64,000 bases of DNA. Source: Thermococcus stetteri. Lineage in GTDB: Archaea > Methanobacteriota_B > Thermococci > Thermococcales > Thermococcaceae. Every line of letters starts with the position of its first letter. Positions within the stretch are counted from its first letter, which is position 1. Where the stretch lies: contig NZ_JAGGKB010000002.1 of the NCBI RefSeq assembly GCF_017873335.1, positions 186,001 through 250,000 on the forward strand, written 5' to 3'. The translations under genes and the position numbers were made by a program. Below, piece by piece: positions 1-64,000 of this stretch. The notes under the pieces were generated by a model. That model had not been told where the DNA came from. It did no database searches and saw nothing but the letters and a program-made list of their open reading frames with translations.

Positions 1-1
1 C

Positions 2-625
2 GACGTCGGGGAGATAAAGGCCGTTATTGGAGAGATACTCTCAAGAAAGCCGGATGTTCTCGTCATCAGCGGCGGCCTTGGGCCGACCCACGACGACGTT
101 ACGATGGTGGCCGTTGCCCAGGCCCTCGGAAAGAGGCTGGTTCTCTGCGAGGAGTGCTTGGAGAGGATAAAGGCCTTCTACGAGAAGCTTCACCGCGAGG
201 GCTACATCGACGACCCGACCCTGAACGAGGGGAGGAAGAAGATGGCCTACCTCCCTGAGGGGGCGGAGCCGCTTGAGAACACTGAGGGGGCCGCTCCAGG
301 AGCCTTCATCGAGCACGAGGGCGTTAAGATATTCATCCTTCCTGGAATGCCGAGGGAAATGAAGGCCATGCTCGAGAGGGAAGTCCTGCCGAGGCTCGGA
401 AAGAGGAAGTTCGTCCAGAGGAAGTTTTTGGCGGAGATAACCGACGAGAGCAAGCTCGCTCCAATTCTCAAGGAGGCACTTGAGAGGTTCAATGTCAGAA
501 TTCACTCCTCTCCGAAGGGCTTCGGGAAGTACATAGGGCTAATAATCTTTGCCGACGACGAGGGTGAACTGGAAAAAACCGTTGAGTACCTCGAGAGCAG
601 GGGAATAAAGCTGGAGGAAGCCTGA
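2..625 (+). CDS. CinA/MoCF-biosynthesis-type protein, 5' end cut by window edge
   Basis: Open from the first bases of the window to the stop at 623-625, so the N-terminus lies outside. The visible part contains the GGLGPTHDD motif of the MoaB/MogA/CinA molybdopterin-binding fold at about residues 25-33. The mature product would be a competence-damage-inducible (CinA) N-terminal-domain protein; bacterial CinA relatives act as ADP-ribose pyrophosphatase or nicotinamide mononucleotide deamidase, but the archaeal proteins of this type are mostly uncharacterised. There is no C-terminal deamidase domain: the protein ends about 100 residues after the conserved GMPREMKAM segment. It is read in the same direction as the racemase that follows after about 78 bases. 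Confidence 0.85.
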   Translation, partial: DVGEIKAVIGEILSRKPDVLVISGGLGPTHDDVTMVAVAQALGKRLVLCEECLERIKAFYEKLHREGYIDDPTLNEGRKKMAYLPEGAEPLENTEGAAPGAFIEHEGVKIFILPGMPREMKAMLEREVLPRLGKRKFVQRKFLAEITDESKLAPILKEALERFNVRIHSSPKGFGKYIGLIIFADDEGELEKTVEYLESRGIKLEEA

Positions 626-703
626 CTTCTACCTCTTTTTCTTGAAATTCCTTTCATTGGAAATGCTATTAACCGCTTTTGTCCAGTCTCGCTGGTGGTC
701 TCG

Positions 704-1381
704 ATGAAGAGGATAGGTCTCATCGGCGGAACGACTCCAGAATCAACCTCTTACTACTACCGCAAATACATCGAGATTTCGAGGGGGCTCTTCGAGCCCT
801 ACTTCTTCCCGGAGCTCGTCGTCTTCTCGATGAACTTCAAGGCCTTCAGGGACAACCCGCGCGCATGGGAGGGGAGGAAGGAGATGCTGATTGCGGCAGC
901 TAGGGCCCTTGAGAAGGCAGGCGCCGAAGTGATTGGAATCGCCGCCAACACTCCCCACATAGTCTTTCCCGAAGTTCAGAGGGCCGTTGGAGCCGAGATG
1001 GTGAGCATAATCGACGCGGTCGCGGAGGAGGCCAGAAAGCGCGGCCTCAAAAGGCTCCTTCTTCTCGGAACGAAGACAACGATGGAGATGCCCTTTTACA
1101 GGGAAGCGCTCGAAAGGAAGGGCTTTCTGGTTGTAGTTCCGGACGGGGAAGAGCGCGAAAGGGTAAACTCGATCATATTCGACGAACTGGCCCTTGGGAA
1201 GCTGGAGAGCAAGCTGTATCTCGTTGAGCTAATCGAGAAGTACGCCAAGGATGGCGTAGACGGTGTGATTCTGGGCTGTACCGAACTCCCGTTGGCCATA
1301 AAGCCCGGTGACGTCAGCATAGAGGTCCTTGACAGCGCGGAGATACACATGAGGGCCCTCATCGAGCGCGCAATGGGGTAA
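704..1381 (+). CDS. Aspartate/glutamate racemase family protein
   Basis: A 225-residue protein of the Asp/Glu racemase superfamily. It starts with the typical [13 protein letters not shown] segment and has the two catalytic cysteine regions of the family: the first is represented by AANTPHIVF, where Thr stands where many members have Cys (residues about 83-90), and the second is GCTELPLAI near residue 190. The missing first cysteine means racemisation by a two-base mechanism is uncertain. The start at ATG 704 is preferred over the upstream in-frame GTG at 695 because GGTGGT at 694-699 is the ribosome binding site. It probably interconverts D- and L-aspartate or a related amino acid. Confidence 0.8.
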
Positions 1382-1428
1382 CCGGAAACCTCTTTAACTC
1401 ATCTTCCCCCTTTTCTCTGGTGGTGTTA

Positions 1429-2559
1429 ATGGGAGAGTTTGATAAGGAGGAGCTCACGGTCATCAGGAAGTTTGAACACATCGAGCACTGCCTGAAGAGG
1501 AACGTGCAGGCCCACGTTACCAACGGTTTTGAGGATGTGCACTTCGTCCACATGAGCCTCCCGGAGATAGACAAGGATGAAATCGACCTGAGCGTCGAGT
1601 TCCTTGGGAGGAAGTTCGACTACCCGATTTTCATCGCTGGAATGACCGGCGGGACGAAGGGTTCACAGCTCGCGGGGAGGATAAACAAGACCCTCGCTCA
1701 AGCCGCTCAAGAGCTCAACATTCCCATGGGAGTCGGCAGTCAGAGGGCCATGATAAGGAAGCCCGAGACATGGGAGAGCTACTACGTCAGGGACGTCGCT
1801 CCCGATGTCTTCCTCGTCGGAAACCTCGGCGCCCCCCAGTTTTCCGAGACAATCAGGGAGCGCTACGGTCTCGAGGAGGCCCTTAAGGCCGTTGAGACCA
1901 TTCAGGCCGACGCTCTGGCAATCCACATGAACCCGCTCCAGGAGAGCGTCCAGCCGGAGGGGGACACCCAGTACAGGGGCGTTCTAAAGGCACTGGCAGA
2001 GCTGAAGGCCGAGTTCCCGTACCCGATAATAGCGAAGGAGACGGGAGCTGGAGTCTCCATGGAAGTAGCGATAAGGCTTGAGAGCATAGGAATCGACGCT
2101 ATTGACGTTGGCGGCCTCGGGGGAACGAGCTGGTCTGGAGTGGAGTACTACAGGGCAAAGGACGAGCTTGGAAGAAACCTTGCCCTCCGCTTCTGGGACT
2201 GGGGCATAAAGACGGCAATAAGCGTTGCCGAAGTTCGCTATGCAACCGAGCTCCCCATAATAGCCACTGGCGGGATGAGGGATGGTATAACCATGGCGAA
2301 AGCCTTGGCGATGGGGGCTACCTTCGCCGGGGTCGCTTTACCCCTCCTCAAGCCGGCCGTTAAGGGGGACGTTGAAGGGGTAATCAAAGTGCTGGAGCGC
2401 TACATCGAGGAAATAAGAAATGCCATGTTCCTCGTGGGTGCCAGAAACGTCGAGGAGCTCAGGAAGGTTCCGCTCGTGGTTACGGGCTTCACGAGGGAGT
2501 GGCTGGAGCAGAGGATTGACTTAGCCGAGTTTTTCAGAGCAAGGCGGAGAAAAGCTTAA
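1429..2559 (+). CDS. fni: Type 2 isopentenyl-diphosphate delta-isomerase
   Basis: A 376-residue FMN-dependent isomerase that interconverts IPP and DMAPP in the archaeal mevalonate pathway. The family signatures are visible: FIAGMTGGT near residue 68, the Gly-rich VGSQRAM, the IHMNPLQE segment that contributes to the active site, and the C-terminal ATGGMRDG flavin phosphate site. ATG 1429 is chosen because GGTGGT at 1419-1424 lies just upstream; GTG 1420 is part of that site. In many archaea fni, RNase J and geranylgeranyl diphosphate synthase genes are adjacent; here the first two are separated by an AT-rich insertion of about 1.4 kb. Confidence 0.95.
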
Positions 2560-2591
2560 CTTTTCTGCTTTCTAATGCTCGTTTTTGTTCG

Positions 2592-2712
2592 CTCTTTTAC
2601 TCAAGCTTCTTTTGGCTGGTTCTAAGATGAAAACTTCAGTTAGAACAAATCTATACTCGAAAAAAAAAGGAAAAATATTTACTAGTAATAAAGGAAAAAG
2701 TTTATAAGTTTT
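2592..2712 (+). promoter_or_regulatory. Promoter region of secreted-protein gene 2754, repeated at 19229-19347
   Basis: A TTTATAAG TATA box at 2701-2708 lies 52 bases before the start of the secreted-protein gene. The roughly 120 bases upstream, from CTCTTTT at about 2592, line up by eye with the sequence before gene 19395, including GAAC-AAT-TATACT and a long A-rich run ending in AAAAGTTTATAAG. Confidence 0.7.
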
Positions 2713-2753
2713 GAAGTCAAAAATATTATTGCAATATTTGATGGGAGGTCTAT

Positions 2754-3557
2754 ATGAAGTTGAAGTTTTGGTTGGCAATACTGATAGGGATGCTAAGTGT
2801 TGGGACTACTGCCAAAATAGCTCTAGCAGGTGAAGTATTATACGCCAACTTTGACCATAGATTGGTTGATCCAGTGCATTCGGGAGACATCGACTATCTT
2901 TATTGTACTTGGACTTACCTTTCAGGAGCACCTCATGATGCATGGTCAGTGGAGATTAGTCCTGTGTACGACCACTTTACTCTGTTAGATCACTGGGATG
3001 GGGGAGGTGTACATAATCCACTTACTTACGGCTGGTTTATTGAGGATACGGTTAGGCAGGGAGATTCAAATCCTTATGACTATTACTATGGCGTGCCCGC
3101 TCCATGGCTCAAAGTCCAATATTCAGCCAACCAGGTAACTACTGTTACATATACCTGCAAAGTAAGTCTGCATGATCATTTGTTTGATATAGACCAACTG
3201 CCAGTATATCTGAAAGTATTGGAAGCTACTGATTCACTCACAGTCACTATATGGCCAGAGAGTTCAGGCACGTCAAGTTTAGTAATGTCATCACTATCAT
3301 ACTTAAAACCCCACAAGTATAGTGCTCCCAAAATTAGAGATTTGTCAAAATACAAGAACTTGGCATTAACCAATGGAGGAACTACCGTAATTAACGTGTT
3401 AAAAAAGAATAAAGCACTTGTTGATTCTATTGATTTTATCGTACTTGAATACAATGAAAAAGAAAATGCTTGGATAATTTCAGGATATAAATACTCAGAC
3501 CATCACAGCAAAAGTCTTATATTTAAGTCTATGCAAAAATCGATAGGTGGTGGTTGA
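2754..3557 (+). CDS. Secreted protein of the conserved MKxK leader group
   Basis: A 267-residue protein of unknown function. Residues 1-25 form a signal peptide of the same pattern (MKLKFWLAILIGML...GTTA) seen in three other genes of this window. The mature part is rich in aromatic and beta-prone residues, with two cysteines (about residues 62 and 130) that could pair, and no domain I recognise. It is translated from ATG 2754 with GGAGGT upstream. The gene is clearly richer in A/T than fni or rnj on either side, which suggests acquisition. The next gene, a small membrane protein, starts 1 base after its stop, so the two are probably cotranslated and act together, perhaps at the cell surface. 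Confidence 0.75.
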   Translation: MKLKFWLAILIGMLSVGTTAKIALAGEVLYANFDHRLVDPVHSGDIDYLYCTWTYLSGAPHDAWSVEISPVYDHFTLLDHWDGGGVHNPLTYGWFIEDTVRQGDSNPYDYYYGVPAPWLKVQYSANQVTTVTYTCKVSLHDHLFDIDQLPVYLKVLEATDSLTVTIWPESSGTSSLVMSSLSYLKPHKYSAPKIRDLSKYKNLALTNGGTTVINVLKKNKALVDSIDFIVLEYNEKENAWIISGYKYSDHHSKSLIFKSMQKSIGGG

Positions 3558-3558
3558 C

Positions 3559-3918
3559 GTGCATCAGGGACAACACTCAGATTTTTTCAATTTTCTCTTT
3601 GATGCTTTTGTTAACTTATTTGTGATACTCATCCTTTCAGCAGTAACAGGGGCAATGTTCTATGGGGTTGCTTCCTATTTTGGAGCGGCAGAACTTGGGA
3701 AAGCGCTTATGTTTTCAACTCTCGCTGTTGTTTCTGCATTGGTATTTGGCTCAGGAGCTTTGTTCCATATGAGCAGGCGTGCAAATCGTGTCTTATTACT
3801 CTCCCTCCTAACCGTGGTTGTGTTACTCTTCTATTTCAATCAACACGCCCTTGCAAGCATCCTTTTGGGTGCCTTATTTGCTTCCTGTTTCCAAGTAAAA
3901 CGGTCGAGAAATTATTGA
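3559..3918 (+). CDS. Small polytopic membrane protein, partner of gene 2754
   Basis: A 119-residue very hydrophobic protein with about four membrane segments (roughly residues 16-38, 45-65, 76-92 and 98-113) and a short basic C-terminus. GTG 3559 is taken as start since GGTGGT at 3546-3551 fits as its ribosome binding site; in-frame GTGs at 3547 and 3550 are alternatives. It directly follows the secreted-protein gene. I do not recognise the family. The pairing of a secreted product with a small membrane protein recalls toxin-immunity pairs or a secreted protein with its anchor, but nothing in the sequence proves either. Confidence 0.65.
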   Translation: MHQGQHSDFFNFLFDAFVNLFVILILSAVTGAMFYGVASYFGAAELGKALMFSTLAVVSALVFGSGALFHMSRRANRVLLLSLLTVVVLLFYFNQHALASILLGALFASCFQVKRSRNY

Positions 3919-4021
3919 AATTTACTTGAGGTATACTATAATAAGCGATAACTATGGGGGAGGCAGTATCACTTTTGTCCGGGCAACTTATCCTGGAGTA
4001 ATTTAATCCGGGAATGCACAC

Positions 4022-4095
4022 CTTTTTAAACCCCTGTCCACAACTAAGACCAACGCAGCCCCACGCCCTGAAAATGGGCCTGGGGCGGGAGGAGG
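4022..4095 (+). promoter_or_regulatory. Promoter and 5' hairpin leader of RNase J gene
   Basis: A TATA-like CTTTTTAAAC at 4022-4031 predicts transcription starting near 4055. The transcript would begin almost at once with a hairpin: GCCCCA at 4058-4063 pairs with TGGGGC at 4081-4086, and CCC at 4066-4068 with GGG at 4076-4078. The Shine-Dalgarno run GGGAGGAGG follows at 4087-4095, eight bases before ATG 4103. Confidence 0.6.
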
Positions 4096-4102
4096 ATTAG
4101 GC

Positions 4103-5437
4103 ATGATTAGGGTTTACACAATCAGCGGCTACGAGGAAGTCGGTAAGAACATGACTGCCGTCGGCTATTCTGACGGAAGACGGGAGGAGGTCGTTATAAT
4201 CGACATGGGAATCAGGCTTGACAGGGTTCTAATCCATGAGGATGTGAACATCCAGCAGTTTCCGACGAAGGAACTCCAGAGGCTCGGCGCAATCCCGGAC
4301 GATTCGATTCTGAGAAACAAGAAGGTGGTTGCAATAACCTTCACCCACGGCCACCTCGACCACATCGGCGCCGTTGGAAAGCTCGCGCCCCACTACCCGG
4401 ACGTCCCGATTTACGGCACCCCTTACACGATAAAGCTGGCCAAGAGCGAGGTCAAGAGCGAGCAGTACTTCGAGGTCAAGAACCCGATGTACGAGACGAA
4501 TTTTGGGGAGATAGTTCAGGTGAGCGAGAACCTGGCCATAGAGTTCGTCCAGATAACGCACTCGATTCCGCAGGCGGCGATGGTGGTCGTCCACACTCCC
4601 GAGGGAGCAGTAGTCCACACCGGCGATTTCAAGTTCGACAACAACAACCCGCTCGGCGAGAGGCCCGACTACAAAAGGCTGAAGGAGCTCGGCAAGGAGG
4701 GCGTCAAGGTTCTCATAGCCGAATCAACGCGCGTTGCAGAGCCGACCAAGACGCCGAGTGAAGCAGTCGCCCAGATGCTCCTCGAGGACTTCTTCCTCTA
4801 CGAGGGCATGGAGGAGAAGGGCCTCATAGCGACGACCTTCGCCTCCCATATTCCGCGCCTCCAGGAGCTCATCTGGATAGCGAACAGGATGGGCAGGCAG
4901 GCGGTCTTCGTCGGCAGGTCCCTGGCCAAGTACACCGGAATAGCCAAGCAGCTCGGCCTGATAAAGATGAAGGGAGCTCGCGCCGTCAGGAGCCCGAACG
5001 CCATTAAGAAAGTCCTCGCCGAGGTATCGGGAGCGAGGGAGAACTACCTGCTCATAGTGACGGGCCACCAGGGTGAGCCTGGGGCCGTTCTAACCAGAAT
5101 GGCCAACGGTGAGCTCTACGACATCGGAAGGGAAGACACCGTGGTATTCTCCGCTGGGACGATACCAAACCCCCTCAACAGGGCACAGCGCTATGTCTTG
5201 GAGACAAAGCTCAAGATGAAGGGCGTAAGGATGATTAAAGACCTCCACGTCTCCGGCCACGCGAGCAGGGAAGACCATCGTTATCTCCTCAGGATGCTCA
5301 ACCCGGAGAACATCGTTCCGGCACACGGCGAGTTCAGGATGCTGACCCACTACGCCGAGCTCGCTGAGGAGGAGGGCTACCTGATAGGCAGGGACGTCTT
5401 CGTGTCGAGGAACGGATACACGGTCGAGATTGATTAA
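4103..5437 (+). CDS. rnj: Archaeal RNase J, beta-CASP metallo-beta-lactamase ribonuclease
   Basis: A 444-residue RNase J. The metal-binding motif THGHLDH is at residues 80-86, a further His is in ITHSIPQ, the Asp of HTGDFKFD follows, and the beta-CASP region ends in HVSGHAS and VPAHGEFRM. Euryarchaeal RNase J is a 5'-to-3' exoribonuclease that takes part in mRNA turnover, often with helicase ASH-Ski2 and the exosome. It is followed after 69 bases by idsA, the conserved gene order in many archaea. Its own mRNA probably starts with a stable hairpin. Confidence 0.95.
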   Translation: MIRVYTISGYEEVGKNMTAVGYSDGRREEVVIIDMGIRLDRVLIHEDVNIQQFPTKELQRLGAIPDDSILRNKKVVAITFTHGHLDHIGAVGKLAPHYPDVPIYGTPYTIKLAKSEVKSEQYFEVKNPMYETNFGEIVQVSENLAIEFVQITHSIPQAAMVVVHTPEGAVVHTGDFKFDNNNPLGERPDYKRLKELGKEGVKVLIAESTRVAEPTKTPSEAVAQMLLEDFFLYEGMEEKGLIATTFASHIPRLQELIWIANRMGRQAVFVGRSLAKYTGIAKQLGLIKMKGARAVRSPNAIKKVLAEVSGARENYLLIVTGHQGEPGAVLTRMANGELYDIGREDTVVFSAGTIPNPLNRAQRYVLETKLKMKGVRMIKDLHVSGHASREDHRYLLRMLNPENIVPAHGEFRMLTHYAELAEEEGYLIGRDVFVSRNGYTVEID

Positions 5438-5506
5438 GGGCAAAACTGATAAAGGCTGCCTTCCCTCTTCTTTCGACATCACTATCATCTCTCACGGGGT
5501 GGTATC

Positions 5507-6538
5507 ATGGGGAAGTACGATGAGCTGTTCGCAAGGATTAAGGAAAAGGCGAAGGACGTTGATAGGGTCATCCTTGAACTCGTTCCAGAAAAGGAACCAC
5601 TTGAGCTCTACAAGGCCGCGAGGCACTACCCGCTCGCCGGGGGGAAGCGCGTTAGGCCCTTCATTGTCCTCCGCGCGGCAGAGGCCGTGGGCGGCGACCC
5701 GGAGAAGGCCCTCTATCCAGCTGCCTCCGTCGAGTTCATCCACAACTACTCCCTCGTCCACGACGACATAATGGACATGGACGAGCTGAGAAGAGGAAGA
5801 CCGACCGTCCACAAGCTCTGGGGAGTGAACATGGCAATCCTCGCCGGTGATTTGCTCTTCAGCAAGGCCTTCGAGGCGGTGGCCAGGGCCGAACTCCCGG
5901 CCGAGAAGAAGGCTAGGATCCTTGACGTCCTCGTTAGAACCTCCAACATGCTCTGCGAAGGTCAGGCCCTTGACATAGAGTTCGAGACGAGGGAGGAAGT
6001 CAGCGTTGAGGAGTACCTGAAGATGATAGCGGGTAAAACCGGCGCGCTCTTCCAGGGATCGGCCGAGATAGGGGCTATTGTGGGCACGGATAAAGAGGAG
6101 TACATAAAAGCCCTCTCAAAATGGGGCTTGAACGTTGGAATAGCCTTCCAGATCTGGGACGACGTCCTTGACCTCATAGCTGACGAGGAGAAGCTCGGAA
6201 AGCCAGTCGGGAGCGACATAAGGAAGGGCAAGAAGACCCTCATAGTCAGCCACTTCTTTGACAACGCGAGCGAGGAAGATAAGAGGGAGTTCCTCAGGGT
6301 GTTTGGCAAGTACGCCGGCGATGCTAAGGGTGACGCGCTTATACACGACGAGAGGGTCAAGGAAGAGGTCGCGAAGGCCATCGAGCTCCTCAAGAGGTAC
6401 GGGAGCATAGACTATGCTGCCGAATACGCCAGGAACCTCGTGAAGGAAGCGAACGAGGCCCTCAAAGTCCTTCCTGAGAGTGAAGCCAGGAGAGACCTTG
6501 AGCTCCTCGCGGAGTTCCTCGTTGAGAGGGAGTTCTGA
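5507..6538 (+). CDS. idsA: Geranylgeranyl/farnesyl diphosphate synthase
   Basis: A 343-residue trans-isoprenyl diphosphate synthase that builds the C20 chain for archaeal ether lipids by adding IPP to allylic diphosphates. The first aspartate-rich motif is in SLVHDDIMDMD (about residues 82-92) and the second in QIWDDVLD (about residue 220). The GGKRVRPF segment binds IPP. It is translated from ATG 5507 after GGTGGT (5497-5502) and ends the fni-rnj-idsA cluster. Confidence 0.93.
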   Translation: MGKYDELFARIKEKAKDVDRVILELVPEKEPLELYKAARHYPLAGGKRVRPFIVLRAAEAVGGDPEKALYPAASVEFIHNYSLVHDDIMDMDELRRGRPTVHKLWGVNMAILAGDLLFSKAFEAVARAELPAEKKARILDVLVRTSNMLCEGQALDIEFETREEVSVEEYLKMIAGKTGALFQGSAEIGAIVGTDKEEYIKALSKWGLNVGIAFQIWDDVLDLIADEEKLGKPVGSDIRKGKKTLIVSHFFDNASEEDKREFLRVFGKYAGDAKGDALIHDERVKEEVAKAIELLKRYGSIDYAAEYARNLVKEANEALKVLPESEARRDLELLAEFLVEREF

Positions 6539-6605
6539 GATCTCTTTTTCTCACTCACTTGTTGATCAAAATCTTTTTAACTTCTTAGCGTTAGTCTGTG
6601 CGGAA

Positions 6606-7256
6606 ATGAAGCTAGAGGAGGAAGTTTCAGGGAAGAAATTTGATATCTTTGTGTACTTTAAAGATATCTTAGCTATATGGTTCCTTCTGTTCTTTGGCTC
6701 AGCCTTGGCTGTATCCTGGCTCGAGGTGTCGGTCACTTCAGGCTGGAGTGTTCTCTACTATTTCGTCCTTCCGCTTGTCCTTACCGTCCTTCTTCACGAG
6801 GGACTTCATGCCCTTGTGGCAAAGCTATGCGGCGCTGACGTCGGCTTTGGGGTCTCAGCCAAGTACGTGATGATTACGCCTTACGTCAGCTTTAGGACTC
6901 CCTTGACAGTCAAGAAAGCGAGATACGTGACTGCTGCTCCTATTTTAATTTCCGTTGTTGCCTTTTTAGTCTCGTGGCTTACTCGCTCTCCCTTCTGGGC
7001 ACTCTTATACATCTTCAACACCGCCGGAATGGCAGGGGACTTCTTGGTACTTCTCGTTCTCTCAAAGATGCCGCCTGAGGCCCTTGTGTGGGACGAAGGT
7101 ACAGCTATGAAGTCGGAAGTTGAATTTCCTGAACCGTATCCGAGTTTGGTTTCTAAAGTGTTGGTTCTGCTACTTGTTCTGATGATCTTGTTTATTGTGG
7201 TAAACTTTAGGGTGGAGGTTGAGGTAGTCTATGTCTCAAACCAGACCAACCCTTAA
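6606..7256 (+). CDS. DUF3267-type putative zinc metallopeptidase in the membrane
   Basis: A 216-residue integral membrane protein with about five hydrophobic segments. The zinc-binding motif HEGLHAL (HExxH) lies at about residues 61-67 inside the second membrane segment, as in the DUF3267 putative zincin family, which resembles site-2 proteases in layout. The physiological substrate is unknown. ATG 6606 is preferred; a T/A-rich box around 6571-6578 about 30 bases upstream suggests a nearly leaderless mRNA. Confidence 0.75.
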   Translation: MKLEEEVSGKKFDIFVYFKDILAIWFLLFFGSALAVSWLEVSVTSGWSVLYYFVLPLVLTVLLHEGLHALVAKLCGADVGFGVSAKYVMITPYVSFRTPLTVKKARYVTAAPILISVVAFLVSWLTRSPFWALLYIFNTAGMAGDFLVLLVLSKMPPEALVWDEGTAMKSEVEFPEPYPSLVSKVLVLLLVLMILFIVVNFRVEVEVVYVSNQTNP

Positions 7257-7291
7257 ATACCATTTCGACGTTTATCTTAACGGTGATTTCG

Positions 7292-8611
7292 ATGGACGTT
7301 CTCGAACTTCTCTCCAGATTAGTTACCTTTGAGACTGTGAACGACCCTGCCAGGGGGATAAGGCCTTCCAGGGACTGCCCGGCCTTCATAAGGGACACGC
7401 TCGCATCGTGGGGGATAGAGAGCGAGCTGATCGAGCGCGACGGCTACTACGCGGTCTACGGTGAGATGGGGGAAGGAAAGCCGAAGCTCCTCTTTATGGC
7501 CCATTTCGACGTCGTGCCCGTAAACAGAGAGGAGTGGGAGACCGACCCGTTCACGCTGACTGTCAGAGGAAACCGCGCCTACGGGAGAGGTAGCGCAGAT
7601 GACAAGGGCAACGTTGCTTCAATAATGCTCGCACTGAAGGAGCTCTCGAAGGAGAAACTCGATGGAAAGGTTCTCTTTGCCTTCACGGGCGATGAAGAAA
7701 TCGGCGGCAAGATGGCCATGTATCTAGCTGAAAAGCTTGCTCAGGAGGGCAAGCTTCCTGAGTACATGGTGAATGCCGACGGGATTGGAATGAAGCCGAT
7801 AATCAGGAGGAGGAAGGGCTTCGGCGTGACTGTGCGCGTTCCCTCGAAGAAAACGAAAGTTAGGGGCACCATCAAGCGCGAGACCTTCAGGATAAGGACG
7901 CCCGTGCTGGAGACGAGGCACGCCGCCTACTTCCTCCCTGGCGTTGATACCCATCCGCTCATAGCGGCCTCACACTTCCTCAGGAGCAGAGGGGCTTTCG
8001 CCGTTTCGCTCGAAGGGAAGTTCCTCAAGGGCAACGTCGTGCCGGGTGAAGTGACCCTCACGTATGTTGTTCCCGATGAGGGCGAGGAAGTCGAGATAAA
8101 CCTCGGCCTCACGAGGCTCCTCAAGGCAGTGGTTCCCTTCGTGAGGACTCCGATAAAAGCTGAAAAGTACAGCGACTACGGCGTCTCTGTCACGCCTAAC
8201 TTGTACTCTATCGAAGACGGGAAGCACGTCCTTAAGTTTGACGTGAGGGCTATGAGCCGTTCAAAGGACGAGATTGAGCGTGCGATGAGGGAGGTGGCCG
8301 AGTTCAACCTTCCCGGGGCGGAGGTTGAAGTTGCAACCAATGAGAAGGCGGGCTACCTCTTTACCCATCCGGAAGAAAAGATTGTCAAGGTGACGCTGGT
8401 GGTCCTTGAGGAACTCGGCGAGAGGGCGGAACCCGTTGAAGGGCCCGGGGCGGCGGACTCAAGGTTCTTCACGCCCTACGGAGTGAGGGCAATAGACTTA
8501 GGCCCCAGGGGAGGGAACATCCACGGCCCAAACGAGTACGTGGAGATAGACTCTCTCCGCAGGATGCCAGCGCTCTACGCCGAGGTGGCGAGGAGGCTGG
8601 TGCTGGAATAG
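7292..8611 (+). CDS. M20 family metallopeptidase / ArgE-DapE-like amidohydrolase
   Basis: A 439-residue zinc hydrolase of the M20 family (carboxypeptidase, acetylornithine deacetylase and succinyl-diaminopimelate desuccinylase group). The metal-site motifs MAHFDVVP, YGRGSADDKG and TGDEEIGG are all present, and the C-terminal GPGAADSRFF and IHGPNEY carry the last ligands. The exact substrate, peptide or N-acyl amino acid, cannot be told from sequence. ATG 7292 follows GGTGAT at 7282-7287. Confidence 0.88.
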   Translation: MDVLELLSRLVTFETVNDPARGIRPSRDCPAFIRDTLASWGIESELIERDGYYAVYGEMGEGKPKLLFMAHFDVVPVNREEWETDPFTLTVRGNRAYGRGSADDKGNVASIMLALKELSKEKLDGKVLFAFTGDEEIGGKMAMYLAEKLAQEGKLPEYMVNADGIGMKPIIRRRKGFGVTVRVPSKKTKVRGTIKRETFRIRTPVLETRHAAYFLPGVDTHPLIAASHFLRSRGAFAVSLEGKFLKGNVVPGEVTLTYVVPDEGEEVEINLGLTRLLKAVVPFVRTPIKAEKYSDYGVSVTPNLYSIEDGKHVLKFDVRAMSRSKDEIERAMREVAEFNLPGAEVEVATNEKAGYLFTHPEEKIVKVTLVVLEELGERAEPVEGPGAADSRFFTPYGVRAIDLGPRGGNIHGPNEYVEIDSLRRMPALYAEVARRLVLE

Positions 8612-8974
8612 TCAGTACCCTTTCCCTCCAGCTTCACCGAAATCCTGAAGGTCAAATACTAGATAGCCTCTCTCTTTTGGGTTTCTCTTTTATCTCATTC
8701 CCAATCAGTACGAAGTAGCTTCCCTTATTCCAGTGGGCTCCGCTTTCCTTCTGAGGTCTTTCGGGGCTCTCCTCGCGTCCATTTCGTTCAAGTTTGGGTA
8801 GTGGTCGAAGCCGCTCTCTTTTATTCTGTGATTATTTTTCCACAGAAGTCGAAATTGCAAGAGTATTAATAAAATTATCATTTGCATATTCATGTTAAAA
8901 ACTTTGCATAGTGAAACTTATAAATGCAACTACAATAGAAAATACTATAAAGCAAATTAAAAGAGGTGAACCCC
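8612..8974. other. Intergenic stretch with possible gene remnant and a promoter
   Basis: No intact gene. On the minus strand a protein-like reading frame covers about 8830 to 8705, with good codon use (KESGFDHYPNL and RRKAEPTGIREATSY near its end) but no credible start, so it may be the C-terminal scar of a lost gene whose identity I do not know. The last part is AT-rich and holds the promoter of gene 8975: CTTATAAA at 8917-8924. Confidence 0.4.
8862..8924 (+). promoter_or_regulatory. Promoter region of secreted-protein gene 8975, similar to 11083-11145
   Basis: Sixty-three bases ending in the TATA element CTTATAAA align without gaps to 11083-11145, the region before gene 11194. Shared blocks include AGT-TTAA-AAAATTA and ATAGT-AAACTTATAAA. 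The TATA element to start-codon distance is 57 here and 55 there. Confidence 0.65.
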
Positions 8975-10150
8975 GTGAAGTGGAAGCCATTGTTTGCAGT
9001 CATCATTGGACTGTTGATGATCGGCAGCGTAGTATTCTCCAAAGTTCAGGGGTATGAAGGGGTTGGGATTTCTCCGTCCCCTCAAAAGGAGCTACCGTTG
9101 CCACAACCTGCTCCTGGAGATAATATTGAATTGAAAACTTTCTCCGGAAAATCCAGTACACTGATGGCTGAACGGTTTTTGCAGAAATATTGGGATAGAG
9201 TAACCCTCAGGGTAAACCTTGGGGAGTTCAGTAATGTTACCTTTGTGGGAATTGCCCTGAGAAGACTCCCCTCCGGAGCTTACTTGCCGCTGTACTACTT
9301 TGGGTACGACGTCGGCACTTTGGATGTTAAGGCTATAACCAGGAACTTCTATATTGAAGCTAGGAGATTCGAGAACGTTCCCCTGAAAGTAGAGGGTGCC
9401 CTCGCGGATGAGCCCTCAATGGAGTGGACACCAATAGGCCGGATTAGCACAGTAACGACCTCTAAGGAGATAAAAACATGGCGGGGTGACAAAGTTGCTG
9501 CTTACAACAAGTTTGGAGCCGATTTCTGGGTGGCCGAAGCAAGAATGGGATATTATTACTACGTCTACATGAGCCATGAGGCAAAAGTGCCCAGTGAGAG
9601 AGATTTTCCCAAGGATTTCCGAGTGGCAGTTAAAGAGGTCAGAGAAAGGGCAACGATCCTTAATCCCTCACCAGAGCAAGCCTACTTTGGTGTGGGGAGC
9701 TTTAGGCCAGAAGGTAGCGGTTCTTCATCAGAGCCAACCGTCACTTGGGGCTTAAATATAGGGATCGACGCCAAGGCCCTTCCAAGTGCGGCGGCAGGGT
9801 TCAGTGAGACTTACACTAAGGGGCTCATTTTCAAATGGTACACGGATGACATTGACGCTAACCGTGATATTGAATTTCAGTTTTATGATCTAAAGAAAAA
9901 AGGATTATTGAGCAGCTCTCCAGCGTGGGGAAGAATATTTGTGGCACACCCGGTCGTTGTTCCATTTGTGAAAAAAGGAACGCCATTTCACATGATTGAA
10001 CTTAAACTAAGAGCAGAAGCAGAGTTCGTCTATGAAGAGGACGTCCCGGTGTGTGGGGGCTATGGCTGCTGGTTTTCCCATTCGCGGCACACAGTTCAAG
10101 CTCCATCAATTGAGTTCACGGTGGAGATGGTACCCGTGGTTCGTAAATAG
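8975..10150 (+). CDS. Secreted protein of the MKWK leader group, paralogue of gene 19395
   Basis: A 391-residue predicted secreted protein. The start is GTG 8975 by comparison with the sister genes: the peptide MKWKPLFAVIIGLLMIG is shared almost residue for residue, and GAGGTG at 8963-8968 is the ribosome binding site. The mature part aligns by eye with gene 19395 along its whole length: TLRV..FSNVTFVGI matches TLRI..LSRITFLGV, and DLKKKGLLSSSPAWGR matches DFMKRIGIGRLSRPAYGK. The C-terminal VCGGYGCW has two cysteines. Many beta-prone segments suggest a surface or extracellular beta fold. Function unknown. Confidence 0.75.
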   Translation: MKWKPLFAVIIGLLMIGSVVFSKVQGYEGVGISPSPQKELPLPQPAPGDNIELKTFSGKSSTLMAERFLQKYWDRVTLRVNLGEFSNVTFVGIALRRLPSGAYLPLYYFGYDVGTLDVKAITRNFYIEARRFENVPLKVEGALADEPSMEWTPIGRISTVTTSKEIKTWRGDKVAAYNKFGADFWVAEARMGYYYYVYMSHEAKVPSERDFPKDFRVAVKEVRERATILNPSPEQAYFGVGSFRPEGSGSSSEPTVTWGLNIGIDAKALPSAAAGFSETYTKGLIFKWYTDDIDANRDIEFQFYDLKKKGLLSSSPAWGRIFVAHPVVVPFVKKGTPFHMIELKLRAEAEFVYEEDVPVCGGYGCWFSHSRHTVQAPSIEFTVEMVPVVRK

Positions 10151-10202
10151 GAAGTGATGTTGGTGTCAATGCAGATATTAGGGCATCTAAGGGGGTGATT
10201 GT

Positions 10203-10319
10203 ATGAAAATCTTCCGCTTCTTTTCTGTTTATTTCCTTCTCTCACTAACATTGCTGGTGGAATCAACCAGGGAAAAAATAATGTGGGAAACATTATGGAG
10301 GGTTTTGTGTACGCGGTAA
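10203..10319 (+). CDS. Short ORF with signal-like start, overlapping the next frame
   Basis: ATG 10203 has the best ribosome binding site in the area (GGGGGTGAT at 10190-10198) and opens a 38-residue frame with an N-terminal hydrophobic stretch (FFSVYFLLSLTLLV), ending at TAA 10317. The frame that encodes the downstream membrane protein is open in parallel and shifted by -1. Either this is a real micro-gene resembling the start of gene 12455, or it is the true N-terminus of the next protein separated by a frameshift, perhaps in the A6 run at 10273-10278. Confidence 0.4.
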   Translation: MKIFRFFSVYFLLSLTLLVESTREKIMWETLWRVLCTR

Positions 10320-10588
10320 TGGTCCCTCTGGGGGTTTCACTTCTCCTACTTGCCGGTGCTTTGATGTATGAGCGTTACACCACTCAGGCGATCAAAATTG
10401 GCGAAATCAGAAAGACCCTCAGAGTACTCATCAGGATAGCGGGTGTATTAACAGTAGGAGCGATGCTTTCGGTAATCCCTGCACTGCTAAGTTACACGGC
10501 GAAACCTATCTTAGGATGGGTCTCGTTTTTCATAGTCATTCCAATTTTATATCGCCTTGATATCCTGATGGAGGGAACACATGCTTAA
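10294..10588 (+). CDS. Small membrane protein, partner of gene 8975, start uncertain
   Basis: About 97 residues with three hydrophobic segments (FVYAVMVPLGVSLLLLAGAL, a second around VLTVGAMLSVIPALL and a third around WVSFFIVIPIL). The open frame extends back to TTG 10199, but that codon abuts the ribosome binding site and is a poor start; GTG 10283 and ATG 10294 are alternatives. No known family recognised. It sits 3' of a secreted-protein gene, as gene 3559 does, although the two membrane proteins are not visibly related. Confidence 0.5.
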
Positions 10589-11193
10589 AAGCCCAAAATG
10601 GCTAAAGATTCCGCTGTATACATGAATGTTTTATCCACCCAAATATTTTCTATTTCAACATGGGGGGTAGCACTGGGCCATGGAGGAACTATCTTACTGT
10701 TTTTAGCATCCAGTATTGGATAACGGTGCAATGTAATTTTCCATGATGGAGGTCTTGGTCATTACCTTGCGCCGTTCCTGCTGCTGGGAGGTAAGAGAAC
10801 GGTTCAATGCAAAGCCAGCCGACCGGCGGGTGTTCTGCGCCTTAATGTTTCCTCAGTAATGGCCATGGAAACACCGAAAATGGTTAAAGCTCGTTTCTCC
10901 AAAGCGTTTCCTGAGAAAAGGTTTTATAAGGTGGAGTTGAATTAATGGCGAAGTGAGTTTTTGGATTTGCAGGATTTTCTTCCGAAGGGTGTCAGCTTAA
11001 TTTTGACTTATCCTGTCCATTGCATAACAATTACAACTTCTTTACTCTGTTCCTATTTCTCTCAAAAAGCCCGAGATTAAGTAGTGTTAACAAAATTACT
11101 TCAATTATATCCATAGGCACTAAATATGATAGTAAAACTTATAAAGATGTCTGATCAAAAATTGAGCGCAAAAACTGAAAAAAGGTGGAGCCT
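10589..11193. other. 605-base gap with no intact gene
   Basis: I find no convincing gene on either strand. An ATG at 10580 overlapping the previous stop begins a 14-codon frame, and several other short frames follow; they may be debris of another membrane gene. A GC-rich patch at about 10770-10860 contrasts with AT-rich flanks. GTTTCC and GGAAAC arms around 10848-10873 could form a hairpin. TTTTATAAGG at 10922-10931 looks like a TATA box without a gene behind it. The final 110 bases carry the promoter of gene 11194. Confidence 0.4.
11083..11145 (+). promoter_or_regulatory. Promoter region of secreted-protein gene 11194
   Basis: CTTATAAA at 11138-11145 is the TATA element, 55 bases before the GTG start. 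The 63-base block aligns with 8862-8924 upstream of the neighbouring secreted-protein gene, so the two units share their promoter as well as their leader peptide. Confidence 0.65.
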
Positions 11194-12450
11194 GTGAAGT
11201 GGAAGCCATTGTTTGCGGTCCTGTTGGGACTGCTGATGGTCGGAACTACTGCAGGGAGTGCAAGTGCAATAGAATTCCCTATCAATGACACGAGTCTGTC
11301 TTTTGGAATCCTTAGAGGATTTTATGATCCTGATCCTAATATCGTGACCAAAACTCCGGAGAAGATAACAAAAAACGTGGTAGGAATGTTCAAACTGGAT
11401 CTTTATACGATGGACATCATAATATTCAATGGAAAAAATAAACTTTTTGGCAGGAAGAAGATATCAATACTAAAGTCAAAATATTTCGATGGTTATGTTA
11501 TCCTTTTTAATAACTCTAAAAAAGATACCCTCTTTGCCTTGCAGGGGAACGTATACAAAAATGGTACGATAGAACTTTTCCTTAAAGATTCGAATGGTGG
11601 GGTGTATGCATTAAAAACCACTAACATGAAACTTGTGAGAATACTTGACTCAATGAACTTGCCTACTGCAGACATTGACAAAAACTACTGGTTGCCTCTT
11701 GTCACATCTCCCAAAATCAAAATCCTGAAGCCAAGAGACTCTGAAGTTATTGCTTTAGGCGGTACTGAGAGTGTGATCCGTAGTGATGATGAATTCATTA
11801 TAGTTACGTATCAGTGGGTGGAACCATATGAGGAGCAGTGGTATATCTGGGTAAGGTGTATATTCGAAGGACCTACCAATATAAACGATTATGGTGACTA
11901 CAAAGTGGCAATCAAAATCGTGGATGAGGGGAAGTACATTGACAGAGGAACTTCCTTTGCACTTGTTAGCATGGGAACTCCGCTCACACTTGGGAACTAC
12001 AATGACCCGATAGAAATTGGTATTACTGCACCATGGAATTCTACAGTGCATGACAAGGTGTATCGGATCGCTGGACCGATAGATATACCTTCTCAGCCAA
12101 GTTCCCCTAATTTGCTAAAGTGGGGATTTGACTTATTGGCTTGGTACATAGGGGTTCCTAATCCTTTGTCACTAATTATCCCGGATTCTGAGGCACCTCT
12201 TCCTTTACAGTTCCATATATTCCTCGGAGAGGAGTCTAATTCATTCAGATTTATATTTGACAATGTTGAATTGTCGGATACGGGCAATAGGATAAACGTT
12301 GAGGGTATCATAATAGAATACCAAGAAGGGGACGACGGCATAGCGCCAGTTTATGCATTTTATAAGGTTCCAGTTTACTGGGAATACATTTATGCCACAA
12401 AGGTGAGGACTATAAACACTAATATACCAATATACGTAACACATGGGTGA
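11194..12450 (+). CDS. Secreted protein of the MKWK leader group, distinct mature part
   Basis: A 418-residue predicted secreted protein. The leader MKWKPLFAVLLGLLMVGTTA ends in SASA, a good signal peptidase site near residue 28. GTG 11194 is the start, with GGTGG at 11184-11188 upstream. The mature region has no visible similarity to the other three members apart from being beta-rich and Asn/Ile-rich; it includes several potential N-glycosylation sites (for example NDTS and NNSK). AT-rich codons set it apart from leuS downstream. It overlaps the frame of the next gene by the sequence ATGGGTGA, and its partner starts 4 bases beyond its stop. Confidence 0.72.
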   Translation: MKWKPLFAVLLGLLMVGTTAGSASAIEFPINDTSLSFGILRGFYDPDPNIVTKTPEKITKNVVGMFKLDLYTMDIIIFNGKNKLFGRKKISILKSKYFDGYVILFNNSKKDTLFALQGNVYKNGTIELFLKDSNGGVYALKTTNMKLVRILDSMNLPTADIDKNYWLPLVTSPKIKILKPRDSEVIALGGTESVIRSDDEFIIVTYQWVEPYEEQWYIWVRCIFEGPTNINDYGDYKVAIKIVDEGKYIDRGTSFALVSMGTPLTLGNYNDPIEIGITAPWNSTVHDKVYRIAGPIDIPSQPSSPNLLKWGFDLLAWYIGVPNPLSLIIPDSEAPLPLQFHIFLGEESNSFRFIFDNVELSDTGNRINVEGIIIEYQEGDDGIAPVYAFYKVPVYWEYIYATKVRTINTNIPIYVTHG

Positions 12451-12454
12451 TACT

Positions 12455-13012
12455 ATGAGGCTTGGGATAAGGGATGCATTGTACCTTTTCATTATTTTTC
12501 TTTTGATTGCCCAGCTTTGGTCGGTCTCACGCGAAAACGAGCGTTTGAGAGAAGAACAGAAGAGTATAAAGGAAACTCTTGTGACTTCTCAGCTTATACA
12601 TGAAATTTTCGAGTTAAGGCGTCATGCAAAACTAACGAATGTCCTTATGGACACTCCTCCCGGTACTGAATCCAAACTTGCCTTGCTCATTGAATTGAAC
12701 AATACAAAATATTCGCTTTCGAGGCTGGAAAGGGATGTCGATCACTTGGGTGCCTGGTTGGGGTATGAAAATGACAGCCTTTCTCCATCTGGTGGGGACT
12801 GTGTGGAGCTTCTCGAAGTGGTGTACTACACAGTCCAAAGCGAGAACATGACTCACGAGGACGTTCTTCTTGCCTTTAACGGCCTTGATACAATAATAAA
12901 CTTCACCCGTGTGTACCCTCCGACCTATGGGAACATCATCCAAGGATTGAGTGATATGAATAAAGAATGCTGGAGGTTACTTCAGGAGGCAAACAGAACG
13001 CAGAAAAAATAG
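12455..13012 (+). CDS. Single-pass membrane protein with coiled coil, partner of gene 11194
   Basis: A 185-residue protein. Residues about 7-23 (ALYLFIIFLLIAQLWSV) form one membrane span, followed by a heptad-rich charged region (ENERLREEQKSIKETL) and a mostly helical remainder. ATG 12455 is preferred over 12443 because GGTGAT at 12446-12451 is correctly spaced. Probably translated with gene 11194, whose stop lies inside that ribosome binding site. Function unknown. It converges on leuS with a 20-base gap. Confidence 0.65.
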   Translation: MRLGIRDALYLFIIFLLIAQLWSVSRENERLREEQKSIKETLVTSQLIHEIFELRRHAKLTNVLMDTPPGTESKLALLIELNNTKYSLSRLERDVDHLGAWLGYENDSLSPSGGDCVELLEVVYYTVQSENMTHEDVLLAFNGLDTIINFTRVYPPTYGNIIQGLSDMNKECWRLLQEANRTQKK

Positions 13013-13032
13013 AGGAGAAAATAACCTCGAAC

Positions 13033-15936
13033 TCACTCCACATAAACCGCCGGCTTCAGCGGCATGGCTTGTTTCTTCTTTCCGCCCTTGTCCTCCTCTG
13101 GATTAATGACTATCTCTATGCCGAGTTCCTTCTCGATGAAGTCCTTTGCCTCCCTCAGGGCCTTCTCCTCGTCTATGCGCTTCACCTCGAAGGCCCTCTC
13201 CTTGATGAGTCTCTGTATGAGCCTGCTCACCTCTTTGCCGTGCTTCCTCATCTCTGGATCCTTCATCAGCTCGGCCATAGCTGCCTTAAAGTCCTTCTTC
13301 TCGGAGACCACTTCAACGACCTTCCACTTCCACTCTGGGGCCGTGTAAATGTAGGCCCTCTTCGCGTCCTCGATCTTCGCAACGCTGATTATCTCCTTGA
13401 TGTCCTCTATGAGGGACTTAACGAACTCTTCCTCCGCTTCCACCGTCTCGTTCCACCACTCCGGAACCGGCTCGGGCCATGGGGCGAGGCTCACGAAGCC
13501 CTCTCCACCGAGCCTCTCCCAGAGCTCCTCGCTGATGTGCGGCGTGAAGGGAGCCATAAGCCTGACCCAGACGTCGGCGAGCTTTCTCAGGACGAAGCGC
13601 TTGGCATCGTCGTCCCGTCCCTCGGTTCTCCTCATGTACCAGCGCAGGTCGTTTAGTACGCTGTAGAAGGCCCACTGAACCGCTGTCCTCGTCCTGAACT
13701 CCTCAAGGGCTTTCGTTGCCCCTTCAATGGCTTTGTTCAGGCGGTGGAGCATCCACCTGTCTATGTCCTTCAGCTCAACGCCTTCCCGGGCCTCGTAGGC
13801 GGCGAACTCGCTTATCAGCTCGTAGAACCTCTCCACTTGCTTCCTGAGTTTTCCGACGTCTTTCCTCTTCCAGTCGAAGTCGCTGTCGTGTTCCGCCAGG
13901 CTCATTATGTAGAGCCTGACCACGTCGGCACCGTTCTCCTCTATCGCATCGATGAAGTTCAGCACGTTGCCCTTGCTCTTGCTCATCTTCTGGCCCTCAA
14001 GCGTTCCGAAGCCGTTTACCGCGATTCCCTTCGGCCAGTGCTTTTTATCAAAGATTGCCACGTGGTTGAATATGAAGAACGTCAGGTGGTTCGGGATGAG
14101 GTCTTTGGCGGAGCAGCGCCAGTCGAGCGGGTACCAGTACTCGAACTCCTCTTTCATCTCGTGGATGATCTCCGCTGGAATGCCCGTCTTATCAGCCAAT
14201 TCCTTCTCCCTCTCCTCGCTGAACTCCTCCCTAAAGATGTAGTCGAAGAACTCCCTGTCGAGCTTCTCGGCATCGAGTTTGCCTTCCTTCCTCAGCTTGT
14301 TGATGTGCCTGCTTATGGTATAGTAGGCCATGTAGATGGTGGAATCGCTCAGGCTCTCGATTACCCACTCCAGGTCCCACGGGAGCGGCGTTCCGAGGCC
14401 GACCTTCCTGGCGCAGGCCTTCTTGTCGAGCCAGTCTATAATCGCCTCAAACTGCGCCCTTCTGCTCTCGGGATAGATCGTCATGTTGGCGAGTGCTTCC
14501 CTCGCCTTCTCCTTCCACTCCGGGTTTCCGTAGTCGATGAACCACTGGTCGTGGATTATCTTGATGACCGCCTGGTTTCCGAACCTTGAAATGACCGGCT
14601 TCTCGGCGAACTCGTACATTATCTCCGCTATTCCCTTCTTCTGGAGCTCCTTCGCTATTAGGTCCTTGGCCTCCTGAACGGGCTTGCCTGCGTAGGGCTC
14701 GATCTTGAAGACTCCCTTGTGGTACTCTGCCTTGTAGATGTTCTTGGTCGCTTCCTCAAGCTTCTCAACATCCCTCTGGCTCTTCACGCCGAGTCTCTCG
14801 GCCTCTTCAACGGCCGGAAAGTCGCCGTAGCCTTCCAGCTTTATCAGCGAGATGTAGCTTATCTCCTCAACGATTCTCGGGTCGATGTCGTACTTGAGCA
14901 GGATCTCGGTTTCCTTCTTCAAATCCTCTAAGGCCACGTGGTCGAAGGGTGCGTGAGCCGGAACGCTCATGACGACGCCCGTTGCGTTGTCAGGGTCAAC
15001 GAACTCGGCAGGCAGAATTATGACTTCGTCACCTGTTACAGGGTTCTTGACGTACTTTCCTATGAGCTTCTCGCCCTTGAACTCCTCGATGACCTCTATC
15101 TCCCTGTCCTGGAAGGAGAGCTTGTAGGCGGCCTCCTTGCTCACTATCCAGGTCTCTTCCTTGTCGCCCTTCTTTACCTTCGCCTTCACGTAGGTAGCCT
15201 CTGGGTTCAGCCACATGTTGGTGACGCCATAGACCGTCTCGGGCCTCAGGGTCGCGGCTGGTAGGTAGATGGTCTCGCCGTTCTCCTCAAGGATGAACTT
15301 GATTATGACGTACTCCAGTATCTGGACGTCCTCACCCTCCATTATGTCGTGGTCGCCAAGTGGAGTGCCAACAACGGGGTCCCACCTGACCCTGTGGGCG
15401 CCCTTGACGACCAGACCCATGTCCTTGAGCGTCCAGAACTGCCACTCTATGAACTTGCTGAAGGGCGGGAAGAGGCTGGTGGTGTAGAATTCCCTCGTCC
15501 AGTCAACCGAGAAGCCAGCCCTTATGAAGGTCTCCTTCGCGGCTTTCATGAAGTACTTGACTATCTCCTTCGGGTCTTCGAACTTCCAGAGGATTTCTTC
15601 CGGAACCTTGTAAACGTCGCGGTAGATGTGGATGGTCTTGGGATCGCGGTGCTTTATCCTCTCGGCGATACCGACTATCGGCGCGCCGGTGATGTGCCAC
15701 GCCATCGGGAAGAGGACGTTGTAGCCCTGCATCCTCTTGAAGCGCGCTATAACGTCGGGTATCGTGTAGGTTCTTGCATGCCCGACGTGAAGGTGGCCCG
15801 AGAGGTACGGGAATGCCACCGTTATGTAGAACTTCTTTTCCTTGGGCTTTGCCTTTCTGTCCGGCTCGAAGACTTTTTCCTCCATCCAGCGCTTCTGCCA
15901 CTTCTCCTCAATAGCTTTGAAGTTGAGCTCAGTCAT
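13033..15936 (-). CDS. leuS: Leucyl-tRNA synthetase, archaeal type
   Basis: A 967-residue class I synthetase that charges tRNA-Leu. The HIGH-equivalent HLHVGH is at about residues 48-53 and KMSKSKGN about two thirds along; between them lies the CP1 editing domain with the [12 protein letters not shown] segment. Length and the C-terminal extension fit the archaeal/eukaryotic form. ATG 15936 is preceded by GGAGGT. Its leader, about 120 bases, may be structured. Confidence 0.96.
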
Positions 15937-15989
15937 GGCTATACCTCCTCAGAACTTTTTCAAAAGAGCGCGATTCAGACTCCAGAATA

Positions 15990-16093
15990 GGGGGGTCATT
16001 CAGGTAATCATAGCGAAACGCCCGCTGAACGGTGGAGAAGGTACTCCCCCCTCATCGGCATCGGAGCGAGTAACGGCTTTGGGTATTTAAGGT
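15990..16093 (-). promoter_or_regulatory. leuS promoter and possibly structured leader
   Basis: On the minus strand a TATA-like CTTAAATACC lies at about 16083-16092. Downstream, the leader has GGGGGG (complement of 16046-16051) able to pair with CCCCCC (complement of 15990-15995), with an inner TTCAG/CTGAA pairing (15999-16003 with 16025-16029). A competing hairpin GGAG/CTCC (16034-16037 with 16044-16047) uses part of the same G run. Confidence 0.45.
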
Positions 16094-16203
16094 TTTTGAT
16101 TTTGAAGGATTGAAGAGAGAAAAGAATGGTGTAAGGAAAGTATACAGTCGAACAGTCTAGTTCATCCAGTTGCGAACTTCGTGAACTTGGCCCCTGCGGT
16201 GCA

Positions 16204-17208
16204 TCATGGGTGCATCCGACCGTGCCTCGGCATTTTCCTAGTACCCTTCTTGTGGGTGCCCCTCTTGGCAATTGAGTGGATGGCCTTGTAGAACTCCTTA
16301 ACTGTCTCTTTATTAGCAATTATGACGTCGAGCGCTTCCGTGTAGTTGCCCTGGTCGGCCAGCTCCTTGACCTGCTCGTAGACGCTCTGGAACGCCTCCA
16401 GCCTCTCCTGGAGTTCGGTGGTGTCTTTTCCGCTCTCGTTGGTCTTCTCTATGATTCTCTGGGCAAGCCCTATGCCCTTCTCGCCGCGCTTGAGGAATTC
16501 GTCAACGATCTTATCGGCATTGGCGTAGGCGAGCTCCTTCCTTATTTCCACCAGCTTCTCATCGAGCCCCTTCTTGAGCTCCCTCGCAACCTCGAGGTCT
16601 TCCTTGGCCTTTTCCATGTCCCTGTTCCTGATATCTTCCATAACCTGCTTATAGGCTTCCTTCGTCTGGTTGAGGAGCTGGAGTGAGTCTCCAACGTCTA
16701 TGCCCTCTTCCTGGGCTTTTCTGATGGTCTTTTCAGCGGCTCTGAAGTAGCCTTCCATCCTCTTAACCTCAGCCGGGAACCTCTCCCTTGCCTCCTCCTT
16801 GAACTCCTTGACCCTCTTGAGGATAACCTTGTAGTGCCTCATTGCAAGGATGCCGTTTGCTATTGCTCCTTCGTAGTCCCCATTCTGGTAGTCCTGGAGG
16901 GCGACTTCCCTGTATTCCTCTGCCTTCTGGTAGTGCTCGAAGATCGTCGAGTTCTCGCTGACGTTTGCCTTTTCAATTATTCTTGATGTTATGTTGTGGA
17001 GACTCTCAAGGGTAGAGACTATGTGCTCTGCCACAGCCTGCATCTCAGAGGTACTGTTATCCTGAATCTCCTGCGGCATAGAGGTTCCGCCCTCGTCTGC
17101 AAGGGCCATCCCCGCCGGGACTATGGCCCCGATTAAGAGTCCTATTATCAACCACGCCTTCAGCCACCTCATGGCCATCATCTCGGTATTGTTTAGCCTC
17201 GAACTCAT
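16204..17208 (-). CDS. Secreted alpha-helical protein of unknown function
   Basis: A 334-residue protein with an N-terminal signal peptide (AWLIIGLLIGAIVPAGMALA) and an almost entirely helical, charged mature part made of repeats of about 30-40 residues such as YQKAEEYREVALQDYQNGDY, reminiscent of helical bundle or TPR-like surface proteins. It ends in a very basic tail (HKKGTRKMPRHGRMHP). The start could be the ATG at 17208 or one of the internal ATGs about 9-11 codons later; none has a strong ribosome binding site. No domain name can be given with confidence. Confidence 0.75.
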   Translation of the reverse strand: MSSRLNNTEMMAMRWLKAWLIIGLLIGAIVPAGMALADEGGTSMPQEIQDNSTSEMQAVAEHIVSTLESLHNITSRIIEKANVSENSTIFEHYQKAEEYREVALQDYQNGDYEGAIANGILAMRHYKVILKRVKEFKEEARERFPAEVKRMEGYFRAAEKTIRKAQEEGIDVGDSLQLLNQTKEAYKQVMEDIRNRDMEKAKEDLEVARELKKGLDEKLVEIRKELAYANADKIVDEFLKRGEKGIGLAQRIIEKTNESGKDTTELQERLEAFQSVYEQVKELADQGNYTEALDVIIANKETVKEFYKAIHSIAKRGTHKKGTRKMPRHGRMHP

Positions 17209-17357
17209 ATTTTAGGGACACGGTGAAAAAGTGGATGGAACGTTTGTTTCAGGAAGTTAGATGACTTTTACCCAATTGTTGGGCTAAAAATGCTGGAAAA
17301 CAAGGGATTTGCTCAAATGGAACACTGAGAACCGAACTGGAACAAAAAAATTTGGAG

Positions 17358-18428
17358 CTATAGGATTATCAGCTCCCTGTCTGCCTTTGTTAGTCTCTCC
17401 CCCTTATCCCCAACCACAACAACGTCGTCCTCTATCCTCACGCCACCGAGGCCTGGAACGTAGATGCCGGGCTCTATCGTGAACGTCATCCCCCTTTCAA
17501 GGACTACCTCCCCATCCGGGCCGATGTAGGGTTCTTCGTGGACATCAAGGCCGAGGCCGTGCCCTGTTCTGTGGGTGAAGTACTCTCCATAGCCTGCCTT
17601 TTCTATCGTCTCCCTCGCGGCTCTGTCCACTTCCCTGGCCTTTATTCCCTCTCTAACCCTCTGGAAGGCGTTTTCCTGAGCTTCTCTCACTGTCTCGTAT
17701 ATCTCAACGAGCTTCTCATTGGGCTTTCCGATGGCTATTGTCCTCGTTATATCCGAGCAGTAGCCCTTCCACTTGGCTCCGTAGTCGAGGATCACCATAT
17801 CTCCTTTGCGTATCTTCCTGTCGCCCGGCGCGTGGTGTGGATTCGCCCCGTTCTCACCGCTCGCCACTATCGGCTCGAATGAAATCCCATCGCTCAGCTC
17901 CCTTATCCTGAGCTCTATCTTGAGAGCTAATTCCTTCTCGGTCATCCCAACGATATCCCAGCTCAATATCTCCTCGAACACCCTATCCGCGACTTCGGCG
18001 GCCTTCTGCATGAGCCTAAGCTCCTCCCCGTCCTTTCGCATTCTTAGTTCTCTCATAAGCATGCTGAGAGGATAGGGATCGAAGCGGTTGCCGCTGTGGA
18101 AAATCCCGATGAGCCAGCCCGCGCGCATGGTGTTCTCGACTAAAACTTTCCCGCCTATTCCAAGCTCCTTCATTATCGCCCCGAGCTTTGAGTAAGGGTT
18201 CTCACCATCCCTCCAGAACGTAACTGGAAAGTCCTTTATGACGTTCTGGTAGAGGCTCGGAGCGAGGATGTGGTATTCTCCATCCGGGTTGACTGCAAGA
18301 ACCGTTAGCCTCTCGCCTGCTTCGTGGATGTGAAGGCCGGTGAGATAGTAGAAGTTCGCTCCGGGGCTTATAAGAGCTCCATTGAAGCCCCTTTCTTCCA
18401 TCAGGGCGGCTAGCTTCTCTATGCGCAT
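17358..18428 (-). CDS. pepQ: Xaa-Pro dipeptidase (prolidase), M24 family
   Basis: A 356-residue metallopeptidase that cleaves X-Pro dipeptides, close in length to the characterised Pyrococcus furiosus prolidase. The five metal ligands of the M24 fold are visible: Asp in LDYGAKW, Asp in SDITRT, His in HRTGHGLGLDVHE, Glu in FTIEPGIY and Glu in GVRIEDD. ATG 18428 follows GGTGGT; the GTG at 18437 is part of the leader. Divergent from rpl15e. Confidence 0.93.
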   Translation of the reverse strand: MRIEKLAALMEERGFNGALISPGANFYYLTGLHIHEAGERLTVLAVNPDGEYHILAPSLYQNVIKDFPVTFWRDGENPYSKLGAIMKELGIGGKVLVENTMRAGWLIGIFHSGNRFDPYPLSMLMRELRMRKDGEELRLMQKAAEVADRVFEEILSWDIVGMTEKELALKIELRIRELSDGISFEPIVASGENGANPHHAPGDRKIRKGDMVILDYGAKWKGYCSDITRTIAIGKPNEKLVEIYETVREAQENAFQRVREGIKAREVDRAARETIEKAGYGEYFTHRTGHGLGLDVHEEPYIGPDGEVVLERGMTFTIEPGIYVPGLGGVRIEDDVVVVGDKGERLTKADRELIIL

Positions 18429-18458
18429 AGACACCACCGCACTATCTACTCCGCAACC

Positions 18459-18555
18459 CTTAAAAACTCACCCTCGAACCACGACCGACTAGGCGGGGCA
18501 AACCCGCGGGATGTTCCCGTAAGGGAGAACCACAAACAGGGAAGAGGTGAACGAG
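18459..18555 (+). promoter_or_regulatory. rpl15e promoter and leader with two hairpins
   Basis: TATA-like CTTAAAAAC at about 18459-18467 predicts a transcript start near 18488. The leader then has GCGGG (18493-18497) facing CCCGC (18503-18507) and, next to it, GTTCCC facing GGGAGAAC (about 18513-18530, one bulge). The ribosome binding site GAGGTG is at 18544-18549. Confidence 0.5.
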
Positions 18556-19140
18556 ATGGGAATGTACAAGTACATTAGGGAGGCCTGGAAGAGCCCGAAG
18601 AAGAGCTACGTGGGAGAGCTCCTCAAGAAGAGGATGATCCAGTGGAGGAGGGACCCGGTAGTTAAGAGGATCGAGAGGCCGACGAGGCTTGACAGAGCGA
18701 GGAGCCTCGGCTACCAGGCCAAGCAGGGCTACGTCGTCGTCCGCGTCCGCGTTAGGAGGGGCGGAAGAAAGAGGCCCAGGTGGAAGGGCGGAAGGAAGCC
18801 GAGCAAGATGGGTATGGTCAAGTACTCACCCAAGAAGAGCCTCCAGTGGATAGCCGAGGAGAAGGCCGCGAGAAAGTTCCCGAACCTCGAGGTTCTCAAC
18901 TCCTACTGGGTCGGCGAGGACGGTATGTACAAGTGGTTTGAGGTCATAATGGTTGACCCGCACCACCCGGTCATCAAGAGCGACCCGAAGATAGCCTGGA
19001 TAGCCGGCAAGGCCCACAAGGGCAGGGTCTTCCGCGGTCTGACCAGCGCTGGAAAGAGGAGCCGCGGCCTGCTCAACAAGGGTAAGGGCGCCGAGAAGGT
19101 CAGGCCCAGCATAAGGGCCCACCAGGGTAAGGGCAAGTAA
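18556..19140 (+). CDS. rpl15e: 50S ribosomal protein L15e
   Basis: A 194-residue basic protein of the large ribosomal subunit found in archaea and eukaryotes. The N-terminal [12 protein letters not shown] and the C-terminal [19 protein letters not shown] are family hallmarks. ATG 18556 is used with GAGGTG upstream. The COG1325 and Rpp30 genes downstream form a natural translation/RNA-processing cluster; gene 19395 lies between them. Confidence 0.96.
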
Positions 19141-19228
19141 GCCCTTCTGTTCCTTTTAATTCTACCTCTGAGCTTAAAACCCGGTTTGGAACTTTTCCAT
19201 GGTTTATCTAATCTGTTTAATCCTCGTG

Positions 19229-19347
19229 CAACTCTTTTCTTGGCTTTTCTTTTGATTAATTCTAAATTAGAAATCTAACTTGGAACGAATTTATACTTAA
19301 AAGAAAAATGAAAAGTTTTTATGTTAAATAAAAGAAAAGTTTATAAG
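19229..19347 (+). promoter_or_regulatory. Promoter region of secreted-protein gene 19395, repeat of 2592-2712
   Basis: TTTATAAG at 19340-19347 is 54 bases before the start codon. The preceding ~110 bases, including GGAACGAATTTATACT, match the promoter region of gene 2754 with few gaps, although the two mature proteins differ. Confidence 0.7.
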
Positions 19348-19394
19348 GATAAGTTGATTAGATCATAATGTAAAATCTTAGTGGAGTGGATGCC

Positions 19395-20447
19395 ATGAAG
19401 TGGGAGTCTTTGTTCGCAGTTTTGTTGGGCCTGCTGATGGTGGGGGTAGCGACAGCTGAGACAAACCCCCCAATGGTCAAGCCAATAGAATCAAATGACA
19501 ATAATACGTTAGACATCGAACTCCCTCCAGCACCAATGGGTAAAATGATGTACTTCTCTGGCGAGGATGCGGTGAAAGCCTTAGCAGAGCTTGAACACAA
19601 AAACATAACCCTAAGAATAACTACCGACCATGAATTATCCCGAATAACGTTCCTTGGAGTGTATGAGAATCCCGACGGTAGGGTGTATTACTACATTGTT
19701 GAAGGGCCCGTAAAAAAGGAGACTGCTTTGAGGGACTTCATCAAAAATGCTAAGCACTTCTCGCAGAGGCCAACATCTAGAGAGGTATCGGTGCTGGGAC
19801 GGACCAGGAATTGGATCGACATTGGTGCGATCACATGGAAAAAGGCTTCTATTGGAACAACAATGGAGATGGGGGTAACTGCGGAGTTCAGCTACGTTCC
19901 CACCACATCTGGAATGATTTACTACCTTGTGGAGATTCATCAGGTTGCTAAACCCCAGAGACATGACATAGCTGTTGATGAAATGACCGCTGATGTCAGT
20001 GTTCCCGCTGAAATACCCCTATCAGAGATATGGATAAGTAAGTGGCTACCCCGGATGGACGGGGGACCCAAAAGATACTACTCATACACCCCCCAGATAA
20101 GCGTGGATGGGAACTTGCTCAGTTATTCGGCCTCTGCATCAACTAGTGAGGAAACCAACGATGGAGTCACCTTCAGGTGGAAGGTTAGGATCAGTAAGAT
20201 TGGGAGAAATGTCGAGTTTGTTCACTATGACTTTATGAAGAGAATTGGAATTGGGAGATTGTCAAGACCCGCCTATGGAAAAAACCTTGACGCAAACCCC
20301 AGCGTTATCGTTGTCTCCAAGCAGACCACCGCTAAGCTGTCCTTCGAGGCCCGAGCGAAGTTCAATATCGCTAACTGGATGATTGTCCCAACAAATACGC
20401 TTAAATTCGAAGTTGAAGTTAATCCATGGAATGTGAGAGAGCATTGA
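19395..20447 (+). CDS. Secreted protein of the MKWK leader group, paralogue of gene 8975
   Basis: A 350-residue predicted secreted protein with leader MKWESLFAVLLGLLMVG and cleavage probably after ATA or ATAE near residue 22. ATG 19395 is chosen by comparison with its sisters; GGAGTGG lies just upstream. The mature sequence resembles gene 8975 throughout, including FSGEDAVKALAE near its start, TLRITTDHELSRITFLGVY, and the last beta strand LKFEVEVNPW. It lies between rpl15e and the COG1325-Rpp30 pair and is more A/T-rich than both, which points to insertion. Function unknown. Confidence 0.75.
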   Translation: MKWESLFAVLLGLLMVGVATAETNPPMVKPIESNDNNTLDIELPPAPMGKMMYFSGEDAVKALAELEHKNITLRITTDHELSRITFLGVYENPDGRVYYYIVEGPVKKETALRDFIKNAKHFSQRPTSREVSVLGRTRNWIDIGAITWKKASIGTTMEMGVTAEFSYVPTTSGMIYYLVEIHQVAKPQRHDIAVDEMTADVSVPAEIPLSEIWISKWLPRMDGGPKRYYSYTPQISVDGNLLSYSASASTSEETNDGVTFRWKVRISKIGRNVEFVHYDFMKRIGIGRLSRPAYGKNLDANPSVIVVSKQTTAKLSFEARAKFNIANWMIVPTNTLKFEVEVNPWNVREH

Positions 20448-20449
20448 AC

Positions 20450-20548
20450 TTGGAAGGGATAAGGACAAGGTGCATCCTTTTTTTGGTTTTAATCGCCCAA
20501 ACACTATCACCTCTGCTAGGAGAACATCCAACGAAAACCACCGATTGA
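20450..20548 (+). pseudogene. Possible remnant or micro-gene for a membrane partner protein
   Basis: Three bases after the stop of gene 19395 a 32-codon frame opens at TTG 20450 and contains GIRTRCILFLVLIAQTLS, which resembles the N-terminus of gene 12455 (GIRDALYLFIIFLLIAQLWS). It stops at TGA 20546. There is no clear ribosome binding site. It may be the truncated relic of the partner that follows the other secreted-protein genes, or a translated membrane peptide. Confidence 0.35.
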
Positions 20549-20611
20549 GTTCTTTAGCAATTGGAGTTATCTTTTAAAGCACACGGCATTAAACTAGCTT
20601 GGTGATAAAAA

Positions 20612-21067
20612 GTGGCACAGCTCAGGGCACACCACGTCAGGCTCACGACGTTCATTCAGGCAACGGAAGACGAGGACAAGGTTTTGGATGCAATAGCAAC
20701 GTTCATTCCCGAAGAGATAGACGAAGATGATGTTCTCTTTGACATCGTTGAGACAGAGGGCTACTTCGGGAACCCAATAAAAGTAGTCAACGTCGAGATA
20801 AAGAGGAGCAAAGCGGTGAGGAAGTTCCTGGAGTACTTCAAGGAACTGCTTAGCGGGGAGGACAAGAGGTACCTCCTCGACCACCTCGACGAGAAGGTTG
20901 ATGAAGAGGGGACTTTCTACGTCCGCTTCAACAAGCAGAAAGCTTATCTCGGAGAGGCCGAGGTCGATGAGGGGGCTGACGTTATCCAGGTTAGGATAAA
21001 GGTCAAGGCCTTTCCAATGAGGAAGGAAGCGGTCGTCAAAGCCGTGCGGGAGTGGCTGGAGGAATGA
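20612..21067 (+). CDS. RNA-binding protein of the COG1325 (DUF54) exosome-associated type
   Basis: A 151-residue acidic protein of the archaeal COG1325 family, structurally like ribosomal-protein L5-type RNA-binding domains and long predicted, from its gene neighbourhood, to work with the exosome or rRNA processing. It starts at GTG 20612 with GGTGAT at 20600-20605. Its stop overlaps the ATG of the Rpp30 gene by four bases (ATGA), so the pair is cotranslated. Confidence 0.82.
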   Translation: MAQLRAHHVRLTTFIQATEDEDKVLDAIATFIPEEIDEDDVLFDIVETEGYFGNPIKVVNVEIKRSKAVRKFLEYFKELLSGEDKRYLLDHLDEKVDEEGTFYVRFNKQKAYLGEAEVDEGADVIQVRIKVKAFPMRKEAVVKAVREWLEE

Positions 21068-21726
21068 ACGAGGAAGTTTCCTTTTCGAGGGACTACTTCG
21101 TCGAGATGGACGTTAGGAATGAAGAAGCCTACGAACTGGCAAGCGAGTGGTTTGATGAAGTGGTCTTCACAAAGAAGCTCGTCCTTGAAGGCCCTCCGGA
21201 ATGGTCCACTCTTAAGGAGGAACTCAAGGAGCTCCGCGGAAAGTACGGAAAGGTCGCTCTCCTCCTCGTAACCAAGAAGCCAAGCCTGATAAGGGAAGTA
21301 AAGAGCAGAAACCTAAAGGGCCTCCTATACGTCCAGGGCGGCGATATGAGGGTGAACAGAATGGCAATAGAGAGCGGCGTCGATGCCCTTATAAGTCCCT
21401 GGTTCGGCAGGAAGGATCCTGGCTTCGACCACACCTTAGCGGGAATGGCCGCGAGACGAGGAGTTGCTATAGGGTTTTCCCTCTCGCCGCTCCTCAATGC
21501 GAATCCCTACAGCAGGGCTCAGGTTCTCCGCTTCATGATGAAGACCTGGCAGTTGGTAAAGAAGTACCGCGTTCCAAGGTTCATCACGTCTTCCGCAGAG
21601 AGCAGGTGGGAAGTGAGAGGGCCGAGGGATTTGATGAGCCTTGGGATAAACCTCGGGATGGAGATTCCAGAGGCGAGGGCAAGCCTGAACTTTTATCCCA
21701 GGAAAATATTAAAAAAGCTGGGCTAA
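21064..21726 (+). CDS. rnp3: Ribonuclease P protein component 3 (Rpp30)
   Basis: A 220-residue TIM-barrel-like protein subunit of archaeal RNase P, which removes the 5' leader of pre-tRNA. Recognisable segments are [27 protein letters not shown] and the C-terminal [18 protein letters not shown]. In Pyrococcus it pairs with Pop5 in the enzyme. It overlaps the preceding gene by four bases and trpB2, on the other strand, by the tetramer CTAA. Confidence 0.92.
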
Positions 21727-23048
21727 CCCTCCAAAGCCGGGAAGTAGTCCGGCTCGTAGTCCTTGAGCTTGCCATCGAGGTAGTCCTCGTAGCCCTTAAG
21801 ATCGAGCAGGCCGTGCCCGCTGAGGTTGAACAGGATGACCTCTTCCCTGCCTTCCCGCTTTGCTTCAAGCGCCCTGTCCACCGCACCCTTTATCGCGTGG
21901 GCGCTCTCCGGTGCTGGAACTATTCCTTCAGTCTTCGCGAATAGATGAGCCGCCTGGAAGACCTCGTTCTGGTGGTAGGCTATTGGTTTGACGATGCCGT
22001 GGTTTATAAGCACGCTGAGCGTCGGAGCCAGGCCATGGTATCTCAACCCGCCCGCGTGGATCGGCGGGACGTAGTAGGTGTGGCCGAGAGTGTGCATCTT
22101 CATCTTCGGTGTGTAGCCGCCCGAATCTCCGTAGTCGTACTTGTAAACTCCCCTCGTCATTGAGGGAGCGGCTTTGGGTTCAACCGCTATGAACTCGTAG
22201 TCGGCCTTCCCGCTCAGGACTTCCCTGACGAAGGGGTAAGCCAGGCCAGCGAAGTTGCTCCCGCCGCCTACGCAGCCGATTATAACGTCCGGCTCCTCAA
22301 ACTCTCCCACCTGCTCCTTGGCTTCCAAACCGATGACCGTCTGGTGCATGAGAACGTGGTTCAGCACGCTGCCGAGGGCATAGCGTGCCTTCTCATCGCG
22401 GAGAACGTCCTCGATGGCCTCGCTTATCGCTATCCCCAGTCCGCCGGGGTGGTTGGGGTCTTCCGCCAGGAACTTCCTCCCCACCTCGGTTCTGTTGCTC
22501 GGGCTTGGATAAATCTCGGCCCCGTAGAGGCGCATTATCGTCTTCCTGTAGGGCTTCTGGTAATAGCTGGTGCGGGCCATGTAAACCCTGACCTTGAGTC
22601 CAAGCAGCGCCCCGGCCAGGCTTAAAGCCGTTCCCCACTGTCCGGCTCCGGTTTCTGTTATAAGCTTCTCAATCCCCTGCTCCTTGGCATAGTAGGCCTG
22701 GGCCAAGGCGGTGTTTATCTTGTGGCTTCCCGTCACCGTTGCACCCTCGTACTTAAAGTAAATCCTTGCCGGAGTTCCCAGGGCTTTCTCGAGGTTTGTG
22801 GCCCTAAAGAGAGGTGTCGGCCGCCCTATCTTGGCGTAGAGCTCACGGACCTTCCTCGGAATCTCAATGTAGCGCTCGGTGCTCATCTCCTGCTTTACTA
22901 ACTCCTCCGCGAAAATCCTCAGCAACTTCTCCGGTTCCATGGGCTCATCGGTTTCCGGGTCAAGCGGCGGTGCCAGGGGTTCCGGAAGGTCTGGCAGTAT
23001 GTTGTACCATTTCCCGGGTATCTTTCCATCCGGCAGAACGGCTTTCAT
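21723..23048 (-). CDS. trpB2: Tryptophan synthase beta chain-like protein, TrpB2 type
   Basis: A 441-residue PLP enzyme. The lysine that binds the cofactor is in [13 protein letters not shown] (about residue 113), the phosphate loop is [11 protein letters not shown], and the long N-terminus starting with VLPDGKIP marks the TrpB2 group, which works without a TrpA partner. No trpA is nearby. TrpB2 enzymes convert serine plus indole, or phosphoserine, to tryptophan. ATG 23048 is preceded by GGAGGTG. Confidence 0.93.
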
Positions 23049-23116
23049 TCTAACACCTCCTCTAACGATTCAAAAATGTGTCCCAAAAACGAGGGAATAA
23101 TCAGAGTAAGAACTAA

Positions 23117-23228
23117 CCCTGAATCCTTCTGAGGCTCATCAGCCTCGCCAAAAACGAGCCCCCCTCAGTTTAAAGCCGCCAAAAGCAATCCCGCCCGAGA
23201 ATCTGTGGGCTAGCGTTGGGATTCAGGG
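23117..23228. repeat. Inverted repeats and leader hairpin upstream of trpB2
   Basis: CCCTGAATCC at 23117-23126 is the exact reverse complement of 23219-23228, 92 bases away. Inside, GAGGCT-CATC-AGCCTC at 23131-23146 is a perfect hairpin. On the minus strand TTTAAA near 23168-23175 may be the TATA box of trpB2, so the hairpin would lie at the 5' end of its mRNA. Confidence 0.5.
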
Positions 23229-23299
23229 AACCTTCAGGACAGCCAAAAACAATCACTCCTGTATTGCATGGGGCATCGGAGTATGGAACGCCGCATTGT

Positions 23300-24646
23300 T
23301 TAAGAGCCTTTCGGTCTGGCCGTTGATGATAGGACAAAGCTGGTGTCTTCAACGCTCCCCTTAACCGCCACGGCGACGAAATACCCTCCGCGTTCAAGAC
23401 AGATGGAGGTCGTTCTTCCGTCGGAAGTGTCGAGCAGGTAGCGGGCGTAGTCGCACTGTCCACGAATTCCGTACACGAGAAGGGTCACGCTGACGTTCTT
23501 CTCACCCACAGATGTCAAAAACTCCTTTCCAGCGAGGGCCCAGAGGGTGGGTTCTCTTGAGGATTTCATGACAAAGCTCCCGTTGAGCTCCCCTATTACG
23601 GCGTTGAGCACCTCCTCAGGCGCCGGCCCTCTAGCTTCCCGGCCGTTCTTCAGCCCGCATAGAAGCTCCTTCGCGGTCCTTCCAACGTCTTCTATTTTCC
23701 CTCTCAGCACAATGATTTCTTTTTCCCGGAGGGAAACGTAGATTGATTCCCCTCCCCGCGTCCACAGAGACCACCTGCAGTCCCCGCTTTTTCTCTCCAT
23801 CCGCTTGACGTATCCGGTTCCTTTGAGCTCGATTTCTATGGCTTTGTAGGTGTTCTTAACCCACTCGCCGGGCCAGTCCGAGGGCAGAAACCTTCCGACC
23901 CCGATGCCGTCCTCTGTACTCCAGTTGAAGCGGTACCTTACGAAAGTCGGCGGCTCGCTCGCGTTCCAGAGGTAATCGTCGTGCCAGCGGAGCGCAAACC
24001 CCTTGACGCCCCTGCAGGGGCCCCGTGCCGAGATAACGGCGATACCTCCCCCAAGAATCCTTGTTTCGGCCAGATATATGCATTCCTCGCCCTTAACGAA
24101 CAGAGCATCGCCTATGATGTCGGAGTCGGTGACGTAGTTCTCCACGAGCCTTAGGTAGCCCCCCGATTCGACGCGTTCCGTGGCCTCGCGGTAGGCATTA
24201 TTAGCCTTCCCACGTGGTTCATAGAGGGTTACAGAACGGCCGAGGAGGGGAAGTCTGACCCTTGAGGACTTCCAAGCAGCCCCGCTGACGTGGATTGTTG
24301 AGTACGCAACCGTCCCGTTGCAGGAGTAGGTAAGCTCCCCACCCCTCAGCGGCCAGGTATCTCCCCCTTTCTCCCAGCAGCCCGTAGCAAAGTAGAGGCC
24401 GAACTCGACGTTTGGGCTGGTCACGGGCGGGGGCGTCAGGATGGCCATCAAGACGAGCGAGATTATCAAAAACGGTGCCAGCTGGAGGGGTCTTTTGCTG
24501 TAGTAGTCCCTGAAAACCGCTGGAGGTATGATAACCGCGGAGATAAAGAGGAGGACTCCGAGGAAGTGGTTGAGCTGGAGAAGTATCCACGCGAGGAAAG
24601 AGAGCAACGCCGAGATGGCGATGGAGACAGCCAGTTTGCCCGCCAT
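23300..24646 (-). CDS. Membrane-anchored protein of unknown function
   Basis: A 448-residue protein with three hydrophobic segments in the first 75 residues (ending in LAPFLIISLVLMAIL) and a large outside domain of about 370 residues. The domain carries about ten cysteines, several probably paired, and multiple NxS/T sites. I do not recognise the family. Start at ATG 24646; on the minus strand a TATA-like CTTATAACC lies about 30 bases upstream (near 24673-24681), so the mRNA may have almost no leader. Confidence 0.7.
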   Translation of the reverse strand: MAGKLAVSIAISALLSFLAWILLQLNHFLGVLLFISAVIIPPAVFRDYYSKRPLQLAPFLIISLVLMAILTPPPVTSPNVEFGLYFATGCWEKGGDTWPLRGGELTYSCNGTVAYSTIHVSGAAWKSSRVRLPLLGRSVTLYEPRGKANNAYREATERVESGGYLRLVENYVTDSDIIGDALFVKGEECIYLAETRILGGGIAVISARGPCRGVKGFALRWHDDYLWNASEPPTFVRYRFNWSTEDGIGVGRFLPSDWPGEWVKNTYKAIEIELKGTGYVKRMERKSGDCRWSLWTRGGESIYVSLREKEIIVLRGKIEDVGRTAKELLCGLKNGREARGPAPEEVLNAVIGELNGSFVMKSSREPTLWALAGKEFLTSVGEKNVSVTLLVYGIRGQCDYARYLLDTSDGRTTSICLERGGYFVAVAVKGSVEDTSFVLSSTARPKGS

Positions 24647-24762
24647 GTTCCTCCATAACCTCTACGTCGTAGAGGGTTATAAGGTTTACAATCGCTTCAA
24701 ATTATCCTGAAGTGTTTCCACAAGGGTTATTAGTGCCGGGCCCGTAGTCCCTCCGATGGGCC

Positions 24763-25758
24763 ATGCTCCGGCTGGAAATCTACTGCGACGAGGGTGAGAA
24801 GGTTAGGGAGGTTCTGGTTAAGTGGGGCCTCCAGTTCTATGCAGAGGAGGTGCAGAGCAACGAGCATCAGGCGCTTAAATTCACGGTTCTCGTGCCTGAT
24901 TTTGTGATTAACGACGTCGTTGACGAGCTGATGAAGGCCGTTGACCTGCGGAAGGGACACTCCTCGATAACCTGGACGCCTGTCAGCGGGAAGTCGGTGA
25001 AATACTCTAACTCAGTCAAGTCGCTCAGGAAATTCAAGCGCCGCTGGAGTCTGGCTGCCATAGAGGGGCTCATTGAGAATGCCAACAACCAGGCCCAGGT
25101 TGACCCGATCCAGCTCACCCTCGGTGCGGTGGCCTCGGTTATAGCCCTTTTTGGCCTCATCAACGACAGCATAGTCATGATAATCTCGGCCATGCTCCTC
25201 TCGCCAATCCTCGGCCCGCTCTACGGCTTCTCTCTCAATATCGTCATGGGCAAGGGCAGGGATGCCCTCGATGCAGTTTCCTCAATCCTAAAGCTTCTCG
25301 GTGTCATATTTCTCTCGGCCCTTCTGGTGTCCCTGGTTCTCAAGTTTGCCGGCTCGATGCCGGCCGAGCCCCCCCACGAGATACTCGTCCGCGGCGATTC
25401 TGGCCTCGTCTACATTCTCCTAGCGATAATCCTTGGCTACGCTGGGATAGTTGCTATAGTGAGCAGAATTCCGGAGATTCTCGCGGGGGTTTCCATAGCG
25501 GCCGCCCTTGTTCCACCGACGACGGTAATAGGGATCTCTCTGGCCATGGGGTGGTGGGAGGTTTTCAGAGGCTCCCTTGTACTGACGGTTGAAAACGTGC
25601 TTGGCCTTCTCAGCGGTTCTCTCCTCGGCCTCTACGTCCTCAACGTCTCTCCAAGGAGCTACTATGAAAGGAGGGCGGCGAAGCTCTACACGAAGAGAAC
25701 GATGCTCGTGCTTGCCCTCATGCTTGCCGCTCTCGTCCTTGTGGAACTCATGAGTTAG
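24763..25758 (+). CDS. DUF389 (TIGR00341) family membrane protein
   Basis: A 331-residue protein with a cytosolic N-terminal domain of about 95 residues and then six or so membrane segments. The core is the DUF389 signature around DPIQLTLGAVASVIALFGLI and the SAMLLSPILGP motif. Members occur widely in archaea and bacteria; transport has been suggested but not shown. Convergent with the next gene, sharing the tetramer TTAG at the stops. Confidence 0.88.
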   Translation: MLRLEIYCDEGEKVREVLVKWGLQFYAEEVQSNEHQALKFTVLVPDFVINDVVDELMKAVDLRKGHSSITWTPVSGKSVKYSNSVKSLRKFKRRWSLAAIEGLIENANNQAQVDPIQLTLGAVASVIALFGLINDSIVMIISAMLLSPILGPLYGFSLNIVMGKGRDALDAVSSILKLLGVIFLSALLVSLVLKFAGSMPAEPPHEILVRGDSGLVYILLAIILGYAGIVAIVSRIPEILAGVSIAAALVPPTTVIGISLAMGWWEVFRGSLVLTVENVLGLLSGSLLGLYVLNVSPRSYYERRAAKLYTKRTMLVLALMLAALVLVELMS

Positions 25759-26201
25759 GCCACCTCAGTCTGTTCGTAGACCGGCTTTCCCTGCCTGTGC
25801 TTGACGAGCAGGCCGTAGAAGAACTCCTTTAAGTCGGGGCTCATGTCGTCGTCGAGGAGAAGGTCAGCCTTTCCGGCGTAGTCCTTCTCGGCCCTGGTTA
25901 TTAGGAGTGCTATTGCAGGTGTCAGTCCCTGAAGCAGTATCCTGACGAGCTCAGGAAGGGCCTCCTCTTCTATCTCCTCGTCGGCCTCCAAGCCAAGGTA
26001 AACGACGAAGCCCTTCATCTGAACCGCGAGGATGAACTCGCTCTCGCTCAGCTCGAAAAACGAGAAGTTGTACGTCTTTGAATCAGTCCTCGCGAGGAGG
26101 ACGCCCCTTATCGAGACCGTCACCGGCTCCTCATCTATCTCAAAAACAAGGTCCTTCGCCAGCTCGCTCTGGGCTATGGCGTACAGCTCTTCCATCGGCA
26201 T
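25755..26201 (-). CDS. Conserved small acidic cytosolic protein, unknown
   Basis: A 148-residue acidic protein with alternating strands and helices and no signal or membrane segment. It begins MPMEELYAIAQSELAKD; ATG 26201 has GGCACTTCC-type sequence upstream but no clear ribosome binding site, so ATG 26195 (codon 3) remains possible. I do not recognise the family. Confidence 0.7.
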   Translation of the reverse strand: MPMEELYAIAQSELAKDLVFEIDEEPVTVSIRGVLLARTDSKTYNFSFFELSESEFILAVQMKGFVVYLGLEADEEIEEEALPELVRILLQGLTPAIALLITRAEKDYAGKADLLLDDDMSPDLKEFFYGLLVKHRQGKPVYEQTEVA

Positions 26202-26280
26202 GGAAGTGCCTTCTCAGGGGCCAATAAAAGGGTTTCGTCAGGTTTTTAACGATTGAAGTGAAGGTTCTACGGTGGTGGAC

Positions 26281-26697
26281 ATGAAGATCACGCGCTTTGG
26301 CGTCTCTGTTCCTGATGAACTGCTTGAGAAGTTCGATTGTATAATAGAGGAGAAGGGCTACGTCAACAGGAGCGAGGCGATAAGGGATCTAATGAGGGAC
26401 TTTATAGTCAGACACGAGTGGGAGGAAGGCGAGGGGGAAGTGGCGGGGACGATAACCATGGTCTACAACCACGATGAGGCGGAGGTTGTGAAGGAGCTCC
26501 TCGACCTTCAGCATGACTATCTCAACGAGATAATCTCAAGCATCCACGTCCACATGGATGAGCATAACTGCCTTGAGGTGGTTATAGTCAAGGGAAAGGC
26601 CAAGAGGATAAAAGAAATCGCCGACAGGCTCTTGAGCCTCAAGGGGGTAAAGCACGGCAAGCTCGTCATGACTGGAACTGGAAAGGAGCTGGTCTAA
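26281..26697 (+). CDS. nikR: Nickel-responsive regulator, NikR type
   Basis: A 138-residue transcription factor with an N-terminal ribbon-helix-helix DNA-binding domain ([16 protein letters not shown]) and a C-terminal ACT-like metal domain. The metal ligands His in LQHDY, the two His in SIHVHMDEH and the Cys in NCLEVV match the square-planar nickel site. Length equals the crystallised Pyrococcus horikoshii NikR. Targets would be nickel-transport genes, none seen here. ATG 26281 follows GGTGGT; GTG 26272 is rejected. Confidence 0.9.
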
Positions 26698-28646
26698 CCT
26701 ACAACTTCCACTATTTCTCCCCCTCCAGGAGGGAGAATGGCGTTCAAGTCCTCTTCCCTAACTTCATAGCCCCACTTCTTGAGTACTCCGCGGAGCTTCT
26801 TCACGAGTTCACCTTTCTTCATCGAGCCGGGCCTTATGAGGATGTATTTGTCAGTGTGGGCCTTGATAGCTTCGACCGGCGCGCAGACGACGTATTCCTC
26901 GCCCTCGTAGTTTATCACCCCAACCGCCAGTTTTAGTGGAAGGCCGTGCATCCAGTTCCTCTTGTCGTAGACCATGAAGGCGCCCTTGCCGAGGTACTCA
27001 CCGCTTGGTGCCTGCTTAGTTACCTGGTTTGGATAGGCCCAGTAGGCGTCTGCAGAGTAGAGGCCCTGGCTCCAGGCCCTGCTCATTGAAACCGCGAACT
27101 GGCAGGCCTCGAAGATTGTCTTCTCCCCGGCCTTCTGGCCGTCCTTTATGACGACATGTGGAGCACCGTAAACGTCCGCGTGGCAGTAGAGATCGTTCTC
27201 GTCCATGTGCCTCTTGATCAGAACCTCGTTGGTGCTCGCGTCCTTTCCCGCTAAGACCAGGAAGCCTTCGCTCGAGACGAACCAGCGGAACTTCTCGAAC
27301 CACTTCCTCTTTCTCCTCTCGAGCTTCTTCACGTTCAGCTCCTTCTTCTGCTCCTCTTCAATGAGCTTTTCCACCTCTTCCAGCTTCCTCTTCGTGTCCT
27401 CGTAGGCCTTCAGCGCGCCCTCGTACTTGTGCCTGAACTTCTTGGCCTTTTCATAGTAGATTTCAGCGTTCTCTCCTATGCTCTTCTCAAGGTAGAGCCT
27501 CACCTTTTTGCCGTCGAGCTCTATCGTTACGGCCTTCTCCTTCGGATCTATCCCCTTGACCATGAGCGCGACCTTGTTCCCGGCTTTCTTGCCCCCCTCT
27601 ATCCTTTTCTTGAACTCCTCCCAGCCGAGGGTCTCGGTCGCCTTCCTGAACTCCTCCAATAACCCCTCAACCAGGGCGTAGTTGGCGTAGATTGAGTCTC
27701 CTATCTCCTGGTTCTCCCTCATGGCCTTCTCGAAGCCCTTGAGCATCTCCTCCTGCTTTCTCAGAGTTGCCGTTAATTGCCTCTTCTTCTCTTCGAGTCT
27801 CCTAGTTTGCTCTATTTTGGCCTTTTCGAGGGTTATCTTCCCAAAGTACTCGTCGAGGGCCTCGCTGAAGGTGGGGAAGTAGCGCTTCTCAAGCCCCTCG
27901 TAGATTTTCAGCTCTATAGGTACGACGTCGTGCATAGTTCCGTCTTTAAAGACGATGTTCGGCTTGGGCTCGTCGTTGAAGGTTCCCATCATGGCCTCGT
28001 AGACCCTCTTCAGGTCCTCGTCGCTCAGCTCTTTCACCGGAGTCGTCTTTTCGAAGCCCGCCCTCAGGGAGATCTCCTCGGCGTACATCCCGCCCATGTT
28101 GAGCTTCCTCGCCAATGCCCTGACAAGCTCAAGCTCCTCGTTCTCCCTCATCAGCTGGAGGAACCTCTCAAAGGAGACTTCAAGTGGGTTCTCTCTAGCC
28201 GGGGGAAACTTGTACTCCGCCTTCGGTTTTATCGCTCTATCCTTGTACTCCTCATAGCGGAGAGCGGCGACTATCTTGTTTTCCGAATCCACGAGGATTA
28301 CGTTGCCCCTCCTGAAGAGCTCGCCGATGAGCGTGTAATCTCCGATTCTGATCTTGACTATCCTGTCGAACTGGTGCTGCTCTATGGCGTCTATGAAGCT
28401 GCCCCCTAAGTGCTTCCTGAGGAGCATCGTGAAGCTTGAGGGCTGTTTTGGGGCTTCCTTAATGTAGCTCGTTAGGTGGAACCTCTTTCCGGCTTCAAGG
28501 GTGAGGTCTGCCCTGCCTTCCTTCGTCCTCAGCTTGAACCTTATCTCGTCGCCGTCGTGGTAAACCTTGTCAACGCGAGAACCGACCAGCCATTGAAGTT
28601 CGCGCACGATGTAGCGTATGTCGACGGAACTCATCTCTTCCTTCAT
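26694..28646 (-). CDS. rqcH: Rqc2/NEMF/RqcH-type ribosome quality-control protein
   Basis: A 650-residue member of the NEMF family (formerly fibronectin-binding/DUF814). It has an N-terminal NFACT-N domain, a middle coiled coil (about residues 280-420, many Lys/Glu), and the NFACT-R domain with the conserved [13 protein letters not shown] and APHVVI segments. Such proteins bind stalled large subunits and add alanine tails. ATG 28646 with GGTGAG upstream is preferred to TTG 28658. Its end overlaps nikR by CTAA. Confidence 0.93.
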
Positions 28647-28701
28647 TCTCTCACCCAAGAAGAGTTAGAGAGGGAGTTTAAAGGGCTTGTCTTTGAAGAG
28701 C

Positions 28702-28957
28702 TTACCAGGCAAAGGCTGCGAGGATCGCCGCGGCTACTGCCAGAGCGGCCCGATAAAGGTCGGATCTATCGCTTTCAAAGGCCTCGTCGAGGAAGACCCA
28801 AAGTAGTCCTGCTGCTCCTATGTCAAAGATTACCCCCTCCAAGCTTCAAGAGGTCACCAACGGGCATTGCAAGGGTCTTTATTATTGCTCCCAGCAGGAG
28901 TACCCCAACTATGCCCATCAAAATGCCCGGACCAGCTTCTTTTTTTAGGGACTTCAT
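28702..28957 (-). pseudogene. Small two-span membrane protein gene with a frameshift at a G run
   Basis: ATG 28957 with GGTGAG upstream opens a frame that begins MKSLKKEAGPGILMGIVGVL and stops at TGA 28823-28825 after 44 residues. The other frame, entered by dropping one G of the five G (complement of 28833-28837), continues with VIFDIGAAGLLWVFLDEAFE and a second hydrophobic segment to TAA 28702. Joined, the product is about 84 residues with two membrane spans and an acidic loop, which reads as one coherent protein. This may be a real indel, phase variation or an assembly error. Family unknown. Confidence 0.6.
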
Positions 28958-29095
28958 TGGACTCACCTTTGACATTTATCGGTGATGTTTAAATTAACCT
29001 TTTCCACTTGATGTAATGTACATTTTTCTACCAAGGCTCAACTGAGGACACGCTAACGTTAAATACTCATATGTGTAATCACTTCCGGTGATACT

Positions 29096-32215
<3,120 letters not shown>

Positions 32216-32251
32216 GAAAACACCCCCAAAATCAAAAAAGGAAAAAGGAAT

Positions 32252-32359
32252 TTAACCTTTTGCTCCCTTTTCAGCACTCAGGAGCTTGCTGACGCTCCAG
32301 TAAACCATGCCGATGATGATGGCCCACGCAACAAGCATGTAGATTACCCAGCTTCCCAT
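32252..32359 (-). CDS. Small subunit-like peptide of the NSS transporter (MetS-like)
   Basis: A 35-residue peptide with one membrane span (YMLVAWAIIIGMVYW) and a Lys/Glu tail, start ATG 32359 with GGTGAC upstream. It begins 10 bases after the stop of the sodium-dependent transporter gene. In bacteria some NSS transporters, such as the Corynebacterium MetP, need a similar tiny MetS subunit encoded next to them; by position and build this is the equivalent. Confidence 0.75.
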   Translation of the reverse strand: MGSWVIYMLVAWAIIIGMVYWSVSKLLSAEKGAKG

Positions 32360-32369
32360 TGTCACCACC

Positions 32370-33929
32370 TCAGACCCTGATGATTACCTCGTTCTTCTCC
32401 AGCTCCTCGGCGTACTTCTTCTTGATGGCGTAGTAGCTCTCGATGGCACCTATGATTAGCAGGATGATTATCGCAAGCCTCGCCGGCCACTCAAGGGTTG
32501 CCCGAACCAGCGGGTTGAAAGTTCCTATCATTGGGATGAGGAGCAGTATTGGCGCTATGTAGAGCGTAATCCACTTGTAAACCTCTGGAACTTTCATCCA
32601 GGCGCCCTCGTGAAGCTCCCTCCAGAAGTTGTCCGGCTTGAAGAGGTACACTGCCACCACTATGTCAAAGAACGCCAGCAGTGTCAGCTGGAAGCTTACC
32701 CATGCGTCGACCTGGTCTATGTAGCCGTCGATGTAGATAACCGGCAGGCCCGCTATGAGGTATATGAGGAACACTATCCAGGTGCCGGTTGACCTCTTGA
32801 TGTTCATGTCCTCCTCGAGCATTGCCACGATGTAGTTGTACATGGCTATAGCTGATGTAAACCCTGCAAACCACAGCAGGAGGAACCAGAGGGGACCAAA
32901 GAACCTCCCGATGTCCCCCATGCTGACGAAGACGTTGGGGAAGCTGGTGTATGAGAATCCAAGGCCGAATTTCTTCCCGATCCACTTGAGTGCCTCGTTC
33001 TTGCCCTGCTCAAGAACGTCCGCCGGAAGGATCTTGGGGGCATAGGCCGTGGCGAGTGGAATTGCTATTGAGCCACCGAGAACGACTTCGGCGAACTCGT
33101 TGAGCGAAACCGTGGCTATTCCCGAAAGGGCAACGTCATCCTTCGGACCGAGGTAGCTCGCGTAGTTCTGGATGATGCCCATACCGAGGGAGAGGGTGAA
33201 GAATATCTGGCCCGTTGCCGCCAGCATTACCTGCCAGAGGTGGTCCTTCAGGTAGCCCCAGTTGGGACTCCAGATGAACTTGAATCCATCGATGGTGCTC
33301 CAGTTGGGGTCAACCGGAGTGCCCAGCGTGAAGATATAGGCTACCATGAGGATTGCGAAGATGTACAGGAGCGGCATCATAACCTTGACCCAGCGCTCGA
33401 TACCCTTGCTGACACCCTGGCCAACTGTTATTGCCAGCAAAATTACAGTTATACCCCAGAACACCATTACCTGGCCGTGGTTGCTGAGGTAGTTGCCGAA
33501 GAATTCTCCGGTGTTCTGGCCAAAGTATGCTCCTGTTGCGCTGAAGTACGTGTACGCTGCCGACCAGCCTATGAGGTGCAGGTAGTAGCTGTTGAGCAAC
33601 ACAGTCAGGGAGAGGGCTAGCATTCCAGAGATTACACCGAACCAGAAGGCCGTTCTGGGTTTAACGCTCTCCCTTGCCATCAGGTAGTAGGTAGGACCGA
33701 GGGTACCGTGGCCATACTTGCCACCGTAGCGACCGGCAACCCACTCAACCCACATCACTGGGATACCGAGGAAGAATAGCGCTATGAAGTACGGCACCAT
33801 AAAGGCGCCGCCACCGTTCTGGGCAACCTGGGTCGGGAACCTTACGAAGTTACCAAGGCCGACTGCGTTTCCAGCCATGGCTAAAATCAAACCAATCTTA
33901 GTAGCCCATTGATCCCTTTGGGCTTCCAT
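32370..33929 (-). CDS. Sodium-dependent amino acid transporter, NSS (SNF) family
   Basis: A 519-residue transporter with about 12 membrane segments. The NSS signature WATKIGLILAMAGNAVGLGN and FVRFPTQVAQNGGGAF (TM1 region) is intact, and the ion site serine/asparagine region in TM8 is present. It would import an amino acid using sodium; the substrate is not predictable. ATG 33929 follows GGAGGTGAG. A palindrome sits in its promoter. Confidence 0.93.
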   Translation of the reverse strand: MEAQRDQWATKIGLILAMAGNAVGLGNFVRFPTQVAQNGGGAFMVPYFIALFFLGIPVMWVEWVAGRYGGKYGHGTLGPTYYLMARESVKPRTAFWFGVISGMLALSLTVLLNSYYLHLIGWSAAYTYFSATGAYFGQNTGEFFGNYLSNHGQVMVFWGITVILLAITVGQGVSKGIERWVKVMMPLLYIFAILMVAYIFTLGTPVDPNWSTIDGFKFIWSPNWGYLKDHLWQVMLAATGQIFFTLSLGMGIIQNYASYLGPKDDVALSGIATVSLNEFAEVVLGGSIAIPLATAYAPKILPADVLEQGKNEALKWIGKKFGLGFSYTSFPNVFVSMGDIGRFFGPLWFLLLWFAGFTSAIAMYNYIVAMLEEDMNIKRSTGTWIVFLIYLIAGLPVIYIDGYIDQVDAWVSFQLTLLAFFDIVVAVYLFKPDNFWRELHEGAWMKVPEVYKWITLYIAPILLLIPMIGTFNPLVRATLEWPARLAIIILLIIGAIESYYAIKKKYAEELEKNEVIIRV

Positions 33930-33971
33930 TATATCTCACCTCCGATCCTGTTGGTATTTAATCGGGCCGAC

Positions 33972-34004
33972 GTGCCCATAGTACGGGCACTGTGTATATA
34001 TCCT
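33972..34004 (-). promoter_or_regulatory. Promoter and palindrome upstream of the NSS transporter
   Basis: On the minus strand GATATATAC (about 33993-34001) acts as TATA box. Just downstream, GTGCCC (33972-33977) and GGGCAC (33985-33990) form a perfect inverted repeat with a 7-base centre, at the expected position between TATA box and transcription start, suited to a repressor. The regulator is unknown. Confidence 0.5.
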
Positions 34005-34153
34005 GTTGTGATATAAAAAGCTTTTGAAAGGTAGTTTTCGACAAAAGACGATTTACTTAAGAGTAAAATAATCAATATTCCCCTTTTGTCACTTTTTTAA
34101 ACCTATCTTGAGTTGTTAGGTTGTTTTGGATATTTTGACAACTCATGGAAAAA

Positions 34154-34165
34154 TAATTTTAAATG
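34154..34165 (+). promoter_or_regulatory. TATA box of the C/D box sRNA
   Basis: TAATTTTAAATG lies about 25 bases upstream of the predicted sRNA 5' end, the normal archaeal distance. Confidence 0.45.
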
Positions 34166-34184
34166 GGGCTTTCCTACTGTTCTC

Positions 34185-34242
34185 GCCCGATGACTGGAAA
34201 GAGAGTGAGCTGATCTGTGATGATCGACTTCTCGCTGAGGGC
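34185..34242 (+). ncRNA. C/D box guide sRNA (2'-O-methylation guide)
   Basis: A 58-base element with all archaeal C/D features in order: terminal stem GCCC (34185-34188) with GGGC (34239-34242); C box GATGA (34189-34193, first base variant); D' box CTGA (34210-34213); C' box GTGATGA (34217-34223), perfect; D box CTGA (34235-34238). The guides are about 16 bases before D' and 11 before D. It would direct the fibrillarin/Nop5/L7Ae complex to 2'-O-methylate RNA; targets were not identified. It stands alone between the transporter and gdhA promoters. Confidence 0.8.
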
Positions 34243-34418
34243 ATCTCCCCTTTCCTTATGGGCTCTGATGAACGTAAAAGTCCTTTAGTGTATACAAATT
34301 TCTCGATGCACATCCCTCCTTTTGACGAAATCTCCGAGAATCGTCCTTTGTTCTTTTGGAAATTTCAGTATCTAACTTTTTGTTCAAAACAGACTGTTTT
34401 CCAGCCCGTTTATCGAAA

Positions 34419-34430
34419 GGTTTATATATG
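34419..34430 (+). promoter_or_regulatory. Strong promoter of gdhA
   Basis: GGTTTATATATG with the preceding CGAAA (a B-recognition-like element) is a near-consensus archaeal promoter 50 bases before the gdhA start. It fits with the high expression known for this enzyme in Thermococcales. Confidence 0.8.
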
Positions 34431-34477
34431 CAAACGCCTAACCAAACCTCGCAGATTACCGAAATGAGGTGGTACGA

Positions 34478-35743
34478 ATGGTCGAGATTGACCCCTTTGA
34501 GATGGCCATACAGCAGCTTGAGAGGGCTGCCCAGTTCATGGACATAAGCGAAGAGGCCCTCGAGTGGCTCAAGAAGCCTATGAGGATTGTTGAGGTTAGC
34601 GTTCCCGTCGAGATGGACGACGGTTCTGTCAAGGTTTTCACCGGTTTCCGCGTTCAGCACAACTGGGCCCGCGGTCCGACCAAGGGTGGCATAAGGTGGC
34701 ACCCGGCCGAGACCCTCAGCACCGTTAAGGCCCTCGCCACCTGGATGACCTGGAAGGTTGCCGTCGTTGACCTCCCCTACGGTGGAGGTAAGGGTGGCAT
34801 CATCGTTGACCCGAAGAAGCTCTCTGAGAGGGAGCAGGAGAGGCTCGCTAGGAGCTACATAAGGGCCGTCTACGACGTCATTGGTCCATGGACCGACATC
34901 CCGGCCCCTGACGTTTACACCAACCCGAAGATCATGGCTTGGATGATGGACGAGTACGAGACAATCATGAGGAGGAAGGGCCCGGCCTTCGGTGTCATTA
35001 CCGGAAAGCCGCCGGGAGTCGGCGGTATCGTCGCAAGGATGGACGCCACCGCTCGCGGTGCCGCCTTCACGATCAGGGAAGCCGCTAAGGCCCTCGGCTG
35101 GGACGAGCTCAAGGGCAAGACCATAGCCATACAGGGCTACGGTAACGCCGGCTACTACCTCCACAAGATAATGAGCGAGGAGTTCGGCATGAAGGTCGTC
35201 GCGGTGAGCGACAGCAAGGGCGGCATCTACAACCCGGACGGGCTCCCGCCGGCTGATGAGGTTCTCAAGTGGAAGAAGGAGCACGGCTCAGTCAAGGACA
35301 TGCCCGGAACCCAGGCCATCACCAACGAGGAGCTCCTCGAGCTTGAGGTCGACATCCTCGCCCCGGCTGCCATAGAGGAGGTCATCACCGAGAAGAACGC
35401 CGACAACATCAAGGCCAAGATCGTCGCTGAAGTGGCCAACGGTCCGGTTACCCCGGAGGCCGACGAGATACTCTACGAAAAGGGCATCCTCCAGATCCCG
35501 GACTTCCTGTGCAACGCCGGTGGCGTCACCGTCAGCTACTTCGAGTGGGTTCAGAACATAAACGGCTTCTACTGGACCGTCGAGGAGACCCGGAAGAGGC
35601 TCGACGACAAGATGACCAAGGCCTTCTGGGATGTCTTCAACACCCACAAGGAGAAGAACATCCACATGAGGGACGCTGCCTACGTCGTCGCCGTCAGCAG
35701 GGTCTACGAGGCAATGAAGCACCGCGGATGGGTGAAGAAGTGA
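34478..35743 (+). CDS. gdhA: Glutamate dehydrogenase
   Basis: A 421-residue NAD(P)-dependent dehydrogenase linking glutamate and 2-oxoglutarate plus ammonia. The catalytic lysine is in GGGKGGI (after LPYG), and the dinucleotide-binding fold starts at [11 protein letters not shown]. Length and sequence are those of the hyperthermophilic hexameric enzyme. ATG 34478 is used; GTG 34469 belongs to the ribosome binding site GAGGTGGT. A T-rich stretch follows the stop. Confidence 0.96.
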
Positions 35744-35766
35744 TTTCTTCTCCCTCTTTTTCTCTT
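35744..35766 (+). terminator. Probable T-rich terminator of gdhA
   Basis: The stop codon is followed by TTTCTTCTCCCTCTTTTTC, an oligo-T rich stretch of the type that ends archaeal transcripts, in the gap before the convergent liv operon. Confidence 0.45.
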
Positions 35767-35831
35767 GTCTCGCGATGTTACTGAGGCTGATTTTCTAACC
35801 AAGAAGGGAAAGGAAAAAACAAAATTAAAAA

Positions 35832-36851
35832 TCAGCCCCTCTTCTTGATTGGTTCCGTCTTTATCATTCCCTCCTTTATAAGCCCTTCTGGCCTGTAGTA
35901 GAGTATCAGCAGTGCTAAGATGCCGAACAGCATGTACTCAAGCCACACCGGCTCGAAGGGCAGGTGGAGCAGGCTTGAAATCTGGAACTTGTAAGCCTCT
36001 ATCAGGACCTTCAGCGTTACGAAGACGGCAGTCCCGAGCAGTACTCCCCTATTGTTGCCCCTTCCACCGAGCAATATCATAATGAACGGGTAGAACGTCC
36101 ACTCGACCCTTGAGAAGGAACTGCTTATCAGGTTGAGCGCATGAAAGCCGTAGAGCACCCCAGCTAACGCGGCTATTCCCGAGCCGATAACCGAGGCATT
36201 TATCCTGATGTTCATGAGGTCCCTCCCGAAGGCTATCACAACCGTCTCGTTCTCCCTGTGGGCCTTGAGCAACCTGCCGAAGGGTGTGTTCAACAGCCTC
36301 TCGGCGAAGAGATAAACCAGCAGGGCCATCAGCAGGGTTATCCCGATAAACGTCCACTCCCTTGTGTTTCCGGAGAGGAAAGCTAAGGGGTCGGGCACCG
36401 AGGTTCCGTAGTAGCCCCCCATGAGGGACGGCGTGTAGTAGGCCAGCATGAACGTAACCTCGGCTATGGCCAGCAGGGTCATTCCAAGGTAGTCCTCGCG
36501 GAGCCTCAAGCTGGGGAGTATGAAGATGGCCCCCATCACGGCACCAAAGAGGAAGGCGAGGGCGAGCGCAGCCAGCAGGTAGATGATTCCATAGGCTGGA
36601 TGAGTAGCGAAGAGGTCGTCCGCCTTTGAGACTAGGTCTGTGGTTCCGGTTATGAGGTCTCCGCTGACCCCGAGGATGTGCATTAGAACCCTGTTCAGGA
36701 TTCCTCCAACTGCTATTGCTCCTATCAGAACCGCAAAGTGCCTTCCGAAGTTCGGTATCCCCGTGTAGCCGTACTCAATGTTCAGGCTTATGTTGACTAT
36801 CGTGTAAATGCCGATCCACACGAGTATCAGCTGAAGGACTTCAGCTATCAT
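35832..36851 (-). CDS. livM: Branched-chain amino acid ABC transporter permease
   Basis: A 339-residue LivM-type permease with about nine membrane segments and the coupling segment FGRLLKAHRENE near residues 198-210. It is the last gene of a livK-livG-livF-livH-livM operon and overlaps livH by four bases (ATGA). Confidence 0.9.
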   Translation of the reverse strand: MIAEVLQLILVWIGIYTIVNISLNIEYGYTGIPNFGRHFAVLIGAIAVGGILNRVLMHILGVSGDLITGTTDLVSKADDLFATHPAYGIIYLLAALALAFLFGAVMGAIFILPSLRLREDYLGMTLLAIAEVTFMLAYYTPSLMGGYYGTSVPDPLAFLSGNTREWTFIGITLLMALLVYLFAERLLNTPFGRLLKAHRENETVVIAFGRDLMNIRINASVIGSGIAALAGVLYGFHALNLISSSFSRVEWTFYPFIMILLGGRGNNRGVLLGTAVFVTLKVLIEAYKFQISSLLHLPFEPVWLEYMLFGILALLILYYRPEGLIKEGMIKTEPIKKRG

Positions 36852-37753
36852 CCCATCAGCCTCCTCCAGAGCTTCGTTCCGGTTATCCCCTCGGGCAGAA
36901 CGAGGAGAACCACCACCATTATCAGGAGCGAGACGACCTTGCTGTAAACCAGCACCCCAGTCCCAAGGACGTCTGAGAGGCCGTAGGTTACCAAAGATTC
37001 AGAGAGCCCTATTATGTAGCCTCCGATTAGGCCCCCGGCTATGTTCCTAAGACCCCCGACGATGCTCGCGGCAAATACTGACACGATGATGAATCCTCCT
37101 GTTCCTGGAACCGTTTCCTGAAGGAAGGGAAGAACTGCACCAACCATCCCCGCTACCGCCGCTGCCAGAAACCACGAGAACAACCTGGTCATCTCGACGT
37201 CTATTCCCATGGCCTCAGCCAGTGCGGGGTTCTCCATAGAAGCTCTCAGCGCTATCCCGAACTTGGTTTTGTAGAGCAGGATGTATAGTCCCAACAGCGT
37301 TCCGAGGACGAGGAGGGTTGACATCACCAGCCTTCCAGGGACGTTCCCAATGGTGAAGTCTATGTTGGTAAACACGAACTTGCTGGCGTTCCTCTTGAAG
37401 AGGCCGCTGAGGTAGTCTGAGTACGCTCCAAGGGAGCCGTAGAGGATTATGTCTATCGCCAGCGTGGCCATCATCAGCATGTCAACGGATGCGCCCTTTT
37501 TTATGAGGGGTCTTATCGTCAGTAGGTAAACCGCCGTTCCGAAGAGCCCCCCGATTATGAAGGCCGGAACGACCGCAATGTAGGGGTTAATCCCCCACGC
37601 AACGAGCAGGGTGTATGCCAAGTATGAGCCAATGACCGCGAAGGAGCCGTGGGCAAAGTTAGGAACGGCCGTTGTAATGTACGTTAAGGTCAACCCTAGG
37701 GCGAGTAGGGCGAGCAGGTTGGCGTAAGTAATCGCACCGTCAATCACTCCCAT
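36848..37753 (-). CDS. livH: Branched-chain amino acid ABC transporter permease
   Basis: A 301-residue LivH-type permease. The N-terminal [20 protein letters not shown] and the coupling region [12 protein letters not shown] are typical. The start is ATG 37753, which lies inside the end of livF (14-base overlap); the longer frame upstream of it is the livF shadow. Confidence 0.9.
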
Positions 37754-38480
37754 CCTCAACCACCTCCAGCTCCTCAACGACACCGAGGAAGTGCTTCCTG
37801 TATTTCTCATCGGTCAGGAGCGGCTCTGGACTGCCCTCATAGAACACTCTCCCGCTTACGAGCATGTAAGCCTTATCGCTTATCTCGAGGGCTTTTATGG
37901 CGTTCTGTTCGACGAGGAGGACCGTTATCCCGTGGTCGTCCCTCATCTCTAGTATCTTTGAGAATATTACATCGGCCAGCTTTGGGGCCAGCTGTGCCGT
38001 CGGCTCGTCGAGGAGGAGAAGTTCGCTATTTCTGACCAAAGCCGTCGCCATCGCCAAAAACTGCCTCTGGCCGCCGCTTAAATTGCCAGCCTTTTTGTTG
38101 AGTATCTTTTTAAGGTCCGGGAAGACAGACAAAGCCAGCTCAAGCCTCTTCCTAAACTCGTTCTCGCTGAGGATGTAGCCGGCCATCTTCAGGTTCTCCA
38201 TCACCGTCAGGTTCGTGAAGACGTTGTTGGTCTGTGGCAGGTACGCCATTCCCATTCTGGTCCTCCTGAATGAAGGAAGCTTGGTGATGTCCTTCCCTTT
38301 GAACCTTATCGAGCCGGAATAGACGTTGGTCAGTCCAAACACCGTTTTCAAGAAGGTGGACTTACCGGAGCCGTTGGGGCCAACTATCGTGGTTACCTTT
38401 CCCTTCTCGGCCTTAACGCTCACATCAAAGAGGATCTGGAGCTTTCCATAGCCCGCATTAACCTTCTCAGTTTCGAGCAT
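37740..38480 (-). CDS. livF: Branched-chain amino acid ABC transporter ATPase
   Basis: A 246-residue ATPase with Walker [10 protein letters not shown], signature [10 protein letters not shown], Walker [10 protein letters not shown] and switch His in the following strand. It starts two bases after livG ends, and is intact, unlike livG. Confidence 0.93.
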
Positions 38481-38482
38481 CT

Positions 38483-39245
38483 TTATCCCCCCATGTAGAT
38501 CTCAGCCACCCTCGGATCGTTCACTACTCTCTCTATGCCCTCCTTCCCCCTTCCCTCAGTCAGTATTTTGCCGTTGAACATGACGTAAAGGTGGTCAACG
38601 TAACCGAGGACTATGTCGAGTCTGTGTTCTATGAGGAGGACGGTTATCCCTTCTTTTTTCAGCTCGACAAGCTTTTGTAGTATGTCGTGCGCCAGCGAAG
38701 GGGCTACTCCGGCAACTGGCTCGTCCATGACTATCATCCTCGGCCTCGTCATCAACGCCCTTCCTATCTCGAGGAGCTTTATCTGGCCGCCGCTGAGCGT
38801 TCCGGCCGGTCTATCCCACAGGTGGTCAAGTTTAAGGAACTTAAGAAGCGAGAAGGCCCTTTCAACGAGTTCCTCTTCAGTTTTTAGCCATGAATTCTTC
38901 TTCAAGGCGGAGAGAGGTTTTTCTCCCGGGTGAACGTTAGCTATGAGTAGGTTTTCTATCACGCTCATACTCTTCAGGATTTGAGGGGTCTGAAAGGTTC
39001 TCACAATACCGTGGTGGTAAAATTTCGTTGGGTTCTTTATTCGTTATATTCTTACCAGAAAAGATCACACTACCTGAATCAGCCTTCAAGAAACCCGTTA
39101 TAAGGTTTATCAGGGTAGACTTGCCAGAACCGTTTGGACCGATTATTAGTGTTAGTGTTCTCTCGTCAACGTCTATACTAACCCCGTCAACGGCCCTCAG
39201 TCCGCCAAAGGTCTTCACGAGGTCTCTGGTCTGCAGCAGAGCCAT
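38483..39245 (-). pseudogene. livG: Branched-chain amino acid ABC transporter ATPase, frameshifted
   Basis: Two frames together give one LivG of about 253 residues. ATG 39245 (GGTGAT upstream) encodes Walker [10 protein letters not shown] up to NKEPNEI; the second frame takes up YHHGIVRTFQTPQIL and runs through LSGGQ and the Walker B MIVMDEPVAG to the stop at 38483. Removing one T from the TTTT (complement of AAAA at 39019-39022) restores a continuous frame. As read, the gene is broken and the importer would lack one ATPase. A sequencing error is an equally simple explanation. Confidence 0.85.
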
Positions 39246-39284
39246 CGCATCACCCCCTGAGGATTAGAAACAAAAGAAGAAAGC

Positions 39285-40622
39285 TCAGGAAGACCACTCG
39301 ACCTTTCCGGTCGAGGACTTCCACATGCCGAGGAGCTTCCACTTTCCATCTACAATACCCCAGATGGCGTAGTCACCGCTGGCCCTGTCGTTCCACTCGT
39401 CGAGCTCAATGTTTCCCGTAACTGAAGAAACACCCAGCTCGCCGGAGCTGTACTTGGGCAGTATCTCCTTTATCTTCTGGGCAACCAAGTCAGCGTCGAA
39501 GCTTCCCTTCTCCTTGAGGACTTCTGCCTCGGCCAAAGCGGCAACCCATGCCGCGTCGTAGGCTATAAGTGCGTATTCGCTCGGTTCAATTCCGAACTTC
39601 TCCTTGTACCTTTGGATGAACTTCTTGCCTGCCTCGCTCTGGGCGTAGAACTGGGTCGAGTAGAGGACGACCTTTGAGGCCTTGTTTCCGGCTTCTTCCA
39701 CTATCTTGTCGCTGAGAACATCGCCGTCCGAACCGAACCACTGAACCTTCAGCAGAGGTGAGTCGTCGGGAACCTGCGAGAGCAGGGTCGCTATCTCGTC
39801 AAAGCCGACAACCCAGACCGCAACCTGCTCGGGCGAGTACTTTGAGAGAAGGCTCTTTACACCGTCTTCAGCCTTGCTGATGTAGGGTGACCAGTCGGTT
39901 GGCTCGGGGTTGCTCGGATAGCTTATGTCCTTCGCTATTTCGATACTCCCCTTAATCTTTTCAACGGTGGCATCGTGCAGTCCCTTCCCCCAAGCGTCGC
40001 CACGATAGAGTATTACCAGCCCCTTGATTCCCTTGCTCTCAAGTTCTGCCGCTATTGCCTTGCTCTGGAAGAAGTCGGTCGGAACGAAGCGGAAGACGTA
40101 CTTCTTGTCCTCCGGCTTGGCAAAGCCTATGAACTTTGGAGGAGCCGTTGAGGCCTCTGAGATTACGATGAGCTTGTGGGCGTTAACGTAGCTCTTCATG
40201 TTTTTAAGCTCGCCGCTCGACGTCGGCCCGATTATAACCTTAACCCCCTGGGCATCCAGCGTTTGGAGCTTCTCAAGGGCCACCTTGGGGTCGGTCCTCG
40301 TGTCCTCGAAGAGTATCTCGACCTTGAAGTTTTCTCCCTTCTGCTTGAAGTAGGCATTTATGTCCTCTTGGGCGAGCTTTAATGCGTTCTGAATCTTCTT
40401 GCCGTCCGATGCCAAGGGTCCAGACAGGTCAAGAAGGGCACCGAGCTTGATTACCTGAACTGACTGGCTCCCTGATGCCGACGAACCTTCTGGCTGGGTA
40501 CTGGAGGTTGAACCACCGGAGCTGGAACCCCCTATACAGCCCGCCGCAGCTACCAGGAACCCCACCAACAGTAGCGCCAATAATTTTTTTATGGCGGACC
40601 ACCTCGGAATTCTCCCCGGCAT
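39285..40622 (-). CDS. livK: Branched-chain amino acid ABC transporter binding lipoprotein
   Basis: A periplasm-type binding protein of the LivJ/LivK family. KKLLALLLVGFLVAAAGC is a lipoprotein signal with the lipid-attachment Cys, followed by a Ser/Gly linker and a binding domain starting VIKLGALLDLSG. The strong ribosome binding site GAGGTGGT (complement of 40599-40606) lies four bases from an ATA codon (40590-40592) exactly where ATG-Lys-Lys would be expected. The nearest ATG is 10 codons upstream (40622), used here. An ATG-to-ATA change at the original start is suspected. Confidence 0.82.
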   Translation of the reverse strand: MPGRIPRWSAIKKLLALLLVGFLVAAAGCIGGSSSGGSTSSTQPEGSSASGSQSVQVIKLGALLDLSGPLASDGKKIQNALKLAQEDINAYFKQKGENFKVEILFEDTRTDPKVALEKLQTLDAQGVKVIIGPTSSGELKNMKSYVNAHKLIVISEASTAPPKFIGFAKPEDKKYVFRFVPTDFFQSKAIAAELESKGIKGLVILYRGDAWGKGLHDATVEKIKGSIEIAKDISYPSNPEPTDWSPYISKAEDGVKSLLSKYSPEQVAVWVVGFDEIATLLSQVPDDSPLLKVQWFGSDGDVLSDKIVEEAGNKASKVVLYSTQFYAQSEAGKKFIQRYKEKFGIEPSEYALIAYDAAWVAALAEAEVLKEKGSFDADLVAQKIKEILPKYSSGELGVSSVTGNIELDEWNDRASGDYAIWGIVDGKWKLLGMWKSSTGKVEWSS

Positions 40623-40737
40623 AATGTTTACCCACATTAAATTTTTATCGCAAAATTTTTTGATAATTTGCAATGATTTAGAATATATTTTCCGTTTAGG
40701 AGACAATCTCAGTGAATTTTACACCAGCATGTCTTGT

Positions 40738-40754
40738 CACTATGACATATAGTG
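40738..40754. promoter_or_regulatory. Palindrome upstream of the liv operon
   Basis: CACTAT (40738-40743) and ATAGTG (40749-40754) form a perfect inverted repeat around GACAT, about 115 bases upstream of livK in a gap with no gene. It may be an operator. Confidence 0.35.
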
Positions 40755-40843
40755 GAGAAAAATATTGGCTGAAATTCCCAGATTTTGAAGAATAATTGCA
40801 TTTTTTATCAAATAATGGACAAATTTGATGACGAAAGACTAAG

Positions 40844-42010
40844 CTACGCTTTTGTCCAGTATTCCTTCTCTTCCACCATCGCCCTTATCATCTCGTCCTC
40901 GTCCTTGAACATCGTCCTTCTCGATGGGTTTTGCATACCGTAGAACTCCATGAACGGGCTTGGCCGTCTCTTGAACGGATAGTAGAGGTATATCGCAGCT
41001 AAAGTCCTGTATGCCTCGGCCATCTCACTGATAACGCCAGCCGAAACGCCCTCGGCGTAGTGATAAACCGCTATCGCCTTGCTCACATCAACGAGATTGA
41101 AATCCCTCTCGACAAGCTGTCTCCTCAAGATATCGGTCGCCTGCTCTATGTCCTCCCTCTCGAGCTCCTCAACAACGTCACCATCGAGAAGGTGTTTGAT
41201 TTTAATCCTCTTGATGTTTGGGTTCTGGTTGACCTGGTTGTCGTATTCGGCAACTACCCACCAGTCGTCCAATGCTCCAGGGTCAAGAACTGTGAAGTGC
41301 TCGCTGAGCTTCTCGTAGAACTCCCTGACGCGGTGGTAGTACTCCTCCTCATGGCCAGTCATCGGATAGCTGAGGTACACCAGCGGCTTTTCTTTCTCCC
41401 TGAATATCAGGTCGAGGAACACCTCGTGCGGGTGCCTTATGCCGAACTGGAGAACATAACGGACGTTTATTCCCTCCTTTTTCAGCTCGTGGACGAGGGT
41501 TTTGACGTGGTTTATCGCGTCCTCACGCCACATGACCAACGTGATAAGCTTGATGTTCTCTGGGTTTTCACCAAAGCGCTCGAACCACTCTGGGTCGTTT
41601 ATTATCCTCCTCCTAACAGAAAGAACATCGTCTAGGACTATGATGACTCTGTCTGGCCTTAACAGCTTCAGATTGCTCAGCGTGAATCCGATAACGCTCC
41701 CACTTCCCCAGCGGAAGAGACTTGGAGTTGATACGAGGTGAACTCTCTTATCGCTCTCCTCGATCTCCTTCCTTATCCTCTCAAAGGCCTCGTCCCTTAT
41801 CTCGTTCATCATGTCTGGGTGGCTTATCGCAAAGTCGAGGACGTTCTTCCTGGTGATTCTAACTCCCCGCTCCTTCCCTACCTCACGTATGTAGTCAAAG
41901 ACGTGGTAGTAAGCGTAGCTCTCTCCGTTTGCCCTTTCGAGGGCTTCGCCTATGTACTCATCCCTGCCGTTGAGCGGTGGTCCGGTGAGGAGTATTACTT
42001 CCCTTCTCAT
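40844..42010 (-). CDS. Two-domain protein with degenerate nucleotide-binding motif, unknown
   Basis: A 388-residue soluble protein. The start [15 protein letters not shown] looks like a P-loop that has lost the Gly-Lys-Ser/Thr, followed by an adenylate-kinase-like layout. The second half has [17 protein letters not shown], a pattern seen in nucleoside 2-deoxyribosyltransferase-like folds. Divergent from psmB across a 105-base promoter gap. I cannot name its substrate. Confidence 0.7.
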
Positions 42011-42115
42011 TTCAGCACACCCCTCCAGAATTTGGCGAAACCTTTAAATACTCTTTCCCTAAAGGCCCTTCAGAGGTTCTTCTATTCTAAAAACCAAATC
42101 CAGGGGTGTTGTAGT

Positions 42116-42727
42116 TTGACTGAGAACCTAAAGGGTACCACCACCGTCGGTATTGTATGTAAGGACGGCGTAGTGCTAGCGGCCGACAGGAGGGCATCGC
42201 TCGGCAACATGGTGCTCTCTGAGGGAGTAACAAAGGTGTTTCAGATAGACGACCATCTTGCAATAGCAGGAGCTGGAACGGTCGGAGATATCCTCAGCCT
42301 AGTCAGACTGCTCAGGGCTGAAGCCAAGCTCTACCGTGCCAAAGTCGGCAGGGGGATGAGCGTTAAGGCACTTGCGACACTTACATCGAACATACTCCAC
42401 AGTGGCAGGGGCTTCGCCTACATGGCGTGGTTCCTCGTCGGTGGTTACGATTCCGCCCCGAGGCTGTACTCGATAGATGCCGCAGGCGGCGTGACCGAAG
42501 ACCGCTTTACCGCCGCTGGTTCTGGTATGGAGTTTGCGTTCTCCGTCCTGGAGGAGAACTATCGGGATGATCTTGCCCTGGAAGATGGTATCAAGCTCGC
42601 ACTCAAGGCCATCAAGGCCGCCACGAAAAGGGATGTTTTCACGGGTGGCGGCGTTACCCTCGTAACGATAACGGAGGAGGGCTACCGTGAGTGGAGCGAG
42701 GAGGAGTTGAAGTCTCTTCTTGAGTGA
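42116..42727 (+). CDS. psmB: Proteasome beta subunit
   Basis: A 203-residue precursor of the 20S proteasome catalytic subunit. A short propeptide of about seven residues ends in Gly before the active-site threonine in [22 protein letters not shown]; the conserved Asp and Lys of the catalytic centre follow. TTG 42116 with GGGGTGTT upstream is taken as start; the long open frame before it is not coding. Nine bases separate it from fttA. Confidence 0.92.
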
Positions 42728-42736
42728 GGTGGTTCT

Positions 42737-44683
42737 ATGATACGCCGTGAAACCTTTGTTGATGACATTCTCAAGGAAATCAGGGAGATAATAGCGCAGA
42801 TGGTCCCAAGGGAAGCAGGGATCACTGACGTTGAATTCGAAGGGCCGGAGCTTGTCATATACGTCAAGAACCCTGAGGCCATGATGAAGGACGGTGATCT
42901 AATCAAAAATCTTGCCAAGGTCCTCAAGAAGCGCATAAGCGTCCGCCCGGATCCCGACATTCTACTGCCTCCAGAGAAGGCCGAGGAACTGATAAAACAG
43001 CTCGTTCCACCTGAGGCCGAGATAACCAACATAAGTTTTGATCCCTCTGTTGGTGAAGTCCTCATTGAGGCCAGGAAGCCCGGTCTCGTAATTGGAAAGA
43101 ACGGAGAGACCCTCAGGCTCATCACCCAGAAAGTTCACTGGGCGCCAAGGGTAGTGAGGACGCCGCCGATACAGAGCCAGACCATATACTCAATCAGGAG
43201 CATCCTCCAGACGGAGAGCAAGGACAGGCGGAAGTTCCTGAGGCAGGTTGGAAGGAACATCTACAGGAAGTCAGAGTACAAGAGCAGGTGGATAAGAATA
43301 ACGGGTCTTGGAGGCTTCCGAGAGGTAGGTAGAAGTGCTCTCCTCGTCCAGACCGATGAGAGCTACGTGTTGGTGGATTTTGGTGTTAATATTGCTGCAC
43401 TCAAGGATCCGACAAAGGCCTACCCACACTTTGATGCTCCAGAGTTCAGGTACGTTCTCGATGAAGGCCTTCTCGATGCGATAATTATCACCCACGCCCA
43501 CCTCGACCACAGCGGAATGCTACCGTACCTCTTCCGCTACAAGCTCTTCGACGGACCGATCTACACAACGCCTCCAACCAGGGACCTGATGACTCTCCTC
43601 CAGCAGGACTTCATCGAGATACAGCATATGAACGGCGTCGAGCCTCTCTACAGGCCGAGGGATATCAAGGAGGTCATAAAGCACACGATAACCCTCGACT
43701 ACGGTGAGGTAAGGGACATAGCGCCCGACATAAGGCTCACCCTCCACAACGCGGGTCATATTCTGGGTTCATCGATAGTTCACCTCCACATAGGCAACGG
43801 CCTCCACAACATAGCCATAACAGGCGACTTCAAGTTCATACCAACGAGGCTCTTCGAGCCTGCAGTCAGCAGGTTCCCGCGCCTGGAGACCCTTGTCATG
43901 GAGTCGACTTACGGTGGAAGCAACGACTATCAGATGCCGCGTGACGAGGCTGAGAAGAGGCTCATAGAGGTAATCCACCAGACGCTGAAGCGCGGAGGAA
44001 AGGTGCTCATCCCGGCGATGGCGGTTGGTAGGGCGCAGGAGATAATGATGGTCCTCGAGGAGTACGCCCGCGTCGGGGGAATAGACGTACCCATATACCT
44101 TGACGGAATGATCTGGGAGGCCACTGCAATCCACACGGCCTACCCAGAGTACCTTAGCAAGCACATCCGCGAGCAGATATTCCATGAGGGATACAACCCG
44201 TTCCTGAACTCGATATTCAAGAGCGTCGCCAACAGCAGGGAGAGGCAGGACATAATAGACTCCGGAGAGCCGGCCATAATCATAGCAACCTCGGGTATGC
44301 TCGTCGGCGGTCCGAGCGTCGAGTACTTCAAGCAGCTCGCACCGGATCCTAAGAACAGCATAATCTTCGTCAGCTATCAGGCCGAGGGAACCCTTGGAAG
44401 GCAGGTTCAGAGGGGGCTCCGCGAGATACCCATAGTCGGCGAGGACGGCAGGACCGAGGTTATCAACGTCAACATGGAAGTCCACACGATAGATGGATTC
44501 TCTGGTCATGCCGACAGGAGGGAGCTCATGAGCTACGTGGCGAGGGTGAGGCCGAGGCCGGAGAGGATCATAACTGTCCACGGAGAGGCCCACAAGTGTC
44601 TCGACCTCAGTTCCAGCATCCACAAGAAGTTCGGTATCTCCACCCGCGCTCCCAACAACCTCGACGCCATAAGGCTCAAGTGA
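42737..44683 (+). CDS. fttA: aCPSF1/FttA, KH-domain beta-CASP RNase and termination factor
   Basis: A 648-residue protein. Residues 1-150 hold two KH-like RNA-binding domains (GKNGETLRLI). The metallo-beta-lactamase motif THAHLDHSG starts near residue 252, NAGHILGS follows, and the beta-CASP signature ends with VHGEAHKC. In Thermococcus and methanogens this 3'-end nuclease terminates transcription and is essential. It follows psmB in the same operon. Confidence 0.95.
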   Translation: MIRRETFVDDILKEIREIIAQMVPREAGITDVEFEGPELVIYVKNPEAMMKDGDLIKNLAKVLKKRISVRPDPDILLPPEKAEELIKQLVPPEAEITNISFDPSVGEVLIEARKPGLVIGKNGETLRLITQKVHWAPRVVRTPPIQSQTIYSIRSILQTESKDRRKFLRQVGRNIYRKSEYKSRWIRITGLGGFREVGRSALLVQTDESYVLVDFGVNIAALKDPTKAYPHFDAPEFRYVLDEGLLDAIIITHAHLDHSGMLPYLFRYKLFDGPIYTTPPTRDLMTLLQQDFIEIQHMNGVEPLYRPRDIKEVIKHTITLDYGEVRDIAPDIRLTLHNAGHILGSSIVHLHIGNGLHNIAITGDFKFIPTRLFEPAVSRFPRLETLVMESTYGGSNDYQMPRDEAEKRLIEVIHQTLKRGGKVLIPAMAVGRAQEIMMVLEEYARVGGIDVPIYLDGMIWEATAIHTAYPEYLSKHIREQIFHEGYNPFLNSIFKSVANSRERQDIIDSGEPAIIIATSGMLVGGPSVEYFKQLAPDPKNSIIFVSYQAEGTLGRQVQRGLREIPIVGEDGRTEVINVNMEVHTIDGFSGHADRRELMSYVARVRPRPERIITVHGEAHKCLDLSSSIHKKFGISTRAPNNLDAIRLK

Positions 44684-44754
44684 TCTCCCTCTTCTTTTCC
44701 CTTCGGGAAAGGTTTTAAAGCCCACTCTGAACAATTGGCTTTAGGTGAGAGAGA

Positions 44755-45120
44755 GTGAAGCTTACGGTAGAGCACAAGTTTTCACTAACTGTTTACCTGT
44801 GGGGGGCAATCACCGGAATAGTCAGCGGTCTGCTCGCTTATTACAATGAGGCTGGCTGGCTGCTAGGCTTTCTCCTATACCTCTTGGTTGACAGGTTTGT
44901 GATGGCCATCGTGAAGGAGCTCCCGGAGGACATTCCAGAGCAGAGGGTGATACTTAGGAAGGCCTTCTGGGGCTGGTTCCTGTTCTGGCTCTTCTTCACG
45001 ATGATGTCCTATACTCTCGTGACGAACTTTCAACCAGTCTGCTACTCAAACCAGAGCCTCCTCTACAAGATGGTTGAAAGTGGGAACGCTTCAATAAAGT
45101 GCATCTTTGCTATGGGGTGA
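44755..45120 (+). CDS. Small membrane protein, unknown
   Basis: A 121-residue protein with three or four hydrophobic segments and two cysteines near the C-terminus (VCYSN and IKCIF). GTG 44755 is the start with GGTGAG just upstream. Its stop lies within the ribosome binding site of rpiA, suggesting co-translation. Family not recognised. Confidence 0.72.
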   Translation: MKLTVEHKFSLTVYLWGAITGIVSGLLAYYNEAGWLLGFLLYLLVDRFVMAIVKELPEDIPEQRVILRKAFWGWFLFWLFFTMMSYTLVTNFQPVCYSNQSLLYKMVESGNASIKCIFAMG

Positions 45121-45124
45121 TCAC

Positions 45125-45814
45125 ATGAACGTTGAAGAAATGAAAAAGGCCGTAGCCAAAGAGGCCCTCAAGTTCATTGAGGATGAGATGGTAGTTGGGC
45201 TTGGGACGGGCTCAACGACCGCCTACTTTATCAAGTACCTCGGAAAGCTCATCATGGAAGGAGAGCTTGAAGACGTTTACGGCGTTCCAACTTCCCACCA
45301 GGCAAGACTCCTTGCCCTTGAAGCTGGCATTCCAGTTGTAAGCCTTGACGAGGTTGATGCGATAGACATAGCCGTGGACGGTGCCGACGAAGTTGACCCG
45401 CACATGAACCTGATAAAGGGGCGCGGCGCTGCCCTCACGATGGAAAAGATAATCGAGTACAGGGCCGGGACGTTTCTCGTCCTGGTCGATGAGGGCAAGC
45501 TCGTTGATTACCTGGGCCAGAAGATGCCCGTGCCGATTGAGGTAATTCCAGCGGCATGGAGGGCAATTGCTGAAGAGCTTGAGGTCTTCAACGCGACAGC
45601 GGAGCTCAGAATGGCGGTGAAAAAGGACGGCCCGGTCGTTACTGATAACGGCAACTTCATCCTCGATGCGAAGTTCGCCCGCATCGATGATCCGCTAGAC
45701 CTCGAAATCGAGCTTAACACAATACCTGGTGTCGTTGAGAACGGAATATTCGCCGACATCGCCGACATAGTCCTCGTTGGAACTCCAGATGGAGTTAAGA
45801 GAATGGAGAGGTGA
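45125..45814 (+). CDS. rpiA: Ribose-5-phosphate isomerase A
   Basis: A 229-residue enzyme interconverting ribose-5-phosphate and ribulose-5-phosphate. GLGTGSTTAYFI binds phosphate, DGADEVD carries the catalytic aspartates and KGRGAALTMEK the lysine. Length is the same as that of the solved Pyrococcus horikoshii enzyme. ATG 45125 follows GGTGAT. Confidence 0.94.
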   Translation: MNVEEMKKAVAKEALKFIEDEMVVGLGTGSTTAYFIKYLGKLIMEGELEDVYGVPTSHQARLLALEAGIPVVSLDEVDAIDIAVDGADEVDPHMNLIKGRGAALTMEKIIEYRAGTFLVLVDEGKLVDYLGQKMPVPIEVIPAAWRAIAEELEVFNATAELRMAVKKDGPVVTDNGNFILDAKFARIDDPLDLEIELNTIPGVVENGIFADIADIVLVGTPDGVKRMER

Positions 45815-45835
45815 ACTTTCTTTTTACCCGCTGGG

Positions 45836-45846
45836 TTAAATTTATA
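45836..45846 (+). promoter_or_regulatory. Promoter of tRNA-Leu
   Basis: AAATTTATAAG lies about 31 bases before the tRNA 5' end, the normal TATA box distance for archaeal tRNA genes. Confidence 0.6.
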
Positions 45847-45876
45847 AGTTCTCCAATTTTCGTTCTATCTGGCAGT

Positions 45877-45964
45877 GCGGGGGTAGCCGAGCCTGGCCAA
45901 AGGCGCGGGATTTAGGGTCCCGTCCCGCAGGGGTTCCGGGGTTCAAATCCCCGCCCCCGCACCA
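45877..45964 (+). tRNA. tRNA-Leu (UAG)
   Basis: GCGGGGG pairs with CCCCCGC, the D loop has AGCC and GG, the anticodon stem CGGGA/TCCCG encloses TTTAGGG with anticodon TAG, a long variable arm marks a class II tRNA, and GGTTCAAATCC is the T arm. CCA is encoded (45962-45964). No intron. Confidence 0.95.
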
Positions 45965-46060
45965 CAGAAACTTTTCTGGCAAAAAGTTTCATCAAAGGTG
46001 GAATGTCCTTTTTGAATTGCCATGCTTTCTAGGATTCTCTCACTTCAATTGGCAATTTTC

Positions 46061-46209
46061 AATGGGTTTGTTCTCAATATAACCCCTTCGGGCGTTAAAA
46101 AGAAGAAAACCCATAGTTCTCTACCCATCTATCAAGAGAATCTAACCGCATCAAGCCAACTTCAAGAAGACATTCAAGCTTTTAGTGAAGCTTTTTCTAA
46201 AAAGCTTCA
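46061..46209 (-). repeat. Copy A of dispersed ~150-base repeat
   Basis: The reverse complement of this segment matches 55192-55341 over its length, with a 28-base perfect match (46148-46175 against 55221-55248). The frame structure differs between copies, so it is not protein-coding. It includes the 11-base-arm hairpin at 46186-46209. Confidence 0.8.
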
Positions 46210-47002
46210 GCGCCGCTTTCACTGTCGTTCAAGCGTCCTTGACGGATGGCGGAAAGTTAGTATGCGATTCTAACAAGCTGGCTTTTGAGTGGGTTTAATC
46301 ATTAATCTGGTAAGCTTACGGGATTTTCTCACCGTATAGTGCTCGGAGAGCACTAAAAAGAAAGTCAAAATCACAATTAACGAGAGATTTTGAGAGTAAA
46401 CCCGTGTGAACCTGCTTTTGGGCGAGCATACACTCTCTAACGGCAAAGTCAAAAGAAAGGTAGCACTTTTGGTCAAGCTTTTCCCAAAAGCTTGTGGGCA
46501 AAGTTTGTGGTTCTTGTTTGACAGGTCGTTTTGGGTGGATTTTCCTTATTGAACGCTGTCTTGGATTGTGAATTCCATTTTTGTTCGCTCGCTCCGTGTG
46601 AGTTTGCTTTTTAATCGACGCCCATAGGGCGTCAAAGGGAGAGAAACTCCTTCCTGATAGTTGAGACTTAGAGAATTCACTAACTTGTAGTACATATATT
46701 GTGAAAATCCTCGTAGAAAAGCAATTTTAGAAGGAACCACGAGCCTTGATCAAACTTCGCGCAGGCGAACAAGCTTTTAGGAAAAGCTTGACCAAAAATG
46801 TTCCCTTCTTTGTGAAGAGCAAAAAGCCAGTTGTGCCCTATTCAAGGGGCAAGTTTCATGGGTTTTACCTTAAAATCATCTCCCCTCAATTAGTTTCAAC
46901 TTTATTATTGGCGTCCGAAGGACGCCTTAGACAGTGAAACACCCACTAAAGAAGCAAGCGGGTATAAACCCTTTTAGAATCCTTGTAGAAAAGGCACGTA
47001 AT

Positions 47003-47033
47003 TTTCCGCCAGCGCTTGCGCAAGCAAGGGCTG
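47003..47033 (+). repeat. tRNA-proximal palindromic repeat, copy 1
   Basis: Contains the perfect palindrome GCTTGCGCAAGC (47014-47025) within a 31-base block repeated at 55367-55398. Each copy lies 1-3 bases beyond the CCA end of a tRNA gene (tRNA-Pro here). Confidence 0.8.
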
Positions 47034-47036
47034 CTG

Positions 47037-47114
47037 TGGTGGGGCCGCCGGGATTTGAACCCGGGTCACGGGCTCCCAAAGCCCGCAGGATAGACCAAGC
47101 TACCCCACGGCCCC
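47037..47114 (-). tRNA. tRNA-Pro (UGG)
   Basis: Acceptor GGGGCCG/CGGCCCC, anticodon stem around TTTGGGA giving anticodon TGG, T arm GGTTCAAATCC and encoded CCA. Transcribed leftward, downstream of tRNA-Thr. A TATA-like CTTAAGAA lies about 30 bases upstream. Confidence 0.95.
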
Positions 47115-47254
47115 CCCAGGACGGCGGTGCAGATTATGGACGGTACTTCTTAAGCTTTTCGCTTGAGAGATAGAGAAACCCAAGGCTGTTAATAATCCCT
47201 TAAGCATCAAAAACCCGTCTGTTGAATATCTGTGTTCTCCGAGAAAAGCTATTG

Positions 47255-47331
47255 TGGAGCCCCGGGCGGGGTTTGAACCCGCGACCTGCCGCTTACCAAG
47301 CGGCCGCTCCACCAGGCTGAGCCACCGGGGC
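47255..47331 (-). tRNA. tRNA-Thr (GGU)
   Basis: Acceptor GCCCCGG/CCGGGGC, anticodon loop TTGGTAA with anticodon GGT, T arm GGTTCAAACCC and encoded CCA. A TATA element ATTTATAAAG (complement near 47355-47364) overlaps the 3' end of the PIN gene on the same strand. Confidence 0.95.
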
Positions 47332-47357
47332 GTCGTTGATACGATGACGAAGAGCCT

Positions 47358-47954
47358 TTATAAATTTTTCCCTTCGAGCTTCTCAACGAGTCCCTCGAGA
47401 ACCTCTCTGAACACGGATGAGTCCACCCATTTTATCCCCATCTTCTGCGCCCAGGTGAGTATCCCAACGTCCGCGGACACTATAGTGGCGTCAAGCTCCA
47501 TCGCCAGGAGTATAAGCTCAAAGTCCTCCTTGCTGTCAACGATTCCTTCCCTCAACGCCCTCCGGTAGTTCCTCCTCAGCTTTTGAATTATGTTGTCAAC
47601 GTTGTCGGTGTCTAGTACGCTCTCCCTCACGGCCTTTTCTGCCACTCTGAGCCCCTTGTCTATCCTCCGCCGGATGTCCTCTATAAGCTCGTAAACAACG
47701 AAGGCCGGTATCTTCAGCTCGTGAACGTTTGGAGGCTTCTTAATGATGTACAGCTCTATTGCAGGCCTTATCTCCTCGCCCTCCACGAAGTGCATGACCT
47801 CCCTGTATATCCCTGGTGGCATGTAGAACTCGACCTTGCCGAAGAGCTTTTCGGCATAGCTCAGGAAGGTCTTCACGGCCTCTGTGGGATTATCCCCGAA
47901 GTTCTTTCTAACTTCTGGGTTCACGAATATGCTGGTATCTAGGACGAACTTCAT
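47358..47954 (-). CDS. PIN domain protein, RNA ligase partner type
   Basis: A 198-residue PIN-fold protein. The acidic residues typical of PIN nucleases are present (FVLDTSIF at the start, ESVLDTDNVD in the middle, VSADVGIL near the end). The sequence resembles the archaeal RNA ligase partner protein family, which usually neighbours an ATP-dependent RNA ligase; here no ligase is adjacent. ATG 47954 is used, with GGTGGG upstream; the longer open frame overlaps the divergent gene. Confidence 0.8.
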   Translation of the reverse strand: MKFVLDTSIFVNPEVRKNFGDNPTEAVKTFLSYAEKLFGKVEFYMPPGIYREVMHFVEGEEIRPAIELYIIKKPPNVHELKIPAFVVYELIEDIRRRIDKGLRVAEKAVRESVLDTDNVDNIIQKLRRNYRRALREGIVDSKEDFELILLAMELDATIVSADVGILTWAQKMGIKWVDSSVFREVLEGLVEKLEGKNL

Positions 47955-48006
47955 GCCCACCACAATCTTATTTAATCCCCTCGTCCTTAAAAATCTGGGT
48001 GATTCA

Positions 48007-49215
48007 ATGAGGGTTGGTCTCGTTTTTGGAGTCAGCGAACTCGCAAGCCCTGAGGCTTTTAGAGGAGATGTAGCAGACTTCATTAAGTTGGTCGAGTCCG
48101 ATTTTGATATTGTCGGCGGGGAAATAATTCGCTCAAGGGAGGACTTCAAAAAGTTAAAGGAAAGGATAAACTTCAACGAAGTTGATTCCCTGGTTCTGTT
48201 TCCCTTGACCGGGGGAACGGAGGGCTTTCTTAAGGAGTTTTCCGTGTTCAGAAGGCCAACTGTGCTCTATGGAAACTCTTTCAACAACTCCCTTGCAGCT
48301 GCAATCGAACTCAGGGAGTACTTCAGGGACAGGCTCATTCCCTCCACTGTTGTGAAGAGTCCGGAGGAGCTTAAAGCCGCTCTCCTTGCGTATGATGATA
48401 TGAAAGATGTTCTCGACAGGTTTCTTAGAGCCAGAATAGGCCTTATAGGGAGGGTTTCCCCCTGGCTGATAAACGAGAAGCTGGACATACCTTACACCCG
48501 CATAAGCCTCAAAAAGTTCTATGAGTACTACGAGAAGACCACACCTGAAGAGGGCTGGGAGGCCGTTAAGGAAATCGTTGAGAACGCTGAAGATGTTAGG
48601 GAGCCTGACAGGAACTCTCTTACGAAGGCTGGGAGAGTGTACGTTGCTATAAAGCGCATCCTCGAAGACTACCGCCTCGAAGGCTTTACGATCGGGTGCT
48701 TTGATCTGATTGGGAAAATAAACACAACTCCGTGTCTAGCCCTCGCCATGTTCAACGCCCAGGGAATTCCAGCTGCATGCGAGGGAGAGCTCAACTCCCT
48801 CATCGGCATGATGATAATCCGGAAGTTCTTTGATAAACCTGCATTTATGGGCAACCTAGCCGACTTTGACGAAAATCATGTTATCATGGCCCACTGTACG
48901 GCGCCTTTGGTGTCAAAATACATCCTCAGAACCCACTTTGAGAGTGGCACTGGAGTCGGCGTCGCCGTTGAGTTCCCGCCGGGCAAGGCGACCATTTTCA
49001 AGATACGTGGGCGGCATGCCGTCGTTGCGGGGGTTGAAGTTGAGGGCAACGAGTTCCTTGAATCGAGATGCAGGACACAGGTTAGGCTGAAGCTTGAAGA
49101 TGCCCCAGAGTTCGTTGATGGAACGCTTGGCAATCACCACCTGTTGGCTTATGTTGATCCGGAGGAGCTTTCGGATCTTCTGAGCGAGCTTGGCTTCGAG
49201 GTGATGCTGTATTAA
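48007..49215 (+). CDS. L-fucose isomerase-like protein
   Basis: A 402-residue protein resembling the FucI/AraA-type sugar isomerase fold: GTEGFLKEF near residue 70, GCFDLIGKINTTPCLALAM, CEGELNSLIGMM and NHHLLAYVDP. The Glu and His residues that bind the metal in these enzymes can be picked out, but substrate is unknown; archaeal members have no assigned role. ATG 48007 with GGTGATTCA upstream. Confidence 0.75.
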   Translation: MRVGLVFGVSELASPEAFRGDVADFIKLVESDFDIVGGEIIRSREDFKKLKERINFNEVDSLVLFPLTGGTEGFLKEFSVFRRPTVLYGNSFNNSLAAAIELREYFRDRLIPSTVVKSPEELKAALLAYDDMKDVLDRFLRARIGLIGRVSPWLINEKLDIPYTRISLKKFYEYYEKTTPEEGWEAVKEIVENAEDVREPDRNSLTKAGRVYVAIKRILEDYRLEGFTIGCFDLIGKINTTPCLALAMFNAQGIPAACEGELNSLIGMMIIRKFFDKPAFMGNLADFDENHVIMAHCTAPLVSKYILRTHFESGTGVGVAVEFPPGKATIFKIRGRHAVVAGVEVEGNEFLESRCRTQVRLKLEDAPEFVDGTLGNHHLLAYVDPEELSDLLSELGFEVMLY

Positions 49216-49270
49216 CGCATGAACCAAATGATTATATACTCACTTCCTGTTATTTTATCTGGTGGTGAAA

Positions 49271-49450
49271 ATGAAACGGGGACAGGCCGCTGTGGAATAC
49301 TTGATGATGGTGGCCGTTGCACTCCTCATGGTTGCTTTCGTAGCCCGGGTACTCCACAAGATTGCTGTTAAGACCAGCCAGACGATCAGCAACGCAACGG
49401 AGTCGTTAAACAAGGAGGTAATCAGCTCTATAAGCAACGCGACTTCTTGA
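49271..49450 (+). CDS. Type IV pilin-like protein with class III signal peptide
   Basis: A 59-residue peptide. KRGQAAVEYLMMVAVALLM is a class III (QxxxEY) signal peptide cut by a FlaK/EppA-type peptidase ahead of the Gln, leaving a hydrophobic helix for assembly into a filament, then a short Ser/Asn/Thr-rich tail. ATG 49271 follows GGTGGT. No pilus genes are adjacent. Confidence 0.82.
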   Translation: MKRGQAAVEYLMMVAVALLMVAFVARVLHKIAVKTSQTISNATESLNKEVISSISNATS

Positions 49451-49496
49451 TGGGAAACCTCTTAAACCCTTTTCTGTTTTGTAGCTCGGTGAGAGA

Positions 49497-50315
49497 ATGA
49501 AGGTAGTAATGACTACAAAGGTGGACCTTGCTTCAATGAACATCAGGGAAAAGTTCATTGAAAACTTTGGGTTTAACGAGGAGGAGCTCGTTTTTGACGG
49601 CAATCCAGTGTACCGGAAGAATGACGTCATGATACTGACGACAAATCAAGAGATGATTTACTACGACGGCCTCGATGAGGCCATCAAAAGGCAGATTGGT
49701 GTAGAACCGGAGATCATAGCCTTTGCTTCTAGGCACTCCAGTAAGCAGAAGCTCCCCGCCCTTACAACTCACGTGACTGGAAACTGGGGGGAGGCCCTCT
49801 ACGGTGGAAAGAGTGGGAGCCTTGCGATAGCACAGCCGAGTGCGATGAAGCTAGCCCTGCTTAGAATGAATGAACTAAACGACCTCGGATGGACGGTCTG
49901 CTACGAGGCAACACACCATGGACCGAGTGAGCTTTCTGTTCCGAGTTTTTTCATAGAAATCGGTTCGAGCGAGGAGGAGTGGGTTAACGATAGGGCCGGG
50001 GAAATCATAGCGGACACGATAATGTACGTCCTCAAAAATTACCAGAATTCAAAGTTCAAAGCTGCCGTCGGTATCGGTGGGGGGCACTACGCACCGAAAC
50101 AAACAAAGAGAGCACTGGAGACAGATTTGGCCTTTGGACACATAGCCCCCAAATATGCCCACCCCCTTAGCAGGGAGCTCCTGATAAAAGCCATTGAAAG
50201 AACAGCCGAGCGCGTTGAGGCAATCTACGTAGACTGGAAGGGGAGCAAAGGTGAGACGCGCCAGATGGCAAAGGCAGTTGCGGAGGAGTTGGGACTTGAG
50301 TTTATCAAGGATTAA
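49497..50315 (+). CDS. dtdA: D-aminoacyl-tRNA deacylase, archaeal type
   Basis: A 272-residue DtdA/GEK1-like zinc enzyme that removes D-amino acids from tRNA. Family landmarks are [17 protein letters not shown] and [13 protein letters not shown] 49497 follows GGTGAG by two bases. Length is as expected for the archaeal family. Confidence 0.92.
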
Positions 50316-50368
50316 GCCGAAACATTTAAAGGACATGCGAGCCATTTACCCTTCAGTTTGGGTTAGCT

Positions 50369-50380
50369 ATGTTTATATAC
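50369..50380 (+). promoter_or_regulatory. Promoter of the ftsZ cluster
   Basis: ATGTTTATATAC, a near-consensus TATA box, lies about 60 bases before ATG 50430. Confidence 0.65.
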
Positions 50381-50429
50381 CACTCCCCCTCAAAGTTTGA
50401 GGGGATTAAACTGTTTGGAGGGTGAACCT

Positions 50430-51551
50430 ATGTTAAAGCTGATTGAAGATGCAATTGAAAGGACCTCTGTCGCCCCTCAGGCCAGCGCCCCGGAAGTTAG
50501 GGCCCAGTTGGACATAGATGAGGAGCTTAAGAAGCTCCTTGAGCAGATTCAGGCTAAGATATATGTCGTCGGTGTCGGCGGTGCGGGTTGTAACACGATA
50601 AACAGAATGATGCAGGTTGGAATCCAGGGTGCCAAAATAATTGCTATGAATACCGATGCCCAGGATCTCCTGAAGGTTAAGGCTCACAAAAAGATTCTCC
50701 TCGGTAAGGAGCTCACTAGGGGTCTTGGTGCCGGAAACAACCCCAAGATCGGTGAGGAGGCCGCCAAGGAAAGCGAGAGGGAAATCAGAGAAGCCCTCGA
50801 AGGGGCAGACATGGTGTTCATTACCTGCGGTCTCGGTGGAGGAACTGGCACTGGTGCCGCCCCAGTCGTTGCCGAGATCGCCAAGAAGATGGGAGCTCTA
50901 ACTGTGGCAGTTGTTACTCTCCCGTTCACCGTCGAGGGCATAAGAAGGATTAAGAACGCCGAATACGGCCTTGAGAGGCTTAAGAAGAACACCGACACCG
51001 TCATAGTCATACCGAACGACAAGCTCATGGAAGTGGCTCCGAACCTGCCGATCCACATGGCCTTCAAGGTCGCCGACGAGATACTCGTCCAGGCCGTCAA
51101 GGGCATAACCGAGCTCATCACCAAGCCGGGTCTCGTCAACCTCGACTTCAATGATGTAAGAGCCGTCATGAAGGACGGCGGCGTTGCAATGATAGGTATC
51201 GGCGAGAGCGACAGCGAGAAGAGGGCGCTTGAAGCGGCCCAGCAAGCTTTGAACAGCCCGCTCCTCGACGTTGACATCAGTGGCGCCAAGGGCGCTCTCA
51301 TCAGCATCAGCGGAAGCGACGTCAAGCTTGAGGAAGCCCAGCAGATCATAGAGCTCGTCACCAGCAAGCTCGACCCCGAGGCCCAGGTCATCTGGGGTAT
51401 CCAGCTCGATGAGGAGCTCGGCAAGATGATAAGGATCCTGCTCGTTGTCACTGGCGTTAGCTCGCCATACTCGGTTGTCGAGGAAGAGGAGGAGTCCTAC
51501 TTTGGCAAAGAGGAGGGGAAGCCGATAAAGCTCGACCTTGAAGAGCTTTGA
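50430..51551 (+). CDS. ftsZ: Cell division protein FtsZ
   Basis: A 373-residue tubulin-family GTPase. [12 protein letters not shown], the tubulin signature [11 protein letters not shown] and NTDAQDL are all present, and the synergy-loop Asp residues follow [11 protein letters not shown]. The N-terminal 45 residues are a variable extension. It heads a conserved cluster with secE, spt5 and r-protein genes. ATG 50430 follows GGAGGGTGA. Confidence 0.95.
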
Positions 51552-51581
51552 TTTCTTAAATCTTTGTTAGGAGGGTTAGGG

Positions 51582-51767
51582 ATGGCAGAGTTCACCGAGA
51601 AGGTCAAGTCCTTCCTGAACGAGTCCAAGAGGGTGCTACTCGTCACAAGGAAGCCTGGAATGAAAGAGTTCAAGCTTGCCGCGAAAATAACTGGTATCGG
51701 CATGATTTTAATCGGTACTATCGGCATGATAATAAGGATCATAGGCTACCTTGTAACTGGCTCTTAG
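51582..51767 (+). CDS. secE: Preprotein translocase subunit SecE
   Basis: A 61-residue protein with one amphipathic cytosolic helix (VKSFLNESKRVLLVTRKP) and one membrane span at the C-terminus, the archaeal Sec61-gamma layout. GGAGGG is upstream of ATG 51582. It precedes spt5 as in most archaea. Confidence 0.92.
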   Translation: MAEFTEKVKSFLNESKRVLLVTRKPGMKEFKLAAKITGIGMILIGTIGMIIRIIGYLVTGS

Positions 51768-51799
51768 TGGCCCTAAAGTTGTCTAAAAGGTGAGCATAC

Positions 51800-52258
51800 A
51801 TGGCAGAGGGGAAGATATTCACAGTAAGCGTAACCGTTGGTCAGGAAACCACTACGGCCAACCTCATCTATAGCAAGGTAAAGACGTACAACCTGCCCAT
51901 CTACGCGATTCTGTCTCCCAGCAAAGTCAAGGGTTACATCTTCATTGAGGCTCCAAACAAAAGCGCCGTTGAAGAGGCCATTAGGGGTATCAGGCACGCA
52001 AAGCGTGTCCTGCCCGGAGAGATCCCCTTCAGTGAAATAGAGCACTTCCTCGAAGAGAAGCCAGCGGTCAGCGGATTTGAGCCGGGAGACATCGTCGAGC
52101 TTATTGCGGGCCCGTTCAAGGGTGAGAAAGCAAAAGTTGTCCGCGTTGACGAGAGCAAGGACGAAATAGTAGTCGAGCTCGTCAGCTCAGTGGTGCCAAT
52201 CCCCGTGACGGTCAGGGGAGAATACGTTAGACTTATAAGCAAACGCCAGAAGGAGTGA
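51800..52258 (+). CDS. spt5: Transcription elongation factor Spt5
   Basis: A 152-residue NusG/Spt5 with an N-terminal NGN domain (about residues 1-82, [10 protein letters not shown] start) that binds the RNA polymerase clamp and Spt4, and one KOW domain ([20 protein letters not shown]). Confidence 0.94.
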
Positions 52259-52292
52259 CGGGCAACAGGACTAAGTTTGAGAGGTGAGATAA

Positions 52293-52790
52293 ATGGCACA
52301 GGTTGTGGAAGTTCTTGTCGAAGGTGGAAAGGCATCCCCCGGACCGCCCCTTGGTCCCGCTATCGGTCCGCTTGGACTCAACGTCAAGCAGGTAGTTGAC
52401 GAGATCAACAAGGCTACCAAAGAGTTCGAGGGAATGCAGGTTCCCGTCAAGATTATCGTTGAAGACCCCAAGAAGAAGACCTTCCGCATCGAGGTAGGTA
52501 TCCCGCCGACCAGCCAGCTCATCAAGAAGGAGCTCAACATTCCGAAGGGCTCGAGCGAAGCAGGCCACACTCCCGCGGGCAACCTCACAATGGAGCAGGT
52601 CATCAAGATAGCCAAGATGAAGATCGACCAGATGCTCGCACCGACACTCAAGGCGGCCGCTAAGGAAGTCATTGGAACCGCGCTCAGCATGGGCGTTACC
52701 GTTGAGGGCAAGGATCCAAGGGAAGTTCAGAAGGAGATCGACGAGGGTGTCTATGACGAGCTCTTTGCGAAGGCTGAGGAGGCCCAGTGA
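52293..52790 (+). CDS. rpl11: 50S ribosomal protein L11
   Basis: A 165-residue L11: the N-terminal [20 protein letters not shown] factor-binding domain and a C-terminal rRNA-binding domain. It follows spt5 with 34 bases between. Confidence 0.95.
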
Positions 52791-52903
52791 GGCCTCTTTT
52801 TCCCTTCCCATTTGGGGAAAACTTTAAAAATACATTCCTTAAGGCATCTTTGATTCTCCGTTTGGCTGTTTAAATCAACGAAAATAAGAAGGAGGGCTGT
52901 AAA

Positions 52904-53554
52904 GTGGCCTTCGACAGGCAGAAACTCGTGGAAGCGGTGAAGGAGGCGAAGGCCCGGGCTAAGCCGCGCAACTTCACACAGACCGTCGAGATGGCAGTCA
53001 ACCTCAAGGATGTAGACCTCCGCAAGCCAGAGAATAGGTTTAAGCTTGAGGTTGTGCTGCCCCACGGTCGTGGGAAAGAGCCAAAGATCGCGGTCATCGC
53101 TGATGGTGCCGTTGCCGAGGCGGCTAAACAGCTCGGGCTTGATGTGATTAGTGGTGAGGAGTTAGAGGAGCTTGCAAAAAGCCCCAGACAGGCCAGGAAG
53201 ATAGCAAAGAAGTACGACTTCTTCATAGCGGCAGCTCCGCTGATGCCGAAGATCGGTAGATACCTTGGTAGGTACCTCGGTCCGAGGAACAAGATGCCAG
53301 TGGTTGTCCCGCCGACAATGACCAACCTCGAGCCGATAGTTGAGAAGCTCAAGAAGACTGTCAGGATACAGCTCAAGAACAACCCGGTTGTTCATGCAAG
53401 AATAGGAACAGAGGACATGGATGACGAGAAGCTCGCCGAGAACGCTGAGGCAGTGCTCCACGCAATCATCAACAAGCTTGAGCGCGGTGAGAACCAGGTG
53501 AAGTCAGTGTACATCAAGACCACCATGGGCCCGGCCGTTAAGGTTGAGAGGTGA
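52904..53554 (+). CDS. rpl1: 50S ribosomal protein L1
   Basis: A 216-residue L1 of the ribosomal stalk, with the signature [16 protein letters not shown] 52904 follows GGAGGG. Archaeal L1 is known to repress its own operon in methanogens by binding mRNA; here the L1-L10 junction forms a small hairpin. Confidence 0.95.
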
Positions 53555-53568
53555 GGGAGATGGCTCAC
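53551..53568 (+). promoter_or_regulatory. Hairpin spanning L1 stop and L10 start
   Basis: GTGAG (53551-53555) can pair with CTCAC (53564-53568) around a loop that includes the L10 ribosome binding site and ATG 53560. The L1 stop TGA is in the first arm. It could couple or limit L10 translation. Confidence 0.35.
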
Positions 53569-54582
53569 GTGGCAGAGTGGAAGAAGAAGGAAGTTGAAGA
53601 GCTTACCAACATAATCAAGAGCCACCCAGTGGTAGCACTCGTCGACGTGGCCGGTGTCCCAGCGTACCCGCTCAGCAAGATGCGTGACAAGCTCCGCGGT
53701 AAGGCCCTTCTCAGGGTCAGCAGGAACACCCTCATCGAGCTCGCCATAAAGAGGGCCGCTCAGGAGCTTGGAAAGCCGGAGCTTGAGAAGCTCATCGACC
53801 ACATCCAGGGCGGTGCTGCCATACTTGCCACCGAGATGAACCCCTTCAAGCTCTACAAGCTCCTTGAGGAGAGCAAGACTCCCGCTCCTGCAAAGCCGGG
53901 AGCAGTTGTCCCGAGGGATGTGGTTATTCCAGCTGGGCCGACATCACTCGCTCCGGGCCCGCTCGTCGGTGAGATGCAGGCCCTTGGCATTCCGGCGAGG
54001 ATCGAGAAGGGTAAGGTCAGCATCCAGAAGGACTACACCGTCCTTAAGGCCGGTGAAGTTATAACCGAGCAGCTCGCGAGGATCCTCAACGCCCTCGGTA
54101 TCGAGCCGCTCGAAGTGGGTCTCAACCTGCTCGCGGCTTATGAGGATGGGATCATCTACACCCCAGAAGTTCTCGCTATAGATGAGAGCGAGTACATCAA
54201 CATGCTCCAGAAGGCCTACATGCATGCGTTTAACCTGTCAGTCAACGTCGCTTACCCGACCAAGCAGACAATCGAGGCAATCATCCAGAAGGCCTACATC
54301 AGAGCGAAGAACGTTGCAGTCGAGGCCGGCTACATCACCAGGGACACCGTGGAGGACATCTTCGGCAGGGCTATCCGCGCTGTCCTGCTCATAGCCCAGA
54401 ACCTGCCTGAAGACCTACTTGATGAGAAGACCAAAGAACTTTTAAACGCTCAGGCACAAATGGCAGTTGCCGCCGCCCCTCAGCCGGCTGAAGAGAAGGT
54501 TGAGGAGGCGGAGGAAGAGGAGGAAGAAGAGGAAGCATCTGAGGAGGATGCGCTCGCCGGACTGGGAGCGCTCTTCGGCTGA
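53560..54582 (+). CDS. rpl10: 50S ribosomal protein L10 (acidic P0)
   Basis: A 340-residue archaeal P0 with the rRNA-binding domain, three L12-dimer-binding helices toward the C-terminus, and an acidic tail ending in [11 protein letters not shown], nearly the same tail as L12. ATG 53560 is preferred to the frame start at 53551. Confidence 0.94.
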
Positions 54583-54646
54583 TTTCCTTTCCCCTGTATC
54601 CCTAAATATGAGATAAAAAGGATGAAGATGATTGGAGGTGCGAAAA

Positions 54647-54967
54647 ATGGAGTATGTGTATGCCGCTCTGCTGCTCCACGCCGCTGGTAAGGAGATAACC
54701 GAGGAGAACCTCAAGGCCGTCCTTGAGGCCGCAGGTGTTAGCCCGGACGAGGCAAGGATAAAGGCCCTCGTTGCTGCCCTTGAGGGCGTCAACATCGACG
54801 AGGTCATCGAGAAGGCCGCCATGCCGGTTGCCGCTCCGGTGGCAGTTGCCGCTGCTCCGGCTGCCGAGGGCGGTGCCGCCGAGGCCGCTCAGGAAGAGGA
54901 GGAAGAGGAGGAAGAAGAGGCCAGCGAGGAGGAGGCCCTCGCCGGTCTCGGTGCCCTCTTCGGCTGA
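54647..54967 (+). CDS. rpl12: 50S ribosomal protein L12 (P1)
   Basis: A 106-residue stalk protein: [17 protein letters not shown] dimerisation domain, Ala/Pro-rich hinge, Glu-rich stretch and tail [11 protein letters not shown] that recruits elongation factors. ATG 54647 follows GGAGGTG. Confidence 0.95.
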
Positions 54968-55191
54968 GGCTCTCTTCCCCTATTTTCTCTATATTCTTGG
55001 ATGGGAATTCTTCACTGGGTTTCTGGAAAGCTTTGTCTTGAAGTTGATAAGGATTCTCACGTTCAAGAACAGCCGTTTGTTGAGAAAATCATAGTGACAA
55101 ATTTCTGGGAAGGGTGGGGGTAGCCCCCAGTGGATTAAGAGAAATGGGGTTGTGGGACGAAGCCCCACTACAAGGGTTTGAGAGTACAGGG

Positions 55192-55341
55192 AGCTTTTCT
55201 AAAAGCTTCACCAGAAGTTTGAATGTCTTCTTGAAGTTGGCTTGATGCAGTTGGATTCTCTTGATGAATGGGCAGAGAAGTATGGGTTTCTTCTTTTTTA
55301 ACGCCCGAAGAGCATTATATTGTAAACAAACCCCTTGAAAA
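55192..55341 (+). repeat. Copy B of dispersed ~150-base repeat
   Basis: Matches the reverse complement of 46061-46209, including 28 identical bases (55221-55248) and the hairpin AGCTTTT/AAAAGCT at 55192-55207. The next 35 bases (about 55342-55377) match the reverse complement of 46246-46282. Confidence 0.8.
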
Positions 55342-55366
55342 CCAGCTCGTTAAAAACGCATACCAA

Positions 55367-55398
55367 CTTTCCGCCAGCGCTTGCGTAAGCAAGGGCTG
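55367..55398 (+). repeat. tRNA-proximal palindromic repeat, copy 2
   Basis: Same block as 47003-47033 with one change in the palindrome (GCTTGCGTAAGC), ending one base from the CCA end of tRNA-Arg. Confidence 0.8.
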
Positions 55399-55399
55399 A

Positions 55400-55477
55400 T
55401 GGCGGGCCGGCCGGGATTTGAACCCGGGACCTTCGGCTCCGAAGGCCGACGCCCCGTCCAGACTAGGCCACCGGCCC
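55400..55477 (-). tRNA. tRNA-Arg (UCG)
   Basis: Acceptor GGGCCGG/CCGGCCC, anticodon loop CTTCGGA with anticodon TCG, T arm GGTTCAAATCC and encoded CCA. Leftward transcription, convergent with the rpl12 cluster. Confidence 0.95.
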
Positions 55478-55587
55478 GTTGTGCCTCAGACGTGGTGGCC
55501 CTCAGCACAGTTTAGTGCCGGGCCAACCGTTCATCCTCGGCCGTGTGGTTTTTATAGTTCTCAATTATAGCTCTTTCGGTGGTTCGA

Positions 55588-56064
55588 ATGATGCTTCCCG
55601 ATTGGAAAATCCGAAAAGAAATCCTAATCGAACCTTTCAGCGAGGAATCTCTCCAGCCGGCTGGATACGATCTCAGAGTTGGGACTGAGGCGTATATGAA
55701 TGGCGAAGTAGTCAACGTTAAAGATGCCGGAGGGCTTACAATACCACCGAAGACATACGCCCTGGTTCTGACCCTTGAAAGAATCAAGCTTCCGGATGAT
55801 GTAATGGGAGATATGAAGCTGAGGAGCAGTCTGGCTAGGGAGGGGGTGATAGGATCCTTCGCGTGGGTCGACCCCGGTTGGGATGGGAATCTTACCCTGG
55901 CTCTCTTCAATGCTTCTAACGAGCCTGTGAGACTTGATTATGGTGAGCGCTTTGTTCAGATAGCTTTTATAAGGCTTGAGGGGCCTGCCAAGAACCCCTA
56001 TCGTGGGAACTACCAGGGAAGCAAGCATCTTGTGCTTTCAAAGAGGAAAAAGCGATTCGGGTAG
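55588..56064 (+). CDS. dcd: dCTP deaminase
   Basis: A 158-residue trimeric deaminase making dUTP for thymidylate synthesis. The nucleotide-binding motif RSSLAREGV and the catalytic Glu region DPGWDGNLTLALFN are present; PAGYDLRVG is typical. It starts at ATG 55588 or 55591 after GGTGGT. Archaeal members may be bifunctional DCD-DUTases; this cannot be told here. Confidence 0.92.
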   Translation: MMLPDWKIRKEILIEPFSEESLQPAGYDLRVGTEAYMNGEVVNVKDAGGLTIPPKTYALVLTLERIKLPDDVMGDMKLRSSLAREGVIGSFAWVDPGWDGNLTLALFNASNEPVRLDYGERFVQIAFIRLEGPAKNPYRGNYQGSKHLVLSKRKKRFG

Positions 56065-56392
56065 CAAGCCGGTTTTTCCTGTTATTTTCAGCTATCCATC
56101 TGGGGTTGAATTAAACGTTGCTTTTCCTACCCCTGTTTTTGGTGCTTCCTTTCTAGAACTTCTCAATGAACATTAGAAACCACTACCCAGGTGAACTCTT
56201 TGATGAGCTTTACTGCTCTCCTCGTAAACTGGGACTATGAGTAGATTATTGAGAGTACTCATCTCATAGAATTGGATGTATCTAAGGGTTCATTCGATGT
56301 TAGGCCCCTAGAGAGTGCTCCTTTTACCGAAAGCTTTATATATCCCCAATTGCCTAAAACGTAATGAAAAACCCTTTAAGGAGGTGTTGTGA
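56065..56392. other. 328-base gap with histone promoter
   Basis: No gene seen. The end carries a strong promoter for the histone gene: CTTTATATAT at 56333-56342, preceded by CGAAAG, about 55 bases before ATG 56393. The rest is AT-rich with a small palindrome (GAGTACTC near 56253). Confidence 0.55.
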
Positions 56393-56596
56393 ATGGCCGA
56401 GCTTCCGATTGCCCCGGTTGACAGGCTTATAAGGAAGGCCGGCGCTGAGAGGGTCAGCGAGGAGGCCGCCAAGGTTCTCGCCGAGCACCTTGAGGAGTAC
56501 GCCATTGAGCTCAGCAAGAAGGCCGTTGAGTTCGCCAGGCACGCTGGCAGGAAGACCGTCAAGGCCGAGGACATAAAGCTCGCCATCAAGGCCTGA
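56393..56596 (+). CDS. Archaeal histone
   Basis: A 67-residue histone-fold protein that wraps DNA into tetrameric or longer nucleosomes. [20 protein letters not shown] and the C-terminal [16 protein letters not shown] are the family ends. GGAGGTG upstream. Thermococcales have two such genes; this is one of them. Confidence 0.96.
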
Positions 56597-56678
56597 AGGT
56601 CTTTTTGGCTCCTTTCTGCTTTTGCCTTCCCATTTCTGTACCGTTACTATTTTAAGAGCCTTTTACGGTTCTGGACTC

Positions 56679-57953
56679 ATGCCGGAAATAGCAGTGAGAA
56701 TGACAAAGAGGAACTACAACGCCTTCGTTCACCTTCTCGGCGCTCTGGAGAGCCAGGGCTTTGACATAAGTGAACTTCTGATAACCAAAGACTTTAAGGA
56801 GATTCTCAAAGCTAAACCTAAGGTTGTCCTGTACTCTTTCTTCACCGAGGAGATCTGGGGGCCCCTAAGAGATGAAGTCAGACTTTTGAAGGAACAGGGA
56901 GCGCTTCTTATCGCCGGAGGCTACCATGCGATAGCCATGCCCAAGCACACCCTCAACCAGCTTGGTTTTGATATAGCTGTCATCGGTGAGGGTGAAGAAG
57001 TCCTCTACCAGCTCCTCACAACTCTAAAGAGGACGGGATATAAAATCACAAAAGAGCTTGCCAACATCAGGGGCCTCGCCTTCTATCTGAACGGTGAGTT
57101 CGTCTTCACGGGCTTCGCCAAGGTCGAGGACTTCTGGAGGTTTCCGCCGTATCCAGAGAGCGTCCGCCTGATTTCTCCAATTGAGATTACCCGTGGCTGT
57201 CCCTTCGGCTGTTATTACTGTCAGACTCCTTACATCAAGGGCTTCCGCATGAGGCACAGGCCCATAGACCAGATAGTTAAGTACTCGCGCAGGATGAAGG
57301 ACATGCGCTACATCACTCCCAACGCGTTCGCCTACGGAAGTCCCGGGGCGATATTAAAACTCAACAAGCTTGAAGCCCTGCTGAAGGCGCTTCAGCCCCT
57401 TAGGAAAGAGGGCAGAAGGCTGTTCTATGGAACGTTTCCGAGCGAGGTGCGACCCGAGTTCGTCCTTCCGGAGACGCTGGAACTGCTCATAGATCACGCA
57501 GACAACAGGAGGCTCGCTATAGGCGCGCAGAGCGGGGACGATGCGATGCTCAAGGCCATGCACCGGCTTCACCGAATAGAACACGTCCAGAGGGCAGTTG
57601 AGTATATGCTGGAGTACGGCTTCGAGCCTGTTGTGGACTTCATAGTTGGCCTTCCCAACGAAACTGAGGAGAGCCAGAGGAAGAGCATTGAACTTATGAG
57701 GTGGATAATGGCGAAAGGTGGAAAGGTCAGGGCACACTACTTCATGCCGCTCCCGGGGACGCCTTGGTCGAGATGCAAACCCTCGCCTCTGAGCGAGGAG
57801 ATGAAGAAGTTCCTCGGAAGGATGGCGGCGAAGGGCAAAATCGAAGGTTCTTGGGGCAAGCAGATTGAGCTGTCGAGGAGGCTCCAGAAGCTCATAGAGG
57901 AGTTCTACGAGGAGCCGATGGCCTACCATGGGAAAGTTAAGGAGGTCTGTTGA
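56679..57953 (+). CDS. B12-binding-like/radical SAM protein
   Basis: A 424-residue protein. The N-terminal 130 residues form a B12-binding-like fold (GGYHAIAMP, GEGEEVLYQ) and the centre has the radical SAM cluster CPFGCYYCQTP (CxxxCxxC). It resembles the TIGR04013-type archaeal radical SAM proteins; the reaction is unknown. ATG 56679 is used; the upstream frame is not supported. Confidence 0.82.
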   Translation: MPEIAVRMTKRNYNAFVHLLGALESQGFDISELLITKDFKEILKAKPKVVLYSFFTEEIWGPLRDEVRLLKEQGALLIAGGYHAIAMPKHTLNQLGFDIAVIGEGEEVLYQLLTTLKRTGYKITKELANIRGLAFYLNGEFVFTGFAKVEDFWRFPPYPESVRLISPIEITRGCPFGCYYCQTPYIKGFRMRHRPIDQIVKYSRRMKDMRYITPNAFAYGSPGAILKLNKLEALLKALQPLRKEGRRLFYGTFPSEVRPEFVLPETLELLIDHADNRRLAIGAQSGDDAMLKAMHRLHRIEHVQRAVEYMLEYGFEPVVDFIVGLPNETEESQRKSIELMRWIMAKGGKVRAHYFMPLPGTPWSRCKPSPLSEEMKKFLGRMAAKGKIEGSWGKQIELSRRLQKLIEEFYEEPMAYHGKVKEVC

Positions 57954-58017
57954 GGCAGGCGGTTTCCCCCAACCCAAAACCTTATAACTTCAGTGAGTAT
58001 CTACCCGCGAGGGTCTT

Positions 58018-58419
58018 ATGTACCCCGAAAACTATAAAAGGTTCCTGGAGCTTATAGAGAAACTGCGAGAGTTTGAAGGTGCCCTCATAGTTGAGGGCAT
58101 GCGAGACGAGGTAGCTCTAAGGAATTTGGGGGTCAGAGCGGAGATAATAAGGCTCTCACGCCTCCCGCTCTCAGAGGTGGCGCTCATCGCATCATCCCAC
58201 AAGAGGGTCATGATACTCACGGACTTCGATATGAAGGGGGAAGAGCTGGCCAAAAAGCTCCTCAATTATCTGGCCGGCTATCCCTGCAGTGTTGACATCG
58301 AGACATGGAAGGAGCTCAGAAAGCTCGTCAAAAAGGACATAAAGGGCGTCGAAGACCTCTATGGGCTTTACCTTCGTGTGATCTCCGTTTCTGACCCCCT
58401 GCTGGAGGGAACCCAATGA
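58018..58419 (+). CDS. Small Toprim-domain protein (COG1658 type)
   Basis: A 133-residue protein consisting of a Toprim domain: IVEGMRDEVAL supplies the Glu and LTDFDMKGEEL the DxD. It resembles small primase-like proteins and RNase M5. It overlaps the next gene by four bases (ATGA), so it is made together with DnaG. Confidence 0.82.
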   Translation: MYPENYKRFLELIEKLREFEGALIVEGMRDEVALRNLGVRAEIIRLSRLPLSEVALIASSHKRVMILTDFDMKGEELAKKLLNYLAGYPCSVDIETWKELRKLVKKDIKGVEDLYGLYLRVISVSDPLLEGTQ

Positions 58420-59807
58420 AAAGGAAGAAGACCGTGCTCCAGCAGATTTTGTCGGAAAAACGGAAAAAGGCCAAGGAAGGTGGTAGCATGTCCGGAAAGG
58501 ACGAATTCGGAACAACTAAATACGTCATTTATGCTGAGTTCGAGGCAAACGGTGTTGTTGAAAGGCCCGATGTTGTCGGTGCAATCTTCGGCCAGACTGA
58601 AGGTCTTCTTGGGGATGACCTCGACCTTAGGGAGCTCCAGAAGACCGGAAGGATCGGCAGGATAAGGGTTGAGGTTCACAACAAGGCCGGAAAAACCTAC
58701 GGAACTATAACCGTGCCCTCAAGCCTCGACAGGGTTGAGACAGCCGTTCTCGCCGCCGCCCTGGAGACCATCGACAGGGTCGGCCCGGCCGAGGCCAGGA
58801 TAAAGGTTCTCCGCATCGAGGACGTCAGGGCAACCAAGAGGAAGTACATCATAGAGAGGGCGAAGGAAATCCTTGAGACCCTCATGGAGCAGGAGATACC
58901 CGAGACCCAGGAGATAACGGAGGAGGTCAAGAAGGCGGTAAGAGCAAAGGAGCTCATCGAGTACGGACCGGAGAAGCTCCCCGCTGGCCCACACGTGCCG
59001 TTCTCTGACTCGATCATAGTTGTTGAGGGAAGGGCTGACGTTCTCAACCTGCTCAAGCACGGAATAAAGAACGCCATAGCCGTTGAGGGAACTTCGATCC
59101 CAGAGACGATAATCAAGCTCAGCAAGGAGAGGATAGTGACTGCCTTTACTGACGGCGACCGCGGTGGAGAGCTTATCCTCAAGGAGCTTCTCCAGGTGGC
59201 TGATGTTGACTACGTTGCCAGGGCACCCGAAGGGAAGGAAGTCGAGGAGCTCACCAAGAAGGAGATAGTCAAGGCCCTGAGGAGCAAGGTACCGGCCGAG
59301 CAGGTCATCAATGAGATGTTCAACAAGGGCAAAAGCTTCTACGACCTGATCAAGGAGAGGGAGAGCGAAAGTGAGGCACAGCCAAAGCAGGTAGTTAAAC
59401 CAGAGCCTGAAGTTAAGGCACAGCCCAAGGTCGAAAAGCCCGAGGAAAAGAGGGAGCCAGCTACCGTCGTTAGGCCTTCGGCTGAGAAAATAGTAAGGCC
59501 CATTGAAACATCAAAGAGTGCACCCGAGCTTGAGGAGTTCAAGGAGTTCATCGAGCGGGTAAAGAAGGATGGTGTTGCACTGCTCCTCGACGAGAACAAG
59601 AACGTAATAGCAGAGATTCCTGTCAGGGAACTGACGAACCAGCTTAAGGAACGCAGGGACGTCTACGCCGTCGTCTTCAACGGAGTAATAACCCAGAGGC
59701 TCATTGATACGGTCAGTGAGACCGGGGTTAAGTACATCGTAGGCGCCCGCAAGTACAACGTTGTTAGGAGACCTGTTAGTCTCAAGATTATCACGTTCGC
59801 TGAATGA
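58416..59807 (+). CDS. dnaG: DnaG-type protein with Toprim domain
   Basis: A 463-residue archaeal DnaG; archaeal members associate with the exosome and have primase-like activity in vitro. The Toprim motifs are VVEGRADVLNLL and TDGDRGGEL. Two starts are possible: ATG 58416, preceded by GGAGGG and overlapping the previous stop, gives a basic N-terminal extension (MKRKKTVLQQILSEKRKK); ATG 58488, preceded by GGTGGT, gives 439 residues beginning MSGKDEFGTTKYV. A Pro/Glu/Lys-rich linker separates the Toprim part from a C-terminal domain. Confidence 0.9.
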   Translation: MKRKKTVLQQILSEKRKKAKEGGSMSGKDEFGTTKYVIYAEFEANGVVERPDVVGAIFGQTEGLLGDDLDLRELQKTGRIGRIRVEVHNKAGKTYGTITVPSSLDRVETAVLAAALETIDRVGPAEARIKVLRIEDVRATKRKYIIERAKEILETLMEQEIPETQEITEEVKKAVRAKELIEYGPEKLPAGPHVPFSDSIIVVEGRADVLNLLKHGIKNAIAVEGTSIPETIIKLSKERIVTAFTDGDRGGELILKELLQVADVDYVARAPEGKEVEELTKKEIVKALRSKVPAEQVINEMFNKGKSFYDLIKERESESEAQPKQVVKPEPEVKAQPKVEKPEEKREPATVVRPSAEKIVRPIETSKSAPELEEFKEFIERVKKDGVALLLDENKNVIAEIPVRELTNQLKERRDVYAVVFNGVITQRLIDTVSETGVKYIVGARKYNVVRRPVSLKIITFAE

Positions 59808-60048
59808 AGCATTCTCTACTTTTTCTATCTCTTTTACAAGCTTCTTAACTTCTGCAAGTGGAGCCTCTGGGTGTATTTTGGGGAGGTATATGTTGTCCTT
59901 TCGGGTTTCTCTTTGGCATCATTCAGGGTTCTGGCTCTATGAAGGCTGGAGGAGATTGAAGAGAGAATTATGGAGATACCAGAGTACGAAGAACACGGGG
60001 GACTAAACTTTATAACGTCCCCACCTCTTCTATTCCAGGTGATCAAGG

Positions 60049-61770
60049 ATGGAGGAAATAAAAGAGATTATCCTGAAGTACGCGCTCATCAATGCCTACA
60101 CACACAAAGGAAAGGCGAATCCAAAGGCAGTCATTGGCAAAGTCCTTGGTGAGAACCCAGAGCTCAGAAAGGAGGCCAGGGAGATAATCCCGCTCGTGAA
60201 CAAGGTCGTTGAGGAGGTAAATTCTCTCTCACTTGACGAGCAGGAGACCAGGCTGAAGGAGATTTACCCGGAGTTCTTCGAGGAGAAGAGAGAGAAGAAA
60301 GAAGAGAAGAAAGGCCTCCCACCGCTCCCGAAGGCCGAGAAGGGCAAGGTCGTGACCCGCTTTGCACCCAACCCCGACGGTGCCTTCCACCTCGGGAACG
60401 CGAGGGCGGCCATACTGAGCCACGAGTACGCGAGGATGTACGACGGCAAGTTCATTCTCCGCTTCGATGACACCGACCCAAAGGTCAAGAGGCCAGAGCC
60501 GGTATTCTACGAGTGGATAAAGGAGGACCTGGAGTGGCTCGGCTTCAAGATAGACGAGATTCACATAGCAAGTGACAGGCTTGAAATCTACTACGACTAC
60601 GCTGAGAAGCTGATAAAGATGGGCAAGGCCTACGTCTGTACCTGCCCGCCGGAGAAGTTCAGGGAGCTGCGCGATAAGGGAATGGCCTGCCCGCACAGGG
60701 AGGAGCCAGTTGAAGTTCAGCTCGAGCGCTGGAGGAAGATGCTCAACGGCGAGTACAAAGAGGGTGAAGCCGTCGTCAGAATAAAGACCGACCTCAACCA
60801 CCCAAACCCTGCCGTTAGGGACTGGCCTGCCCTCAGGATAATCGACGATCCGAACCACCCGAGAACCGGCAACAAGTACCGCGTCTGGCCCCTCTACAAC
60901 TTTGCCTCTGCCATAGACGACCACGAGCTTGGCGTCACCCACATCTTCCGCGGGCAGGAGCACGCCGAAAACGAGACGAGGCAGAGGTACGTTTATGAGT
61001 ACCTCGGCTGGGAGTACCCAGTTACCGTCCATCATGGAAGGCTCTCCATTGAAGGCGTTATCCTGAGCAAGTCAAAAACGAGGAAGGGAATCGAAGAGGG
61101 TAAATACCTCGGCTGGGACGACCCGCGCCTCGGAACCATAAGGGCCCTCAGGAGGCGCGGCATAAGGCCTGAAGCAATAAGGGAGCTCATCATCGAGGTC
61201 GGCCTCAAGAGGAGCGACACCACGATAAGCTGGGACAACCTCGCGGCTATAAACAGGAAGATAGTCGAACCGATAGCCAACCGCTACTTCTTCGTCGCCG
61301 ACCCGGTTCCGATGTACGTTGAGGGGGCAGAGGAGTTTATCGCGGAGATACCGCTTCACCCTGATTACCCGGAGAGAGGAACGAGGAGGCTCAAGTTCGA
61401 GCCGGGTAAGCCGGTCTACGTCTCGAAGGACGACATGGAACTCTTCAAGCCGGGCAACTTCGTCCGCCTGAAGGACCTCTTCAACGTCGAGATACTCGAA
61501 GCGGACAAAAACGGCATAAAGGCCAGGTTCCACAGCGTTGACTACGAGATAGCGAGGGAGAACCGCTGGAGGATGGTCCACTGGGTAACCGAGGGGAAGC
61601 CCTGTGAGGTCTGGGTTCCCGAAGGTGAAGAGCTCGTCATCAGGGAGGGCTTGCTTGAGAGCGACGCCGACGTTAAGGTGGACGACATCGTCCAGTTCGA
61701 GCGCTTCGGTTTCGTCAGAATAGACGACGTCAAGCCTGAAAAGGTCGTTGCAATTTTTGCCCATAAATGA
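60049..61770 (+). CDS. gltX: Glutamyl-tRNA synthetase, archaeal type
   Basis: A 573-residue class I synthetase of the GluRS-B/GlnRS-like archaeal form. The HIGH-like motif is PNPDGAFHLGNAR and the KMSKS-like one LSKSKTRKGI. It has a helical N-terminal extension. Archaeal cells lack GlnRS and usually make Gln-tRNA by amidation. Confidence 0.95.
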   Translation: MEEIKEIILKYALINAYTHKGKANPKAVIGKVLGENPELRKEAREIIPLVNKVVEEVNSLSLDEQETRLKEIYPEFFEEKREKKEEKKGLPPLPKAEKGKVVTRFAPNPDGAFHLGNARAAILSHEYARMYDGKFILRFDDTDPKVKRPEPVFYEWIKEDLEWLGFKIDEIHIASDRLEIYYDYAEKLIKMGKAYVCTCPPEKFRELRDKGMACPHREEPVEVQLERWRKMLNGEYKEGEAVVRIKTDLNHPNPAVRDWPALRIIDDPNHPRTGNKYRVWPLYNFASAIDDHELGVTHIFRGQEHAENETRQRYVYEYLGWEYPVTVHHGRLSIEGVILSKSKTRKGIEEGKYLGWDDPRLGTIRALRRRGIRPEAIRELIIEVGLKRSDTTISWDNLAAINRKIVEPIANRYFFVADPVPMYVEGAEEFIAEIPLHPDYPERGTRRLKFEPGKPVYVSKDDMELFKPGNFVRLKDLFNVEILEADKNGIKARFHSVDYEIARENRWRMVHWVTEGKPCEVWVPEGEELVIREGLLESDADVKVDDIVQFERFGFVRIDDVKPEKVVAIFAHK

Positions 61771-61792
61771 AAGATGTAGGAGGCCCCTCAAT

Positions 61793-63103
61793 TCACTGAG
61801 GGGCTTCCGTAACTAACATTTTGTCCCCCACGAGTCCAAACAGGATTATTATCAGGGCTACCACGGGGGACAGAATGTAGAGATGGCTGTGTTTTGCCGC
61901 TGAGTACATTGAGTGGAGGCCTTCTATTACAAAGAACGTAGTGGCGATCACAACGACACCCAGTTCGAGCGTTGATAGCTTGGAGTTCAATAGCTTCAGT
62001 ACCCTGCTGGATACCACAGGATAGAGCTCGAATATCGCCGTGAAGAAAATCGTTATTGAAACTGCTCTCAGTATCATGTCCGCTATGGACGGAACTGAAT
62101 CTGGGATTCCCAGAATTAGTGAGGCCGCTATGAGGTACGTGGCTGCGGTTGTCCTGGAGACGCGGAGCATTGAGGAGATCACCTGGACTCCAACCTCGGC
62201 AGTCGGCAGTATGCTCGTAAGTCCTGCGAAGAACATGGAGAGGGCTATCAGGATTAGTAAGTATGAATACCCGGAGAGTAAGTCGGGGAGCTCACCCACG
62301 AGCTTGATTGCCTGCTCCTCTCCACCGTAAGCGTAGAGGAGGAGCCTCTCTGGACTGCTGGGTGCGATTGCGTAAACGACAGTTAACGTGGCCAGAAGGC
62401 TCACGATTACCTGTATCAGTATACCTGTACCGATGATTGTCTTAGCGTTGAAGCGCTCGTTCATAAAGCTCCCGAGCATTATGTAGAAGCCAAAGCCGAG
62501 CCCAACACTGTAAAGTGCCCTCTCGGCGGCGGCTCTAACCATTGAAAGGCTCAGTGGTTGCCAGCTGTAGACCATGTGTTTTGCGGTTGCAAGGAATGCC
62601 GCTGTTGGCGGTATTTTGACCTTGAAGAGAATGGCGGTGAGTATCGTAACCCCTATGAAGAACAGCGAACCAATGGACATTATCGCGAAGGTCTTTTCCT
62701 TTGCCCTCGTTATTATCACGAAGATCAGCGCCAGCATAATTATCTTAGCGATGAGCCTACCAACGGTTCCGGTACCCACGTACGGTCCAAGGAGGATGAG
62801 CATGACGTTCGCCGTGTAGTACGAGAGAAACGTTATTATCGTTACTGCGATGGCAAGTATCATCGCTGGTCTCCGGAGGACTTTCCTATACAGCTCGATG
62901 AAATAGTAACCAGACTTCATCACCCTCTCCGTTTCAAATATAGCTACTAACGTGAACACCACCAGGAACCCAAGGTGCACCAGGAGACCCATCAGTCCGT
63001 AGTGGAGCCAGAACTGGGGGAACAAACCGATGCTCCCTATACCCGTTGCGAATCCCGCCACGAGGAATATCAAATACAGCGTCCACTTCTGCGTCTCATC
63101 CAT
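61793..63103 (-). CDS. Divergent NSS-like transporter
   Basis: A 436-residue protein with about 11 membrane segments. The start (FATGIGSIGLFPQF) resembles the TM1 region of sodium:neurotransmitter symporters, but the usual asparagine- and Gly-rich pattern is weaker than in gene 32370. It may be a distant NSS/LeuT-fold transporter. No small subunit gene follows. Start ATG 63103 with GGAGGTGAT. Confidence 0.65.
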   Translation of the reverse strand: MDETQKWTLYLIFLVAGFATGIGSIGLFPQFWLHYGLMGLLVHLGFLVVFTLVAIFETERVMKSGYYFIELYRKVLRRPAMILAIAVTIITFLSYYTANVMLILLGPYVGTGTVGRLIAKIIMLALIFVIITRAKEKTFAIMSIGSLFFIGVTILTAILFKVKIPPTAAFLATAKHMVYSWQPLSLSMVRAAAERALYSVGLGFGFYIMLGSFMNERFNAKTIIGTGILIQVIVSLLATLTVVYAIAPSSPERLLLYAYGGEEQAIKLVGELPDLLSGYSYLLILIALSMFFAGLTSILPTAEVGVQVISSMLRVSRTTAATYLIAASLILGIPDSVPSIADMILRAVSITIFFTAIFELYPVVSSRVLKLLNSKLSTLELGVVVIATTFFVIEGLHSMYSAAKHSHLYILSPVVALIIILFGLVGDKMLVTEAPQ

Positions 63104-63270
63104 TTTATCACCTCCATTGCTGCATCAGAAAGTCCGTTGAGGTAATACTTAAAACTATTGCTCTTGTTAATTTATGTTTCTGGAGACTTTTCGTGTTAGT
63201 TCACACGTCTCGATTCTTGAAAATATGCAAATTGTTATAAAAATTGGAAAATTGGTATGGTGAAAAAGGA

Positions 63271-63999
63271 TTAGTCAAGTCCCTTCCACTTAACCAGACC
63301 AAGTAGGAACTTGTGGGGGAGCTTTTCGTGATGTGGATGGACCCTGACTGCATAGTGCCAGCAGGGGTCGCCTAGGTGCCTTAGGGCGTTGCCCTCGTAG
63401 GTGTAGAGCCACTCGCTCTCTCCAACCTGCTCTGGATGTCTCAGCTCGACGATGTGAGGCTTTTCGATCTCGTAGCCCTGTGTCCTGACGCCGTAGTAGA
63501 GCTCAACTTCAACGTCTTCTGGCCTGAGGCCGTCCAGGTAAATTCTAACCTCGAGTCTGTTGCCTTCGGCCTTCACGTCCCTTATCTCCACTTTGTCCCA
63601 TGAAGATGTAACCCTCTCCTTCCATGCCGCTATCTCCTTCGCACCTCTGTAGTTCTCCTTCGTGAGCCATATGTAGTTGCTCATCGCCTTGGAATAAAAG
63701 CGGTCCATGTACTCCTTCACCATTCTGTGCGTGCTGAAGCGCGGGGCTATGCTCTTTATGCTCTCCTTCATCATGTATATCCATCTCGCCCTGTTCTCGT
63801 AGTACGTCGGAATGACCTCTTCTTCAAGAAGGGTGTAGAGGCTCTCAGCGTCCTTCGGGTCGTCCGCTTCAGTCTCCGGTTCAGTTGTTTCCTCGCCGAT
63901 GACCCAGCCGTTCTTGCCGTTGTAGCCCTCGACCCACCAGCCGTCGTAGATGCTGACGTTCAATACGCCGTTGAGCCCAGCCTTCATACCGCTGGTACC
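63271..63999 (-). CDS. malP: Maltodextrin (alpha-glucan) phosphorylase, C-terminal part
   Basis: The visible 242 residues end a GT35 phosphorylase. GTSGMKAGLNGVL near the window end is the conserved PLP-region motif and NVSIYDGWWVEGY follows. The N-terminus is outside the window. It releases glucose-1-phosphate from the branched glucan made by the GH57 enzyme. Confidence 0.9.
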   Translation of the reverse strand, partial: GTSGMKAGLNGVLNVSIYDGWWVEGYNGKNGWVIGEETTEPETEADDPKDAESLYTLLEEEVIPTYYENRARWIYMMKESIKSIAPRFSTHRMVKEYMDRFYSKAMSNYIWLTKENYRGAKEIAAWKERVTSSWDKVEIRDVKAEGNRLEVRIYLDGLRPEDVEVELYYGVRTQGYEIEKPHIVELRHPEQVGESEWLYTYEGNALRHLGDPCWHYAVRVHPHHEKLPHKFLLGLVKWKGLD

Positions 64000-64000
64000 G

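Follow-up and report, generated by a model that had tools for sequence, protein, structure and literature searches.

The 58 bases at positions 34185-34242 on the forward strand of the 64-kb stretch of Thermococcus stetteri DNA that we analysed (the window) read GCCC-GATGACTGGAAAGAGAGTGAG-CTGA-TCT-GTGATGA-TCGACTTCTCG-CTGA-GGGC. The sequence and an orthologue alignment place a D' box CUGA at 34210-34213 and a D box CUGA at 34235-34238, and the C' box GUGAUGA at 34217-34223 keeps its UGAUGA in 89 of 90 orthologues; CUGA for D and D' and RUGAUGA for C' are the boxes expected of an archaeal C/D box sRNA. This four-box layout occurs once on the two strands of the window and in none of 100 first-order simulated windows. 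The covariance model of Rfam family RF01308 (sR58) matches 34186-34240 on the same strand over its entire length (model positions 1-55 of 55) with 73.9 bits (E 2.3e-15) against a score cut-off of 55 bits. Boxes and guides are those of the family, and the sequence differences from it are small: for example, the C box has C in place of U (AUGACUG), and position 11 of the D guide has U in place of C. Free RNA folding gave no signal (z 0.07), as expected for C/D sRNAs. Elsewhere in the window, 18493-18536 matches the Rfam model of the eL15 ribosomal protein leader of Euryarchaeota with 38.7 bits.

Exactly one copy of sR58 was found in 91 of 94 Thermococcaceae genomes (73 of the 74 of good quality), and none in 14 of 14 control genomes; across the phylum (115 genomes), 24 gave no match, among them every non-Thermococcaceae genome. 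We conclude that 34185-34242 is a genuine C/D box sRNA gene, the local Thermococcaceae copy of the sR58 family. A preliminary description of this DNA had proposed such an sRNA, which the Rfam match, the distribution and a published transcript of the T. kodakarensis orthologue (see below) bear out. It had also suggested a comparison with Pyrococcus sR families; the full-length match is to the Pyrococcus/Thermococcus family sR58. It had named a missing transcript and unconserved boxes as counter-evidence; a transcript is known from T. kodakarensis and the boxes are kept. To its impression that the gene looked unannotated we add that the family is already catalogued as RF01308; sR58 is a known RNA, and with a transcript documented in a relative the gene as such is ordinary.

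The conserved downstream neighbour is gdhA (glutamate dehydrogenase; ORF at 34469-35743, forward strand), found past sR58 in the same orientation at 40 of the 42 loci examined, at a distance of 228-399 nt in the 38 loci measured. This arrangement would suit a cis-acting element, either a portion of the gdhA leader or a regulator of gdhA. We consider this very improbable, because gdhA has a TATA box of its own at about 34420-34427, sR58 lies beside different neighbour genes in two loci of other, divergent genera (L160 and L161), and the T. kodakarensis orthologue is a separate 62-nt circle; gdhA is probably not a functional part of the sRNA. Between the two genes lies an imperfect inverted repeat at 34270-34283, GAACGTAAAAGTCC (GAACGTAAACGTTC in two relatives), present some 30 nt past the D box at 8 of the 90 loci, which is a possible operator. 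At L160 (genome G093), a second C/D sRNA, sR45, was found at 1581-1640 on the opposite strand, upstream of sR58.

A TATA-like TTTTAAA at 34157-34163 on the forward strand, preceded by A-rich BRE-like bases, is probably the sRNA's own promoter, judging from the sequence. Its centre lies 26 nt before 34186, where homology to the T. kodakarensis transcription start site 1257078 would place the start, in line with the TATA element at the right distance noted in the preliminary description; many Thermococcus-type relatives also have TATA-like elements some 28-33 nt upstream. Other loci are arranged differently. In five genomes (loci L153-L157; G033, G019, G021, G051 and G056), sR58 begins 8-9 nt past a co-oriented tRNA-Thr(TGT) gene, a separation so short that the sRNA is probably cut from a tRNA-sRNA cotranscript, and at L158 and L159 a gap of 39 nt, containing a TATA-like element, separates sR58 from the same tRNA gene. 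In eight loci of genus g3, taken as Pyrococcus (L004, L006, L009, L011, L015, L022, L023 and L026), sR58 and the end of a gene for an antiporter-like membrane protein share bases, the stop codon TGA of that gene being the UGA of the sR58 GAUGA; an upstream scan of these loci found no TATA for sR58, which suggests that it may be released there from the mRNA of the antiporter-like gene.

The T. kodakarensis orthologue (G024:1257024-1257078, minus strand; an Rfam match, with G024 taken as KOD1) coincides with ncRNA02, alias TKOcandSno66, a 62-nt circular RNA at 1257020-1257081 with a start site at 1257078 (PMC9014305). The first wild-type data set contained 139 reads across its junction and the matching RNA ligase knockout 0 (PMC9014305), and the T. 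kodakarensis orthologue is thus expressed and circular. The two loci share their position upstream of gdhA, their length and their boxes, although they belong to different species; the name sR58 is used in that paper for a different T. kodakarensis locus (1947796-1947856). Transferred through the Rfam alignment, the T. kodakarensis circle predicts that sR58 would be expressed in T. stetteri as well, with a mature circular form that probably extends over 62 nt (34183-34244, forward strand), a size within the roughly 50-70 nt expected of an archaeal C/D box sRNA.

The terminal stem is formed by GCCC (34185-34188) and GGGC (34239-34242) on the forward strand, and its covariation in the 90 orthologues is directly observed. 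It has 4 bp, three of which are always paired, with compensatory changes; in counts uncorrected for relatedness, pair 1 is C-G in all 90, pair 2 C-G in 89 and U-A in 1, pair 3 C-G in 74, U-A in 11, A-U in 3 and G-C in 2, and pair 4 G-C in 70, A-U in 5, G-U in 7 and otherwise composed in 8. The Rfam drawing of RF01308, in contrast, shows a 2-bp terminal stem in another register. All four boxes and the terminal stem of the preliminary description are present, but the 5' C box is not canonical; as CCGAUGA it leaves no kink-turn bulge. A perfect stem arises only where the base preceding GAUGA pairs with the base following the D box, and CCGAUGA read as the C box with a 3-nt bulge before it fails to pair. 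Mean stem length in sR58 is 5.3 bp with no spacer versus 0.08 bp with three intervening bases. Across five genomes, 36 further C/D sRNAs whose boxes are canonical reach their greatest stem length at a spacing of three bases (2.1 versus 0.3-0.7 bp); in 24 of the 36, these bases are GAU.

Covariation of the stem is seen only with GAUGA immediately next to it, which favours a C box three bases further downstream, as AUGACUG at 34190-34196 (forward strand), AUGAUUG in most relatives and in the family consensus, rather than RUGAUGA. This register, which the preliminary description did not contain, restores the kink-turn bulge of the other C/D sRNAs in these genomes, here GAU at 34189-34191 (forward strand), and accounts for the nearly invariant UUG after GAUGA (U in 84, U in 89 and G in 89 of 90 orthologues). 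With it, the C-D' spacer is 13 nt instead of 16, close to the 12 nt that is usual. A conserved UUGGAA beside the C box has no complement in 16S or 23S rRNA, and the shifted box accounts for its first part. We infer a kink-turn at the terminal stem, whose bulge and tandem G.A pairs require the variant C box AUGA(C/U)UG. The last two positions of this box are UG instead of GA in almost the whole family, and the usual G-C pair beside the U.U is therefore missing. Like other C/D box sRNAs of the same genomes, sR58 has dual guides, a K-loop C'/D' motif and, if the C box is read in the shifted register, a GAU bulge adjoining the terminal stem; unlike them, it combines AUGA(U/C)UG with a C-D' spacer of 13-14 nt, whereas theirs is mostly 12 nt and their C box is RUGAUGA, a form set by the search pattern.

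We then considered the guides. The D guide UCGACUUCUCG (34224-34234, forward strand) is complementary to 16S rRNA, counted from the box, at positions 2-10, which form 9 Watson-Crick pairs with 16S 1437-1445. The D' guide (34197-34209, forward strand) has a core GAGUGA at 34203-34208 complementary to the UCACUC of 16S 1357-1362, its positions 2-7 making only 6 bp, which is short for a guide at 80-90°C. Both UCACUC and GGAGAAGUCG occur once in 16S; 23S was rejected as a target, as a search of it found none of UCACUC, GGAGAAGUCG and GAAGUCG. The complements given in the preliminary description, which it proposed to seek in rRNA and tRNA, fared unequally: the D complement CGAGAAGUCGA is found in 16S and correct save at both ends, where 16S has GGAGAAGUCGU, and the 12-base D' complement CUCACUCUCUUU matches neither the rRNA nor the tRNAs tested beyond the 6 bp of UCACUC in 16S. 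The longer D' target was dropped, since the best D' duplexes do not surpass those of shuffles and only the conserved 6-base core is informative.

By the N+5 rule, the fifth position of the D guide faces 16S A1440 (E. coli A1492) and that of the D' guide C1360 (E. coli C1409), which lie next to each other on opposite strands of helix 44, in the decoding site. The E. coli numbers follow from published equivalences, in which P. abyssi C1381, A1461 and m3U1467 correspond to E. coli C1407, A1492 and U1498 (PMC7005279, PMC13324472). The strongest support for these predicted targets comes from the guides themselves, as the positions that are invariant among orthologues are those inside the 16S duplexes: all 90 agree at D positions 2 and 4-10 and at D' positions 2-7, D position 3 has U in 83 and C in the other 7, and variation falls on position 1, D' position 8 and D position 11, the edges of the predicted duplexes. 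The seven guides with C at position 3 would form a C.A mismatch with the invariant 16S A1438. Both 16S sites are invariant in the 28 relatives in which 16S was found, and so show no changes that could compensate for those in the guides. Shuffled D cores match rRNA exactly by chance in 3.2% of cases, and by best-duplex score 2 of 40 shuffled D guides equal the real one in 16S. Among 60 permutations of the D' core only one lands near the helix 44 site, and it is accounted for by the real core; judged by its best duplexes, the D' guide does not outperform shuffled guides in 16S, 23S or tRNA.

The D' core also fits the UCACUC in the anticodon arm of tRNA-Asp(GUC), a match tested on 35 distinct tRNA genes of the 45 in the genome. 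sR58 might thus methylate another RNA, tRNA-Asp at C38 through D' and/or tRNA variable loops through D (GGAGGUCG of tRNA-Met), where GGAGGUCGG pairs with D positions 3-11 by including G-U pairs and would suit the C that Pyrococcus has at position 3. This seems quite unlikely to us, as D position 6 is U in 90 of 90 orthologues though C would pair better with the G, only 16S offers the 9-base Thermococcus match in Watson-Crick pairs, and 36 of 40 shuffled D guides do equally well on tRNA.

We favour, with somewhat better than even confidence, sR58 as a guide for helix 44. Transcribed from its own TATA promoter, it would bind L7Ae, Nop5 and fibrillarin (the fibrillarin gene is present in the genome), and the RNA ligase Rnl would probably close it into a circle. 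Its D guide would pair with 16S 1437-1445 and its D' guide with 1357-1362, one on each strand of helix 44 at the decoding site, and A1440 and C1360 would be 2'-O-methylated, both sites being predictions from the guide sequences. Methylation of A1492 would be a surprise, because this nucleotide uses its 2'-OH in decoding, to read the codon-anticodon helix.

The modifications listed for the P. abyssi 30S subunit from cryo-EM at 3.2 Å and LC-MS comprise only Am373 and Cm1376 as ribose methylations, with no Am at A1492 and no Cm at C1409 (PMC7005279). This counts against the favoured reading, as do the short D' duplex, the seven C.A mismatches and the alternative match in tRNA-Asp. The list, the short D' duplex and the coverage of facing strands of the decoding region by the two guides would all suit an sR58 that acts mainly as a folding chaperone of pre-rRNA, pairing with both strands of helix 44 with little or no methylation. 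We regard such a role as unlikely, since both duplexes have a Watson-Crick pair at the N+5 nucleotide, a requirement of methylation guidance, and many ribose methyls are invisible at 3.2 Å; two entries are far below the number of guides. Our literature search, with older Pyrococcus sRNA papers outside its reach, found no published target statement for sR58. Guides for helix 44 have been predicted elsewhere, for A1408 in S. acidocaldarius and N. equitans and for G1494 in M. maripaludis (PMC4644070); sR58 differs in that it is predicted to aim at A1492 and C1409, one RNA serving both strands.

As a gene, sR58 is a matter of routine annotation. Beyond the preliminary description, the coincidence of its invariant guide parts with helix 44 complements turns guide conservation into a concrete prediction for the decoding site of hyperthermophiles, and the variant C box is a naturally occurring test of the requirements of L7Ae and the sRNP at the terminal kink-turn. 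It is tempting to speculate, though we do so tentatively, that an sRNA with the C box AUGAUUG guides 2'-O-methylation on both strands of the decoding site, A1492 included, in which case Thermococcaceae would decode with a methylated A1492. Either this or a chaperone role would be notable given the part of the A1492 2'-OH in decoding.
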